Source of the DNA: an uncultured Actinomycetes bacterium
GTDB taxonomy: Bacteria > Actinomycetota > Acidimicrobiia > Acidimicrobiales > RAAP-2
DNA length: 46,601 nucleotides
Direction: 5' to 3'
Assembly: GCA_903832015.1 (NCBI GenBank)
Contig: CAIKZX010000096.1
Span: 1-46,601 of the forward strand
Shown: piece after piece, positions 1-46,601 of the stretch
Layout of the letters: each line of letters opens with the position of its first letter
Numbering within the stretch: the first letter of the stretch is position 1
Position numbers and translations under genes: made by a program
The notes under the pieces: model-generated
The model's input: only the letters and a program-made list of their open reading frames with translations
Told to the model about the DNA's origin: nothing
Database searches by the model: none

Positions 1-290
1 CCGATCTCCAGTGGCAGGAGATGTTCTACGAAGAGCGCTTCTCCGAGGTGTTCTTAGACGCTGACCTGCCCGATTACGTGAAGTGGGCAGAATCAATGGG
101 TGCGGTGGGACTGCGTGCACGAACTATCGAAGAAATGCATGATGCGATTCGTCAAGCAAATGCGATCCATGACCGCTCGGTAGTCATTGACTTCCGCACC
201 CCTGCGTCGGAAAAGGTTTTTCCGATGGTGGCCGCCGGTGCCTCCAATGATGACATCATGGTGCACCCCCTTCAAGAGGTACCGAGCTGA
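1..290 (+). CDS. ilvB: Acetolactate synthase large subunit, C-terminal end (partial)
   Basis: Only about the last 95 residues are in the window; the gene starts upstream. The product is the thiamine-diphosphate enzyme that condenses two pyruvates, or pyruvate and 2-oxobutyrate, in the first common step of valine, leucine and isoleucine synthesis. The visible part has the typical C-terminal pattern of the family: FYEERFSEV, then PDYVKWAESMGAVGLRA, then VIDFRT and FPMVAAGASND near the end. Its stop codon overlaps the ilvN start by one base (TGATG), so the two subunits are very likely translated together. The reading frame is clean up to the stop. Identity is secure because of the tail sequence and the ilvN and ilvC neighbours. 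Confidence 0.93.
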   Translation, partial: DLQWQEMFYEERFSEVFLDADLPDYVKWAESMGAVGLRARTIEEMHDAIRQANAIHDRSVVIDFRTPASEKVFPMVAAGASNDDIMVHPLQEVPS

Positions 291-829
291 TGACCCCCGA
301 GCCATTCTTAGGCGAGGTTGACCGGACCCCGGTCACTCACCATATTCTTTCGGTGCTGGTAGAGAACAAGGCCGGTGTACTCGCCCGTATCGCCGGACTG
401 TTCGCACGCCGCGGATTCAACATCTACTCACTCGCGGTCGCCCCTTCCGAGGGGGAGGCCCGTTTTTCGCGCGTAACTATCGTGGTGGACGCCGAATCGG
501 CCCCGCTGGAACAGATTGTTGGCCAGCTCAACAAATTAATTAATGTCGTAGCCATTACCGACCTCGCCCCCAAAGACGCGCTGGAGCGCGAACTGTTGCT
601 GGCCACGGTCGTTACCGATGGTGAGAATCGTGGCCGAATTTTGGGGTTGGTCGAGATGTTTAACGCCTCCATTGTCGATGTGGACGCCCGCTCGCTTACC
701 TTGATGTTGGCGGGCACCCCGGGGACCTGTGACGACCTCGAAAAAGCTATGGAGAGTTTCGCCGAGGTGGAATTACACCGAACGGGACGGGTCGCACTAC
801 CTAGACTTACTAAGACTGAAGAGAACTAA
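290..829 (+). CDS. ilvN: Acetolactate synthase small (regulatory) subunit
   Basis: This 179-residue protein is the regulatory partner of IlvB. Members of the family bind valine and mediate feedback inhibition of acetolactate synthase. An N-terminal ACT domain lies at about residues 15-90 ([21 protein letters not shown], then [12 protein letters not shown]), and a C-terminal domain follows at about 95-170 ([11 protein letters not shown]). Length is close to the usual 160-180. The ATG shares one base with the ilvB stop codon, which supports this start. It is followed after 16 bases, including a GA-rich ribosome-binding site, by ilvC, so ilvB-ilvN-ilvC form one operon. I see no attenuator inside this part of the operon. 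Confidence 0.95.
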
Positions 830-845
830 GGAAAAGAGGAGAACC

Positions 846-1883
846 ATGACCACGATGTTCTACAAAGAAGATGCCAAGCCGGAATTCTTGAAAGACAAGA
901 AGATTGCCGTCTTGGGATATGGATCACAGGGCCACGCCCACGCCCTCAACCTGCACGAATCGGGCTATGACGTACGCGTTGGCTTGCGTGAAGGTTCGTC
1001 TTCAATCGCCAAGGCGAAAGAGGCGGGACTCAAGGTCACCAGCATGGCGCAGGCCTGTGAAGAGGCCGATGTAATCATGATGCTCGTTCCCGACACCGAC
1101 CAAAAGAAGACCTACGACGAAGCGGTGGCCCCCCACCTGACGGCCGGCAAGTGTCTCTTGTTCGCCCACGGATTCAACATCCGCTTTGGACTAATCAACC
1201 CACCCGCCGATGTCGACGTCGCGATGGTTGCGCCTAAGGGACCCGGCCATTTAGTTCGTCGCACCTACAAAGAGGGCGGCGGAGTACCCGCGCTCATTGC
1301 CATCCATCAAGACGCCACCGGCAACGCGCACAACATCGCTCTGGCCTACGCCGACGGCATTGGCGCTACTCGCGCGGGTGTTCTCGAGACAACCTTCACC
1401 GAAGAGACCGAGACAGACCTCTTTGGCGAGCAGGCGGTCTTGTGCGGTGGCGTGTCGGCCCTGGTTAAGGCGGGCTACGAAACCCTCGTGGAAGCGGGAT
1501 ACCAGCCCGAGAGTGCTTACTTTGAATGCCTCCACGAGCTCAAGCTCATTGTGGACCTGATGTACGAAGAGGGAATTACCGGTATGCGCTTTAGTGTTTC
1601 GGACACCGCCGAGTACGGCGACCTGACTCGTGGTTCTCGAGTCATCACCGAATCAGTGAAGCACGAGATGAAGAAGATTCTGACCGAAATTCAAGACGGT
1701 ACCTTCGCTAACGAGTGGATCAAAGAAAACGAGATTGGTCGCCCGCGCTACCACGAACTTCGTGAAGCCGGCAAGAAGCACCCCATTGAAGAGATTGGTA
1801 AGAAGCTTCGTGCGATGATGCCATTCGTCTCCGCGGGTAAGCAGAAGGTATCCGAAGTCTCCGGTGGCGACACCGACAACTAA
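846..1883 (+). CDS. ilvC: Ketol-acid reductoisomerase, class I
   Basis: This 345-residue enzyme converts acetolactate or acetohydroxybutyrate to the dihydroxyacid, using a reduced nicotinamide cofactor and Mg2+. The N-terminal Rossmann domain has GYGSQG at residues 24-29. The beta2-alphaB loop (VGLREGSSS) has the length and Arg/Ser content common in NADPH-dependent class I enzymes. Probable catalytic and metal residues are His108, Lys131, Asp191, Glu195, Glu227 and Glu231. The open frame extends upstream into ilvN, but the ATG at 846 follows a strong AAGAGGAGA-type ribosome-binding site and gives the usual family N-terminus (MFYKEDA), so I chose it. It is the last gene of the ilvBNC block and converges on serC. 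Confidence 0.97.
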
Positions 1884-1892
1884 AACTTCTGG

Positions 1893-3047
<1,155 letters not shown>

Positions 3048-3049
3048 TC

Positions 3050-4249
3050 ATGTCGACACGCATTAGTCATCTATTGGCCGGACTCTCTCCCAGCGCGACC
3101 TTGGCGGTCGACGCGAAGGCTAAGGCCCTCAAGGCCGCCGGCGAGCCCGTAATTGGTTACGGGGCTGGAGAACCAGACTTTCCGACCCCCGCCCATATCG
3201 TCGATGCGGCCGCTAAGGCCTGTTTTGGCATTGTGAACCATAAGTACACCCCGACCCCCGGGTTACCCGAACTTCGAGAGGCCATCGCCCAAAAGACTCT
3301 TCGTGACACCGGACTGTCCATTAAGCCCAGCCAAGTCCTCGTGACCAATGGGGGTAAGCACGCGGTGGCCACGGCCTACATGACGCTGTTAAATCCCGGT
3401 GACGAAGTCTTGATTCCCGCACCCTTTTGGACGACCTACCCCGAAGCGGTCTATTTAACCGGGGCGACCCCGGTGGCGGTACCCACCAGTGAGGCCAACG
3501 GCTTTCGGGTGACGGTGGAGGATCTGGAAAAGTACCGTACCCCAAAGACGAAGTTGCTCACCTTTGTTTCTCCCTCTAACCCAACGGGCGCCGTGGTCGC
3601 CCCCGACGAGGTGGCCGCGATTGGACGTTGGGCCGCCGAGCATGACATCTGGGTTCTGGCCGACGAAATTTATGAGCACCTGGTATACGGTTCGGCGAAA
3701 AATGTTTCCATGCCCGTCGTAGCTCCCGAGCTAGGGGACCGCTGGGTGGTGGTGAATGGTGTGGCGAAGACGTACGCCATGACCGGCTGGCGAGTGGGCT
3801 GGATGGTGGGCCCCCAAGATGTAATGGACGCCGCCATTACCTTCCAGAGTCAAACGACATCGAACATTTCGAATATTTCGCAACGGGCAGCGATAGCGGC
3901 ACTAGAGGGAGACTTGACGGCGGTAATGGAGATGCGCACCGCTTTTGATCGCCGTCGCCAGGTCATGACCCGAATGCTCAATGAGATTGATGGGATCAGT
4001 TGTGCCGAACCGGAAGGTGCCTTTTACTGCTACCCCAACGTGCAGGGCCTACTGGGTCGTTCGCTCTCGGGACGTACCTCGCACAGCTCAGCGGAACTAG
4101 CGTCCTACCTACTCGAAGAGATCAAGGTTGCGGTCGTTCCCGGCGAGGCCTTTGGTACACCCGGCTTCGTTCGCTTGAGCTACGCCCTGAACGACGCCGA
4201 TCTCGTCGAAGGTCTCGAACGAGTCCAACAATTTGTCAGCAGGGGCTAA
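3050..4249 (+). CDS. Aspartate-type aminotransferase (class I, subgroup Ib)
   Basis: This 399-residue fold-type I PLP enzyme most resembles the Bacillus/Thermus-type aspartate aminotransferases, which transfer the amino group between aspartate and 2-oxoglutarate; some members also act on aromatic acids. It shows SPSNPTGAV (about 174-182), [11 protein letters not shown], the cofactor lysine K240 in [14 protein letters not shown], and a C-terminal Arg in PGFVRLSYA that would hold the substrate carboxylate. The ATG follows GGGAG in a 35-base gap shared with divergent serC. The next gene, serA, starts 51 bases downstream, so the pair may share a transcript. Substrate choice cannot be settled from sequence, so no symbol is given. 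Confidence 0.88.
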
Positions 4250-4266
4250 CCCGCCTCCCCATCCTT

Positions 4267-4272
4267 TAGGCT
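4267..4272 (+). promoter_or_regulatory. Candidate -10 box before serA
   Basis: TAGGCT lies in the gap between the aminotransferase and serA. Transcription would start near 4279 and leave a leader of about 22 bases containing the AAAGG ribosome-binding site. The same hexamer occurs before the flavin reductase and the second sufC. No good -35 match is seen. Confidence 0.35.
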
Positions 4273-4300
4273 GGGGTGACCCCCCAACGAAAGGCAGTGC

Positions 4301-5875
4301 GTGGCTCGCGTTCTGGTTACCGAAGAAATCGCTGAATCTGGTCTGGACGAATTGCGTCAGGCTGGGCACGAAGTAGACATTCGCCTCGGACTCACCCCGG
4401 ACGAGCTTCTCGAGGCCGTGGTTGGGGCACAGGCACTCATCATTCGTTCTTCCACCCAAGTAGATGCCGCGACTCTCCAGGCGGGTAAAGATTTGGTCGT
4501 CGTTGGTCGGGCCGGAATTGGCCTCGACAACGTCGATGTACAACGAGCCACCGAACTGGGCGTCATGGTGGTTAACGCGCCGGTATCGAACATCCTCTCC
4601 GCCGCCGAACAAACCATGGCCCTGTTGCTGAGCCAAGCTCGCAATATTCCCCAGGCCCACGGTGCCCTGAAGCAGGGTAAGTGGGAGCGCTCAAAGTGGG
4701 AGGGGGTTGAGTTACACGGAAAAACCCTCGGCATTATTGGGCTGGGCAAAATCGGTGCTCTAGTGGCTACTCGGGCGGCGGCCTTTGGCATGCGCCTCGT
4801 TGCCTACGACCCCTTCATCTCCGAAGAACGGGCTCGCACGATGGGGGTTCAGAGTATGACCCTTGACCAATTACTGGCGGAAAGTGATTTCATTACCATC
4901 CATCTGCCGAAGAACAAGGAGACCACGAATCTTCTTAACGCGGAATCACTAAAGAAAACCAAGCCTGGCGTGCGCATCATTAACGTGGCGCGAGGAGGGA
5001 TCGTCAATGAGGCCGACCTCGCGGCGGCAATCACTTCGGGTCACGTGCAAGGAGCGGCGCTCGACGTATTCGAGAAAGAGCCCACGACGGAGTCGCCCCT
5101 CTTTGAACTACCCTCGGTCGTGGTAGTACCTCACCTCGGCGCATCAACGGTAGAGGCGCAAGACCGCGCCGGTGCGACAATCGCCGAGCAGGTTCAACTC
5201 GCTCTCGCGGGTGACTTCGTACCCTTCGCCGTTAATGTCTCGGCTGGTGAGGTGTCGACCAGCGTGCGTCCCTTTATGGGACTCGCCGAGCTGCTGGGTC
5301 GCTTTTTGGGTGGACTCTTGGACGGGGAGCCGGCCGATATGGAGATCTTCTACCAGGGCGAATTGGCGGGAGTTTCCAACAAGATTCTGACGCTCTGCGC
5401 CCTGAAGGGCCTCTTCGCCTCGACTGGTCACGAAGGTGTCTCCTTCGTAAACGCCACCACACTCGCCGAAGAGCATGGCGTCACGGTTAGGGAAACCGCG
5501 TCGCCCGACAGTCCCGAATTTGTGAACCTCATTACGGTCCGTTCGGGGGAGTACGCAGTGGCGGGAACCCTGTTGACCTTGGGAACGCGCGTGGAGATGC
5601 GTATTGTTTCCATCGACGGACACAGCGTGGAGATTACTCCCACGGCACACATGTTGGTGGTCCGCAACAACGACCAACCCGGCATGATTGGCCGGGTTGG
5701 TACCGTGCTGGGCGAAGCGGGTATTTCCATTGACCAGATGTCAGTGGCACCCAACCCCAACACCAAAACGGCGCTCATGGTCCTGTCCACTCCGAGCGCA
5801 ACGCCTCCATCGGTGGTGGCAACACTGAACGCGTCAGAGGGTCTATTCGGCATTCACGCCATCACCCTCAAGTAG
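4301..5875 (+). CDS. serA: D-3-phosphoglycerate dehydrogenase, long ACT-containing form
   Basis: This 524-residue enzyme oxidises 3-phosphoglycerate to 3-phosphohydroxypyruvate with NAD+, the first step of serine synthesis. The catalytic and NAD domains fill residues 1-310, with GLGKIG at 147-152 and the Arg231, Glu260 and His278 triad (VARGG, EKEP, PHLGAST). An intervening substrate-binding-like domain occupies about 315-450. A C-terminal ACT domain (about 452-524; RNNDQPGMIGRVGTV) probably binds serine as a feedback signal, as in the mycobacterial long form. The start codon is GTG, preceded by AAAGG. No in-frame ATG upstream is suitable. It converges on the aldo/keto reductase. Confidence 0.95.
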   Translation: MARVLVTEEIAESGLDELRQAGHEVDIRLGLTPDELLEAVVGAQALIIRSSTQVDAATLQAGKDLVVVGRAGIGLDNVDVQRATELGVMVVNAPVSNILSAAEQTMALLLSQARNIPQAHGALKQGKWERSKWEGVELHGKTLGIIGLGKIGALVATRAAAFGMRLVAYDPFISEERARTMGVQSMTLDQLLAESDFITIHLPKNKETTNLLNAESLKKTKPGVRIINVARGGIVNEADLAAAITSGHVQGAALDVFEKEPTTESPLFELPSVVVVPHLGASTVEAQDRAGATIAEQVQLALAGDFVPFAVNVSAGEVSTSVRPFMGLAELLGRFLGGLLDGEPADMEIFYQGELAGVSNKILTLCALKGLFASTGHEGVSFVNATTLAEEHGVTVRETASPDSPEFVNLITVRSGEYAVAGTLLTLGTRVEMRIVSIDGHSVEITPTAHMLVVRNNDQPGMIGRVGTVLGEAGISIDQMSVAPNPNTKTALMVLSTPSATPPSVVATLNASEGLFGIHAITLK

Positions 5876-5887
5876 GGAGAAGGCGAG

Positions 5888-6889
5888 TTAGTCCTCGGGG
5901 TCGAAGGGCACGACGGGCGCAATGGCGTCGAGTCGAGCCATAACCTCGTCAGTCAACAAGGGGAGCACGTCGAGTGCGGCCATGTTCTCGTGAACCTGCT
6001 GAACATTTGACGCTCCGGTGATGACGGTAGAGACGTGCTCATTCTTGACGCACCACGCCAGGGACAGAGCAGCGAGAGAGACGCCGAGTTCGTCGCTGAC
6101 CTTCTTGAGCTCAGTAACCTTTGCGTTGGTCTTGGGGTCGGTGAGTACACTGTGCAACCACTCGTAACCTGGAAGAGTCGCGCGGGAACCAGCGGGAACA
6201 CCGTTTAGGTATTTTCCGGTCAAGAGGCCCGAAGCTAATGGAGACCAGATCGTGGTACCTAGGCCAATATCTTCGTACAGACGGGCGTATTCGACCTCGA
6301 AGCGCTGACGGTGGAGCAGGTTGTACTGCGGCTGTTCCATGACGGGCTTCTGGAGGTGGTGCTTATCGGCAATGGCCCAAGCGGCGCGAATCTCGTCGGC
6401 GCTCCATTCGCTCGTTCCCCAGTAGAGGGCCTGTCCTCGAGAGACCATGTCGCTCATGGCCCAAACGGTCTCTTCGATGGGGGTGTTCTTGTCGGGGCGG
6501 TGGCAGAAGACCAAGTCCACAAAGTCCAACCGCAAACGCTCGAGTGATCCCTCGATGCCCTGAGTGAGGTACTTGCGGTTCAGGGTGTTCTTCATGTTGG
6601 GCATATTGTGAATGCCCCAGTACAACTTGGTGGAAATTACGTATTCGTGTCGAGCCCAGCCGAGGTCTTTGATCGCGGCCCCCATGACCGACTCACTGCG
6701 ACCGGCTTCGTAGCCTTCGGCGTTATCGAAGAAGTTCACGCCAGCCTTTTTGGCGGCGTCCATGGACTCGGCGGCCAACTGAACAGATTCGAGCTGACCC
6801 TGCTTAGCGAAGGTCACCCAAGAACCAAAGGAAAGAACACTGACCTGAAGGCCAGAACGGCCCAGTCGACGATAAATCATTTCTGCCAT
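5888..6889 (-). CDS. Aldo/keto reductase, Kv-beta-like
   Basis: This 333-residue TIM-barrel oxidoreductase would reduce carbonyl compounds with NADPH. The family catalytic tetrad is present: Asp55 and Tyr60 in FFDNAEGY, Lys88 in STKLYWG, and His130 in FCHRPD. The start [12 protein letters not shown] and the overall pattern put it with the voltage-gated potassium channel beta-subunit/YghZ branch. The physiological substrate is unknown. The ATG has a strong TAAGGAG ribosome-binding site 7 bases upstream, in contrast to the many leaderless-looking genes nearby. It is a single-gene unit divergent from the leuA leader and convergent with serA, with no evident link to amino acid synthesis. Confidence 0.88.
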
Positions 6890-6980
6890 GTTGGCTCCTT
6901 ACGAGTTGTCAAACGGACACCGCAGCCCGCCTCTGTGAGGTTAGTGGGTGGAGCCCTAGACGGCCAGACTGCTCGGGGGC

Positions 6981-6986
6981 TAGGGT
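6981..6986 (+). promoter_or_regulatory. Candidate -10 box of the leuA leader transcript
   Basis: TAGGGT ends 7 bases before the ATG of the leader peptide. A transcript starting 6-7 bases downstream would begin at or just before that ATG, so the leader peptide may be translated without a Shine-Dalgarno sequence. A -35 box is not evident. Confidence 0.4.
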
Positions 6987-6993
6987 GGGGGAG

Positions 6994-7026
6994 ATGACAA
7001 CCACTACCTTGCTACTACTGCACTAG
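6994..7026 (+). CDS. leuL: Leucine leader peptide (MTTTTLLLLH)
   Basis: A ten-codon reading frame, ATG to TAG, encodes four threonines, then four consecutive leucines (TTG CTA CTA CTG) and histidine. It sits 70 bases upstream of leuA, followed by a strong intrinsic terminator. A short peptide with a run of codons for the end product, ahead of a terminator and the first pathway gene, is the hallmark of ribosome-mediated attenuation. When charged leucyl-tRNA is scarce, the ribosome would stall on the Leu run and termination would be relieved. Two of the four Leu codons are CTA. Leucine attenuators upstream of leuA have been predicted in other Actinobacteria. The peptide itself probably has no other role. 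Confidence 0.85.
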   Translation: MTTTTLLLLH

Positions 7027-8775
<1,749 letters not shown>

Positions 8776-8779
8776 CGAA

Positions 8780-9382
8780 CTACTCCTGCATCGTTGAGTT
8801 CAGCGCGTGCGAGGCGTGGGTGCGTTCGTACTGCTCAATCGCCGAGGACTGGCGCAAGGTAAGTCCGATATCGTCCCAGCCCTCCAACAGGCGTTCTTGG
8901 GTAATGGCGTCCATGGCGAAGGGTTGAATCCAGTCAAAATCCGCCACCTCGACCACCAGTCGTTCAACGTCAACAATCACGGGAGTATGCGGGGACTGCT
9001 CGACGATGCCCTGGAGTTCTTCAACGAGTTGCGCTGAGAGTTGAACGATGACGAGTCCCTGTTTGGAGGAATTGTTTCGGAAGATGTCACCAAAAGAGGA
9101 GGAGATTATGGCGCCAAAGCCGTAATCCATGAGGGCCCACACTGCGTGTTCACGCGATGACCCGGTCCCAAATCGAGGTCCCGCAACCAAGATGGCGGCC
9201 CCTTGGTGCTCCGGTTGATTCAAAACGAAGGTCGGATCGTCGCGCCACTCGCTAAAGAGTCCTTGGCCAAAACCGGTACGCTCCACACGCTTCAGCCATT
9301 CGGAGGGAATTATTTGGTCGGTATCCACGTCCGATCGTCGCAGGGCGACTGCGGTACCCGTCACGCGGGATACGGCCTTCAC
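8780..9382 (-). CDS. leuD: 3-isopropylmalate dehydratase small subunit
   Basis: This 200-residue swivelling-domain subunit pairs with LeuC to isomerise 2-isopropylmalate to 3-isopropylmalate. Typical features are [15 protein letters not shown] near the N-terminus, the GSSREHA loop that contributes substrate contacts, and the [18 protein letters not shown] segment. Its start overlaps the leuC stop by four bases, the usual sign of translational coupling. It is the last gene of a greA-leuC-leuD operon and converges on leuA with only four bases between the stops. Length is normal for the family. Confidence 0.95.
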
Positions 9383-10779
9383 GCCAAAACCTCATCGGGG
9401 GTGGCGAAGCGACCCTTCAGCGCGGTGGCGGCGGCCACCGCGGGCGAGAGTAGGTGCGTGCGCCCCTGACGCCCCTGGCGCCCCTCGAAGTTTCTATTCG
9501 AGGTTGAGGCACTGCGCTGTCCGGGAGTGAGTTGATCGGGGTTCATCCCGAGACACATTGAACACCCCGGTTCACGCCACTCAAATCCGGCGTTAATAAA
9601 TATCTGATCGAGACCCTCGGCCTCAGCTTGTGTTTTTACTCGGTGCGAACCCGGTACCACGAGGGCGCGAACGGAACTCGCGACCCGACCTCGTTTCGCG
9701 ACGGCGGCCGCCGCGCGCAAGTCTTCGATACGTGAGTTGGTGCACGACCCAATGAACACGACGTCCACCGGAATCTCTCGCATGGGGGTATTGGCTTGTA
9801 GACCCATGTAGGTCAAGCTGCGTTCGGCGGTGGCGCGCTCTTCGGGGTCACTGAAGGTCGAGGGATCGGGCACGACCCCGTCGATGGCGACCACTTGGGC
9901 GGGGTTGGTGCCCCAGGTCATGAATGGTTTGAGAGTGGTGGCGTCGATAACAACTTCGTGGTCGAAGTGGGCATCCTCGTCGCTCACCCAGTTTCGCCAA
10001 TTGGTGGCTAGGGAATCGAATTTGGTCATATCTATATTGGGTCGATTCTTGAGGTAGTCAATGGTGGTTTCGTCGACACCGATGAGTCCCGCTCGAGCAC
10101 CCGCCTCAATTGACATATTGCAAATAGTCATGCGACCCTCCATGGAGAGTTCGGAAATCGCCTGGCCGCGATATTCAATGACGTACCCGGCCCCACCACC
10201 GGTGCCGAGCCGCTGGACAATGGCGAGAACGATATCTTTGGCCCCGACTCCGGCGGGAACCGCACCGGTAAGGGTGACGGCCATCGTCTTGGCTTTTTGC
10301 TGGGGCAGTGTTTGGGTGGCCAAAACGTGCTCCACCTCACTGGTCCCGATGCCAAAGGCCAAGGAGCCGAAGGCGCCGTGGGTTGAGGTGTGCGAGTCAC
10401 CGCAGACAATAGTCATGCCCGGCTGGGTCGCTCCAAGTTCGGGCCCAATGACGTGAACGATGCCTTGGTTCTCATTGCCGCGCGCGAAGAGGGTGATGCC
10501 AAATTCGCGGCAGTTCTCATCCAAGGCTTCAAGTTGTCTTTTGGAGGTGGGGTCCGCAACGGGTACCGAAAGGGGGTCGGTAGGCACGTTGTGGTCGGCG
10601 GTAGCGAGCGTTAGATCGGGTCGTCGCACGGGGCGACGGTTGAGTCGAAGTCCATCGAAGGCTTGCGGACTGGTGACCTCGTGCACGAGGTGCAGGTCAA
10701 TGTACAACAGTGCCGGCTCTCCCACCGGGGCGACAACGAGGTGCTCTTCCCAGAGCTTTTCGTAGAGGGTCTTACCCAT
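9379..10779 (-). CDS. leuC: 3-isopropylmalate dehydratase large subunit, 4Fe-4S
   Basis: This 466-residue aconitase-family subunit carries the catalytic [4Fe-4S] cluster. The three cluster cysteines are in GSCTNSR and in GCSMCLGMN, and the N-terminal [13 protein letters not shown] and [12 protein letters not shown] are typical. It depends on Fe-S assembly, for which the window supplies a Suf cluster. The ATG overlaps the greA stop codon by one base (TAATG on the minus strand), so its expression is linked to greA; leuD follows with a four-base overlap. No separate promoter is visible before leuC. Family assignment is certain. Confidence 0.96.
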
Positions 10780-11255
10780 TACCGAATCGCGTGAATAGTG
10801 ACCGAGAGCGAACCAGAGGGGGCGTCGTAGGTCACCAAGTCACCGACCTTGTGTCCCAAGAGGGCTGACCCTAATGGGGAGGTGGGTGAAGCGACAAGCA
10901 CATCCTCGGGCTTTTCTTCGATACTGCCAATAAAGAATTCCTGCGCATCGTCGGGGGAGTCACCCTCGTAGATAACCGCCACGATTGACGCGTGCTGCAC
11001 TTCGCTCGCCGTGGCGTCGCGGGCGATGATCTCGTGATTGCGAATGACCTGGTCAATTTGGCGTACTCGTGATTCCATCTTGCCCTGGTCATCTTTGGCG
11101 GCGTGGTAGTCACCGTTCTCCGACAGGTCGCCGAGTAGTCGGGCGGCTTCAATCACGCGGGCAATCTCAGTGCGGCCCACCGTCGTGAGGTGGTGGTACT
11201 CCTCTTTGAGTTTTTCTAGTGTTTCTTGGGTAATACGGTGAATTTCGCCAGCCAT
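10779..11255 (-). CDS. greA: Transcription elongation factor GreA
   Basis: This 158-residue factor binds the RNA polymerase secondary channel and stimulates cleavage of backtracked RNA. An N-terminal coiled-coil hairpin spans about residues 1-78, with the acidic tip GDLSENGD at 42-49 containing the key Asp43 and Glu46. A C-terminal FKBP-like domain follows (about 85-158), with [16 protein letters not shown] typical. The ATG has AAGGA upstream and a TACAAT -10 box at 11284-11289. It is the first gene of an operon in which leuC and leuD follow with overlapping codons, an unusual coupling of a general elongation factor to leucine synthesis. It is divergent from leuB. Confidence 0.95.
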
Positions 11256-11283
11256 GGCCGTTCCTTGGTCTTCGGTAGTTCAA

Positions 11284-11289
11284 ATTGTA
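11284..11289 (-). promoter_or_regulatory. Candidate -10 box of greA-leuC-leuD
   Basis: TACAAT on the minus strand matches the consensus TATAAT at five of six positions and lies 28 bases before the greA ATG, leaving room for the AAGGA ribosome-binding site. No convincing -35 hexamer is seen 16-18 bases upstream. Confidence 0.55.
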
Positions 11290-11320
11290 CCGTGAAACCA
11301 GCCAAATCTCCTAGGCCGTT

Positions 11321-11349
11321 TTGCCCTGAGCCGGTGAGTCAAGCAAAAT
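11321..11349 (+). promoter_or_regulatory. Candidate promoter of leuB-ilvE
   Basis: TTGCCC at 11321-11326 and CAAAAT at 11344-11349 are separated by 17 bases, each matching four of six consensus positions. A start near 11356 would give a short leader carrying the purine-rich GAGGGGAGGAGGAG ribosome-binding site before the leuB ATG at 11367. Confidence 0.45.
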
Positions 11350-11366
11350 AGAGGGGAGGAGGAGCC

Positions 11367-12380
11367 ATGGTCACATATCGCGTTGCCGTCATTGGGGGCG
11401 ACGGGATTGGTCCTGAGGTCACCGCCGCTGCCCTGGAGGTTGTCGAAGCCCTCGGTGTCAAACTCGATACCACCGACTTTGATCTCGGCGCCGCCCGCTA
11501 TCTACGCGACGGGTTTGTCCTAGATGAACCCACGCTTGAGTCGCTGCGCACCTTTGACGCCATCATGCTCGGGGCCATTGGGCCCGCCATTGGTGACACT
11601 CGAATTCCCGGAGGCACCCTCGAGCGGGGACTCTTGCTCAAGATGCGCTTTGCGCTTGATCTGTATATCAACTACCGGCCCTTCTTCGGCGTTGCTGGTT
11701 CGCTGGCGCAAGGATGCGACTTCGCCATTGTTCGCGAAAATACTGAGGGCCCCTACGCCGGTGAAGGTGGCACGTTGCGCTACGGCACGGTTAACGAGGT
11801 GGCCACGCAAGGTTCGGTGAACACGCGATTCGGCGTTGAACGTTGTGTCCGCTACGCCTTTGAGCGCGCTAGTACTCGGGAAGTAAAAAAGGTAACGCTC
11901 GTTCATAAAACGAATGTTCTCACCTACGCCGGGGACTTGTGGAACCGTGTCGTACAAGAGGTCTCGGTGGAGTACCCCAACGTTGAAGTTGACTACAACC
12001 ATGTCGACGCCGCTTGTATTTACTTGGTCGAACAACCCGAACGGTACTCCATCATCGTGACGGACAATCTCTTTGGCGATATTCTCTCCGACCTCGCCGG
12101 CTCGGTAACGGGCGGCATTGGGTACGCGGCCAGCGCCAACTTAAATCCAGCCAGAACTGGTGCATCACTCTTCGAGCCCGTACACGGCGCCGCCCACGAT
12201 ATCGCCGGGCTGGGCCAAGCCAACCCCCTCGCCGCCATCTCCTCGGCGATGCTGATGCTCGAGCACCTCGGTGAATTTGAAGCGGCCACGAAGTTGTCCC
12301 AAGTCGTGCGAGACTGTAAGCCCGAGGGCTCCGTGCTCGGAACCCGCGCAGTAATCGATGCCGTGAAGGAAAGGTTTTAG
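11367..12380 (+). CDS. leuB: 3-isopropylmalate dehydrogenase
   Basis: This 337-residue decarboxylating dehydrogenase oxidises 3-isopropylmalate with NAD+ in the leucine pathway. It begins with VAVIGGDGIGPEV, has the substrate-binding segment LERGLLLKMRFALDLYINYRP, RENTEGPYAGEGG, and the metal-binding TDNLFGDILSDLAG. The shorter length and sequence style match the actinobacterial LeuB group. A GAGGAGGAG ribosome-binding site precedes the ATG. The stop codon directly abuts the ilvE ATG with no spacer, so the two are translationally linked. Tartrate dehydrogenase-like relatives exist, but the leuA/leuCD/ilvE neighbours make leuB the natural call. Confidence 0.93.
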   Translation: MVTYRVAVIGGDGIGPEVTAAALEVVEALGVKLDTTDFDLGAARYLRDGFVLDEPTLESLRTFDAIMLGAIGPAIGDTRIPGGTLERGLLLKMRFALDLYINYRPFFGVAGSLAQGCDFAIVRENTEGPYAGEGGTLRYGTVNEVATQGSVNTRFGVERCVRYAFERASTREVKKVTLVHKTNVLTYAGDLWNRVVQEVSVEYPNVEVDYNHVDAACIYLVEQPERYSIIVTDNLFGDILSDLAGSVTGGIGYAASANLNPARTGASLFEPVHGAAHDIAGLGQANPLAAISSAMLMLEHLGEFEAATKLSQVVRDCKPEGSVLGTRAVIDAVKERF

Positions 12381-13307
12381 ATGCCCATTACCCCAACCAA
12401 GAAGATCTGGGCCAACGGAACGTTGGTTGACTGGGAGAAGGCGACGACACACGTCTTGAGCCACACCTTGCACTACGGCACCGGGGCCTTCGAGGGCATT
12501 CGTGCCTACAAAACGTCAAGTGGACCTGCGGTATTTCGTCTGCGCGAGCACATGACTCGTCTAGCCAACAGTTGCAAAATCTTGATGATTGATCTGCCCT
12601 ACAGCGTGGAAGAGCTCATTGCCGCAACCAAGGAGGTCGTTCGCGTCAACGACCTAGAAAATGGTTGCTACATCCGCCCCCTCGTCTACCTGGGCTACGG
12701 GGAAATGGGCATCAACCCACTCAACTCACCCGTGGAGGTCGTCATTGCGGCCTGGCCGTGGGGCGCGTACTTGGGTGATGAGGGTGTGGAGAATGGAGTC
12801 AAGATGAAGATCTCCTCTTGGAACCGCCACCACCCGAACGTGTTTCCAACTGGCTCCAAAACGGTGGGGGCCTACGTAAACTCGAGTCTGGCGAAGGTGG
12901 AAGCGTTAAAGGCCGGTTACGACGAGGCAATCATGCTCGGCACCGATGGTCGAATCTCTGAGTGCTCGGGTGAGAACTTGTTTATTGTTCGAGACGGTGT
13001 GATTATCACACCACCATCAAGCGAGGCCGGTGCTCTGGCGGGCATCACACTTAATTCGGTGGTAAAGATTGCGACTGACCTCGGCTACGAAGTTCGCTAC
13101 GAGTCACTACGCCGAGACGACCTCTACATCTGCGACGAGGCATTCTTGACCGGAACGGCCGCTGAGGTCGTTCCGATTGGCTCCGTCGACGACCGGGCCA
13201 TTGGTTCGGGCAAGCCAGGTCCGATCACGAAGCAGATTCAGTCCACCTACGCTGCCGCGGTGCGCGGTGAAATTCCGGCCTACGAAGCGTGGCTCAGTCG
13301 CGTATAA
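12381..13307 (+). CDS. ilvE: Branched-chain amino acid aminotransferase
   Basis: This 308-residue fold-type IV PLP enzyme performs the last transamination to valine, leucine and isoleucine. It begins KIWANGTLVDWEKA and has HYGTGAFEGIRAY, the cofactor lysine K160 in GSKTVGAYVNS, ECSGENLFIV, and LAGITLNSVV before the C-terminal TGTAAEV. Length is typical of the E. coli-type IlvE. It immediately follows leuB (stop and start adjacent), making a leuB-ilvE operon. D-amino acid transaminase and ADC lyase share the fold but lack this motif combination and context. Confidence 0.95.
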   Translation: MPITPTKKIWANGTLVDWEKATTHVLSHTLHYGTGAFEGIRAYKTSSGPAVFRLREHMTRLANSCKILMIDLPYSVEELIAATKEVVRVNDLENGCYIRPLVYLGYGEMGINPLNSPVEVVIAAWPWGAYLGDEGVENGVKMKISSWNRHHPNVFPTGSKTVGAYVNSSLAKVEALKAGYDEAIMLGTDGRISECSGENLFIVRDGVIITPPSSEAGALAGITLNSVVKIATDLGYEVRYESLRRDDLYICDEAFLTGTAAEVVPIGSVDDRAIGSGKPGPITKQIQSTYAAAVRGEIPAYEAWLSRV

Positions 13308-13383
13308 CTGTTCAAAGATAGAACGGTACACTGCACTTTCAATCTGTTCGCCAGGTCACCGGGTGAGCTCAAAATAGGAAATC

Positions 13384-14406
13384 ATGACTCTTAGTAATAG
13401 TGAAATCGAATTAATCCGCCGGTCCTTCATCAAGTTTGGACCCGACGTGGTGCTCGACGTCGTTGATCAGTTAGATCTGCGCTCGAGTTCGCAGCTAAAA
13501 GCGGTCGTGGGCATACCGCTACGAACCTTGCAGCAAAAGCGCGATACCGTGAATTTTGCGACCACCGCACCCCTGCCCGCACTCATGGGTCTACTCGAAG
13601 TTATGTCTCACGAAACACTCGACCGGGTAGTCGAAGTACTCGCTGACCACGCTGAATTGCCCACAAAAGATCAACTGAGTGATGCAATCGCTACCGTCCA
13701 GGGCGAAGGAGTTGATGATAGCCACGTGATCGCCCTTATGGCGTTTGCGATTGCGAACGAATTTCCCGCGGGTCCACACTGCGTGGCGCTACTCGAAGAA
13801 CGCCCCCAGTGGCAGCTGCCCCCCTTGCCCGAGGTCATAAAGGCTGCCCCTTTTTTGCAGGAAAAGGCGAGTAACGACGAAGTGAAGGCTCAACGGCAGG
13901 CACGGCGTGAGGCCGAAAAAGCAAAGAAAAAGGTGACTCAAGAACGTGTCGCCCACACCAAGAAAAAAGCTGCCGGCGCGGCGCCCGCAGCCAAACCAAC
14001 GATGGCGCCGGTCCTCGCCGAGAGAGCTCCAATCACCGTGCTACCAGTGGATCGACGCCGGTACTTGCTCACCCCGCTCGAAAGCTCAACCTTTGACGTG
14101 GAGCACCCACTCGTCGGGTTCCTCGTTCATACGGAAGTCCCCTTTAGCGACGTGGACCCAACTCAGCCCGAGATCAACGCGAAGGAACGATACGCACTCG
14201 TCATTGGCGTCGGGGAGAGCGCACTCCTGGTTCGTGGGATTTATTCGAAGGAAACGCCCACCCGTCACCTCTTCGGTGCGTGGCGCCGCCTAGGCCTCGA
14301 CCACCTTTCGTACATCGACGAAAATCGATTGGCCATTAACACCGTAGGCACTTCATTCGCCAAAGTGGGAGCACTCACCAATGAAGAGTGGAACGCGCTC
14401 TTTTAG
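13384..14406 (+). CDS. Conserved-looking protein of unknown function, possible PemK-like C-terminal domain
   Basis: I do not recognise this 340-residue soluble protein. Residues 1-160 look mostly helical. A Lys/Ala/Arg-rich segment (about 163-205; QARREAEKAKKKVTQE, then KKKAAGAAPAAKP) forms a charged linker. Residues 210-340 look like a compact alpha/beta domain: VLPVDRRRYLLTPLESS, then KERYALVIGVGESALLVRGIYS. That last stretch recalls the RP-ALVIG...V-PI-S pattern of PemK/MazF-like or KOW/SH3-like barrels, but this is weak inference and no antitoxin gene accompanies it. No signal peptide or membrane segment is seen. It follows ilvE by 76 bases and its stop overlaps that of convergent lgt. 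A CAAAAT box 8 bases before the ATG could be its promoter. Confidence 0.7.
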   Translation: MTLSNSEIELIRRSFIKFGPDVVLDVVDQLDLRSSSQLKAVVGIPLRTLQQKRDTVNFATTAPLPALMGLLEVMSHETLDRVVEVLADHAELPTKDQLSDAIATVQGEGVDDSHVIALMAFAIANEFPAGPHCVALLEERPQWQLPPLPEVIKAAPFLQEKASNDEVKAQRQARREAEKAKKKVTQERVAHTKKKAAGAAPAAKPTMAPVLAERAPITVLPVDRRRYLLTPLESSTFDVEHPLVGFLVHTEVPFSDVDPTQPEINAKERYALVIGVGESALLVRGIYSKETPTRHLFGAWRRLGLDHLSYIDENRLAINTVGTSFAKVGALTNEEWNALF

Positions 14407-15146
14407 TTCTTCAGTGAACGCACCACCAGGGTTGCGCCCATTGCACTCAGCGCCACACCACAAATCTGCACGCCGAGCGATCCACTGTGGGAGTGTTGAC
14501 CCAACAAAAAATATTCGTCCAGTGATCTGATTAGCCCCCAGAGGAAAATAACCGTGCCACTCACGAGCCCCGGTCGAGGGTGACGCCTCTCGAGAGTGAT
14601 TGCGCCCAGCCAGAGGGAGACGTCTTCGAGCGCCTGAATGAGTGGAACGGGCACTCGCTTGCCAATCTGGCCCTGGTAGTAGAGGCCGAACCATTGGTGG
14701 GTTGGGTGCCCACCACCGGCGTACATAAATTGTGGACCCAGGGCCCGACCAATTGCCCAACCCAGTAAGAGCGCGGGCACGAGGCGATCAAGAAAGGTGG
14801 CCAATGAAAGGTGGGGCCATATTCGTCGCTGTAACAACACTCCCGCCGGGACGGCGAGGGCGATGCCACCAAAACTTGCGAGACCGCCATTCCAGACGGC
14901 TAACCACTGCCCCGGGCGGTGGCTATACAAAGACCAGTTGGTAGCTAGGTGGGCGAGCCGTGCACCAACCAGGCCGAAGGCGATGATGCCGGTAGCGAAG
15001 ATCCAAAATTGTTCGGTGGGTATCGCGACTCTTTCGAATCGCTTTTTGGCGTAGAAGTAACTCGCCATTCCCGCAATCCCGAGGCCTAGCCCGTACAGGT
15101 AAAAGTGGAACGGTCCGAGCTGTAACTGAGTTGGCAGTGGTCCCAC
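14403..15146 (-). CDS. lgt: Lgt-like prolipoprotein diacylglyceryl transferase homologue
   Basis: This 247-residue membrane protein has about seven hydrophobic segments and resembles Lgt, which transfers diacylglycerol to the lipobox cysteine of lipoproteins. Recognisable family parts are FHFYLYGLGLGIAG, GLVGARLAHL, WNGGLASFGG and VPLIQALEDV. It is diverged. The signature usually written GRxGNFxNxE reads GRALGPQFMYAGGG here, keeping Arg but losing the Asn and Glu, and the position of E. coli His103 (SFHGG) is Phe (ASFGG). It may be a variant Lgt or a related protein with a changed role. GTG is the only reasonable start. It follows the NlpC/P60 gene by three bases, suggesting an envelope operon. 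Confidence 0.75.
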   Translation of the reverse strand: MGPLPTQLQLGPFHFYLYGLGLGIAGMASYFYAKKRFERVAIPTEQFWIFATGIIAFGLVGARLAHLATNWSLYSHRPGQWLAVWNGGLASFGGIALAVPAGVLLQRRIWPHLSLATFLDRLVPALLLGWAIGRALGPQFMYAGGGHPTHQWFGLYYQGQIGKRVPVPLIQALEDVSLWLGAITLERRHPRPGLVSGTVIFLWGLIRSLDEYFLLGQHSHSGSLGVQICGVALSAMGATLVVRSLKN

Positions 15147-15149
15147 TAG

Positions 15150-16223
15150 TTAGCCGCGGGGGCGACGAACACCAGCAAAGCCGTAACCGAAGCGCACACG
15201 GTCAATACGTACGCGAGTACCAGTATTGGCCGCTTCGATCATGAGCCCCCTACCGAGGTACATCGTGACGTGGGCGTTTCCGTGCCAGCCGTAGAAAATG
15301 AGATCTCCCGGACGCATCGCGTAGAGCGGCACCGGAATCGTTTCATTCCATTGAGACCCCGAGAAGTGGCTTAGGTAAATATGGGCCGCGTCGTACGCGA
15401 GCATGATCAGTCCCGAGCAGTCGACGCCACGACGACTCGCGCCACCCCAGACGTAGGGGACACCTTGCAGGCGCAGCGCTGCGGCGATGGCAATATTGGC
15501 CTTGGAATTGGGTGGGGGTACGGGGAAGTGCGTGCCAGGGTGTTGGCGACGCCAGTTGGCGAGGTAGTTTGCGTTTTGAGCATTCTGCACCGCCTGGAGA
15601 ATGGCGAGAATTTGCGAATTGACGCGATTCAGCTTGGCCTGTTCAGCGCGTTGGAGCGCTAGACCCTGCGACAAGGAGTTGCGGGCGACTCGAGAGAGGG
15701 CGGCGGCTTGACTTTGCTGGGTGTAGAGGATGTGTCGTTCGGCGGTGAGCTGCAGTCGGTAGTTCATCAAGCCGGAAATACGGGTCGAAATGTTCCCCTG
15801 CGCGAGGCGCGAGTAGAGGTTGATTGTCCCAATTTTGGCCGCGTCGGCCCCAAAGAGGGGGTTGTTTCCCTGCTTGGACCCATTAGTGACGTAGGCGAAA
15901 AGCACGTCCGAGCGCAGTTGCTGCTTGCCGTTGGAGACGCGGTGCTCGATAGAAGCGACGATGGAGCGAGTGTTGTTGATTTTATTGCTAATGGCCCTTA
16001 ATTTGTCGGTGGCCTGAACGTAGCGTTGTTCGAGAAGCGAGACCTGGAGGTCGACTTTCTGCTTTTCCGCCAGGATTGATCGAGCGAGCGCACGCTTTTG
16101 GGCGAGGGTTGTCGCGCCCACCTCGGTGGAGAATGAGAGGGTCGAAACTACGAAGGAAAAGGCGACGAGGCTGAGCGTTGCGCTACGCCACACCAGAGAG
16201 CTCTTTCGAGTGCCGTGTTTCAT
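15150..16223 (-). CDS. Secreted NlpC/P60 peptidoglycan peptidase with coiled-coil region
   Basis: This 357-residue protein probably cleaves peptidoglycan stem peptides outside the cell. Residues 1-37 form a signal peptide (basic MKHGTRKSS, hydrophobic core, cleavage near VGA-TTLA). Residues 40-215 are helical and coiled-coil-like, Gln/Ala/Arg-rich, as in RipA/CwlO-type enzymes where this part restrains activity. The NlpC/P60 domain fills about 240-357, with catalytic Cys269 in GVDCSGLI and His318 in NAHVTMYLG. The frame is open 16 codons further up, but the ATG at 16223 gives a proper signal peptide and lies 7 bases after a TAGCCT box, so I chose it. It is followed closely by the lgt-like gene. 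Confidence 0.9.
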   Translation of the reverse strand: MKHGTRKSSLVWRSATLSLVAFSFVVSTLSFSTEVGATTLAQKRALARSILAEKQKVDLQVSLLEQRYVQATDKLRAISNKINNTRSIVASIEHRVSNGKQQLRSDVLFAYVTNGSKQGNNPLFGADAAKIGTINLYSRLAQGNISTRISGLMNYRLQLTAERHILYTQQSQAAALSRVARNSLSQGLALQRAEQAKLNRVNSQILAILQAVQNAQNANYLANWRRQHPGTHFPVPPPNSKANIAIAAALRLQGVPYVWGGASRRGVDCSGLIMLAYDAAHIYLSHFSGSQWNETIPVPLYAMRPGDLIFYGWHGNAHVTMYLGRGLMIEAANTGTRVRIDRVRFGYGFAGVRRPRG

Positions 16224-16230
16224 CTCTTCA

Positions 16231-16236
16231 AGGCTA
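16231..16236 (-). promoter_or_regulatory. Candidate -10 box, leaderless NlpC/P60 mRNA
   Basis: TAGCCT on the minus strand ends 7 bases before the ATG at 16221-16223. This supports that start codon over the longer open frame. No -35 box is clear. Confidence 0.45.
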
Positions 16237-16375
16237 CCGGCAGGTAGTGGATGAAGGGTCCGTGCCACCACCCTATTTTTCCCGACTTTTTGAGAGATTC
16301 TGCAGATAATTAATTTTTCACGGTTGTTTTTCGTTTACCGGACTATCCCTGGTGATCGCCCACACGTCAATCTTC
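16237..16375. other. Divergent intergenic region with an AT-rich block
   Basis: This is one of the two longest intergenic stretches in the window. It separates two divergent leaderless-looking promoters. An AT-rich block at about 16283-16340 contains several T runs (TTTTT, TTTTT, TTTTT) without a hairpin before them, so it is more likely promoter-upstream DNA than a terminator. I see no open frame or RNA gene in it. Confidence 0.4.
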
Positions 16376-16381
16376 TATGCT
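16376..16381 (+). promoter_or_regulatory. Candidate -10 box, leaderless mRNA of the DUF6941-like gene
   Basis: TATGCT ends 6 bases before the ATG at 16388. This decides the start: the open frame continues upstream to 16352, but those codons would lie across and before the promoter. Confidence 0.5.
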
Positions 16382-16387
16382 CGCGGT

Positions 16388-16819
16388 ATGAACGTGACCA
16401 TGCTTCTTGCCGACTCGGCCCAAGTAGCCGACGGAAAACTATTTATTTTGGGTGGCGGCTGGTCCGTCACTGGACCCGGACCGGTGCCGAGCGCGGTGGC
16501 GATCAAGGTGGCGGTGGATGCTCACGAGTTCGACACGGTCCATCACTGGGAGCTCTTTTTAGAAGACGCCGATGGACGCCCCGTCACGTTTTCGACTCCC
16601 GAGGGAAATCAAAGTGTCGAGGTCCGTGGCGAGTTTAAAGCCTCAGCACCCGAGGGGCTTCCCACGGGAACGCCCGTTGACATTCCTCTCGCGGTGAACT
16701 TTGGACCACTACCCCTCGAGCCTGACTCCCGCTTTGTCTGGCGTTTCGTAGTGGGTGGCCAAGCCCTACCGGGCGCCTCGGCGGCCTTTTCGACTCGGCC
16801 CTTCCCCAATGAACTTTAG
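16388..16819 (+). CDS. DUF6941-like conserved protein
   Basis: This 143-residue protein begins MNVTMLLADSAQVADGKL and continues FILGGGWSVTGPGP. That pattern resembles a small conserved bacterial family that I recall as DUF6941, whose function is unknown to me. The body alternates hydrophobic and polar residues as in a beta-sandwich (WELFLEDADGRPV, VDIPLAVNFGPLPL, SRFVWRFVVGG). There is no signal peptide, membrane segment or cysteine. The start is set by the -10 box 6 bases upstream. mutY begins with TTG three bases after its stop, so the two are probably co-transcribed, but a functional link to DNA repair is not established. Confidence 0.75.
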   Translation: MNVTMLLADSAQVADGKLFILGGGWSVTGPGPVPSAVAIKVAVDAHEFDTVHHWELFLEDADGRPVTFSTPEGNQSVEVRGEFKASAPEGLPTGTPVDIPLAVNFGPLPLEPDSRFVWRFVVGGQALPGASAAFSTRPFPNEL

Positions 16820-16822
16820 GCA

Positions 16823-17704
16823 TTGACCGAACGCAGCGAACAAACCCGATCGATCAGGTTCTTAGAGGTACTCGAGCGCTCACGTCCAGATGTTGCTAGA
16901 GACCTCCCCTGGATCAAACATCCCGATCCGTGGGCCATTTACGTCAGCGAGGTCATGCTCCAGCAGACCCAGGTCTCGAGGGTCCTGGTCCCGTGGCGGG
17001 AATTTTTGAAGAAATTTCCGACTCCCTCTGCTCTCGCCAGCGCTTCGCTCGCCGATGTACTGGTGGCGTGGCAGGGGCTCGGTTTTGCTCGCCGGGCACG
17101 CTTCTTGCGCTCAGCGGCGCAGGTGATGGTGGCCGAGCACGATGGTCAGGTGCCGCGAACAATCGCTGAGCTGCGAGCCCTCCCGGGAATTGGGGAGTAT
17201 TCGGCGGCGAGCATTGCTTCGTTCGCCTTCGACGAGCCAGTCTTGGTGCTGGACACCAATGTGGGGCGAATACTTTCGCGCGCAATTACGGGTAAGACCC
17301 TATCCCCAGTGGAACTTCGAAGTGTCGCCACTTACTTTGAGCCAATTTCCGATAGCGCAACTCTTAACCAGAGCCTCTTGGATTTTGGGGCCAAGTACTG
17401 CCGGGCGCGGCCAGAGTGCGCCAGCTGTTGCGCACGAACAATCTGCGCGTGGCAAAAAATAGGTGGCCCCGACCCCGCAATTAATTCGGCCAAGGTCTCC
17501 AAGCCCCAAACACCCTTTGTGGGCTCTCGCCGGCAAGTCCGTGGCCAAGTGCTGAAAGCGCTTCATGAGGGCCCGCTTACTTCGAAACAGCTCTCGCGGC
17601 TCGTATGCGACGAACGTGTAGCACTGGTCACCAAAGAACTTATTGATGAGGGGATGATCGAGAGAGTCAAAGGTACGGTGCGCTTGAGTGGTGATGACCG
17701 GTAG
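16823..17704 (+). CDS. mutY: A/G-specific adenine DNA glycosylase
   Basis: This 293-residue enzyme would remove adenine mispaired with 8-oxoguanine. It has PWAIYVSEVMLQQTQV with catalytic Glu43, a helix-hairpin-helix at 120-130 (LPGIGEYSAAS), the catalytic Asp144 in LVLDTNVGRI, and a [4Fe-4S] loop with Cys193, 199, 202 and 208. The first cysteine spacing is five residues instead of the usual six. The C-terminal part (about 235-293) reads like a winged helix (VLKALHEGPLTSKQLSRL) rather than the Nudix-like 8-oxoG recognition domain of E. coli MutY; short MutY proteins occur in Actinobacteria. The start codon is TTG, three bases after the upstream gene, and no alternative fits. Its stop codon is part of the -10 box of the next gene. 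Confidence 0.88.
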   Translation: MTERSEQTRSIRFLEVLERSRPDVARDLPWIKHPDPWAIYVSEVMLQQTQVSRVLVPWREFLKKFPTPSALASASLADVLVAWQGLGFARRARFLRSAAQVMVAEHDGQVPRTIAELRALPGIGEYSAASIASFAFDEPVLVLDTNVGRILSRAITGKTLSPVELRSVATYFEPISDSATLNQSLLDFGAKYCRARPECASCCARTICAWQKIGGPDPAINSAKVSKPQTPFVGSRRQVRGQVLKALHEGPLTSKQLSRLVCDERVALVTKELIDEGMIERVKGTVRLSGDDR

Positions 17705-17707
17705 GCT
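17702..17707 (+). promoter_or_regulatory. Candidate -10 box, leaderless flavin reductase mRNA
   Basis: TAGGCT ends exactly 6 bases before the ATG at 17714. Its first three bases are also the mutY stop codon. There is no Shine-Dalgarno sequence between it and the ATG. Confidence 0.5.
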
Positions 17708-17713
17708 GAGATC

Positions 17714-18187
17714 ATGAACAAACCATCAATTGACGCCTACCGCGATGCGGTTTCGAATTTCCCGACCGGTCTGGTTGTAGTAACGGCACATGTTGAGGGT
17801 GAACCTCTCGGATTCACCTGTCAAACCTTCGGCTCACTTTCGCTGGAGCCACCTCGCGTTCTCTTCGCCGCCGGAAACCAAGGCACCACCTGGCCCAAGA
17901 TGAAGACCATCACGTCGGTCGCGATAAGCATCCTGGCGGATAACCAAGAGCAGGTTGCTCGATCAATGGCGACCTCGGGTAAGCAAAAATTCGAAGAGGT
18001 CGAAACCATCGAGGGTGAGAATGGGGCCCCACTGATTGTTGGCGCCCTAGCGCATCTCGAAGGCCAGATTGAGCGAATTGAGAATTACGGTGACCACGAC
18101 GTGGTTTCGGTCGAGGTGACCCGCGCCAGTTTCGTCTCGGGCTCCCCGCTAATTTACGCCCAGCGGAGCTACAGGCTCCCGCAGTAA
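17714..18187 (+). CDS. Flavin reductase domain protein (FMN-binding split barrel)
   Basis: This 157-residue protein has the pattern of short-chain NAD(P)H:flavin oxidoreductases (HpaC/RutF-like), which reduce FMN or FAD for a partner monooxygenase. It starts with DAYRDAVSNFPTGLVVVTA, then GFTCQTFGSLSLEPPRVLFA, where FMN-contacting Ser/Thr residues usually lie, and later GAPLIVGALAHLEG and GDHDVVSVEV. No partner oxygenase is adjacent. It appears to be a single-gene unit, with its own promoter overlapping the mutY stop. Substrate and cofactor preference cannot be read from the sequence. Confidence 0.85.
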   Translation: MNKPSIDAYRDAVSNFPTGLVVVTAHVEGEPLGFTCQTFGSLSLEPPRVLFAAGNQGTTWPKMKTITSVAISILADNQEQVARSMATSGKQKFEEVETIEGENGAPLIVGALAHLEGQIERIENYGDHDVVSVEVTRASFVSGSPLIYAQRSYRLPQ

Positions 18188-18202
18188 CTCACTCCTTTCT
18201 CG

Positions 18203-18208
18203 TACTAT
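18203..18208 (+). promoter_or_regulatory. Candidate -10 box of the two-TM membrane protein gene
   Basis: TACTAT begins a nine-base string (TACTATGAG) that also occurs at the sufB promoter (20893), in both cases followed a few bases later by GGGTA. It lies 32 bases before the GTG start. Confidence 0.4.
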
Positions 18209-18240
18209 GAGAGGGGTATCGCAAGAGGGGATGGCGCGAC

Positions 18241-18693
18241 GTGGGAACAGTTCTGTACATACTGCTCGGCTTCGTTGCCGTGCTCTTTCTCGCCGGAACC
18301 GCTCTTCGCATCAGAAAGTTGCGCCGCGATAAGCGAATGCGTGAATCAATCGGGGTCGACCCCCGTCCTCGGATTACTCCGGCCTCGACGCCCGAAAGGG
18401 CCAAGAGTTTTCGGTTTCTGCGTGAAAATGAAGAGCCGAGCGAAACGATAATTGAGTTGCCACGGATTGAACCGGTGCGGCGACGAATATTTGAAGATGG
18501 CGACGATAGTGAAGATTTCTACCCCCAACCAGCAAAACGGGGACGTCGCGATAACGATTGGCTCTTGAACCGCTCTCGCCACCGCAGTGACCCATTGCGA
18601 CTGGTGAAAATTCTCATTGTCACTGGAGTAGTGCTCGCTGCGGGATCAGGGGTTGTGTACTACGTGTTGCACCAGCACTCGACTCATCACTGA
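18241..18693 (+). CDS. Small membrane protein with two predicted transmembrane segments, unknown function
   Basis: I do not recognise this 150-residue protein. It has an N-terminal hydrophobic segment (residues 4-22; LYILLGFVAVLFLAGTAL) and a second near the C-terminus (about 123-145; ILIVTGVVLAAGSGVVYYV). Between them is a roughly 100-residue hydrophilic loop rich in Arg, Glu and Asp (SFRFLRENEEPSETIIE, FEDGDDSEDFYPQP). It ends in HQHSTHH. The basic residues directly after the first segment suggest the loop is cytoplasmic, so both ends would face outward. The GTG start has a purine-rich AGAGGGG upstream. It converges on oligopeptidase B with a seven-base overlap. Confidence 0.7.
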   Translation: MGTVLYILLGFVAVLFLAGTALRIRKLRRDKRMRESIGVDPRPRITPASTPERAKSFRFLRENEEPSETIIELPRIEPVRRRIFEDGDDSEDFYPQPAKRGRRDNDWLLNRSRHRSDPLRLVKILIVTGVVLAAGSGVVYYVLHQHSTHH

Positions 18694-20846
18694 GTAATCC
18701 CGTATTCATTGAGTAACCAGGCCACCACCTCAGCCTCGTCGCGCCAGGCGTCGTAGCGTCCCGTCGGGCCCGAGTGCCCCGCGCCCATTTCGGTTTTTAG
18801 AATGGCCTGATTTTTTTCCGAGGCGTCGCGTAGTTTGAGAACCCACTTGGCGGGTTCCCAGAAACCCACCCGTGAATCATTCAGCCCACCGGCACAGTAG
18901 AGGTGCGGATAGACCCGTTCCGATCCGTCGGGGTTGGTCGCGGTCACATTGTCGTAGGGGGAGTAGCTCTTCATCGTGACGTAACTGGTGGCACTGGCCT
19001 CAGGGTTTCCCCATTCTTCCCACTCACCAACGGTGAGGGGCAAGGACGCGTCGAGCATGGTGGTAACGACGTCAACAAAGGGGACTTCCGCGATTATGGC
19101 GTGGAACAAGTCGGGGGCCAGATTCATTACCGCGCCCATCAAGAGTCCACCCGCGGATCCACCGCGAGCGGCGAGCTGCTCGGGAGTCGTCCAACCAGAG
19201 TCCACGAGGTCTTGCGCGACGCGAACAAAGTCACTAAAGGTTGTTGGCTTCTGAGCTAACTTTCCCATTTCGTACCAACGTCGGCCCATTTCACCACCAC
19301 CACGAATGTGGGCGATGGCGTAGATTACGCCGCGGTCGAGCAACGATAAACGCATTGCGGAGAAGCGGGGGTCGATTGAGATTTCATAACTGCCGTAGCC
19401 GTAGAGAAGTAGGGGTGCTGGCCCCTTGGGGCGCATACTGCCATCGGTCAAGAGCTCGGCCTGATTGCGGTGTGCGACCAGAGTCACGGGAATACGTTCA
19501 CCATCGGAGGCGGTAGTCCACCAACGTCCCGTGATGTAGCTTGATTCGTCATATCCGCCGAGGACCTCTTGCTGTTTGAGCACCGTCATCTCGTCGGTTT
19601 CAATGTTTAGCGAGGCGAGCAGTGAGGGTGTCGTCATCGAGGTCATGCCCACCCGGAGGTGAGTAGTCGCGTAGTTGGGGTTGCCACCCGCACCCACCGA
19701 CGAAGGATACGCGGGGGCCGGCACGAGGCGCGAGCGCTCAAGGAGGTCCACTCCGAAGGGGTCGTCTCCGTGTAGCAGCGATACGACGCGCAAGGCGGGA
19801 CAACCTTCATTTCGCTCACCAATGGCCAAGAAGGTGGCGAAGGCATCAACTCCTTCGAGGCGGTTTCCCGGGCGCTCCGCAATAATTTCGCGCCAGTGTG
19901 AATCATGCACCCGGCGGGCCAGGAGGCGAAAGTCGGTGGCCCCTTCGTTGGTGGTCTTGAGCCACCAGCCGTCACCTCGGTCGTCGATGAAGTGTTCGAG
20001 GTCGTATTCGATACCGAACTTTCGTTCCTCTACGACCGTTGGATCAGAGAGAGGGGTGTGGGCGTCGATGTAGCGGAACTCGCTGGTCATCGAAGAGCCA
20101 ATTTGAATACCGATGATGGCCTCGTCTCGACTGGTACCAATGCCAATTGAGTACTGCGCATCATCTTCTTGGTAGACGAGATGATCTTCGGACTGCGGGG
20201 TGCCAAGGGCGTGACGCCACACCTGCCACGGGCGCATCGCCTCATCGACCTTGGTGTAGAAGAAATACTGGGCGTCGGCCGCCCACGCGAAGCCGTAGTA
20301 GACGTTCGTAAGGACATCGGGCAGGGCGTCACGCCCAATCAGAGATCGAATGGTAACGGTGTGCCGTTCGTCCCCATCAAAGTCCGTTCCCACCGCGATC
20401 CATTGGTCGTCGGGGCTGAGGACAAATACCCCCACTGATAAGAAGTCGTGGCCCTCGGCCTCTTTGTTCTCATCAAAAATAATCTCCTCACCCGGGAGCG
20501 CTTCAATCCCAACCAGTGGCGGGTTGTCCCCATCACCAACAGCGGGCACGCGACAGCTGATGGGGTAGTTGAGGCCCTCTTGGGTGCGCTCGAAATACCA
20601 CCAACCTCGCCGGCGAACGGGCACGGACATATCGGTCTCTTTAATTCGGCCCTTGAATTCCTCGAAGAGGGTCTCGCGCAGGGGTTCAAGTGGGGTGATG
20701 ACCTCGCGGTAGTGCCGGTTCTCCGCTTCGAGGTGGGCGAGTGTCTCCTCGCTACGCTCCATTAGCCAGTAGTAGTTGTCCACCCGGGTATCACCGTGGC
20801 GGGTGATTTGGAAGGGTCGCTTTGGGGCGCTGGGGGAAGGGGTCAT
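18687..20846 (-). CDS. ptrB: Oligopeptidase B-like S9 prolyl-oligopeptidase family peptidase
   Basis: This 719-residue serine peptidase has the two-part architecture of S9A enzymes: a beta-propeller at about 70-410 and an alpha/beta-hydrolase domain at about 430-719. The catalytic triad is Ser564 in ARGGSAGG, Asp657 in GGLNDSRV and His691 in GAGHSGPTGR. Oligopeptidase B cleaves short peptides after basic residues in the cytoplasm; there is no signal peptide. The gene stands alone, divergent from sufB and convergent with the membrane protein gene. A CAAAGT box 6 bases before the ATG (20853-20858, minus) is compatible with a leaderless mRNA. The oligopeptidase B call rather than prolyl oligopeptidase rests on the HGDTRVDNYYWL start and the triad contexts. 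Confidence 0.88.
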   Translation of the reverse strand: MTPSPSAPKRPFQITRHGDTRVDNYYWLMERSEETLAHLEAENRHYREVITPLEPLRETLFEEFKGRIKETDMSVPVRRRGWWYFERTQEGLNYPISCRVPAVGDGDNPPLVGIEALPGEEIIFDENKEAEGHDFLSVGVFVLSPDDQWIAVGTDFDGDERHTVTIRSLIGRDALPDVLTNVYYGFAWAADAQYFFYTKVDEAMRPWQVWRHALGTPQSEDHLVYQEDDAQYSIGIGTSRDEAIIGIQIGSSMTSEFRYIDAHTPLSDPTVVEERKFGIEYDLEHFIDDRGDGWWLKTTNEGATDFRLLARRVHDSHWREIIAERPGNRLEGVDAFATFLAIGERNEGCPALRVVSLLHGDDPFGVDLLERSRLVPAPAYPSSVGAGGNPNYATTHLRVGMTSMTTPSLLASLNIETDEMTVLKQQEVLGGYDESSYITGRWWTTASDGERIPVTLVAHRNQAELLTDGSMRPKGPAPLLLYGYGSYEISIDPRFSAMRLSLLDRGVIYAIAHIRGGGEMGRRWYEMGKLAQKPTTFSDFVRVAQDLVDSGWTTPEQLAARGGSAGGLLMGAVMNLAPDLFHAIIAEVPFVDVVTTMLDASLPLTVGEWEEWGNPEASATSYVTMKSYSPYDNVTATNPDGSERVYPHLYCAGGLNDSRVGFWEPAKWVLKLRDASEKNQAILKTEMGAGHSGPTGRYDAWRDEAEVVAWLLNEYGITQ

Positions 20847-20892
20847 GGCTCTACTTTGTCAGGTTCTCGGTCAGAACGTCCACCGGAGTTAG

Positions 20893-20917
20893 TACTATGA
20901 GCGTAGGGTAAATACCC
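20893..20917 (+). promoter_or_regulatory. sufB promoter -10 box with a palindromic operator candidate
   Basis: TACTAT at 20893-20898 is a good -10 box. The predicted start near 20905 falls at the edge of a perfect inverted repeat, GGGTAAATACCC (20906-20917). A palindrome at the transcription start is a typical repressor site, and Suf operons are often controlled by Fe-S-sensing repressors. Which protein binds here is unknown. A ribosome-binding site, TAGGAG, follows before the ATG at 20930. Confidence 0.45.
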
Positions 20918-20929
20918 GATAGGAGCGCA

Positions 20930-22330
20930 ATGGCAATAGACAATCTGGACTTCAGCCGGTACCAATTGGGTTGGAGCGACGAACAGATCCCCGTCTTCAA
21001 GCCCAAAAAGGGCATCAACGAGGCCATCGTTCGCGAAATGTCGCAAATTAAGAACGAAGAGCCCTGGATGCTCGACTTCCGACTCAAGGCGCTAAAAAAG
21101 TTCGAACAAAAGCCCATGCTGCCCTGGTTTGCGACCCGCATGCCCGACTTGGACTTCAATGACATCTACTACTACATCAAGCCCACCGAGGGTCGAGTGG
21201 ACTCCTGGGAAGATCTTCCCGACGCCATCAAAAATACTTACGAGCGACTGGGCATTCCTGAGGCGGAGCGTAAGTACCTAGCGGGCGTGACCGCACAATA
21301 TGAATCGGAAGTCGTCTTTCACCGAAACCGTGAAGATCTCGAACGCTTGGGTGTTCTCTTCTGCGATATGGACACCGCGGTGCGTGAGTACCCGGACCTC
21401 GTTCGCAAGTATTTCGGAACGGTAATTCCACCCAACGACAATAAGTTTGCGGCGCTGAATTCTGCGGTGTGGAGTGGTGGCTCCTTCATCTACGTTCCAC
21501 CCGGAGTCAAGGTAGATCAGCCCCTGCAGGCCTACTTCCGCATCAACACCGAAAACATGGGACAGTTTGAGCGCACTCTCATCATCGCCGATGTTGGTTC
21601 GCAGGTTCACTACGTCGAAGGTTGCTCCGCACCGGTTTACTCGACCGACTCACTGCACTCTGCGGTCGTGGAGCTCGTAGCCCTCGAGGGAGCACGCATT
21701 ACCTACACAACTATTCAGAACTGGTCGAACAACGTGTACAACTTGGTAACTAAGCGCGCTCGCGCTGAAGCCGAGGCTCACGTCGAGTGGATTGACGGCA
21801 ACATCGGATCACGACTGACGATGAAGTACCCCTCGGTGTACCTCATGGGCCCCAAGGCGTCGGGTGAGGTGTTGTCGGTGGCGTACGCCGGTCCCGGGCA
21901 GATTCAAGATGCCGGTGCCAAGATGGTGCACTGCGCGCCCGAGACGACCTCAACGATTATTTCGAAATCAATCTCCAAAGATGGCGGTCTAACGGCTTAC
22001 CGTGGACTGGTCAAGGTTGAAGAAGGCGCTACGGGCGCTAAGAGTTTCGTACGCTGTGACGCCCTGCTCTTAGATGAGCGTTCCACCTCGGAGACCAAGC
22101 CCTACATGGAGGTGGGCGAGCGCGACGCCTCAATTGGTCACGAGGCAACGGTGTCAAAGATTGGCGATGACCAACTCTTCTATCTCATGAGCCGAGGACT
22201 GAGCGAGGCGCAAGCCATGGGCCTTATCGTGAATGGTTTTATTGAACCGGTCACTCGTACTCTGCCGATGGAATACGCGGTCGAGTGGTCCCGTCTAATT
22301 GAACTGCAAATGGAGGGTTCCATTGGCTGA
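20930..22330 (+). CDS. sufB: Fe-S cluster assembly scaffold SufB
   Basis: This 466-residue protein is the scaffold subunit of the SufBCD complex, on which Fe-S clusters are built. Family features include [19 protein letters not shown] near the start, [27 protein letters not shown], the beta-helix core, and the C-terminal [12 protein letters not shown] with the conserved cysteine and [16 protein letters not shown]. Length matches actinobacterial SufB. The ATG has TAGGAG upstream. It is first in the operon sufB, small Cys protein, sufD, Rieske protein, sufC. SufR is absent from its usual upstream place; instead oligopeptidase B diverges from it. Confidence 0.96.
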
Positions 22331-22357
22331 GCTTCGCAGCTTGGTTCGTGGGACTCG

Positions 22358-22729
22358 ATGACGATGGGAATGCGCGAAGAGTGCAAACACTTCCAGTCAC
22401 GGACCTACGAATCAGGCGAGGTAGCTCGTTTTTGTGTCTTAGGTAACGCCCCAGACCAGCCTTGGAATTGTCCGGACAACTGCGTTACCTACGAGCGTCG
22501 CTTCGCCGATGTGGGCTGGTCGCACGGGACACTAGTCCCAGCGCCCGCCCAACCCGAGCCCGTGACGGAAATCCCAATTGAAAATCGGCGAGAGGTTCTT
22601 GACATGGCGAGTGAGATCGTGAATGCGGTCGCACCCGAAATGATCGGCGAGCGGCTAGCTGAACTGGAAGCACTGAAAAAGAAAGATCAAAGGAGTAAAC
22701 GCTTTTGGCGTCGCGATCGCGACCGCTAG
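22358..22729 (+). CDS. Small cysteine-containing protein of unknown function in the suf operon
   Basis: I do not know a function for this 123-residue protein. Its first 45 residues hold four cysteines and a histidine (C9, H11, C26, C37 and C41: EECKHF, ARFCVLG, PWNCPDNC), a plausible zinc or Fe-S site. The rest is a helical, acidic then Lys/Arg-rich tail ending KRFWRRDRDR. There is no signal peptide or membrane segment. It lies between sufB and sufD with gaps of 27 and 28 bases on the same strand, so a role in cluster assembly, metal delivery or regulation is a reasonable inference. Three ATGs (22358, 22364 and 22370) are possible starts, all before the first cysteine. Confidence 0.8.
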   Translation: MTMGMREECKHFQSRTYESGEVARFCVLGNAPDQPWNCPDNCVTYERRFADVGWSHGTLVPAPAQPEPVTEIPIENRREVLDMASEIVNAVAPEMIGERLAELEALKKKDQRSKRFWRRDRDR

Positions 22730-22757
22730 AAACTGATACTCGCCAACCCCCCACACC

Positions 22758-23975
22758 ATGACTAATTTCTCCAACTCCGCCACAGTACGAATGAACGGTG
22801 ACCCCACTCGACTTGAGGCCTGGGACCACTTCGTCCAAGTAGGCCTACCCTCCACGAAAGATGAGGTGTGGCGGTACGCACCGTTACATGATTTCTCTCT
22901 CGACCAGTTCGCCAGCTTCGAACCACTTACCAATAACGCAATCTCTGCTCGGGCCGCCGAGTTGCTCAGCGGGCCCTCCGTCCACATCGTTGACGGAGTC
23001 GTGAAGAGCTCTAACTTGCCCGCCGGCGTAACGATTACGTCGAGCACCACGCCCACTACATTGGACCGCTCTCCAGTCGTCGAACGCTACGCGGCGGATA
23101 CCTTTGCCCTGCTCGCCATCGCTCTGGCGCCGGAGACTCTCACGTTGCGGATTGCTCCCCAAACTCGGCTTAGCCAGTCGATTGCTCTCGTGCACGAGAC
23201 CACCGCTGGTGTGAACTTCTCCCTGACCCAAATCGTGGTGGGTGAAGGCTCCTACGCCTCATTCGTCGAATACTTCGATGGGGCTCCCGATGCGTTGGTG
23301 GTTCCCTTAAGTGAGTACTCCGTCGCGGAAAATGCTTCGCTGGAGGTAATTACCTGCCAACGTCTGGCTCATTCGGCTTGGCATATTGCTCGTTCCACCG
23401 GATACTTAGAACGGGCCGCATCGTTACAACAGTCCATTATTGGATTGGGGGCGCACTACAACCGCTCACGTAATGACGCTCATCTACTGGGCGCTGGGGC
23501 GGTAAATGAACTGCGCACAACATTTCTCGGCTCGGGAACCCAAGTCCATGACTTCCGTACGCGCCAGTATCACGTTGCTGGCCGCACTGATTCACGACTC
23601 CTCTCCAAGGGAGCGGTGGCGGGGGATTCACGATGCGTCTACACCGGTTTGATTGAGATCGAGAAGGGTGCCAAGCGCACAGACGCTCGACAGACTAATC
23701 ACAACCTCCTGCTCTCAAGTACCGCTCACGCGGATTCGGTTCCGAACTTAGATATCCGAGAGAACGACGTCATGTGCGCTCACGCCTCAACCGTTGGGCC
23801 CCTCGACGAACTGCAACGCTGGTACTTAGAATCTCGAGGAGTGCCTCCACGCGAGGCCGAGCGACTGCTGATTGAGGGCTTCTTTACTGAGATGCTCGTG
23901 GGAGCTCCTGCCGAAATCATCAGTGGCGTGAGTGAAGACGTTACCCGCGTACTCTCTGAAGAGCTGGTCGGCTGA
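22758..23975 (+). CDS. sufD: Fe-S cluster assembly protein SufD
   Basis: This 405-residue protein is the SufB paralogue that completes the SufBC2D scaffold and is needed for iron acquisition during cluster assembly. It has the N-terminal helical part (PSTKDEVWRYAPLHDFSL), the beta-helix core (SIIGLGAHYNRSRNDAHLLG, RTDSRLLSKG) and the C-terminal NHNLLLSS...ENDVMCAHASTVGPLDE, whose His is the conserved SufD residue. The stop overlaps the ATG of the Rieske gene by one base (TGATG), indicating coupling. Length is usual. Confidence 0.94.
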   Translation: MTNFSNSATVRMNGDPTRLEAWDHFVQVGLPSTKDEVWRYAPLHDFSLDQFASFEPLTNNAISARAAELLSGPSVHIVDGVVKSSNLPAGVTITSSTTPTTLDRSPVVERYAADTFALLAIALAPETLTLRIAPQTRLSQSIALVHETTAGVNFSLTQIVVGEGSYASFVEYFDGAPDALVVPLSEYSVAENASLEVITCQRLAHSAWHIARSTGYLERAASLQQSIIGLGAHYNRSRNDAHLLGAGAVNELRTTFLGSGTQVHDFRTRQYHVAGRTDSRLLSKGAVAGDSRCVYTGLIEIEKGAKRTDARQTNHNLLLSSTAHADSVPNLDIRENDVMCAHASTVGPLDELQRWYLESRGVPPREAERLLIEGFFTEMLVGAPAEIISGVSEDVTRVLSEELVG

Positions 23976-24286
23976 TGAGTATCGACATTGGCGCTATTGC
24001 CGATTTTACGAATGACGAAGCCACCAAGGTCTCCGTGGAGGGAAGAACACTCGTGGTGGTTCGAATTCAAAATGATTTCTACGTGCTCGATGACCGGTGC
24101 AGCCACGAAGATTTCCCTCTCTCGGAGGGCACCGTCGATGTCGCAAGTTGTGAAATCGAATGCGCGCGTCATGGAGCGATGTTCTCCTTGGTTGATGGCT
24201 CTCCCCATTCCTTTCCTGCGACCAAAGCAGTGCGGACCTACAAAGTTGAAACAAAGAATGACCGAGTGGAAGTGACCTTCTCATGA
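23975..24286 (+). CDS. Rieske-type [2Fe-2S] ferredoxin
   Basis: This 103-residue soluble protein carries a complete Rieske motif: Cys42-x-His44 (RCSHEDFPL) and Cys63-x2-His66 (ECARHGAMF). Such small Rieske proteins transfer electrons to oxygenases, but a copy between sufD and sufC is a known actinobacterial arrangement, where it may supply electrons for cluster assembly. There is no membrane anchor, unlike the bc-complex Rieske protein. It overlaps sufD by one base and sufC by four, so it is translated as part of the Suf operon. Its exact role is not established. Confidence 0.92.
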   Translation: MSIDIGAIADFTNDEATKVSVEGRTLVVVRIQNDFYVLDDRCSHEDFPLSEGTVDVASCEIECARHGAMFSLVDGSPHSFPATKAVRTYKVETKNDRVEVTFS

Positions 24287-24996
24287 GCGAACTAGTAATA
24301 ACCGATCTACGGGCTGAAGTGGCGGGCAAGGAAGTATTGAAGGGCATCTCACTAACCATGAAGTCTGGCGAGGTTCACGCAATTATGGGCCCAAACGGTT
24401 CGGGTAAATCAACCCTCGCTCACGTGTTGAGTGCGCACCCTGGCTACAAAGTTCTTGGCGGTACCGTCACGCTAGATGGGGTGAATCTGCTCGAGCTCGG
24501 CGCGAGCGAACGAGCCCGCGCTGGATTGATGCTGGCGATGCAACAGCCCGTTGAAGTTCCGGGTGTTCGCCCCATCGACCTACTCGTGGCCGCCGGCGCC
24601 AGTGGTGATGCGGTGGAGAACATGCGCCACGAGGCCGAGCGCGTTGGCCTCCGCGGTGACCTGCTCGAGCGCTTTGTAAATGTCGACCTCTCGGGAGGCG
24701 AAAAAAAACGGGCGGAGATGGTGCAGCTGGCGGTACTAAAGCCCAAATTCGCGATCTTGGATGAGATTGACTCCGGTCTGGACGTCGACGCGCTACACGC
24801 CGTTGGCGAACGCCTGAGTGCAGCAACCCGTGAATGGAACTGCGGTCTCTTGGCCATTACCCACTTCCGCCGATTGTTGGATGTGCTGGCGCCAGATGTG
24901 ATTCACGTGATGAGTGCGGGAAAAATCGTGGCGTCGGGAGGTCCGGAACTCGCCGAGATTCTTGAACGTGACGGTTACGAACCATTCAAGGTTTAA
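24283..24996 (+). CDS. sufC: Fe-S assembly ATPase SufC, copy 1
   Basis: This 237-residue ABC-type ATPase works with SufB and SufD. Walker A is GPNGSGKS (36-43), the Q-loop is MQQPVEVPGV, the signature is LSGGEKKR (about 136-143), Walker B is FAILDEIDSGLD (about 157-168) and the H-loop His is 194 (ITHFRRLLD). All catalytic motifs are intact. It overlaps the Rieske gene by four bases. A second intact SufC lies 3 kb away on the opposite strand with sufS and sufU. The two differ at many positions, including the Q-loop (MQQPVEVPGV here, FQYPEAISGV there), so this is not a recent duplication. Confidence 0.95.
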   Translation: MSELVITDLRAEVAGKEVLKGISLTMKSGEVHAIMGPNGSGKSTLAHVLSAHPGYKVLGGTVTLDGVNLLELGASERARAGLMLAMQQPVEVPGVRPIDLLVAAGASGDAVENMRHEAERVGLRGDLLERFVNVDLSGGEKKRAEMVQLAVLKPKFAILDEIDSGLDVDALHAVGERLSAATREWNCGLLAITHFRRLLDVLAPDVIHVMSAGKIVASGGPELAEILERDGYEPFKV

Positions 24997-25010
24997 GTAC
25001 GGTAAACGCT

Positions 25011-25032
25011 GAGGGGCCCAAAATGGCCCCTC
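25011..25032 (+). other. Hairpin after sufC copy 1
   Basis: GAGGGGCC and GGCCCCTC form a perfect 8-base-pair stem with a six-base loop, 14 bases after the sufC stop. It lacks a T tract, so it is not a standard intrinsic terminator, but may protect the 3' end or aid termination. The -10 box of the next gene begins seven bases further on. Confidence 0.45.
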
Positions 25033-25038
25033 GCCCGG

Positions 25039-25044
25039 TAGACT
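25039..25044 (+). promoter_or_regulatory. Candidate -10 box, leaderless LCP mRNA
   Basis: TAGACT ends 7 bases before the ATG at 25052, with no Shine-Dalgarno sequence between. A 17-base spacer would put the -35 region inside the preceding hairpin, where no match is seen. Confidence 0.45.
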
Positions 25045-25051
25045 CAAAGTC

Positions 25052-26437
25052 ATGACTTATCCCACGAACGGCAATTCTCGACCTCAGCGCAACCGGATCG
25101 CCAATGAACAGCGGCTTGCTGCTCTAGGGGCCGCCATCGATGGAACGTCCGAGCGCGGAACGCAATCAAATACTCGCGTCAGCGCCCGCGCGGGTCGCGG
25201 AGGTCGCGGCGGTGGCAGGAATCGCCGACGTCTCGTTATCTCCCTAGTTGTCGTGGGGGCCCTACTTGTGGGTGTCGTTGGCGGGGGCTATCTCTACGCA
25301 CAGTGGCGCTTCAGCAAAATCATCAAAATTACGAATAAAGCTGAGCAGCCTCTAACCGGACCCGCCTTCAACATTATGGTGTTGGGCTCAGACTCGGGAG
25401 CGGGCCTTTCCTCCGCGGTAATGAGGAAAACTGGTCGCAATGCAGTTTCGGGGGCACGGAGTGATGTTGTAAAAATCATGCACGTCGACCCAACGGCTGG
25501 AACAATCTCGTTGGTTTCGATTCCCCGCGACACCGTCGTTTCGATGATGGCGAATCAAAATCTGTACGGCAAATTCAACCGCATTAACGCAGCGTTTAAC
25601 AATGGGCCAGCCCTCGTCGCGCGAACCGTCACCGCCAACTTCGGAATCCCCATCAACTACACCGTTGTTATCAGTTTTGCGGGCATGATTAACTTGGCTA
25701 ATTCGGTGGGCGGGGTGTACCTGAACTTTAAGTATCTGGCCCGCGACCCGTACTCACAGCTCAACATCACTCACACGGGGTGCCAGCTCGTCACAGGTTT
25801 CCAAGCGCTCGCCCTGGTGCGGTCACGGCACTATTACTACCAGCACTCCGGTAACAACCCCTGGCCGTATCGCGGGGATACCTGGAATCTCAGAAGGCTC
25901 AACGCCACCGGCTGGTGGTCGGATCCATCGAGCGACTTTGGTCGAATTGAACGTCAGAACGCCTTTTTGCGGGCTTTAGTGAATCGACTGAAGGCAGATA
26001 CCAACCTCCTGCAAATCAACTCGGTAGTAGCGGCACTTCCGTCGGGACTCGCGATCGACTCCAAAATGACACTTCATTGGCTCATTAGTTTGGGGCTGCG
26101 TTTCAAGAGCTTGGGGGCGAACTCTATTGCGACCTACACCTTGCCCGTGCATGGCAAGCTGATTAATGGAGCGGATATGGAAGTTGCTAGCCAGCCGTCT
26201 GCCCAACAGTTGCTGGTGAACATTTTTGGCAAGGAGTTGATGAAGCCAACTAACCCTGCGCCAAATGACGCGTTGCAGTCAGTTCAGCCACCTCTCGTGT
26301 ACGCCACGACAACAACGAAAGTTACGACGACGACCAAGGCTAAGCACCACCACAAGCCAGTTGCTACGACCACGACGACCAGCCCAACGGCGGTTCAGTA
26401 CATTTACAACCCGACGCCCTGCACGCCTAAGCGCTAA
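25052..26437 (+). CDS. LytR-CpsA-Psr (LCP) family envelope glycopolymer transferase
   Basis: LCP enzymes attach glycopolymers such as arabinogalactan or teichoic acid to peptidoglycan. This 461-residue protein has a cytoplasmic Arg/Gly-rich N-terminus (1-60), one transmembrane segment (61-83), then an extracellular LCP domain (about 105-320). Motifs include VLGSDSGAG, GARSDVVKIMHVDP, SIPRDT, KFNRINAAF, LALVRSRHYYY and FGRIERQN, which supply the Asp and Arg residues that bind metal and pyrophosphate. The tail is a low-complexity Thr/His/Lys stretch (TTTTKVTTTTKAKHHHK), likely a wall-embedded linker. It has its own promoter and splits the Suf locus in two; its stop overlaps that of convergent sufU. 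A functional tie to Suf is not evident. Confidence 0.9.
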   Translation: MTYPTNGNSRPQRNRIANEQRLAALGAAIDGTSERGTQSNTRVSARAGRGGRGGGRNRRRLVISLVVVGALLVGVVGGGYLYAQWRFSKIIKITNKAEQPLTGPAFNIMVLGSDSGAGLSSAVMRKTGRNAVSGARSDVVKIMHVDPTAGTISLVSIPRDTVVSMMANQNLYGKFNRINAAFNNGPALVARTVTANFGIPINYTVVISFAGMINLANSVGGVYLNFKYLARDPYSQLNITHTGCQLVTGFQALALVRSRHYYYQHSGNNPWPYRGDTWNLRRLNATGWWSDPSSDFGRIERQNAFLRALVNRLKADTNLLQINSVVAALPSGLAIDSKMTLHWLISLGLRFKSLGANSIATYTLPVHGKLINGADMEVASQPSAQQLLVNIFGKELMKPTNPAPNDALQSVQPPLVYATTTTKVTTTTKAKHHHKPVATTTTTSPTAVQYIYNPTPCTPKR

Positions 26438-26889
26438 TTCTCCTCTAAGCCCTGACTGAGGGTATTCCAAGCCAGCGTCGCGCACTTGATGCGTACGGGG
26501 AATTTGGAAACTCCTTGGAGGGCCGCGAGTTCACCGAGTGAACGAAGGACGTCGCGATTCAGTGGGTCAGTAAGGTCAACCACCTCACCATCAAGGGTCA
26601 TCATGTTTTTGAACTTGGCCAGAACCTCACGAACTTCGTCCAGAGTCCGTCCCTTCACGGCCACCGACATGAGAGATGATGAGGCCTGGGAAATAGAACA
26701 TCCCTGCCCAGTGATCTTGATGTCGGCGACAACCCCATCAGTTACGTTGAGATATACCGTGAGCTCGTCGCCACAGAGTGGATTGAAACCCTCAGTTTTG
26801 CTGGCGGGTGGTGGAAGCTCACCACGGTTGCGTGGAGTTCGGTAGTGATCGAGGATGATCTCTTTGTAGAGGTTTTCTAGATTTGACAT
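26434..26889 (-). CDS. sufU: Fe-S assembly sulfur-transfer protein SufU
   Basis: This 151-residue IscU-fold protein accepts persulfide sulfur from SufS and passes it to SufB. The zinc ligands of the SufU type are present: Cys39 and Asp41 in NPLCGDE, Cys64 in GQGCSIS and Cys126 in RIKCATLAW. The insertion relative to IscU and the ending LAWNTLSQGL are typical. The ATG directly abuts the sufS stop with no spacer, so it is coupled to sufS. It is the last gene of the minus-strand sufC-sufS-sufU operon. No SufT gene follows. Confidence 0.94.
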   Translation of the reverse strand: MSNLENLYKEIILDHYRTPRNRGELPPPASKTEGFNPLCGDELTVYLNVTDGVVADIKITGQGCSISQASSSLMSVAVKGRTLDEVREVLAKFKNMMTLDGEVVDLTDPLNRDVLRSLGELAALQGVSKFPVRIKCATLAWNTLSQGLEEN

Positions 26890-28125
26890 TTACCCAAAGA
26901 ATGTTATTGCTCGTTGGAGGCCTTCGAGCAGCGCGTCGGTATCAGAGGGTAATGAGTAGGGGCCGTAAGAGGCTCGGGCTGTTGCGGCCAGATTGAATTT
27001 CTTCATCAGGGGCTTGGCGCAGTGGTGGCCCGGTCGAACGCAGACACCAATTTCGTCCAGCACTTGAGCGATATCGTGCGGGTGAACACCCTCAACATCA
27101 AGACTCAAGACGCCACCACGCTCGGCGTGGGCGGCTGGGCCAATAATCCGCACTCGTCCATCGAACTGGTCATTCAATCGGGAAATGGCGTCAACGGTGA
27201 GCTCTCGGTCGTGAGCTTCGATATTTGCCATCCCGAGACCCTCGAGATACCGCACGGCCGCGTGTAGGCCAACCGCTTCGGCAATCATGGGGGTTCCCGC
27301 CTCGAAACGAGTAAAGCCTGTAGCGGGGGTGTACCCATCGAGGCGCACATCGGCAATCATGCCCCCGCCGCCAAGAAAGGGTGGCATGGCATTGAGGATC
27401 TCCGGGCGGGTCCAGAAGACCCCAATGCCCGTGGGTCCGAGCATCTTGTGACCGGAGAACATCATGAAGTCCACATCTAAGTCCACGAGGTCAATGGGGA
27501 GGTGACCGACACTCTGCGAGGCGTCGATGGCTACGAGAGCGCCGTGTTCGTGAGCCAGTCGAGCGAGCGACTTCACGGGGTTGATCGTGCCCAGCACGTT
27601 ACTCATTGCGGTGAGTGAAAGGAGTTTGACGCCCCTAAGGAGTTCGTCGATGTTTGTAAGGTCAAGTTCAAAGTTGTCGTCCACTGGGATGAAGCGGACC
27701 TCAAGATCGACCGACTCACGAAGTTGGAACCACGGAACAATATTTGCGTGGTGCTCCATCTCCGAAATCAACACCACGTCACCATCGCGTAGATTCGCAA
27801 CTCCCCACGATTTGGCCAACAGGTTAAAGGATTCGGTGCAGTTCTTGGTGAAAACCACACCCTCTGCGCCACCCGGAGCATTCAAAAACTGCGCCACCGC
27901 CTCGCGAGCGCCTTCGTAGGCGTCGGTGGCTTCGTTGGCTGTTTGGTACACGCCACGGTGGACATTGGCGTGGCGAAGTCGGTAGTACGTATCCATGGCC
28001 TCGATGACGGACCTCGGGGGCAAAGTTGAAGCGCCGGAGTCCAAGTACGTAATTGGCCGGCCATTAATGATGCGAGTGAGTGCGGGAATATCCTCTCGGA
28101 CCCTCACCGCATTGAAATAGCTCAC
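26890..28125 (-). CDS. sufS: Cysteine desulfurase SufS
   Basis: This 411-residue PLP enzyme removes sulfur from cysteine as an enzyme-bound persulfide for Fe-S assembly. The cofactor lysine is Lys227 in FSGHKMLGPTG. The catalytic cysteine is Cys369 in RPGHHCAKPLM. SEMEHHANIVPW and DASQSVGH are usual SufS segments. The substrate loop reads YLDSGASTLPP instead of the common YLDNAATSQKP, a modest variation. Its start overlaps the upstream sufC stop by four bases and its stop abuts sufU. The pairing with SufU, rather than SufE, fits Gram-positive and actinobacterial systems. Confidence 0.95.
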   Translation of the reverse strand: MSYFNAVRVREDIPALTRIINGRPITYLDSGASTLPPRSVIEAMDTYYRLRHANVHRGVYQTANEATDAYEGAREAVAQFLNAPGGAEGVVFTKNCTESFNLLAKSWGVANLRDGDVVLISEMEHHANIVPWFQLRESVDLEVRFIPVDDNFELDLTNIDELLRGVKLLSLTAMSNVLGTINPVKSLARLAHEHGALVAIDASQSVGHLPIDLVDLDVDFMMFSGHKMLGPTGIGVFWTRPEILNAMPPFLGGGGMIADVRLDGYTPATGFTRFEAGTPMIAEAVGLHAAVRYLEGLGMANIEAHDRELTVDAISRLNDQFDGRVRIIGPAAHAERGGVLSLDVEGVHPHDIAQVLDEIGVCVRPGHHCAKPLMKKFNLAATARASYGPYSLPSDTDALLEGLQRAITFFG

Positions 28126-28880
28126 GCGTCGACGGCCTTCCAGGCGTCGTAGCCCTTAGCTTCGATCTCTCGTGCGAGTTCGGCGCCACCAGATTGCACA
28201 ATGCGACCATCAACCAAAATGTGAACCTGGTCGGGCTTAATTTCATCCAGCAACTTGACGTAGTGGGTGACTACGAGTGCGGCCATGTCGGGGTGCTCGT
28301 CGCGAACGGTGCGCACGCCTCGGGCGACAACGCGTAGAGCGTCGATGTCGAGTCCAGAGTCAGTTTCGTCCAGCAGAGCCACGATTGGTTCCAGCAGGGC
28401 CATTTGGAGCACTTCATTGCGCTTGCGTTCACCACCGGAAAACCCGTCATTGAGGTGACGCTCGGCGAATGCGGGGTCCATGCCCAAGCGATCCATCCAC
28501 TCGGCTAAGTCCAGGCGGACTTCGAGGATGCTCAATTCTTCGAGCCCCTTGCGAGCGGCGATGGCCTGGCGAAGAAATTGCACGACGGAGACTCCGCTGA
28601 TTGCCTCGGGGTACTGGAAGGCGAGAAATATTCCCGCCCGCGCCCGCTCGTCGGGGGTCCAGCTGGCAATATTTTCACCCTGCAGAAAGATCTCTCCCTC
28701 GGTGATGAGATAACCCGGGTGGCCCATAATGACACTGGCCAGAGTTGACTTTCCCGCACCGTTGGGGCCCATGAGGGCGTGTACCTCACCCACGTTGAGG
28801 GTTAAGTTAACCCCTCGCAGAATCGGCGCACCGTCAGCGCTCGCGTGGAGATTTCGGAGTTCTAAGAGGGGGTGAGTCAC
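28122..28880 (-). CDS. sufC: Fe-S assembly ATPase SufC, copy 2
   Basis: This is a second complete SufC (252 residues), with Walker A GPNGAGKS (38-45), Q-loop LAFQYPEAISGV, signature FSGGERKR (147-154), Walker B ALLDETDSGLD and H-loop His206 (VVTHYVKLLDEI). Its wording is close to canonical SufC. It leads the sufC-sufS-sufU operon with a four-base overlap into sufS. The start is GTG, placed 6 bases after a TAGGCT box, which argues for a leaderless transcript. Because SufB and SufD each bind one SufC subunit, two different SufC proteins could form a mixed complex; this is inference. Confidence 0.93.
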   Translation of the reverse strand: MTHPLLELRNLHASADGAPILRGVNLTLNVGEVHALMGPNGAGKSTLASVIMGHPGYLITEGEIFLQGENIASWTPDERARAGIFLAFQYPEAISGVSVVQFLRQAIAARKGLEELSILEVRLDLAEWMDRLGMDPAFAERHLNDGFSGGERKRNEVLQMALLEPIVALLDETDSGLDIDALRVVARGVRTVRDEHPDMAALVVTHYVKLLDEIKPDQVHILVDGRIVQSGGAELAREIEAKGYDAWKAVDA

Positions 28881-28886
28881 AAATCA

Positions 28887-28892
28887 AGCCTA
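28887..28892 (-). promoter_or_regulatory. Candidate -10 box, leaderless sufC-sufS-sufU mRNA
   Basis: TAGGCT on the minus strand ends 6 bases before the GTG start at 28878-28880. Identical hexamer and spacing occur at the flavin reductase gene (17702). No palindrome like that at sufB is present, so the two Suf half-operons may not share one operator. Confidence 0.5.
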
Positions 28893-28917
28893 CCGCCCAA
28901 GGCTTTTTGTGGTTCAA

Positions 28918-29535
28918 CTACCAGCCGCGAGCAACCCACTCATCGAGATGGGGGCTTTCGGCCCCGAGAGTAGAGCCTGTTCCGTGTCCTGGGTAGAAGA
29001 GCGTTTCGGCGCCGAAGGGGCGAAAGAGGCGTTCCTCAACTGAGTTGATCAGGGTGTTGAAATCGCCTCCCTCGAAGGTGGCGTTGCCAACTCCACCCGG
29101 GAACAGAGTGTCTCCGGTGAATAACAACGAAGTGCCCTCCAGGGCGAAGCAGATTGAGCCGGGGGTGTGTCCGGGGGTGTGGATGATCCGCAGGCGGAGT
29201 TTGCCAACTTCGATGATGGCGTCATCATCTAAAAGTCGGTCGTAGCTCGGCAGCATGCTCGCATCCTCTTCACGGACCCAGACCTCAATTCCCGCTTCAC
29301 GAACTTCGCTCACCGCACCGATATGGTCCCAGTGGCCGTGAGTTTCCAAGACCGAGGTGACGCCAAGTGTGCGGGCTACTTCAAGCAGGCGCTCGTGCTC
29401 GTTAGCCGCGTCGAGCAAGGTCGCCTCTCCCGTTTCGCTACAGCGAACGACGTACACATTGTTGGCGATGGGTCCCACCACAAAGTGGTGGACTTCGCAG
29501 CGGGCGTCACGGTACAGCAGCTCTACATTGTTCAT
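28918..29535 (-). CDS. Metallo-beta-lactamase fold hydrolase (glyoxalase II-like)
   Basis: This 205-residue protein has the full zinc motif set of the fold: HGHWDH at residues 66-71, His123 in HTPGHTPGS, Asp142 in FTGDTLFPGG and His184 in YPGHGTGS. Proteins of this size and pattern hydrolyse thioesters such as S-lactoyl conjugates, or related substrates; the true substrate is unknown. The open frame extends 33 codons further up, but that part has no family sequence, so the ATG at 29535 is preferred. It is transcribed divergently from the alpha/beta-hydrolase-fold gene, and the two promoters face each other across about 50 bases. Confidence 0.87.
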   Translation of the reverse strand: MNNVELLYRDARCEVHHFVVGPIANNVYVVRCSETGEATLLDAANEHERLLEVARTLGVTSVLETHGHWDHIGAVSEVREAGIEVWVREEDASMLPSYDRLLDDDAIIEVGKLRLRIIHTPGHTPGSICFALEGTSLLFTGDTLFPGGVGNATFEGGDFNTLINSVEERLFRPFGAETLFYPGHGTGSTLGAESPHLDEWVARGW

Positions 29536-29570
29536 ACCCCAGCCTCGCAGATGATTAGAGGAGAGTTGAG

Positions 29571-29600
29571 TAATCTCGAGGCATGACAGGTTGCCGGTGA
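29571..29600 (+). promoter_or_regulatory. Candidate -10 box and five-codon ORF before the hydrolase gene
   Basis: TAATCT (29571-29576) ends 6 bases before an ATG (29583) that opens only five codons (MTGCR) before TGA at 29598-29600. That stop overlaps a GTG (29597) in the hydrolase frame as GTGA, the usual coupling arrangement. A leaderless mini-ORF could therefore deliver ribosomes to the hydrolase start. Alternatively, a single-base error or frameshift separates the true ATG from the gene. Confidence 0.4.
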
Positions 29601-30343
29601 TAAGCCACGAACAGCTCACCTCCGGGTCCTCCACCTTGGACCTGCGAGTAGCGAGTACCCCTGCGCGTCCAAATGAAAATCACACGCTAATTCTCGTTCA
29701 CGGGTTACCGCGAGTCGCCGGCATGGGCCGTCAGGCGGCGGGACTGCTGCCCGAGTTGGCCGAGCATCTTGCGAGCGAGAGCGGCTGGCTCGTGGCGACG
29801 GGCACTCTTTCGGGAGTGGGATCATCAACGGGAACCTTCTCGGCCAAGCAGTGGCGACAAGACTTGGCCACGATTATTGACCGGGTCTACGAAGAGGAAA
29901 GTCGGCTCTCGCTGGCGGGCTTTGGGTTTGGGGGAGCGTTAGCCCTCGCCCTCGCGGCTAGTGATGACCGAATTAAGGGCGTGGCGAGCTTTGCGGCCCC
30001 AGCCCACCTCGAACCGTGGTGTGGTGACCCCGTCGAGTTTCGTAGATTGGTGCTCGGAGCGGGGGTTGTCGCCGACGAGTCAGAGTTGCTCGCCGCTGAG
30101 GCGCTGGTCGAAGATGTCCTCGCGGTCGATCCCTTGGGATCGGTGGCGGCCTTGCCCCCTCGAAGACTTCTTATTGGCCACGGATCAGAGGATGTGGAAG
30201 TCCCTTCGAGCGATGCTCGAGACCTCCTCGAGGCGGCCGAGGGTCGTGGTGAGTTGCGAATCATTCAGGGTGCGGGCCATCAACTACGCGCCGACCCTCG
30301 AATGGTGGCCACCCTATTGGGCTGGCTAGATCGTCACCGTTGA
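29591..30343 (+). CDS. Alpha/beta-hydrolase-fold protein lacking the nucleophilic serine
   Basis: This protein (250 residues from TTG, 248 from GTG at 29597) has the shape of a small alpha/beta hydrolase: LILVHGLPRVAG (oxyanion loop region), a nucleophile-elbow segment, an acid loop (IGHGSEDVEVP) and the C-terminal histidine (QGAGHQLRADP). At the elbow the expected G-x-S-x-G reads AGFGFGGA, so the serine is glycine (Gly112). A normal esterase mechanism seems impossible; it may be a non-catalytic or altered member. The end overlaps convergent thiE by 18 bases. The start is uncertain: GTG 29597 is coupled to a leaderless mini-ORF, while TTG 29591 is the longest option. Function is unknown. Confidence 0.78.
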   Translation: MPVISHEQLTSGSSTLDLRVASTPARPNENHTLILVHGLPRVAGMGRQAAGLLPELAEHLASESGWLVATGTLSGVGSSTGTFSAKQWRQDLATIIDRVYEEESRLSLAGFGFGGALALALAASDDRIKGVASFAAPAHLEPWCGDPVEFRRLVLGAGVVADESELLAAEALVEDVLAVDPLGSVAALPPRRLLIGHGSEDVEVPSSDARDLLEAAEGRGELRIIQGAGHQLRADPRMVATLLGWLDRHR

Positions 30344-30961
30344 GAGAGCCTGATCGAGCGCCTCGCGCAAAGCGCGCGCGGCGCTGAGGGGATCGGGAGC
30401 CTCAGTCAGCGCTCGCACCACGACAAAATGTCGCAGACCACTACGCACGTACCCACCAATATTTGCTGCCGTTACCCCACCGGTGACGTACACCGGACGA
30501 TCGGTACGTTGGGTTGAGTGAACGGCGTAGTCGAGGCCCACTCCTTCGCGACCAGGTTTGGTTGGCGTGGCGGACACGGGTCCCGCCGAAAGATAGTTCG
30601 CACTGGTGTCTAGCGCTAGTGCGAATTCATTCGTAGCGTGAGTGGAGAGACCAATAATCGCGTCAGGTCCAAGCAAATCACGAACCACCGAAACCGCCAG
30701 GTCATCTTGCCCGACGTGGACCCCATCGGCTTTGACCTCAAGGGCGAGGTGTGGGTCATCGTTCACGATGAAGGGGACTCCTAGGTCCGCACAGATAGTG
30801 GACATCAAGATTGCGGTGTCGCGCTGTTGCGAGAAGGGCTGGAATTTCTCGCGCAACTGGACAATGTCGACACCACCCTCGATAACGGCGGGAAGAAAAC
30901 TATCCATGTCCTCACGCATTCCCACGCAGAGGTAGAGGCGACGTTGGTCGAGGGAAAACAT
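30326..30961 (-). CDS. thiE: Thiamine-phosphate synthase
   Basis: This 211-residue TIM-barrel enzyme joins hydroxymethylpyrimidine diphosphate and thiazole phosphate to form thiamine phosphate. It contains VQLREK near residue 36, the FIVNDD segment, GVHVGQDD, IGLSTHA, the SAGPVSATPTKP phosphate-binding loop and YVTGGVTAANI. I chose the ATG at 30961, three codons into the longest open frame (GTG 30970), because a TAAGGT -10 box ends 7 bases before the ATG and overlaps the GTG. No other thiamine gene is adjacent, and no TPP riboswitch fits in the short upstream gap. It overlaps the hydrolase gene at the 3' end. Confidence 0.92.
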   Translation of the reverse strand: MFSLDQRRLYLCVGMREDMDSFLPAVIEGGVDIVQLREKFQPFSQQRDTAILMSTICADLGVPFIVNDDPHLALEVKADGVHVGQDDLAVSVVRDLLGPDAIIGLSTHATNEFALALDTSANYLSAGPVSATPTKPGREGVGLDYAVHSTQRTDRPVYVTGGVTAANIGGYVRSGLRHFVVVRALTEAPDPLSAARALREALDQALSTVTI

Positions 30962-30968
30962 AATTCCC

Positions 30969-30974
30969 ACCTTA
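30969..30974 (-). promoter_or_regulatory. Candidate -10 box, leaderless thiE mRNA
   Basis: TAAGGT on the minus strand ends 7 bases before the ATG at 30959-30961. It covers the alternative upstream GTG, which argues against that start. Confidence 0.45.
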
Positions 30975-31002
30975 GAAGTTCACCTCACCCTCGGAACTAC
31001 GG

Positions 31003-31008
31003 CAGAAT
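31003..31008 (+). promoter_or_regulatory. Candidate -10 box, leaderless Rrf2-rnhA mRNA
   Basis: CAGAAT ends 6 bases before the ATG at 31015, with TTCACC 18 bases further up (30979-30984) as a weak -35 match. The region is shared with the divergent thiE promoter, so the regulator could control both. Confidence 0.4.
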
Positions 31009-31014
31009 AGAGGA

Positions 31015-31473
31015 ATGCAGATACCCGCCAAGGCCGACTACGCGATTCGGGCGTTATTGACGTTGGCGGCGGCCGACGGCTCAGTGAGCGCGGAGCATCT
31101 GGCCGAGGAGCAGGAAATCCCCTCAAAATTTCTCAGTGCCATTATGTCCGACCTCCGTCGTGGGGGGCTGGTGACGAGCCAGCGAGGACCAGAGGGTGGG
31201 TTTCGTCTCGCCCAGGACCCCGACGCGATTATGGTCGCCGACATTTTACGAATTGTTTCGGGTCCGATGGCGGGTGTGCGCCAGCAGCGCCCTGAGACTT
31301 TGCAGTACGCGGGTGAGGCCGAACACTTAGCTGAGGTTTGGGTCGCGGTCCGCGGAGCACTTCGCGAAGTGCTCGAACACGTTTCCCTCGGTCAAATCTT
31401 GCGTGGTGAGCTGCCCAAGGCGGTCACACGCTTTACGAAGGATGCGGACGCCTGGGTTACGAGGAACATTTGA
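31015..31473 (+). CDS. Rrf2-family transcriptional regulator without cysteines
   Basis: This 152-residue protein has the Rrf2 winged-helix N-terminus: IPAKADYAIRALLTLA, then HLAEEQEIPSKFLSAIMSDL (recognition helix), then LVTSQRGPEGGFRLA (wing). Rrf2 proteins such as IscR, NsrR and RsrR often bind an Fe-S cluster through three cysteines. This one has no cysteine at all, so if it senses something it must do so differently, as CymR does through a protein partner. Its target is unknown; candidates are its own promoter, divergent thiE, and the palindrome at sufB. The stop codon overlaps the TTG start of rnhA (TTGA), so the two are translated together. Confidence 0.88.
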   Translation: MQIPAKADYAIRALLTLAAADGSVSAEHLAEEQEIPSKFLSAIMSDLRRGGLVTSQRGPEGGFRLAQDPDAIMVADILRIVSGPMAGVRQQRPETLQYAGEAEHLAEVWVAVRGALREVLEHVSLGQILRGELPKAVTRFTKDADAWVTRNI

Positions 31474-31910
31474 TTCGCATTCACACCGACGGATCATGCC
31501 GAGGTAATCCTGGACCGGGGGGCTGGGCGTGGGCGGCGGGTACAGAAACCTTCGCCGCGGGACATGCTCCCCATACCACTAATCAGCGCATGGAGGTCCT
31601 TGCCGTCATTGAGGCCCTCAGGTCCCACCCAAACGAGGACGTTGAAATCGTGTCGGACTCCACCTACGTGGTGAAGTGTTTTCAAGACCGGTGGCACGTG
31701 GGCTGGTTGCGCCGAGGCTGGAAAAACTCGCAGGGCCAGCCGGTTTCTAACCGCGACCTCTGGGAGACCCTGCTGCCTATGGTGTTGGACTCCCCACGAA
31801 CCGTTACCTTCACCTGGGTGAAGGGTCACTCGGGGGACCCCATGAATGACTTTGTGGACCTGCTCGCCACCGAAGCCGCAGACCAGCAAGTTGAGCGCCG
31901 ACAGCTCTAG
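31470..31910 (+). CDS. rnhA: Ribonuclease HI
   Basis: This 146-residue enzyme degrades RNA in RNA-DNA hybrids. The four acidic residues are present: Asp7 (IHTDGSCRGNPG), Glu42 (QRMEVLAV), Asp63 (VSDSTYVV) and Asp130 (NDFVDLLA), with the loop histidine in KGHSGDP. The basic protrusion WLRRGWKNSQGQPV, which grips substrate, is kept. It starts with TTG inside the stop of the Rrf2 gene (TTGA), a four-base overlap that supports this unusual start; the family N-terminus begins exactly here. It is a single-domain form, without the C-terminal phosphatase domain found in mycobacterial relatives. Confidence 0.94.
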   Translation: MIRIHTDGSCRGNPGPGGWAWAAGTETFAAGHAPHTTNQRMEVLAVIEALRSHPNEDVEIVSDSTYVVKCFQDRWHVGWLRRGWKNSQGQPVSNRDLWETLLPMVLDSPRTVTFTWVKGHSGDPMNDFVDLLATEAADQQVERRQL

Positions 31911-31940
31911 TTGGGGCCGGCTGGCTCAAAACATTAGGAT
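31911..31940 (+). promoter_or_regulatory. Candidate promoter of the lpdA operon
   Basis: TTGGGG (31911-31916) and TAGGAT (31935-31940) are separated by 18 bases. A start near 31947 leaves a leader of about 30 bases with GAAGGGAAAG as ribosome-binding site before the lpdA ATG at 31979. Confidence 0.45.
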
Positions 31941-31978
31941 TTGGCCAGGGGGATTTTGCTCAGCGAAGGGAAAGTGCC

Positions 31979-33394
31979 ATGGCTAACCAAGTCCAGCAGT
32001 TCGATGTTGTCATTATTGGTGGAGGTCCAGCGGGATACGGAGCCGCCCTCTACGGAGCGAGCGCGGGGCTGAGTATCGCCCTCGTCGAGCGTGACAAGGT
32101 CGGGGGCACCTGCTTGCACCGAGGCTGCATCCCCGCCAAAGAGTTCTTAGAAACCGCCCACGTGCGTCGCACTCTGGAGCACTCGGCCAGTTTTGGTATT
32201 ACCGCCAAGGGCGTCGAGGTCGACTTTTCCGTTTCACAAAAGCGCAAACAAGATGTCGTGGACCTCATGTTCAAGGGCCTCTCGGGCCTCTTGAAGGGTC
32301 GTAAGGTCACGACCTTTGACGGTACCGCTCGTCTCGACGCTGGTTTAACGGTCAGCGTGCTGGATGGGGCAGACGCCGGAGTCACGATTCAAGCGAAGAA
32401 TGTCATTCTCGCTCCCGGATCAGTGCCACGTACTTTGGACAACGTGCCCGTTGACGGTAAGACCGTCGTGACCAGTGATGAATTCCTGAGCTTGAACTCT
32501 CTACCAAAGTCCGCCGCCGTAATTGGTGGTGGCGCCATTGGTTGTGAATTCGCCTCGATGCTCTCGGACATGGGTAGTTCGGTGACCATTCTCGAGGGCC
32601 TGCCTTCGATTCTCGCCGGATGCGACATAGAGGTGGCCAATGTGGTTTCGCGCTCATTTAAAAAGCGCGGAATCGAGATGATTGTGGACGCCAAGATTAA
32701 GGGATCAGCTCTCACCAAGAAGGGCGCCACTCTTTCACTCGAGGGCGCTGAAGACCTCACTGTCGAAATGGTGGTGGTCTCGGTCGGGCGTCGCGCCAGG
32801 ACTGAAGGGTTGTTGGGTGAAGGTACTGGTGTCGAGATTAACGACCGTGGCTTCATTGTGGCCGACGGACTCATGAAGACCAAGGCGCCCAACGTCTACG
32901 CCATTGGTGACGTGGTGGCTGGTACGCCACAACTCGCGCACGTTGGTTTCGCCGAAGCGATTGTGGCCATTAAGTCCATCCTGGGCGAGGCGGTCACGCC
33001 CGTGGATTACGAACGAGTGCCGTGGGCGATCTACACCAACCCCGAGGTGGCTTTCGTGGGCCTCACTGAAGCTGCGGCCAAGGAAAAGGGGTACGAGGTC
33101 ATCGTAAAGAAGGACCCCTTCGCCGGTAACGGTCGCGCCCAGATCATTGGCGAATCCGAAGGGGTCGTAAAAATCATCGCGGAAAAGCGCGCTGATGGTA
33201 CCGCCGGACAGATTTTGGGCGTGCACATGGCTGGTCCATGGGTGACCGAACAATTGGGGGCCGGTTACTACGCCGTGAACTGGGAGGCCACCGCAGAAGA
33301 GGCGGCCGCTTTGATTCAACCCCACCCGAGCTTGAGCGAAACCTTCGGTGAGACTCTGCTTGCTTTGGCCGGTCGAGGTTTGCACGTTGGCTGA
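31979..33394 (+). CDS. lpdA: Dihydrolipoamide dehydrogenase (E3)
   Basis: This 471-residue flavoprotein reoxidises dihydrolipoyl groups of 2-oxoacid dehydrogenase and glycine cleavage complexes with NAD+. It has the FAD motif VVIIGGGPAGYGAA, the redox disulfide GGTCLHRGCIPAK (CxxxxC), the NAD motif AVIGGGAIGCEFAS, YAIGDVV and the C-terminal catalytic HPSLSE. All catalytic parts are normal. The TTG start of the E2 gene lies inside its last codons (8-base overlap), so E3 and E2 are made together. Mycothione or mercuric reductases share the fold, but the E2 and lipoate genes downstream favour Lpd. Confidence 0.95.
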   Translation: MANQVQQFDVVIIGGGPAGYGAALYGASAGLSIALVERDKVGGTCLHRGCIPAKEFLETAHVRRTLEHSASFGITAKGVEVDFSVSQKRKQDVVDLMFKGLSGLLKGRKVTTFDGTARLDAGLTVSVLDGADAGVTIQAKNVILAPGSVPRTLDNVPVDGKTVVTSDEFLSLNSLPKSAAVIGGGAIGCEFASMLSDMGSSVTILEGLPSILAGCDIEVANVVSRSFKKRGIEMIVDAKIKGSALTKKGATLSLEGAEDLTVEMVVVSVGRRARTEGLLGEGTGVEINDRGFIVADGLMKTKAPNVYAIGDVVAGTPQLAHVGFAEAIVAIKSILGEAVTPVDYERVPWAIYTNPEVAFVGLTEAAAKEKGYEVIVKKDPFAGNGRAQIIGESEGVVKIIAEKRADGTAGQILGVHMAGPWVTEQLGAGYYAVNWEATAEEAAALIQPHPSLSETFGETLLALAGRGLHVG

Positions 33395-34556
33395 CGTTAC
33401 CCTCCCGTCTCTGGGTGAATCGGTCACCGAAGGCATCATCACCCAGTGGTTTAAAAAAGTGGGTGACCTGGTGGCTCGGGATGAACCACTCTTCGAAGTC
33501 TCCACCGACAAGGTGGACTCGGAGATGCCTTCACCGGCGGCTGGTGTGCTCGTTCAAATTCTCGCTGAAGAGGGAGACACGATTGAGACGGGTGCCCGCG
33601 TTGCGGTGATTGACGAGAGCCAAACGGTGGCCGCGAGCGGTACCGAGCCCATCGCACCCAGCCCCGCGCCCGCGACGCCTACGCCACCCCCTCCCACGAC
33701 TGCCCCGGCAACCGGCAAGAGCGGAGTAGTGCTGTCACCAGTAGTTCGTCGGATCTTGCGAGACGCGGGTATCTTGCCCCAGCAGGTTCGCGGCACGGGC
33801 ACTGGCGGAGCCATCACGCGGCAAGACGCTGAGCTGGCGGTAGCGGGCGGGCCCAGTGAGCCCTACGCCCTATCACTCTCCACTGGACGCCGTCGCATGG
33901 GTCAACACATGGCGCTGTCCTCTCAGGACACCCCCCACGGCTTTGTCGCCATCAGTGTCGACGGCTCAGTCTTTGACGTGCTCGACCTCCTCGGCCGCAG
34001 CACCGATGATGGCTCGGTCATTACCGATGAGGTGCTGGTGGCTTTCGCCGCAGTGCGGGCGTTGAAAGAATTTCCAATTCTGAACGCGACCTGTGACGGT
34101 GACCAAATCGTCTTTCAACACGGCGTCAACTTGGGCTTTACCCGAGCGATTGATGAAGATGGCATGTTGGTGCCAGTGGTGCACGCCGCGGCGGGATTGA
34201 CGCTGCCACTTATGGCTCGTCGGGTTATGGAAATTGACGAACACGTCTCCTCGCGTCAGCTCACCACCGATGACCTCATGGGTGGCACCTTTACCGTCCA
34301 GAGTTCGCCGAGTGAGCACACCTTGTTCACCCAACCCATCATCATCCAACCTCAAGTAGCAGTGATGAGCGTCGGATCACGTCGGTACGTCCCAGTGGTC
34401 GTCACCAGTAAGGGCAAGCCCACTATTGAAGTTGGCTCAGAACTGGTTTTGGGCCTGTCCTTTGACCACCGGGTCTGTGAGCCCCAGACCGCAGCGAAAT
34501 TCTTGGAGCGAGTCGCCGAAATTCTGTCGAGCCTGGACCTCGCGGCGGAGCGCTAA
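33387..34556 (+). CDS. 2-oxoacid dehydrogenase E2 acyltransferase with altered active-site motif
   Basis: This 389-residue protein has the E2 layout: one lipoyl domain (1-80; Lys42 in STDKVDSEMPSP is the lipoylated residue), a Pro/Ala/Thr linker (85-112), a peripheral-subunit-binding domain (about 115-150; VVRRILRDAGI) and an acyltransferase domain (about 165-389). The expected catalytic DHRxxDG reads DHRVCEPQ: His361 is kept, but the Asp is Glu365 and the Gly is Pro366. The usual TFTITNxG segment is TFTVQSSP. It may work with Glu, or be impaired. TTG at 33387 gives the family start MADVTLPSLGESVTEG and overlaps lpdA; the longer frame from 33348 is not supported. No E1 gene is in the window, so pyruvate, 2-oxoglutarate or branched-chain specificity is open. 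Confidence 0.88.
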   Translation: MADVTLPSLGESVTEGIITQWFKKVGDLVARDEPLFEVSTDKVDSEMPSPAAGVLVQILAEEGDTIETGARVAVIDESQTVAASGTEPIAPSPAPATPTPPPPTTAPATGKSGVVLSPVVRRILRDAGILPQQVRGTGTGGAITRQDAELAVAGGPSEPYALSLSTGRRRMGQHMALSSQDTPHGFVAISVDGSVFDVLDLLGRSTDDGSVITDEVLVAFAAVRALKEFPILNATCDGDQIVFQHGVNLGFTRAIDEDGMLVPVVHAAAGLTLPLMARRVMEIDEHVSSRQLTTDDLMGGTFTVQSSPSEHTLFTQPIIIQPQVAVMSVGSRRYVPVVVTSKGKPTIEVGSELVLGLSFDHRVCEPQTAAKFLERVAEILSSLDLAAER

Positions 34557-36182
34557 ATGTTGCGTCGACGTCACCTGGGCCGCGTTACCTTTCTCGAGGC
34601 CAACGACTTTCAACGCGCGCTAGCGGAAAGTGTCGACGACTATCTCTTGTTCTTTGAGCATCCGCCGACCTACACCCGAGGGGTCCGAACGGATCCCAGC
34701 AACTTTCTCGTTCCGGTCGAATCTCTCCAGGCCACCGTCGTTGATGCGGACCGTGGCGGAGACGTGACCTACCACGCCCCCGGTCAGGTCGTGGGCTGGG
34801 CGGTGGTGACCGTGCCTGATCAACCCAACGCTGGACCGACTCACGTGCGCAAGTTGGAAGACGCGGTGATTGACGCTGTGACCTCGCTTGATGTCGACGG
34901 CCGCCTTGGAGTCGTGGGGCGATTGCCGGAGTATCCCGGCGTGTGGGCCCACGTGGATTCCAATCCCCACAAAATTGCGGCGGTGGGGGTTCGAACCTTC
35001 CGTAATAAGGCCGGGGTGCGTCGAACCCTGCACGGTGTGGCCCTCAACGTCGAGATCGACCTCGAAGGATTTTCGAAAATAATTCCCTGCGGAATTCCCG
35101 ATAAGCCCGTGGGTTCCCTTCACTCGTTGGGACTAACGACGGCTTACGTCGATGTGGAGGAACGACTCGGGGAGGCTATGGAGGCTCAGTTCGGTGGGAA
35201 CGCTGACGTGGCGCGGGTTGATAGCTCCGAGGCCAGCCTCAGTGATGAGCGCCCCTTGATTCGCCGCCTACGCAAAGCGGGGGTCAACCCCGACGAGGCG
35301 CTCTCCATCAATACCCGCAAGCCCGAGTGGTTGCGCATTGAAGCCCACATGGGCCAGGAGTACCAGTCGCTGCGAACCCTAACCGAGGATCTTCGACTGG
35401 TGACGGTGTGCGAAGAGGCGGGCTGTCCAAATATCTTCGAGTGCTGGAGTGATGGCACGGCAACCTTCATGGTGAATGGAGAGCGCTGTACGCGAGCCTG
35501 CGGTTTCTGCCTGATCGACACTCGTAAGCCCATGGCCCTCGATCCCACCGAGCCCGCTCGAGTCGCCGAAGCGGTAGTTCGACTGAATCTCAAGCACACC
35601 GTTATTACTTGTGTGGCTCGTGATGACTTAGCCGACGGTGGAGCGGGGGCCATTGCCGAAACTATTTACGCCGTGCGCGAGCGCGCCCCCGAAACCCAGA
35701 TTGAAGTCCTGATTAGTGACGTGAAGGGTGACCGGTTCTCACTCGACCTGATCTTGAATGCGCGGCCCGATGTCCTGAACCACAACGTGGAAACAGTTGC
35801 CCGACTGCAACGAGCCGTACGACCCTCGGCGGGATACCTACGCTCGCTCACCACCCTGGCCCGAAGTGCCCAGGCCGGACTTACGACCAAGTCGGGGCTC
35901 ATGGTGGGACTTGGTGAAACGGCCGACGAAATCGAGCAAGCGCTAGCGGACATGTACGCCGTCGGCGTGCAAATCGCCACTATTGGTCAGTACCTGCGCC
36001 CCACCGCGCGCCATCTGCCCGTTGCGCGCTACTGGACTCCTGAAGAGTTCGTCGACCTAGAACGCCGAGGCCTGGCTTTGGGACTTAAGCATGTGCAGTC
36101 TTCGCCACTCACTCGCTCGAGCTACCACGCTCGTGAGGCGCACGCCGCCGCAACGCCAGTAGGCATACCGGTCGTTCGCTAA
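34557..36182 (+). CDS. lipB-lipA: LipB-LipA fusion: octanoyltransferase and lipoyl synthase in one protein
   Basis: One uninterrupted 541-residue frame joins both enzymes of lipoate synthesis. Residues 1-210 are LipB, which moves octanoate from acyl carrier protein to the target lysine: RGGDVTYHAPGQVVGW, Lys139 in PHKIAAVGV and the catalytic Cys178 in IIPCGIPDK. After a short linker (about 212-245), residues 250-541 are LipA, which inserts two sulfurs: auxiliary cluster cysteines 285, 290 and 296 (VCEEAGCPNIFEC), radical-SAM cysteines 311, 315 and 318 (CTRACGFC), and the C-terminal SSPLTRSSYHA whose Ser ligates the auxiliary cluster. All catalytic residues appear intact. The ATG abuts the E2 stop codon, so the product is made next to its likely substrate, the E2 lipoyl domain. 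It converges on metH. Confidence 0.93.
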   Translation: MLRRRHLGRVTFLEANDFQRALAESVDDYLLFFEHPPTYTRGVRTDPSNFLVPVESLQATVVDADRGGDVTYHAPGQVVGWAVVTVPDQPNAGPTHVRKLEDAVIDAVTSLDVDGRLGVVGRLPEYPGVWAHVDSNPHKIAAVGVRTFRNKAGVRRTLHGVALNVEIDLEGFSKIIPCGIPDKPVGSLHSLGLTTAYVDVEERLGEAMEAQFGGNADVARVDSSEASLSDERPLIRRLRKAGVNPDEALSINTRKPEWLRIEAHMGQEYQSLRTLTEDLRLVTVCEEAGCPNIFECWSDGTATFMVNGERCTRACGFCLIDTRKPMALDPTEPARVAEAVVRLNLKHTVITCVARDDLADGGAGAIAETIYAVRERAPETQIEVLISDVKGDRFSLDLILNARPDVLNHNVETVARLQRAVRPSAGYLRSLTTLARSAQAGLTTKSGLMVGLGETADEIEQALADMYAVGVQIATIGQYLRPTARHLPVARYWTPEEFVDLERRGLALGLKHVQSSPLTRSSYHAREAHAAATPVGIPVVR

Positions 36183-36185
36183 GTA

Positions 36186-39100
36186 TTACGCGATGAAGTA
36201 CTTAGACCGCGGGTGATGACAGATAATTGCGTCGGTTGACTGTTCGGGATGCAGCTGGAATCCCTCCGAAACCACGACTCCGATTCGACTGGCCTCGAGC
36301 AATTCGGCGACCTTCGCGTTATCGGAAAGGTCGGGACAGGCGGGGTACCCCCACGAATAACGACCACCACGGTATTGCTGACGGAAGAGGCCGAGCAGAT
36401 TTGGGCCGTCCTCTTGCACAAATTGCAGCTCTTCACGAATTCGTTTGTGCCACATCTCCGCCAGTGCTTCAGCCATCTCGACTCCCAAGCCGTGCAACAT
36501 GAGGTAATCGTTGTAGCGATCTTCGTCAAAGAGTTCTTTGCAACGTTCCGACACTCGTTCACCCATCGTCACCAGCATGAAGCTGGCGTAGTCCTTGTCG
36601 GGACTATCTACTGAACGAAAGAAGTCGGCGATGCACAGGTAGGGGGATTCATTTTGCCGTGGAAAGTGAAAGCGAGTCTTCTCGGTCGTTCGGGTGTCAT
36701 CGGTGAAGATGATGAGATCTTGCCCGTCGGCGGCGGGGAAGTGCCCCCAGACGACTTGAGGAATGAGTAGGTTTTCAGATTTCGCAATGGCTAACTGCTC
36801 GCGCAAAATTCCACTAACCCGAGTCTTAAAGGCATTGTCATCTTCACCCTCTTCGGGACGGTAACCCCACTGGTTGCGAAAGAGGGAGGTGAGGTTGAGG
36901 AACTCGCTAATTTCATCCACGCTCATACCCTTGGCCACACGACTACCAACGAAGGGCGGTGCGAAGAGCGGATTAGTCGTCTCCGCCTCGGGGCTGCGCG
37001 CGGGTAGATCGGGGGCCTGGACGAACTCTTCTCGGAACCGGCGCTGTACATTCTTTTCGGAAAGCTCACGACCGTAGGCGTCGTCGACGACCTCTCCGCG
37101 ACGAATTTCCCCGAGTCGATCAAGGACGCGTAAGCCTTCGAACGCATCTTTGCCGTAAAAGACCCGACCTTCGTAGACTTCGCGTAAATCTCGCTCGACG
37201 TAGGTTCGGGTGAGGGCGGCGCCACCGAGGAGAACGGGCACGTGGGCGAGTCCGCGGGCGTTGAGCTCTTCGAGATTTTCACGCATGATGAGGGTGGACT
37301 TAACGAGAAGTCCACTCATGCCCAGAGCGTCGGCCTTGTGTTCTTCGACCGCTTGGATCATTTCGGTGATGCCGACTTTGATGCCGAGGTTAATCACCTC
37401 GTACCCGTTGTTCGTTAAAATAATGTCCACCAGGTTCTTTCCGATGTCGTGGACGTCACCCTTCACGGTGGCGAGGACGATTCGCCCGCGACCTCCTTGG
37501 TCGCTCTTTTCCATGAAGGGCTCGAGGTAGGCCACGGCGGACTTCATGGTTTCGGCGCTCTGGAGAACAAAGGGCAGCTGCATCTCGCCACTGGCGAAGA
37601 GGTCTCCGACTTCGCGCATGCCGTCGAGCAAGATGTCGTTCACAATCAAGAGGGGGGAATGCCCAGAGGCCATGGCCTCGGCGAGGTCATCTTCGAGACC
37701 CACACGCACCCCGTCAATGATGCGACGACGCAGGCGAGCATCAAGTTCGAGGTCATCGAGGGCGGGACCGGATTGGGCCGCGAGCGTAACGCCCTCGAAG
37801 AGTCCGAGCAGTTCGGTAAGGGGGTCGTAACCTTCGCGCCGGCGGTCGTAGATGAGGTCAAGACACACCTCTCGGGCCCGCTCGTCGATTCGGTGGAGGG
37901 GGAGAATCTTGCTGGCGTGGACAATGGCGGCGTCCAGTCCCGCCTCGGTGCACTCGTGGAGGTAGACCGAGTTGAGTACTTGGCGGGCGGCCGGATTGAG
38001 GCCAAAGGAAATATTGGAAAGCCCCAAGATGGTGCGAACACCCGGTAGTTCGGCCTTGATTCGTCGGATACCTTCAATGGTTTCGATGCCGTCCCTGCGC
38101 GACTCTTCCATACCGGTGGAAAGGGGGAGAGCGAGAGGATCGATGAAAATATCGCTGGGCGAGAGTCCGTATTTAGAGGTGGCGATTTCCGTGATGTTGC
38201 GAGCGGCGCGAAGCTTCCACTCGGCGGTGCGAGCTTGGCCCTCTTCGTCAATGCAGGTCGCCACGACCGCTGCCCCAAACTCGGCGGCGAGGCTTAAGAA
38301 GCCGTCTAGTCGAGTGCCCTCTCCCTGACCCTCCTCGAGGTTTACTGAATTCAAGATTGCTTTGCCACCAATCCAACTCAGGGCCTGCCGGGCAACCTTG
38401 GTTTCGGTGGTGTCGACCATCAGCGGGACTGAGGATTGGGTCGCGAATCGACTCATCACTTCGTTCATGTCCGCAACCCCGTCGGCACCGGTGTAGTCGA
38501 CACAGACGTCGAGGATGTGAGCACCCTCGCCAATCTGCTCTCGACCGATGGAGACGCAGGTGTCCCAGTCGCCTTCGAGCATCGCTTCACGGAATTTCTT
38601 CGAACCGTTGGCGTTGGTGCGCTCGCCAACCATCAGGACCGAGTTTTCCTGAGAGTAAAGGGTCGAAGAGTAAATCGAAGCAACGGAGGGTTCGAGTTGT
38701 CCGGCGCGCTTGGCGGGCTCGACTTGGCGAACCGCCTCAACCACATGCGCCAAGTGCTCTGGTGTGGTGCCACAGCACCCACCAACAACGCGAACGCCAC
38801 TCTCGGCAACGAATTTCGCCAGGTGTTCGGCCAACGCTTCGGGGGTGAGGTCGTAGTGCATCAGTCCATCAACCACGCTCGGGAGGCCGGCGTTTGGTAG
38901 GCAACTAATGGGAATCGGAGAGTTTTCGGCGAGGGTCCGCAGTGGTTCGTACATTTCGACGGGCCCGGTGGCGCAGTTCAGTCCAATCAGGTCGATACCC
39001 ATTGGCACCAGCGAGGTCAGGGCCGCACCAATCTCTGTCCCGGGCAACATGCGTCCGGTGAGTTCGATAGTGACCTGTGCTTGGATGGGTACGACTCGGC

Positions 39101-39686
39101 CATGGCGCACCATGGCGCGGTGACAGGCGTTGATGGCCGCTTTGCCCGACAGGAGGTCAAACATCGTTTCGACGAGTAGCAGGTCAACCCCACCCTCGAG
39201 AAGGGCGTAAGCCTGCTCTTCGTAACTCGCCGTGAGTTCTTCGTAGGTGATCTGGCCTAGCGTCGGAAACTTGGTACCGGGCCCGATGGAGCCGGCAACA
39301 AATTTAGGGTTGTTGGCCGTGGCGTACGAGTCGGCCACTCGTCGAGCGAGCTGGGCCGAGGCCAAGGAGATTTCGTGGGCGCGATCGGATATGCCGTATT
39401 CGTTGAGCACAATCGAAGATGAACCAAAGGAGTTCGTCTCGATTATGTCTACGCCCACCTCAAGAAATGAGCGGTGGAGACGCTCGATGGATTCGGGTTT
39501 GGTTACCACGAGGATTTCGTTGCAACCTTCGAATTCGGCCCCACCAAAGTCGCTCGCTTGCAGGTCCTGGAGCTGGAGGTTGGTGCCGGTGGCGCCGTCG
39601 TAGATCAGGACTCTTTCGGCCAGGGCTGCAAGATAAGGGTCGGTGGCGCCCGGGCGGGCGAAGGGCGGGCGGAGGAGGGCTTCCAT
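36186..39686 (-). CDS. metH: Cobalamin-dependent methionine synthase
   Basis: This 1166-residue four-module enzyme methylates homocysteine via cobalamin. The homocysteine module (1-320) has zinc ligands Cys238, Cys304 and Cys305 (GLNCATG, GGCCGTTPEH). The folate module (about 345-610) has VGERTNANGSKKFREA. The cap and B12 modules (about 640-870) have GDVHDIGKN with cobalt-ligating His746. The AdoMet reactivation module (about 920-1166) has RGGRYSWGYPACPDL. It is full length. Its promoter region is only 46 bases and is shared with the divergent cobalamin adenosyltransferase; there is no room for a cobalamin riboswitch. A TAGCCT box (39696-39701, minus) nine bases before the ATG suggests an almost leaderless mRNA. 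Confidence 0.96.
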   Translation of the reverse strand: MEALLRPPFARPGATDPYLAALAERVLIYDGATGTNLQLQDLQASDFGGAEFEGCNEILVVTKPESIERLHRSFLEVGVDIIETNSFGSSSIVLNEYGISDRAHEISLASAQLARRVADSYATANNPKFVAGSIGPGTKFPTLGQITYEELTASYEEQAYALLEGGVDLLLVETMFDLLSGKAAINACHRAMVRHGRVVPIQAQVTIELTGRMLPGTEIGAALTSLVPMGIDLIGLNCATGPVEMYEPLRTLAENSPIPISCLPNAGLPSVVDGLMHYDLTPEALAEHLAKFVAESGVRVVGGCCGTTPEHLAHVVEAVRQVEPAKRAGQLEPSVASIYSSTLYSQENSVLMVGERTNANGSKKFREAMLEGDWDTCVSIGREQIGEGAHILDVCVDYTGADGVADMNEVMSRFATQSSVPLMVDTTETKVARQALSWIGGKAILNSVNLEEGQGEGTRLDGFLSLAAEFGAAVVATCIDEEGQARTAEWKLRAARNITEIATSKYGLSPSDIFIDPLALPLSTGMEESRRDGIETIEGIRRIKAELPGVRTILGLSNISFGLNPAARQVLNSVYLHECTEAGLDAAIVHASKILPLHRIDERAREVCLDLIYDRRREGYDPLTELLGLFEGVTLAAQSGPALDDLELDARLRRRIIDGVRVGLEDDLAEAMASGHSPLLIVNDILLDGMREVGDLFASGEMQLPFVLQSAETMKSAVAYLEPFMEKSDQGGRGRIVLATVKGDVHDIGKNLVDIILTNNGYEVINLGIKVGITEMIQAVEEHKADALGMSGLLVKSTLIMRENLEELNARGLAHVPVLLGGAALTRTYVERDLREVYEGRVFYGKDAFEGLRVLDRLGEIRRGEVVDDAYGRELSEKNVQRRFREEFVQAPDLPARSPEAETTNPLFAPPFVGSRVAKGMSVDEISEFLNLTSLFRNQWGYRPEEGEDDNAFKTRVSGILREQLAIAKSENLLIPQVVWGHFPAADGQDLIIFTDDTRTTEKTRFHFPRQNESPYLCIADFFRSVDSPDKDYASFMLVTMGERVSERCKELFDEDRYNDYLMLHGLGVEMAEALAEMWHKRIREELQFVQEDGPNLLGLFRQQYRGGRYSWGYPACPDLSDNAKVAELLEASRIGVVVSEGFQLHPEQSTDAIICHHPRSKYFIA

Positions 39687-39695
39687 TGAGTACTA

Positions 39696-39726
39696 AGGCT
39701 ACCGGTCGCCGACGATTCACTACGCT
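39696..39726. promoter_or_regulatory. Back-to-back promoters of metH and the cobalamin adenosyltransferase gene
   Basis: The minus-strand box TAGCCT (39696-39701) serves metH and the plus-strand box TACGCT (39721-39726) ends 6 bases before the adenosyltransferase ATG. With only 19 bases between boxes, each -35 region would lie in the other promoter, so the two genes may exclude each other or be regulated together. Confidence 0.45.
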
Positions 39727-39732
39727 GAACCA

Positions 39733-40269
39733 ATGAAGATTTACACCCGCACAGGAGATGATGGTACGACCGGTCGTTACTTTGGCGGGCGGGTTGCTAA
39801 AGATGATCCGCAAATCGAGCTCAACGGCACCGTTGACGAGGCGCAGGCCTTCCTCGGTTGGTCCCGGTCCTTAACGGACCCCGCCTCACAGGTCCACCAA
39901 CTCATAAAGGATTTGCAGCGGGACCTGTGGATTCTGATGGGGGAGGTCGCTACCGCGAGTGCGCAGCGGACAAAACTTACCCCCGGCAAAGACCTAGTCA
40001 CCGCCGAGATGGTGTCCACACTCGAATCAGTCATTGATGAATGGGCTCTCGTGGTGGGGACAATTACCGAATTCATCGTTCCCGGGGAAACAACTCTTGC
40101 GGCGTCGCTGGACATTTCTCGCACCGTCGTACGCCGCGCTGAACGTCAATCTTTCGGCGCGTTGGTGAGCGAATCGTTGGTTCCGGTGTACTTAAATCGA
40201 CTAAGCGACTTACTTTGGACCCTCGCTCGGGCTGTAGAGGGCAAGAGTCACCAGTCGAATACAAAATAG
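39733..40269 (+). CDS. PduO-type cob(I)alamin adenosyltransferase
   Basis: This 178-residue enzyme transfers the adenosyl group of ATP to cob(I)alamin, making coenzyme B12. The ATP-binding N-terminus KIYTRTGDDGTTGR, the helical-bundle body, and the signature RTVVRRAERQ followed by VYLNRLSDLLWTLAR are characteristic of the PduO/MMAB family. It is divergent from metH, which uses methylcobalamin, so the pair forms a small cobalamin locus. An adenosylcobalamin enzyme is expected elsewhere in the genome but is not in the window. pepA follows after 11 bases and probably shares the transcript. The start is fixed by the -10 box 6 bases upstream. Confidence 0.93.
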   Translation: MKIYTRTGDDGTTGRYFGGRVAKDDPQIELNGTVDEAQAFLGWSRSLTDPASQVHQLIKDLQRDLWILMGEVATASAQRTKLTPGKDLVTAEMVSTLESVIDEWALVVGTITEFIVPGETTLAASLDISRTVVRRAERQSFGALVSESLVPVYLNRLSDLLWTLARAVEGKSHQSNTK

Positions 40270-40280
40270 GAGAAAACACA

Positions 40281-41792
40281 ATGGCCTTTTCAGCCTCAGT
40301 AGGAAATTTTCGTGATCAACTGAACAATGGATACGTCGCAGTACCACTCCTGATCACCGAAGGAGTCGCCGCTATTTCGGGAGTCATCCCGACCGAGCTG
40401 GTTGGCTTTGACATTCCCCGCCGCTTAGGTGCGGGTTGGTTAAAGACCAACGGCGTATCGGAAAAGCCGGGCAGTGCTGCGGTCTTGCGATCCACTGCGG
40501 GCCCGTCGGTCATCTTGGTCTCGGTGGGAAAGAGTTTCACCGATGAGGAGGCCTGGCGTCTAGCCGGGGGAGCGACAATGCGTATCGCCGGAACCGAAGC
40601 GGTTAGTTTTCTCATGCCCCTTGATCTCGTCAGCGATCCGCGGGGGTGCGCCCAGGCGCTTACTGAAGGTGCCGCCCTCGCGGTGTACGACTACAAGATG
40701 CCCGAAAAAGAAAGTTCCTTAATCGTCATACCACTCGGCTCGCCACTTCCGAGCCCCGAGGCAGTGGGGGACATAGAACGGGCCATCGAAGACGCCCTTA
40801 CAACGACCGAATTAGTTAATTGGGCCAAACGACTCATTGACATGCCACCACGCGACGCCTCTCCGCGCAAACTCGCCAAGGCCTTCGCCAAGCGATTAGA
40901 GCAAGCTCATAACGTCACCGTAGAAATCTGGGATGAGGACCACGTTAAAGAAGAAGGCTTGGGTGGATTGATCGGTGTTGGTCGTGGCTCTAACGAGCCG
41001 GTTCGCTTGGTGTACGCCACCTATCGCCCGAAGGCCGGAGACTCGATTCCCCACGTGGTGCTGGTGGGCAAGGGCATCACCTTTGACTCGGGTGGACTGA
41101 GCATTAAGTCCGCCGAGGGAATGATGACGATGAAGGCCGATATGTCTGGTTCGGCCATAGTTATGGCCACCCTGGCGGCCTGCGCCGAAATGGGGATCAA
41201 TATTCGCGTTACCGCGATCGCTCCGATGACAGAAAATATGACCGGTGGATCGGCAACCCGCCCCGGGGACGTACTCACTATTAGAAATGGGACCACGGTC
41301 GAAGTACTCAACACTGACGCCGAAGGGCGCCTCGTCTTGGCGGACGGCCTCACTCTGGCGACGGAGATTGAGCCGTCATTGATTATTGACATCGCCACCT
41401 TGACCGGAGCACAACGCGTGGCGTTGGGAGATGAGATAGGTGCCTACTACTCAAACTCCGATGACGTAGCCGCCTCACTAGAGTCAGCGAGTCGGGCCAC
41501 CGGAGAGTTGCTGTGGCGAATGCCTCTGCACGATGGTTACAACGCGACCTTGGACTCGGATGTGGCGGACCTCAAGAATATTGGTTCAGGCGGTGGTGGG
41601 TCGATTACCGCCGCTCTGTTCTTGCAGCGATTCGTGGGGGGTAAGCCCTGGCTCCACTTAGACATCGCCTCGACCGCACGATCGGAAACCGGTCGGGGGT
41701 ACTTGACGCGGGGAGCAACCGCCTTTGGCGTGCGGACCTTGGTCCATCTGCTGAGCGAAATTGCGAGTCACGGGACAGCACCCTCGGCGTAG
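40281..41792 (+). CDS. pepA: Leucyl aminopeptidase, M17 family
   Basis: This 503-residue cytosolic metallopeptidase removes N-terminal residues from peptides. The C-terminal catalytic domain carries VGKGITFDSGGLSIK, MKADMSGSA and the signature NTDAEGRLVLADGL, giving the two-metal site and the catalytic Lys/Arg. The N-terminal domain (1-170) is the usual diverged regulatory part. I start at the ATG at 40281, preceded by TAGGAG, rather than at the longest open frame (40215), which would overlap the upstream gene with no family sequence. Length is typical. Confidence 0.94.
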   Translation: MAFSASVGNFRDQLNNGYVAVPLLITEGVAAISGVIPTELVGFDIPRRLGAGWLKTNGVSEKPGSAAVLRSTAGPSVILVSVGKSFTDEEAWRLAGGATMRIAGTEAVSFLMPLDLVSDPRGCAQALTEGAALAVYDYKMPEKESSLIVIPLGSPLPSPEAVGDIERAIEDALTTTELVNWAKRLIDMPPRDASPRKLAKAFAKRLEQAHNVTVEIWDEDHVKEEGLGGLIGVGRGSNEPVRLVYATYRPKAGDSIPHVVLVGKGITFDSGGLSIKSAEGMMTMKADMSGSAIVMATLAACAEMGINIRVTAIAPMTENMTGGSATRPGDVLTIRNGTTVEVLNTDAEGRLVLADGLTLATEIEPSLIIDIATLTGAQRVALGDEIGAYYSNSDDVAASLESASRATGELLWRMPLHDGYNATLDSDVADLKNIGSGGGGSITAALFLQRFVGGKPWLHLDIASTARSETGRGYLTRGATAFGVRTLVHLLSEIASHGTAPSA

Positions 41793-41795
41793 TGA

Positions 41796-41810
41796 TGCGA
41801 ACGCTTCGCA
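41796..41810 (+). other. Small inverted repeat after pepA
   Basis: TGCGAA and TTCGCA flank CGC just after the pepA stop. The 6-base-pair stem has no T tract. It may mark the 3' end of the adenosyltransferase-pepA transcript, but evidence is weak. Confidence 0.25.
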
Positions 41811-41819
41811 GCGGACTGA

Positions 41820-41847
41820 TTGGAATAGTTGACTTAACAGGTAAGAT
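41820..41847 (+). promoter_or_regulatory. Candidate promoter of the rhodanese-E1 gene
   Basis: TTGGAA (41820-41825) and TAAGAT (41842-41847) are 16 bases apart. TTGACT at 41829-41834 is too close to serve with the same -10 box. The leader to the GTG at 41869 contains CGAAAGGAACG as ribosome-binding site. Confidence 0.45.
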
Positions 41848-41868
41848 TTAGCGGTCGAAAGGAACGAC

Positions 41869-43032
41869 GTGTCCTCACCCCGTGAATTACTAAACGCCGC
41901 CAAGTCTGAGATCCGTGAGATTGAAGCGCAGGAGGTTGCGGCAAACATTGCGAGTTACACGATTCTTGACGTCCGTGAACCCGACGAGTACGAGCAGGGT
42001 GCGGTACCTGGAGCAGTACACGTTCCGCGCGGACAGCTTGAATTCAATGTTGAGGGACGCATTCCGGACAAAAACGCGCATCTCGCGGTCTACTGCGCCG
42101 GTGGAGTGCGAAGTGCATTCGCCGCCAAGACCTTGCAGGACCTCGGCTACACCGACGTCGTATCGGTCATTGGGGGATTTAATAAGTGGAAGGACGACGG
42201 CCTGACGTGGTCGACACCCCAAACGCTCAGTACCGATCAACGAATTCGTTATCACCGTCACCTGCTGTTACCTGAGGTTGGCGAAAAAGGGCAAATGAAA
42301 TTGCTCGCCTCTAAGGTGCTGATGCTTGGTGCCGGTGGACTTGGCTCACCCGCGGCGCTCTACCTCGCCGCTGCGGGAGTGGGGACCATTGGCATCATCG
42401 ACATGGACGTGGTCGACTCGTCCAATATTCAGCGTCAAGTCCTACACAATATGGACCGCGTTGGCATGCGCAAGGTGGACTCCGCCAAGATGACCCTAAG
42501 TGCGATGAACCCCGACTTGAAGGTCATCACCTACGACACTCGCCTGAACGCTGACAACATCTTGGAAATCTTCGATGGCTACGACATAATCGTTGACGGC
42601 ACCGACAACTTTCCTACTCGCTACTTGGTGAATGACGCGGCCTTGTTGAAGAAAATTCCCGTGGTCCACGGGTCGATCTTTCGTTTCGAGGGACAAGCCA
42701 CTGTCTTCGAACCTTACGTGGGCCCCTGCTATCGCTGCATGATCCCTGAGCCACCGCCCGCCGAATTGGCCCCGAGCTGCGCCGAAGCGGGCGTGTTGGG
42801 TGTACTGCCGGGCATCATTGGCTCCATTCAAGCGGTGGAGACCATCAAGATGTTGTTACAACTCGGCGAGCCGTTAGTTGGTCGTCTGTTGACCTACGAC
42901 GCTCTCGAACAGAGTTTTCGCAACTTTAAGGTTCGACGCGACCCCGCCTGCCCCGCCTGCGGCGAGAACGCCGGTCCCATCCAGATCATCGAATACGACG
43001 AGCTCTGCATGCCTCACGCTGTCCTGAAGTAA
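41869..43032 (+). CDS. Rhodanese domain fused N-terminally to a MoeB/ThiF-type E1 adenylyltransferase
   Basis: This 387-residue protein probably adenylates the C-terminal glycine of a ubiquitin-like sulfur carrier (MoaD, ThiS or CysO type) and supplies sulfur to it. Residues 15-115 are a rhodanese domain with active Cys76 in VYCAGGVRSA. Residues 120-387 are the E1 domain: STDQRIRYHRHLLLPEVGE, ATP-binding GAGGLGS (154-160), NIQRQVLH, VDGTDNFPTRYL, zinc cysteines 287/290 (CYRC) and 361/364 (CPAC), and Cys304. In the well-known actinobacterial MoeZ the rhodanese domain is C-terminal; here the order is reversed. Which pathway it serves is unclear because no carrier protein gene is nearby. The GTG start follows AAAGGAA. 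Confidence 0.9.
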   Translation: MSSPRELLNAAKSEIREIEAQEVAANIASYTILDVREPDEYEQGAVPGAVHVPRGQLEFNVEGRIPDKNAHLAVYCAGGVRSAFAAKTLQDLGYTDVVSVIGGFNKWKDDGLTWSTPQTLSTDQRIRYHRHLLLPEVGEKGQMKLLASKVLMLGAGGLGSPAALYLAAAGVGTIGIIDMDVVDSSNIQRQVLHNMDRVGMRKVDSAKMTLSAMNPDLKVITYDTRLNADNILEIFDGYDIIVDGTDNFPTRYLVNDAALLKKIPVVHGSIFRFEGQATVFEPYVGPCYRCMIPEPPPAELAPSCAEAGVLGVLPGIIGSIQAVETIKMLLQLGEPLVGRLLTYDALEQSFRNFKVRRDPACPACGENAGPIQIIEYDELCMPHAVLK

Positions 43033-43049
43033 TACTGACCTCAACCGCC

Positions 43050-43068
43050 TAGAAGCGATTCACTTCTA
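43050..43068. terminator. Possible bidirectional hairpin between convergent genes
   Basis: TAGAAG and CTTCTA form a 6-base-pair stem with a seven-base loop between the stop codons of the rhodanese-E1 gene and the RDD gene. No strong T run follows on either strand, so it is at best a weak terminator. Confidence 0.25.
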
Positions 43069-43079
43069 CTCTGCAGTCG

Positions 43080-43601
43080 TCAAGCCTTGACGGCCGTCGT
43101 TCCGGCAAACTTGTCGTGGAGGGTTTGGCCGTCTTTGTCCCAGAGGCACCACAACACGTCAATGATGCCAATGAGAAAGATCACCGATAACACATTCATC
43201 AGGGCCGAGGCGATCCATCGCTTAAGGCTCTGGGTCGAAGTCAGCGATCCGCCAGTCGAGAGGTCCACCACCTTGATCTTGAGAATCTTGTCACCGAGCG
43301 TTTGTCCCGCGGGACTCGCCAGAAGCTGCACTTGGTAAATACCTATAACCGCGAGGGCGAGCAGGTACTGGGCCGTAGAGATTCCAAGGGTGCCTTTTCC
43401 GCCATTCGAGGTGACCAGGGAGATCACAATTGACGCTGGTAGGCCCACGATGATTCCATCGAGCACCGTGGCCCCGGCGCGACGCCAGAATCCAGCCTTA
43501 GTGGTGGAGAAGGCAGAGGGGTTCGCCCCACCGGATACTTCCTGGCCACAGGTGGAACAGAACTTTGAGTTGGTGGGCGAGCCACAAGTAGGACAATTCA
43601 T
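43080..43601 (-). CDS. RDD-family membrane protein with N-terminal zinc ribbon
   Basis: This 173-residue protein starts with a zinc-ribbon motif (Cys3, 6, 15 and 18: MNCPTCGSPT, KFCSTCGQ), then a Ser/Ala linker, then an RDD membrane domain (FWRRAGATVLDGIIVG) with about three hydrophobic segments and the ending DKDGQTLHDKFAGT. RDD proteins are often proposed to act in transport, and the function here is unknown. I chose the ATG at 43601: it begins at the zinc ribbon and lies 7 bases after a TATCGT box, while the longer frame starts with TTG upstream of that box. It is convergent with the rhodanese-E1 gene and is the last gene on the minus strand before the carboxylase operon tail. Confidence 0.85.
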   Translation of the reverse strand: MNCPTCGSPTNSKFCSTCGQEVSGGANPSAFSTTKAGFWRRAGATVLDGIIVGLPASIVISLVTSNGGKGTLGISTAQYLLALAVIGIYQVQLLASPAGQTLGDKILKIKVVDLSTGGSLTSTQSLKRWIASALMNVLSVIFLIGIIDVLWCLWDKDGQTLHDKFAGTTAVKA

Positions 43602-43608
43602 AGTTCTC

Positions 43609-43614
43609 ACGATA
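43609..43614 (-). promoter_or_regulatory. Candidate -10 box, leaderless RDD gene mRNA
   Basis: TATCGT on the minus strand ends 7 bases before the ATG at 43599-43601. It lies in the 36-base gap after the monooxygenase-fold gene. Confidence 0.4.
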
Positions 43615-43637
43615 GCCAACTATGGCGCGACGCCAGG

Positions 43638-43937
43638 CTATTGGTGGGTTACAAAGGCGGGAAGAAAATGAGTCACCTGTGAGGGTTGGTCGTAGAAGAC
43701 TCCGGTCAGCTCTCTCCAGGGAGCGAACCGGTCGCTAGCCCGAAAGTCCATGTGCGCCTCGACGCTGTCCCATTCGACGAGGAGAAGATAGGTGTTGGGG
43801 TCCTCGTGCTGACGGCGCACTTCAGCGCGGTGACATCCAGGGGCCGAGAGGATGATGGGCAAAGCGGTCGTGATACTCGCCTCGAAGGCCGCCTCTTGGC
43901 CTGCGGTGATATGAAGAAGTGCGTGTTCGGTAATCAC
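43638..43937 (-). CDS. Antibiotic biosynthesis monooxygenase (ABM)-fold protein
   Basis: This 99-residue protein has the ABM/dimeric ferredoxin-like pattern: an N-terminal strand EHALLHITAGQEAAFE, the middle APGCHRAEVRRQHEDP, then YLLLVEWDSVEAHMDFRAS and a C-terminal strand. Members include quinol monooxygenases, haem-degrading enzymes and many of unknown function; no specific substrate can be named. It starts with GTG overlapping the M20 gene stop (GTGA), so it belongs to the carboxylase-M20-ABM operon as its last gene. It could detoxify or modify a by-product of the preceding enzymes, but that is speculation. Confidence 0.85.
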   Translation of the reverse strand: MITEHALLHITAGQEAAFEASITTALPIILSAPGCHRAEVRRQHEDPNTYLLLVEWDSVEAHMDFRASDRFAPWRELTGVFYDQPSQVTHFLPAFVTHQ

Positions 43938-45085
43938 GTGGTCAGTTCCTGGCGCAGAGCACTATCTTCAGCCACGCCAATCGCCGTCCAAGCGAGTGCA
44001 AGGGCGCCATCAATCACCGCGGCATCAGCGGCGGGGGTCACGCATGCGGCGGTGAACTCGGGTTGGTGATTGACCGCTCCGTTCGTGGGAATCATGAGCA
44101 AGGGATGGATGGAGGGGAGCTCCAGTGAGACATTGGCCATATCCGTACTGATGGTTGGTAGTGGCGTGCGCGCATCGTCCAGGTCAAAGTTTCGGCCAAG
44201 CGCTTCGGCGGCCCGGCGGTAGTGGGCGAGTACGCCTTGGTGAGAGACCATATGGGAGAAGCGCTGAAATTTATTAGTGATGGTCAGTTTCGCGCCCGTG
44301 GCGAGGGTGCCCGCTTCGAAGCAGGCAATGACTCGAGCACGGAGTGCGTCGAGCGATTCGTTGTTAAGAGACCGAATCATGAAGTCAGCACTAGCGGAGG
44401 AGGGGATGATGTTGGCGGCTGATCCGCTCGTCAGGACGTGGCCGTGCACCTGATCGCCGGGGCGGAGTTGTTGACGCAGGAATCCGATAGCGACTTGGGC
44501 CACATTCAAGGCGTCGAGCGCGTTCACGCCCTCCCACGGGGCCGCCGAAGCGTGAGCCTCCTTGCCGACGTAGGCGATGTTGATGGCGTCAACGGCTAAG
44601 CACGTGGCCTCAAGTCGCTCACTCGGCCAGGGGTGAATCATCATCGCGACGTGTTCGTCCTTGAAATAACCAGCGCGAAGTAAATCGATTTTTCCTCCAC
44701 CACCCTCTTCGGCGGGAGTTCCGAGGAGGGTCACGCGAAGATCCAATTCGTCGGCGACGCTCGCGAGTCCAATGGCGGCACCCACCGATGAAGCGGCGAT
44801 GATGTTATGGCCACAAGCGTGGCCGACATCGGGCAAGGCGTCGTACTCTGCGCAAAAAATAATGTGCAAGGAGCCAGTTCCCTTAGTCGCCTTAAAGGCC
44901 GTGGCGAGTCCTCCGGCATTTCTCTCAACGACAAATCCAGCCTGTTCGGCGGCATCTGCCACCGCCGCACAAGAGTGGAACTCTTGGTAGTTGATTTCGG
45001 GGTGCTCGTGTACGTAGTGGCTGAGCGCCACTAGAGAATCGCGGTTCGCCTCAATGCTGGCGCGCGCGGTGTCGCGAGCGGTCAT
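43934..45085 (-). CDS. M20-family amidohydrolase/peptidase (AbgB/PM20D2-like)
   Basis: This 383-residue metal-dependent hydrolase has the M20D arrangement: HEHPEINYQEF near the start, metal ligands in VGHACGHN (His89, Cys91, His93), the catalytic TPAEEGGGGK (Glu126, Glu127), a lid domain beginning GKEAHASAAPWEG, and ISTDMANVS before the C-terminal NHQPEF. The Cys-x-His metal motif is typical of aminoacylase and p-aminobenzoyl-glutamate hydrolase-like enzymes rather than of M20A peptidases. It overlaps both neighbours by four bases: the carboxylase upstream and the ABM gene downstream. Substrate is unknown, probably an N-acylated amino acid or dipeptide. Confidence 0.88.
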   Translation of the reverse strand: MTARDTARASIEANRDSLVALSHYVHEHPEINYQEFHSCAAVADAAEQAGFVVERNAGGLATAFKATKGTGSLHIIFCAEYDALPDVGHACGHNIIAASSVGAAIGLASVADELDLRVTLLGTPAEEGGGGKIDLLRAGYFKDEHVAMMIHPWPSERLEATCLAVDAINIAYVGKEAHASAAPWEGVNALDALNVAQVAIGFLRQQLRPGDQVHGHVLTSGSAANIIPSSASADFMIRSLNNESLDALRARVIACFEAGTLATGAKLTITNKFQRFSHMVSHQGVLAHYRRAAEALGRNFDLDDARTPLPTISTDMANVSLELPSIHPLLMIPTNGAVNHQPEFTAACVTPAADAAVIDGALALAWTAIGVAEDSALRQELTT

Positions 45086-46601
45086 CCAATCACCACGACG
45101 ACATCGCCCGCGGCCACTGATGCGCCCTCGGCGACGTTAACTGCCGTAACGACACCATCTTTTTCGGCGTTGACACTATTTTCCATCTTCATGGCTTCGA
45201 GGATAACGACCGTCTCGCCTGCGGTGACTGACTGACCAATCTCCACGTTGACTTTAACGATGGTTCCTTGCATGGGAACGGTGACTTGGCCGGAGCCACT
45301 CGTGACCGCTGAACTGTGTTGGCGACGAGGCTTGGGTGCGGTGGAGTGGGGGCGAGGCAGACCTTCATCAGCGGGCTCGGGCATCCACAGGGCGACGGTG
45401 ACTCTGCGGCCATCGACTTCGGCGGTGACGTCCTTGCGAATGGTGCCGGTACCGACCGCGAGGGCGGCGCGCTCGGGGGAGCGCAAATTTGAAAAGTCGA
45501 GGTTGGCCTCCACCCACTTAGTGGAGTGAGTTCCAGCCACGAACTCCTCGTCACTCAAGATGATGGTGTCGGCGGGCAGGGTGGTGGCCACACCAGTGAT
45601 GACCGTCTCTTCAATGGCGCGCAACATCCGCCGGCGAGCCTTTTCACGGTCCGCCCCCCAGACGATGAGCTTGCCGATGAGGTTGTCGTAGTACTGGCTG
45701 ATGGTGTCACCCGCGGCGTATCCCGCGTCCATGCGCACGCCCGGTCCCGAGGGGATATCGAAACGAACAATGGGCCCGGGGGAGGGGGTGAACTTCCCGT
45801 CGGCGGGGTCTTCGGCGTTAATACGAATTTCAATAGCGTGTCCGTCACGCTTGATCTCGCTTTGGGTGAAGGGCAAGGCTTCACCAGCGGCAATCCGCAG
45901 CTGCCATTCGACCAGGTCTAGTCCCGTCACCATTTCGGTAACCGGGTGCTCAACTTGGAGGCGAGTATTCATCTCGAGAAAGAAGAATTCACCATCTTGG
46001 TAGAGGAACTCGACGGTGCCAGCGTTGAAGTACCCGCAGGCCTTAGAGACCTTGACCGCCGCTTCGCCCATGGCGACGCGAACCTCGTCGGGAAAGTTGG
46101 GCGCCGGTGATTCTTCGACCAACTTTTGATGTCTGCGTTGTGCCGAGCAGTCGCGCTCACCGAGCCACAGAGTATTACCGTGGGTGTCGGCGAGGACCTG
46201 CATTTCAATGTGGCGCGGCCAGGTGAGGTAACGCTCGAGGTAACACTCGGAGCGTCCAAAGTAGGACTGGGCTTCGCGCATCGCCGCTTCCAGCGCGGCC
46301 TTGGCCTCCTCGGGGCCGTTTACGACTTTCATGCCTCGTCCACCACCACCGTGGGCGGCCTTGATGGCGACGGGCCAACCAAATTCAGTACCGAAGGCGA
46401 TGACCTCGTCGGGGCTGGTCAGCGTTTCGTTTCGTCCCGGCACCCCGGCAACGCCCGCCTTATCGGCGGCGATACGAGAGGAGATCTTGTCGCCCATAAC
46501 TTCGATCGCTTCGGGGGGCGGGCCAATGAAGGTAACCCCCATCTTGGTGATCGCGCGAGCGAAGTCAGTATTTTCGGAGAAAAAACCATAACCGGGGTGG
46601 A
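45082..46601 (-). CDS. Acyl-CoA carboxylase alpha subunit: biotin carboxylase plus BCCP (partial, 5' end outside)
   Basis: The frame is open to the window edge; the first visible residues, HPGYGFFSENTDFARAITKMG, are the conserved biotin carboxylase segment near residue 75, so about 75 residues are missing. The product carboxylates biotin with ATP and bicarbonate for acetyl-, propionyl- or longer acyl-CoA carboxylase. Visible are the ATP-grasp glycine loop HGGGGRGMKVV, EMNTRLQVEHPVTEMVTG, the C-terminal carboxylase subdomain, a short linker, and a biotinyl domain with EAMKMEN at the end. This BC-BCCP fusion is the actinobacterial AccA type. The M20 gene follows with a four-base overlap. The carboxyltransferase beta subunit is not in the window, so the acyl-CoA substrate is undetermined. 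Confidence 0.94.
   Translation of the reverse strand, partial: HPGYGFFSENTDFARAITKMGVTFIGPPPEAIEVMGDKISSRIAADKAGVAGVPGRNETLTSPDEVIAFGTEFGWPVAIKAAHGGGGRGMKVVNGPEEAKAALEAAMREAQSYFGRSECYLERYLTWPRHIEMQVLADTHGNTLWLGERDCSAQRRHQKLVEESPAPNFPDEVRVAMGEAAVKVSKACGYFNAGTVEFLYQDGEFFFLEMNTRLQVEHPVTEMVTGLDLVEWQLRIAAGEALPFTQSEIKRDGHAIEIRINAEDPADGKFTPSPGPIVRFDIPSGPGVRMDAGYAAGDTISQYYDNLIGKLIVWGADREKARRRMLRAIEETVITGVATTLPADTIILSDEEFVAGTHSTKWVEANLDFSNLRSPERAALAVGTGTIRKDVTAEVDGRRVTVALWMPEPADEGLPRPHSTAPKPRRQHSSAVTSGSGQVTVPMQGTIVKVNVEIGQSVTAGETVVILEAMKMENSVNAEKDGVVTAVNVAEGASVAAGDVVVVIG

Follow-up and report, generated by a model that had tools for sequence, protein, structure and literature searches.

A predicted bifunctional octanoyltransferase/lipoyl synthase encoded by a single reading frame in Acidimicrobiia

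In a window of 46,601 nucleotides (the whole stretch of DNA that was analysed) from an uncultured actinobacterium, one long open reading frame at positions 34557–36182 appears to carry both lipB and lipA. Does such a gene specify one protein for both steps of de novo lipoylation, and is it a peculiarity of one draft genome or a character of its lineage? The answer favoured by the sequences, to which we give a probability of about 0.87, is that a single bifunctional protein would serve both steps and that the fusion arose once, in an ancestor of the Acidimicrobiia.

Two complete enzymes in one frame

The frame (forward strand, ATG start) runs through 541 codons with no internal stop on translation, and its product is a predicted bifunctional octanoyltransferase/lipoyl synthase. 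Pfam places PF21948 (LplA-B_cat) at residues 18–205 (E = 2.8e-25), followed by Radical_SAM and LIAS_N, and the curated NCBIfam equivalog models for both enzymes score above their cut-offs (TIGR00214, lipB, 110.2 bits against 83.55; TIGR00510, lipA, 337 bits against 310.25). Taken together, the two libraries locate a complete LipB within residues 1–205 and a complete LipA within residues 250–531. The first-pass annotation of this DNA had proposed just such an intact frame of 541 codons, and both this reading and the residue numbers that it gave, for the LipB lysine and cysteine, proved correct. On the forward strand, the LipB (octanoyltransferase) domain occupies residues 1–190 (34557–35126) and the LipA (lipoyl synthase) domain residues 255–541 (35319–36179). 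The linker between them (residues 191–254; 35127–35318) comprises the end of LipB, then a variable stretch and then a short helix, RPLIRRLRKAGVNPD, which matches the arm at the N-terminus of LipA proteins that are encoded separately.

Among solved structures, those closest to the two halves in both sequence and fold are the separate enzymes of Mycobacterium tuberculosis, LipB (1w66, 36% identical to the LipB half) and LipA (5exi; the 5exk entry is 48% identical to the LipA half). For LipB, a Foldseek search with a predicted model matched 1w66 (E = 5.7e-18) and also 2qhs.

Conservation was counted over 156 complete fusions. His73, Lys139 (34971–34973) and Cys178 (in a PCG motif; 35088–35090) of the LipB half are invariant in all 156. 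The LipA half of the window protein has the radical-SAM motif CxxxCxxC (C311, C315 and C318; 35487–35510), the auxiliary-cluster motif CxxxxCxxxxxC (C285, C290 and C296; 35409–35444) and, near the C-terminus, the RSSY motif (residues 520–523; 36114–36125) that includes the serine ligand of the auxiliary cluster; the six cysteines and both serines are likewise invariant (156/156). These residues are the established catalytic set, which in LipB is the Cys/Lys dyad and in LipA serves the radical-SAM cluster and the auxiliary cluster with its serine ligand. Such conservation indicates that both halves of the fusion have been kept working; we infer both activities and translation as one polypeptide.

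How might the protein act? The LipB half would load Cys178 with the octanoyl group of octanoyl-ACP and pass this group on to a lysine of a lipoyl domain, that of the neighbouring E2 and probably that of the H protein. By radical-SAM chemistry the LipA half would then insert sulfurs at both C6 and C8, and its auxiliary [4Fe-4S] cluster would be consumed. The window genome encodes a glycine-cleavage H protein besides an E2 with one lipoyl domain, and the H protein is expected to be a further substrate of the fusion, beyond the E2 lipoyl domain on which, in the first-pass annotation, the two steps would be tethered.

Some other genes may be mentioned here. LipA depends on a supply of Fe–S clusters, and the minus strand carries, at a distance of about 6 kb (window positions 26890–28880), genes for a class-V aminotransferase (a SufS-like cysteine desulfurase) and a SufC-like ABC ATPase. 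Positions 41869–43032 encode another fusion, in which an N-terminal rhodanese domain precedes a ThiF/MoeB-type adenylyltransferase. Elsewhere in the window genome (G000, contig C116, 2981–3514; L245, 1414–2241, minus strand) is a second LplA/LipB-type protein, of 275 amino acids (PF21948, E = 2.2e-9), which had no NCBIfam match; it may be a divergent ligase or an octanoyltransferase-like protein.

Distribution, neighbourhood and origin of the fusion

The fusion was surveyed in genomes of the window's phylum. Within the window's family, 162 of 172 genomes gave a match, mostly full length and stop-free, and separately assembled relatives, at 93, 90, 77% and lower identities, have the same unbroken fused frame. 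In the order sample, LipA scored above the cut-off in 136 of 148 genomes, with frames of at least 490 codons in all except G310 and G272; in the class sample the corresponding figure was 135 of 148, the long frame being missing only in G398, where a contig start truncates it. The fusion is thus present in about 134/136 (order) and 134/135 (class) of the genomes with a full LipA. According to the family, order and class searches, a genome with the fused frame nearly always has no other LipB or LipA. An independent search with LipB gave matches in frames of the same lengths as those found with LipA, and five genomes without LipA (G168, G363, G366, G405 and G408) were also without LipB. Altogether, LipB and LipA were found in one open frame at 165 fetched loci. 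The apparent exceptions within the class are explained by frame breaks in draft assemblies (G272, L185), by contig ends (G398, G310) or, for G296, by a break inside LipA.

Outside this group, the fusion was found neither at the 45 loci sampled in the phylum's other classes nor at 25 loci of Actinomycetes (Mycobacterium, Nocardia, Streptomyces, Cellulomonas and others); in these samples lipB and lipA are separate, and often adjoining. Annotated matches among plasmid records were to separate lipB or lipA genes only. Long LipA frames in G442, G455, G504, G519, G532 and other genomes outside the class were considered as further fusions and rejected, since these genomes either lack LipB there or have it in a different frame. 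We infer that the class of the fused genomes is Acidimicrobiia from those fused relatives that bear names (Acidimicrobiaceae, Ilumatobacteraceae, Candidatus Microthrix, Acidimicrobiia). In essentially all sampled Acidimicrobiia, then, the LipB–LipA fusion is the normal state. It had been supposed in the first-pass annotation that such fusions are rare; instead, this one is the standard form throughout a class and absent from the other sampled classes of the phylum, a distribution which bears out the accompanying suggestion that it might be a lineage marker.

Two further records call for comment. G358 has a normal fusion (L141) and also, on contig C83, a second, separate lipB–lipA pair (L064/L140), overlapping by 4 bases and located behind an E2; the trees place this pair outside the class, on a long branch, and it is either contamination or an acquired copy. 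A fusion with 70% identity to that of the window occurs in a metagenome-assembled genome deposited as 'Acidobacteria bacterium' (L173; JAGXAY010000003.1), probably a mislabelled member of the Acidimicrobiia.

The fusion gene lies directly downstream of genes for E3 and E2, next to which the first-pass annotation had already placed it, and on the same strand. E3, dihydrolipoyl dehydrogenase (Lpd), is encoded at 31979–33394 (TIGR01350, 465 bits) and E2, a dihydrolipoyl acyltransferase whose one lipoyl domain is the likely substrate, at 33348–34556 (PF00364, PF02817 and PF00198), both on the forward strand; the TAA of the E2 gene ends at 34556, with zero bases between it and the ATG of the fusion. 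This arrangement is widespread, an E2 gene being directly upstream at 144 of the 155 fused loci with enough flanking sequence. The loci in which it is not are L032, L033, L034, L036, L039, L069, L201, L203, L204, L206 and L210; a few lineages have had the fusion gene relocated away from E2. Frames of 830–1116 codons (in G132, G222, G242, G261 and others) raised the possibility of a triple E2–LipB–LipA fusion, which was rejected: in no case is E2 in frame with the other two, and these frames owe their length to stop-free, GC-rich reading in another frame.

When and how did the two genes become joined? Trees of LipA (85 rows), of LipB (71 rows) and of the two joined each require just one change between fused and separate states, with branch support for this split of 85, 90/92 and 97, respectively, and in both half-trees every fusion lies on one side of a single branch, so the fusion appears to have arisen once. 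These trees leave the root unfixed, and it is parsimony, together with the presence of separate genes in all the other groups, that points to a gain in Acidimicrobiia rather than to losses elsewhere. A plausible picture of the state before fusion is provided by family f96, of another class, in which separate lipB and lipA genes follow an E2 gene (L146, L147, L149 and L152), with a 4-base overlap of the two in L146, L147 and L152. It seems likely that in an acidimicrobial ancestor adjoining lipB and lipA genes behind an E2 gene became one fused gene in which both active sites were kept.

Coupling, dosage and translation

What might be gained by joining the two enzymes? Equal dosage alone could explain the retention of the fusion, which would then merely match the amounts of the two enzymes, their active sites having no direct handover; we put the chances of this only a little below even. 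As a mobile carrier on E2, the lipoyl domain could reach separate enzymes, and sister lineages already have co-expressed neighbouring genes. The linker, moreover, varies in sequence and length: between the VGSLH and PEW anchors there are 57–127 residues in the 156 fusions (74 in the window), and so wide a spread argues against a finely tuned linker. Most of the fusions have a short RRLxxAGV-like stretch in the otherwise variable linker, which was considered as a fusion-specific motif; since a similar QRAGVV is found at the N-terminus of the separate LipA of f96, it was inherited, and is not new.

Against dosage as the whole explanation stands a confident predicted placement of the domains in two distant members, one of them with a disordered linker. 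AlphaFold2 on 49 fusions gave for the window protein a mean pLDDT of 91 and a pTM of 0.90. A second member, L212 (48% identical to the window protein, with its linker predicted to be disordered at about residues 215–247), gave a pLDDT of 87 and a pTM of 0.89. By a simple estimate, the inter-domain error must be about 3 Å for pTM to come near 0.9, whereas independently placed domains would give about 0.55; AlphaFold2 thus predicts that LipB and LipA have a definite position relative to each other, as read from pTM rather than from coordinates and from a program that may falsely pack joined domains. These models suggest a fixed arrangement of the two domains, in which the octanoylated lipoyl domain might be handed straight on from the LipB to the LipA active site. 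A bolder and rather doubtful extension of this would be that the fusion fixes an ancient direct contact between LipB and LipA, with defined docking and with the octanoylated lipoyl domain passed across a short gap, the same contact being transient in the separate enzymes of other bacteria. If this were so, the fusion would offer a first way into a complex for lipoate synthesis.

The argument for a bifunctional protein would have to be recast if the continuous frame gave rise to two proteins: LipB, when translation stopped early or the product was cleaved, and LipA, translated from a start codon within the linker. There is an in-frame ATG or GTG in 141 of the 156 linkers and a Shine–Dalgarno-like stretch in 48, and in the window itself an ATG at codon 208 stands just behind GGGGAGG. 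The spacing between these two is, however, just 2 bases, Met208 is shared by only 2 of the 156 fusions, and no conserved internal start was found among them. Such a mode of expression would also leave unexplained why the frame is open through the linker in all 156 genomes, when any one shuffled linker would have a chance of only about 10% of being open and stops interrupt the other two frames in 105 and 98 of the 156. (Synonymous sites of the linker proved to be saturated in a dN/dS analysis.) We therefore regard two separate products as very improbable. The same evidence bears on a frame break near codons 210–250 and on separate starts for the two halves, either of which, it had been noted at the outset, would undermine the fusion: the relatives' frames have no such break, and the start at codon 208 is not a conserved one. 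As for an artefact of sequencing or assembly that joined two genes, the window genome is indeed a draft (1.03 Mb in 134 contigs, 79% complete), but chance and assembly error are excluded for practical purposes by the openness of the linkers compared with shuffled ones and by the occurrence of the same frame in hundreds of independently assembled genomes, including the single-contig G177, G202, G302 and G316.

Relation to known systems and significance

In M. tuberculosis (1w66; 5exi/5exj/5exk) and other Actinomycetes the LipB and LipA activities come from two genes and two proteins, in contrast to the one polypeptide of the fusion, although the genes often adjoin in the order lipB, lipA that is seen in the fusion. 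Escherichia coli follows the same two-step pathway with separate lipB and lipA genes, between which ybeF is located in strain K-12. A formal parallel is the bifunctional lipoate–protein ligase/lipoyl synthase modelled by NF053790, in which a protein of the LplA/LipB superfamily is likewise N-terminal to LipA; there, however, the N-terminal half is an ATP-dependent ligase, whereas here it is LipB. Against this model the window protein scored 353.3 bits, where 800 are required, and aligned only with its LipA part (model positions 330–605); none of 11 genomes of the window's family passed the cut-off. No model for a LipB–LipA fusion was among the matches returned from the curated libraries searched, and no description of one was found in open-access papers, 'lipBA' in those papers referring to Shewanella operons or to lipases. 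In protein databases such entries may already carry automatic labels, and automatic pipelines may name the fusion by one half only.

These are known enzymes, then, in an arrangement that defines a lineage. Two consecutive enzymes for an essential cofactor, permanently joined throughout a class, constitute a clean shared derived character, and as a marker the fusion can help to place incomplete or mislabelled genomes such as that of L173. It also offers a natural covalent LipB–LipA pair, both for structural work and for asking whether the octanoyl transfer to a given lipoyl domain is coupled to the insertion of sulfur there, a question that is hard to approach with separate enzymes; and the predicted fixed arrangement of the domains makes substrate channelling in this pathway a testable proposition.
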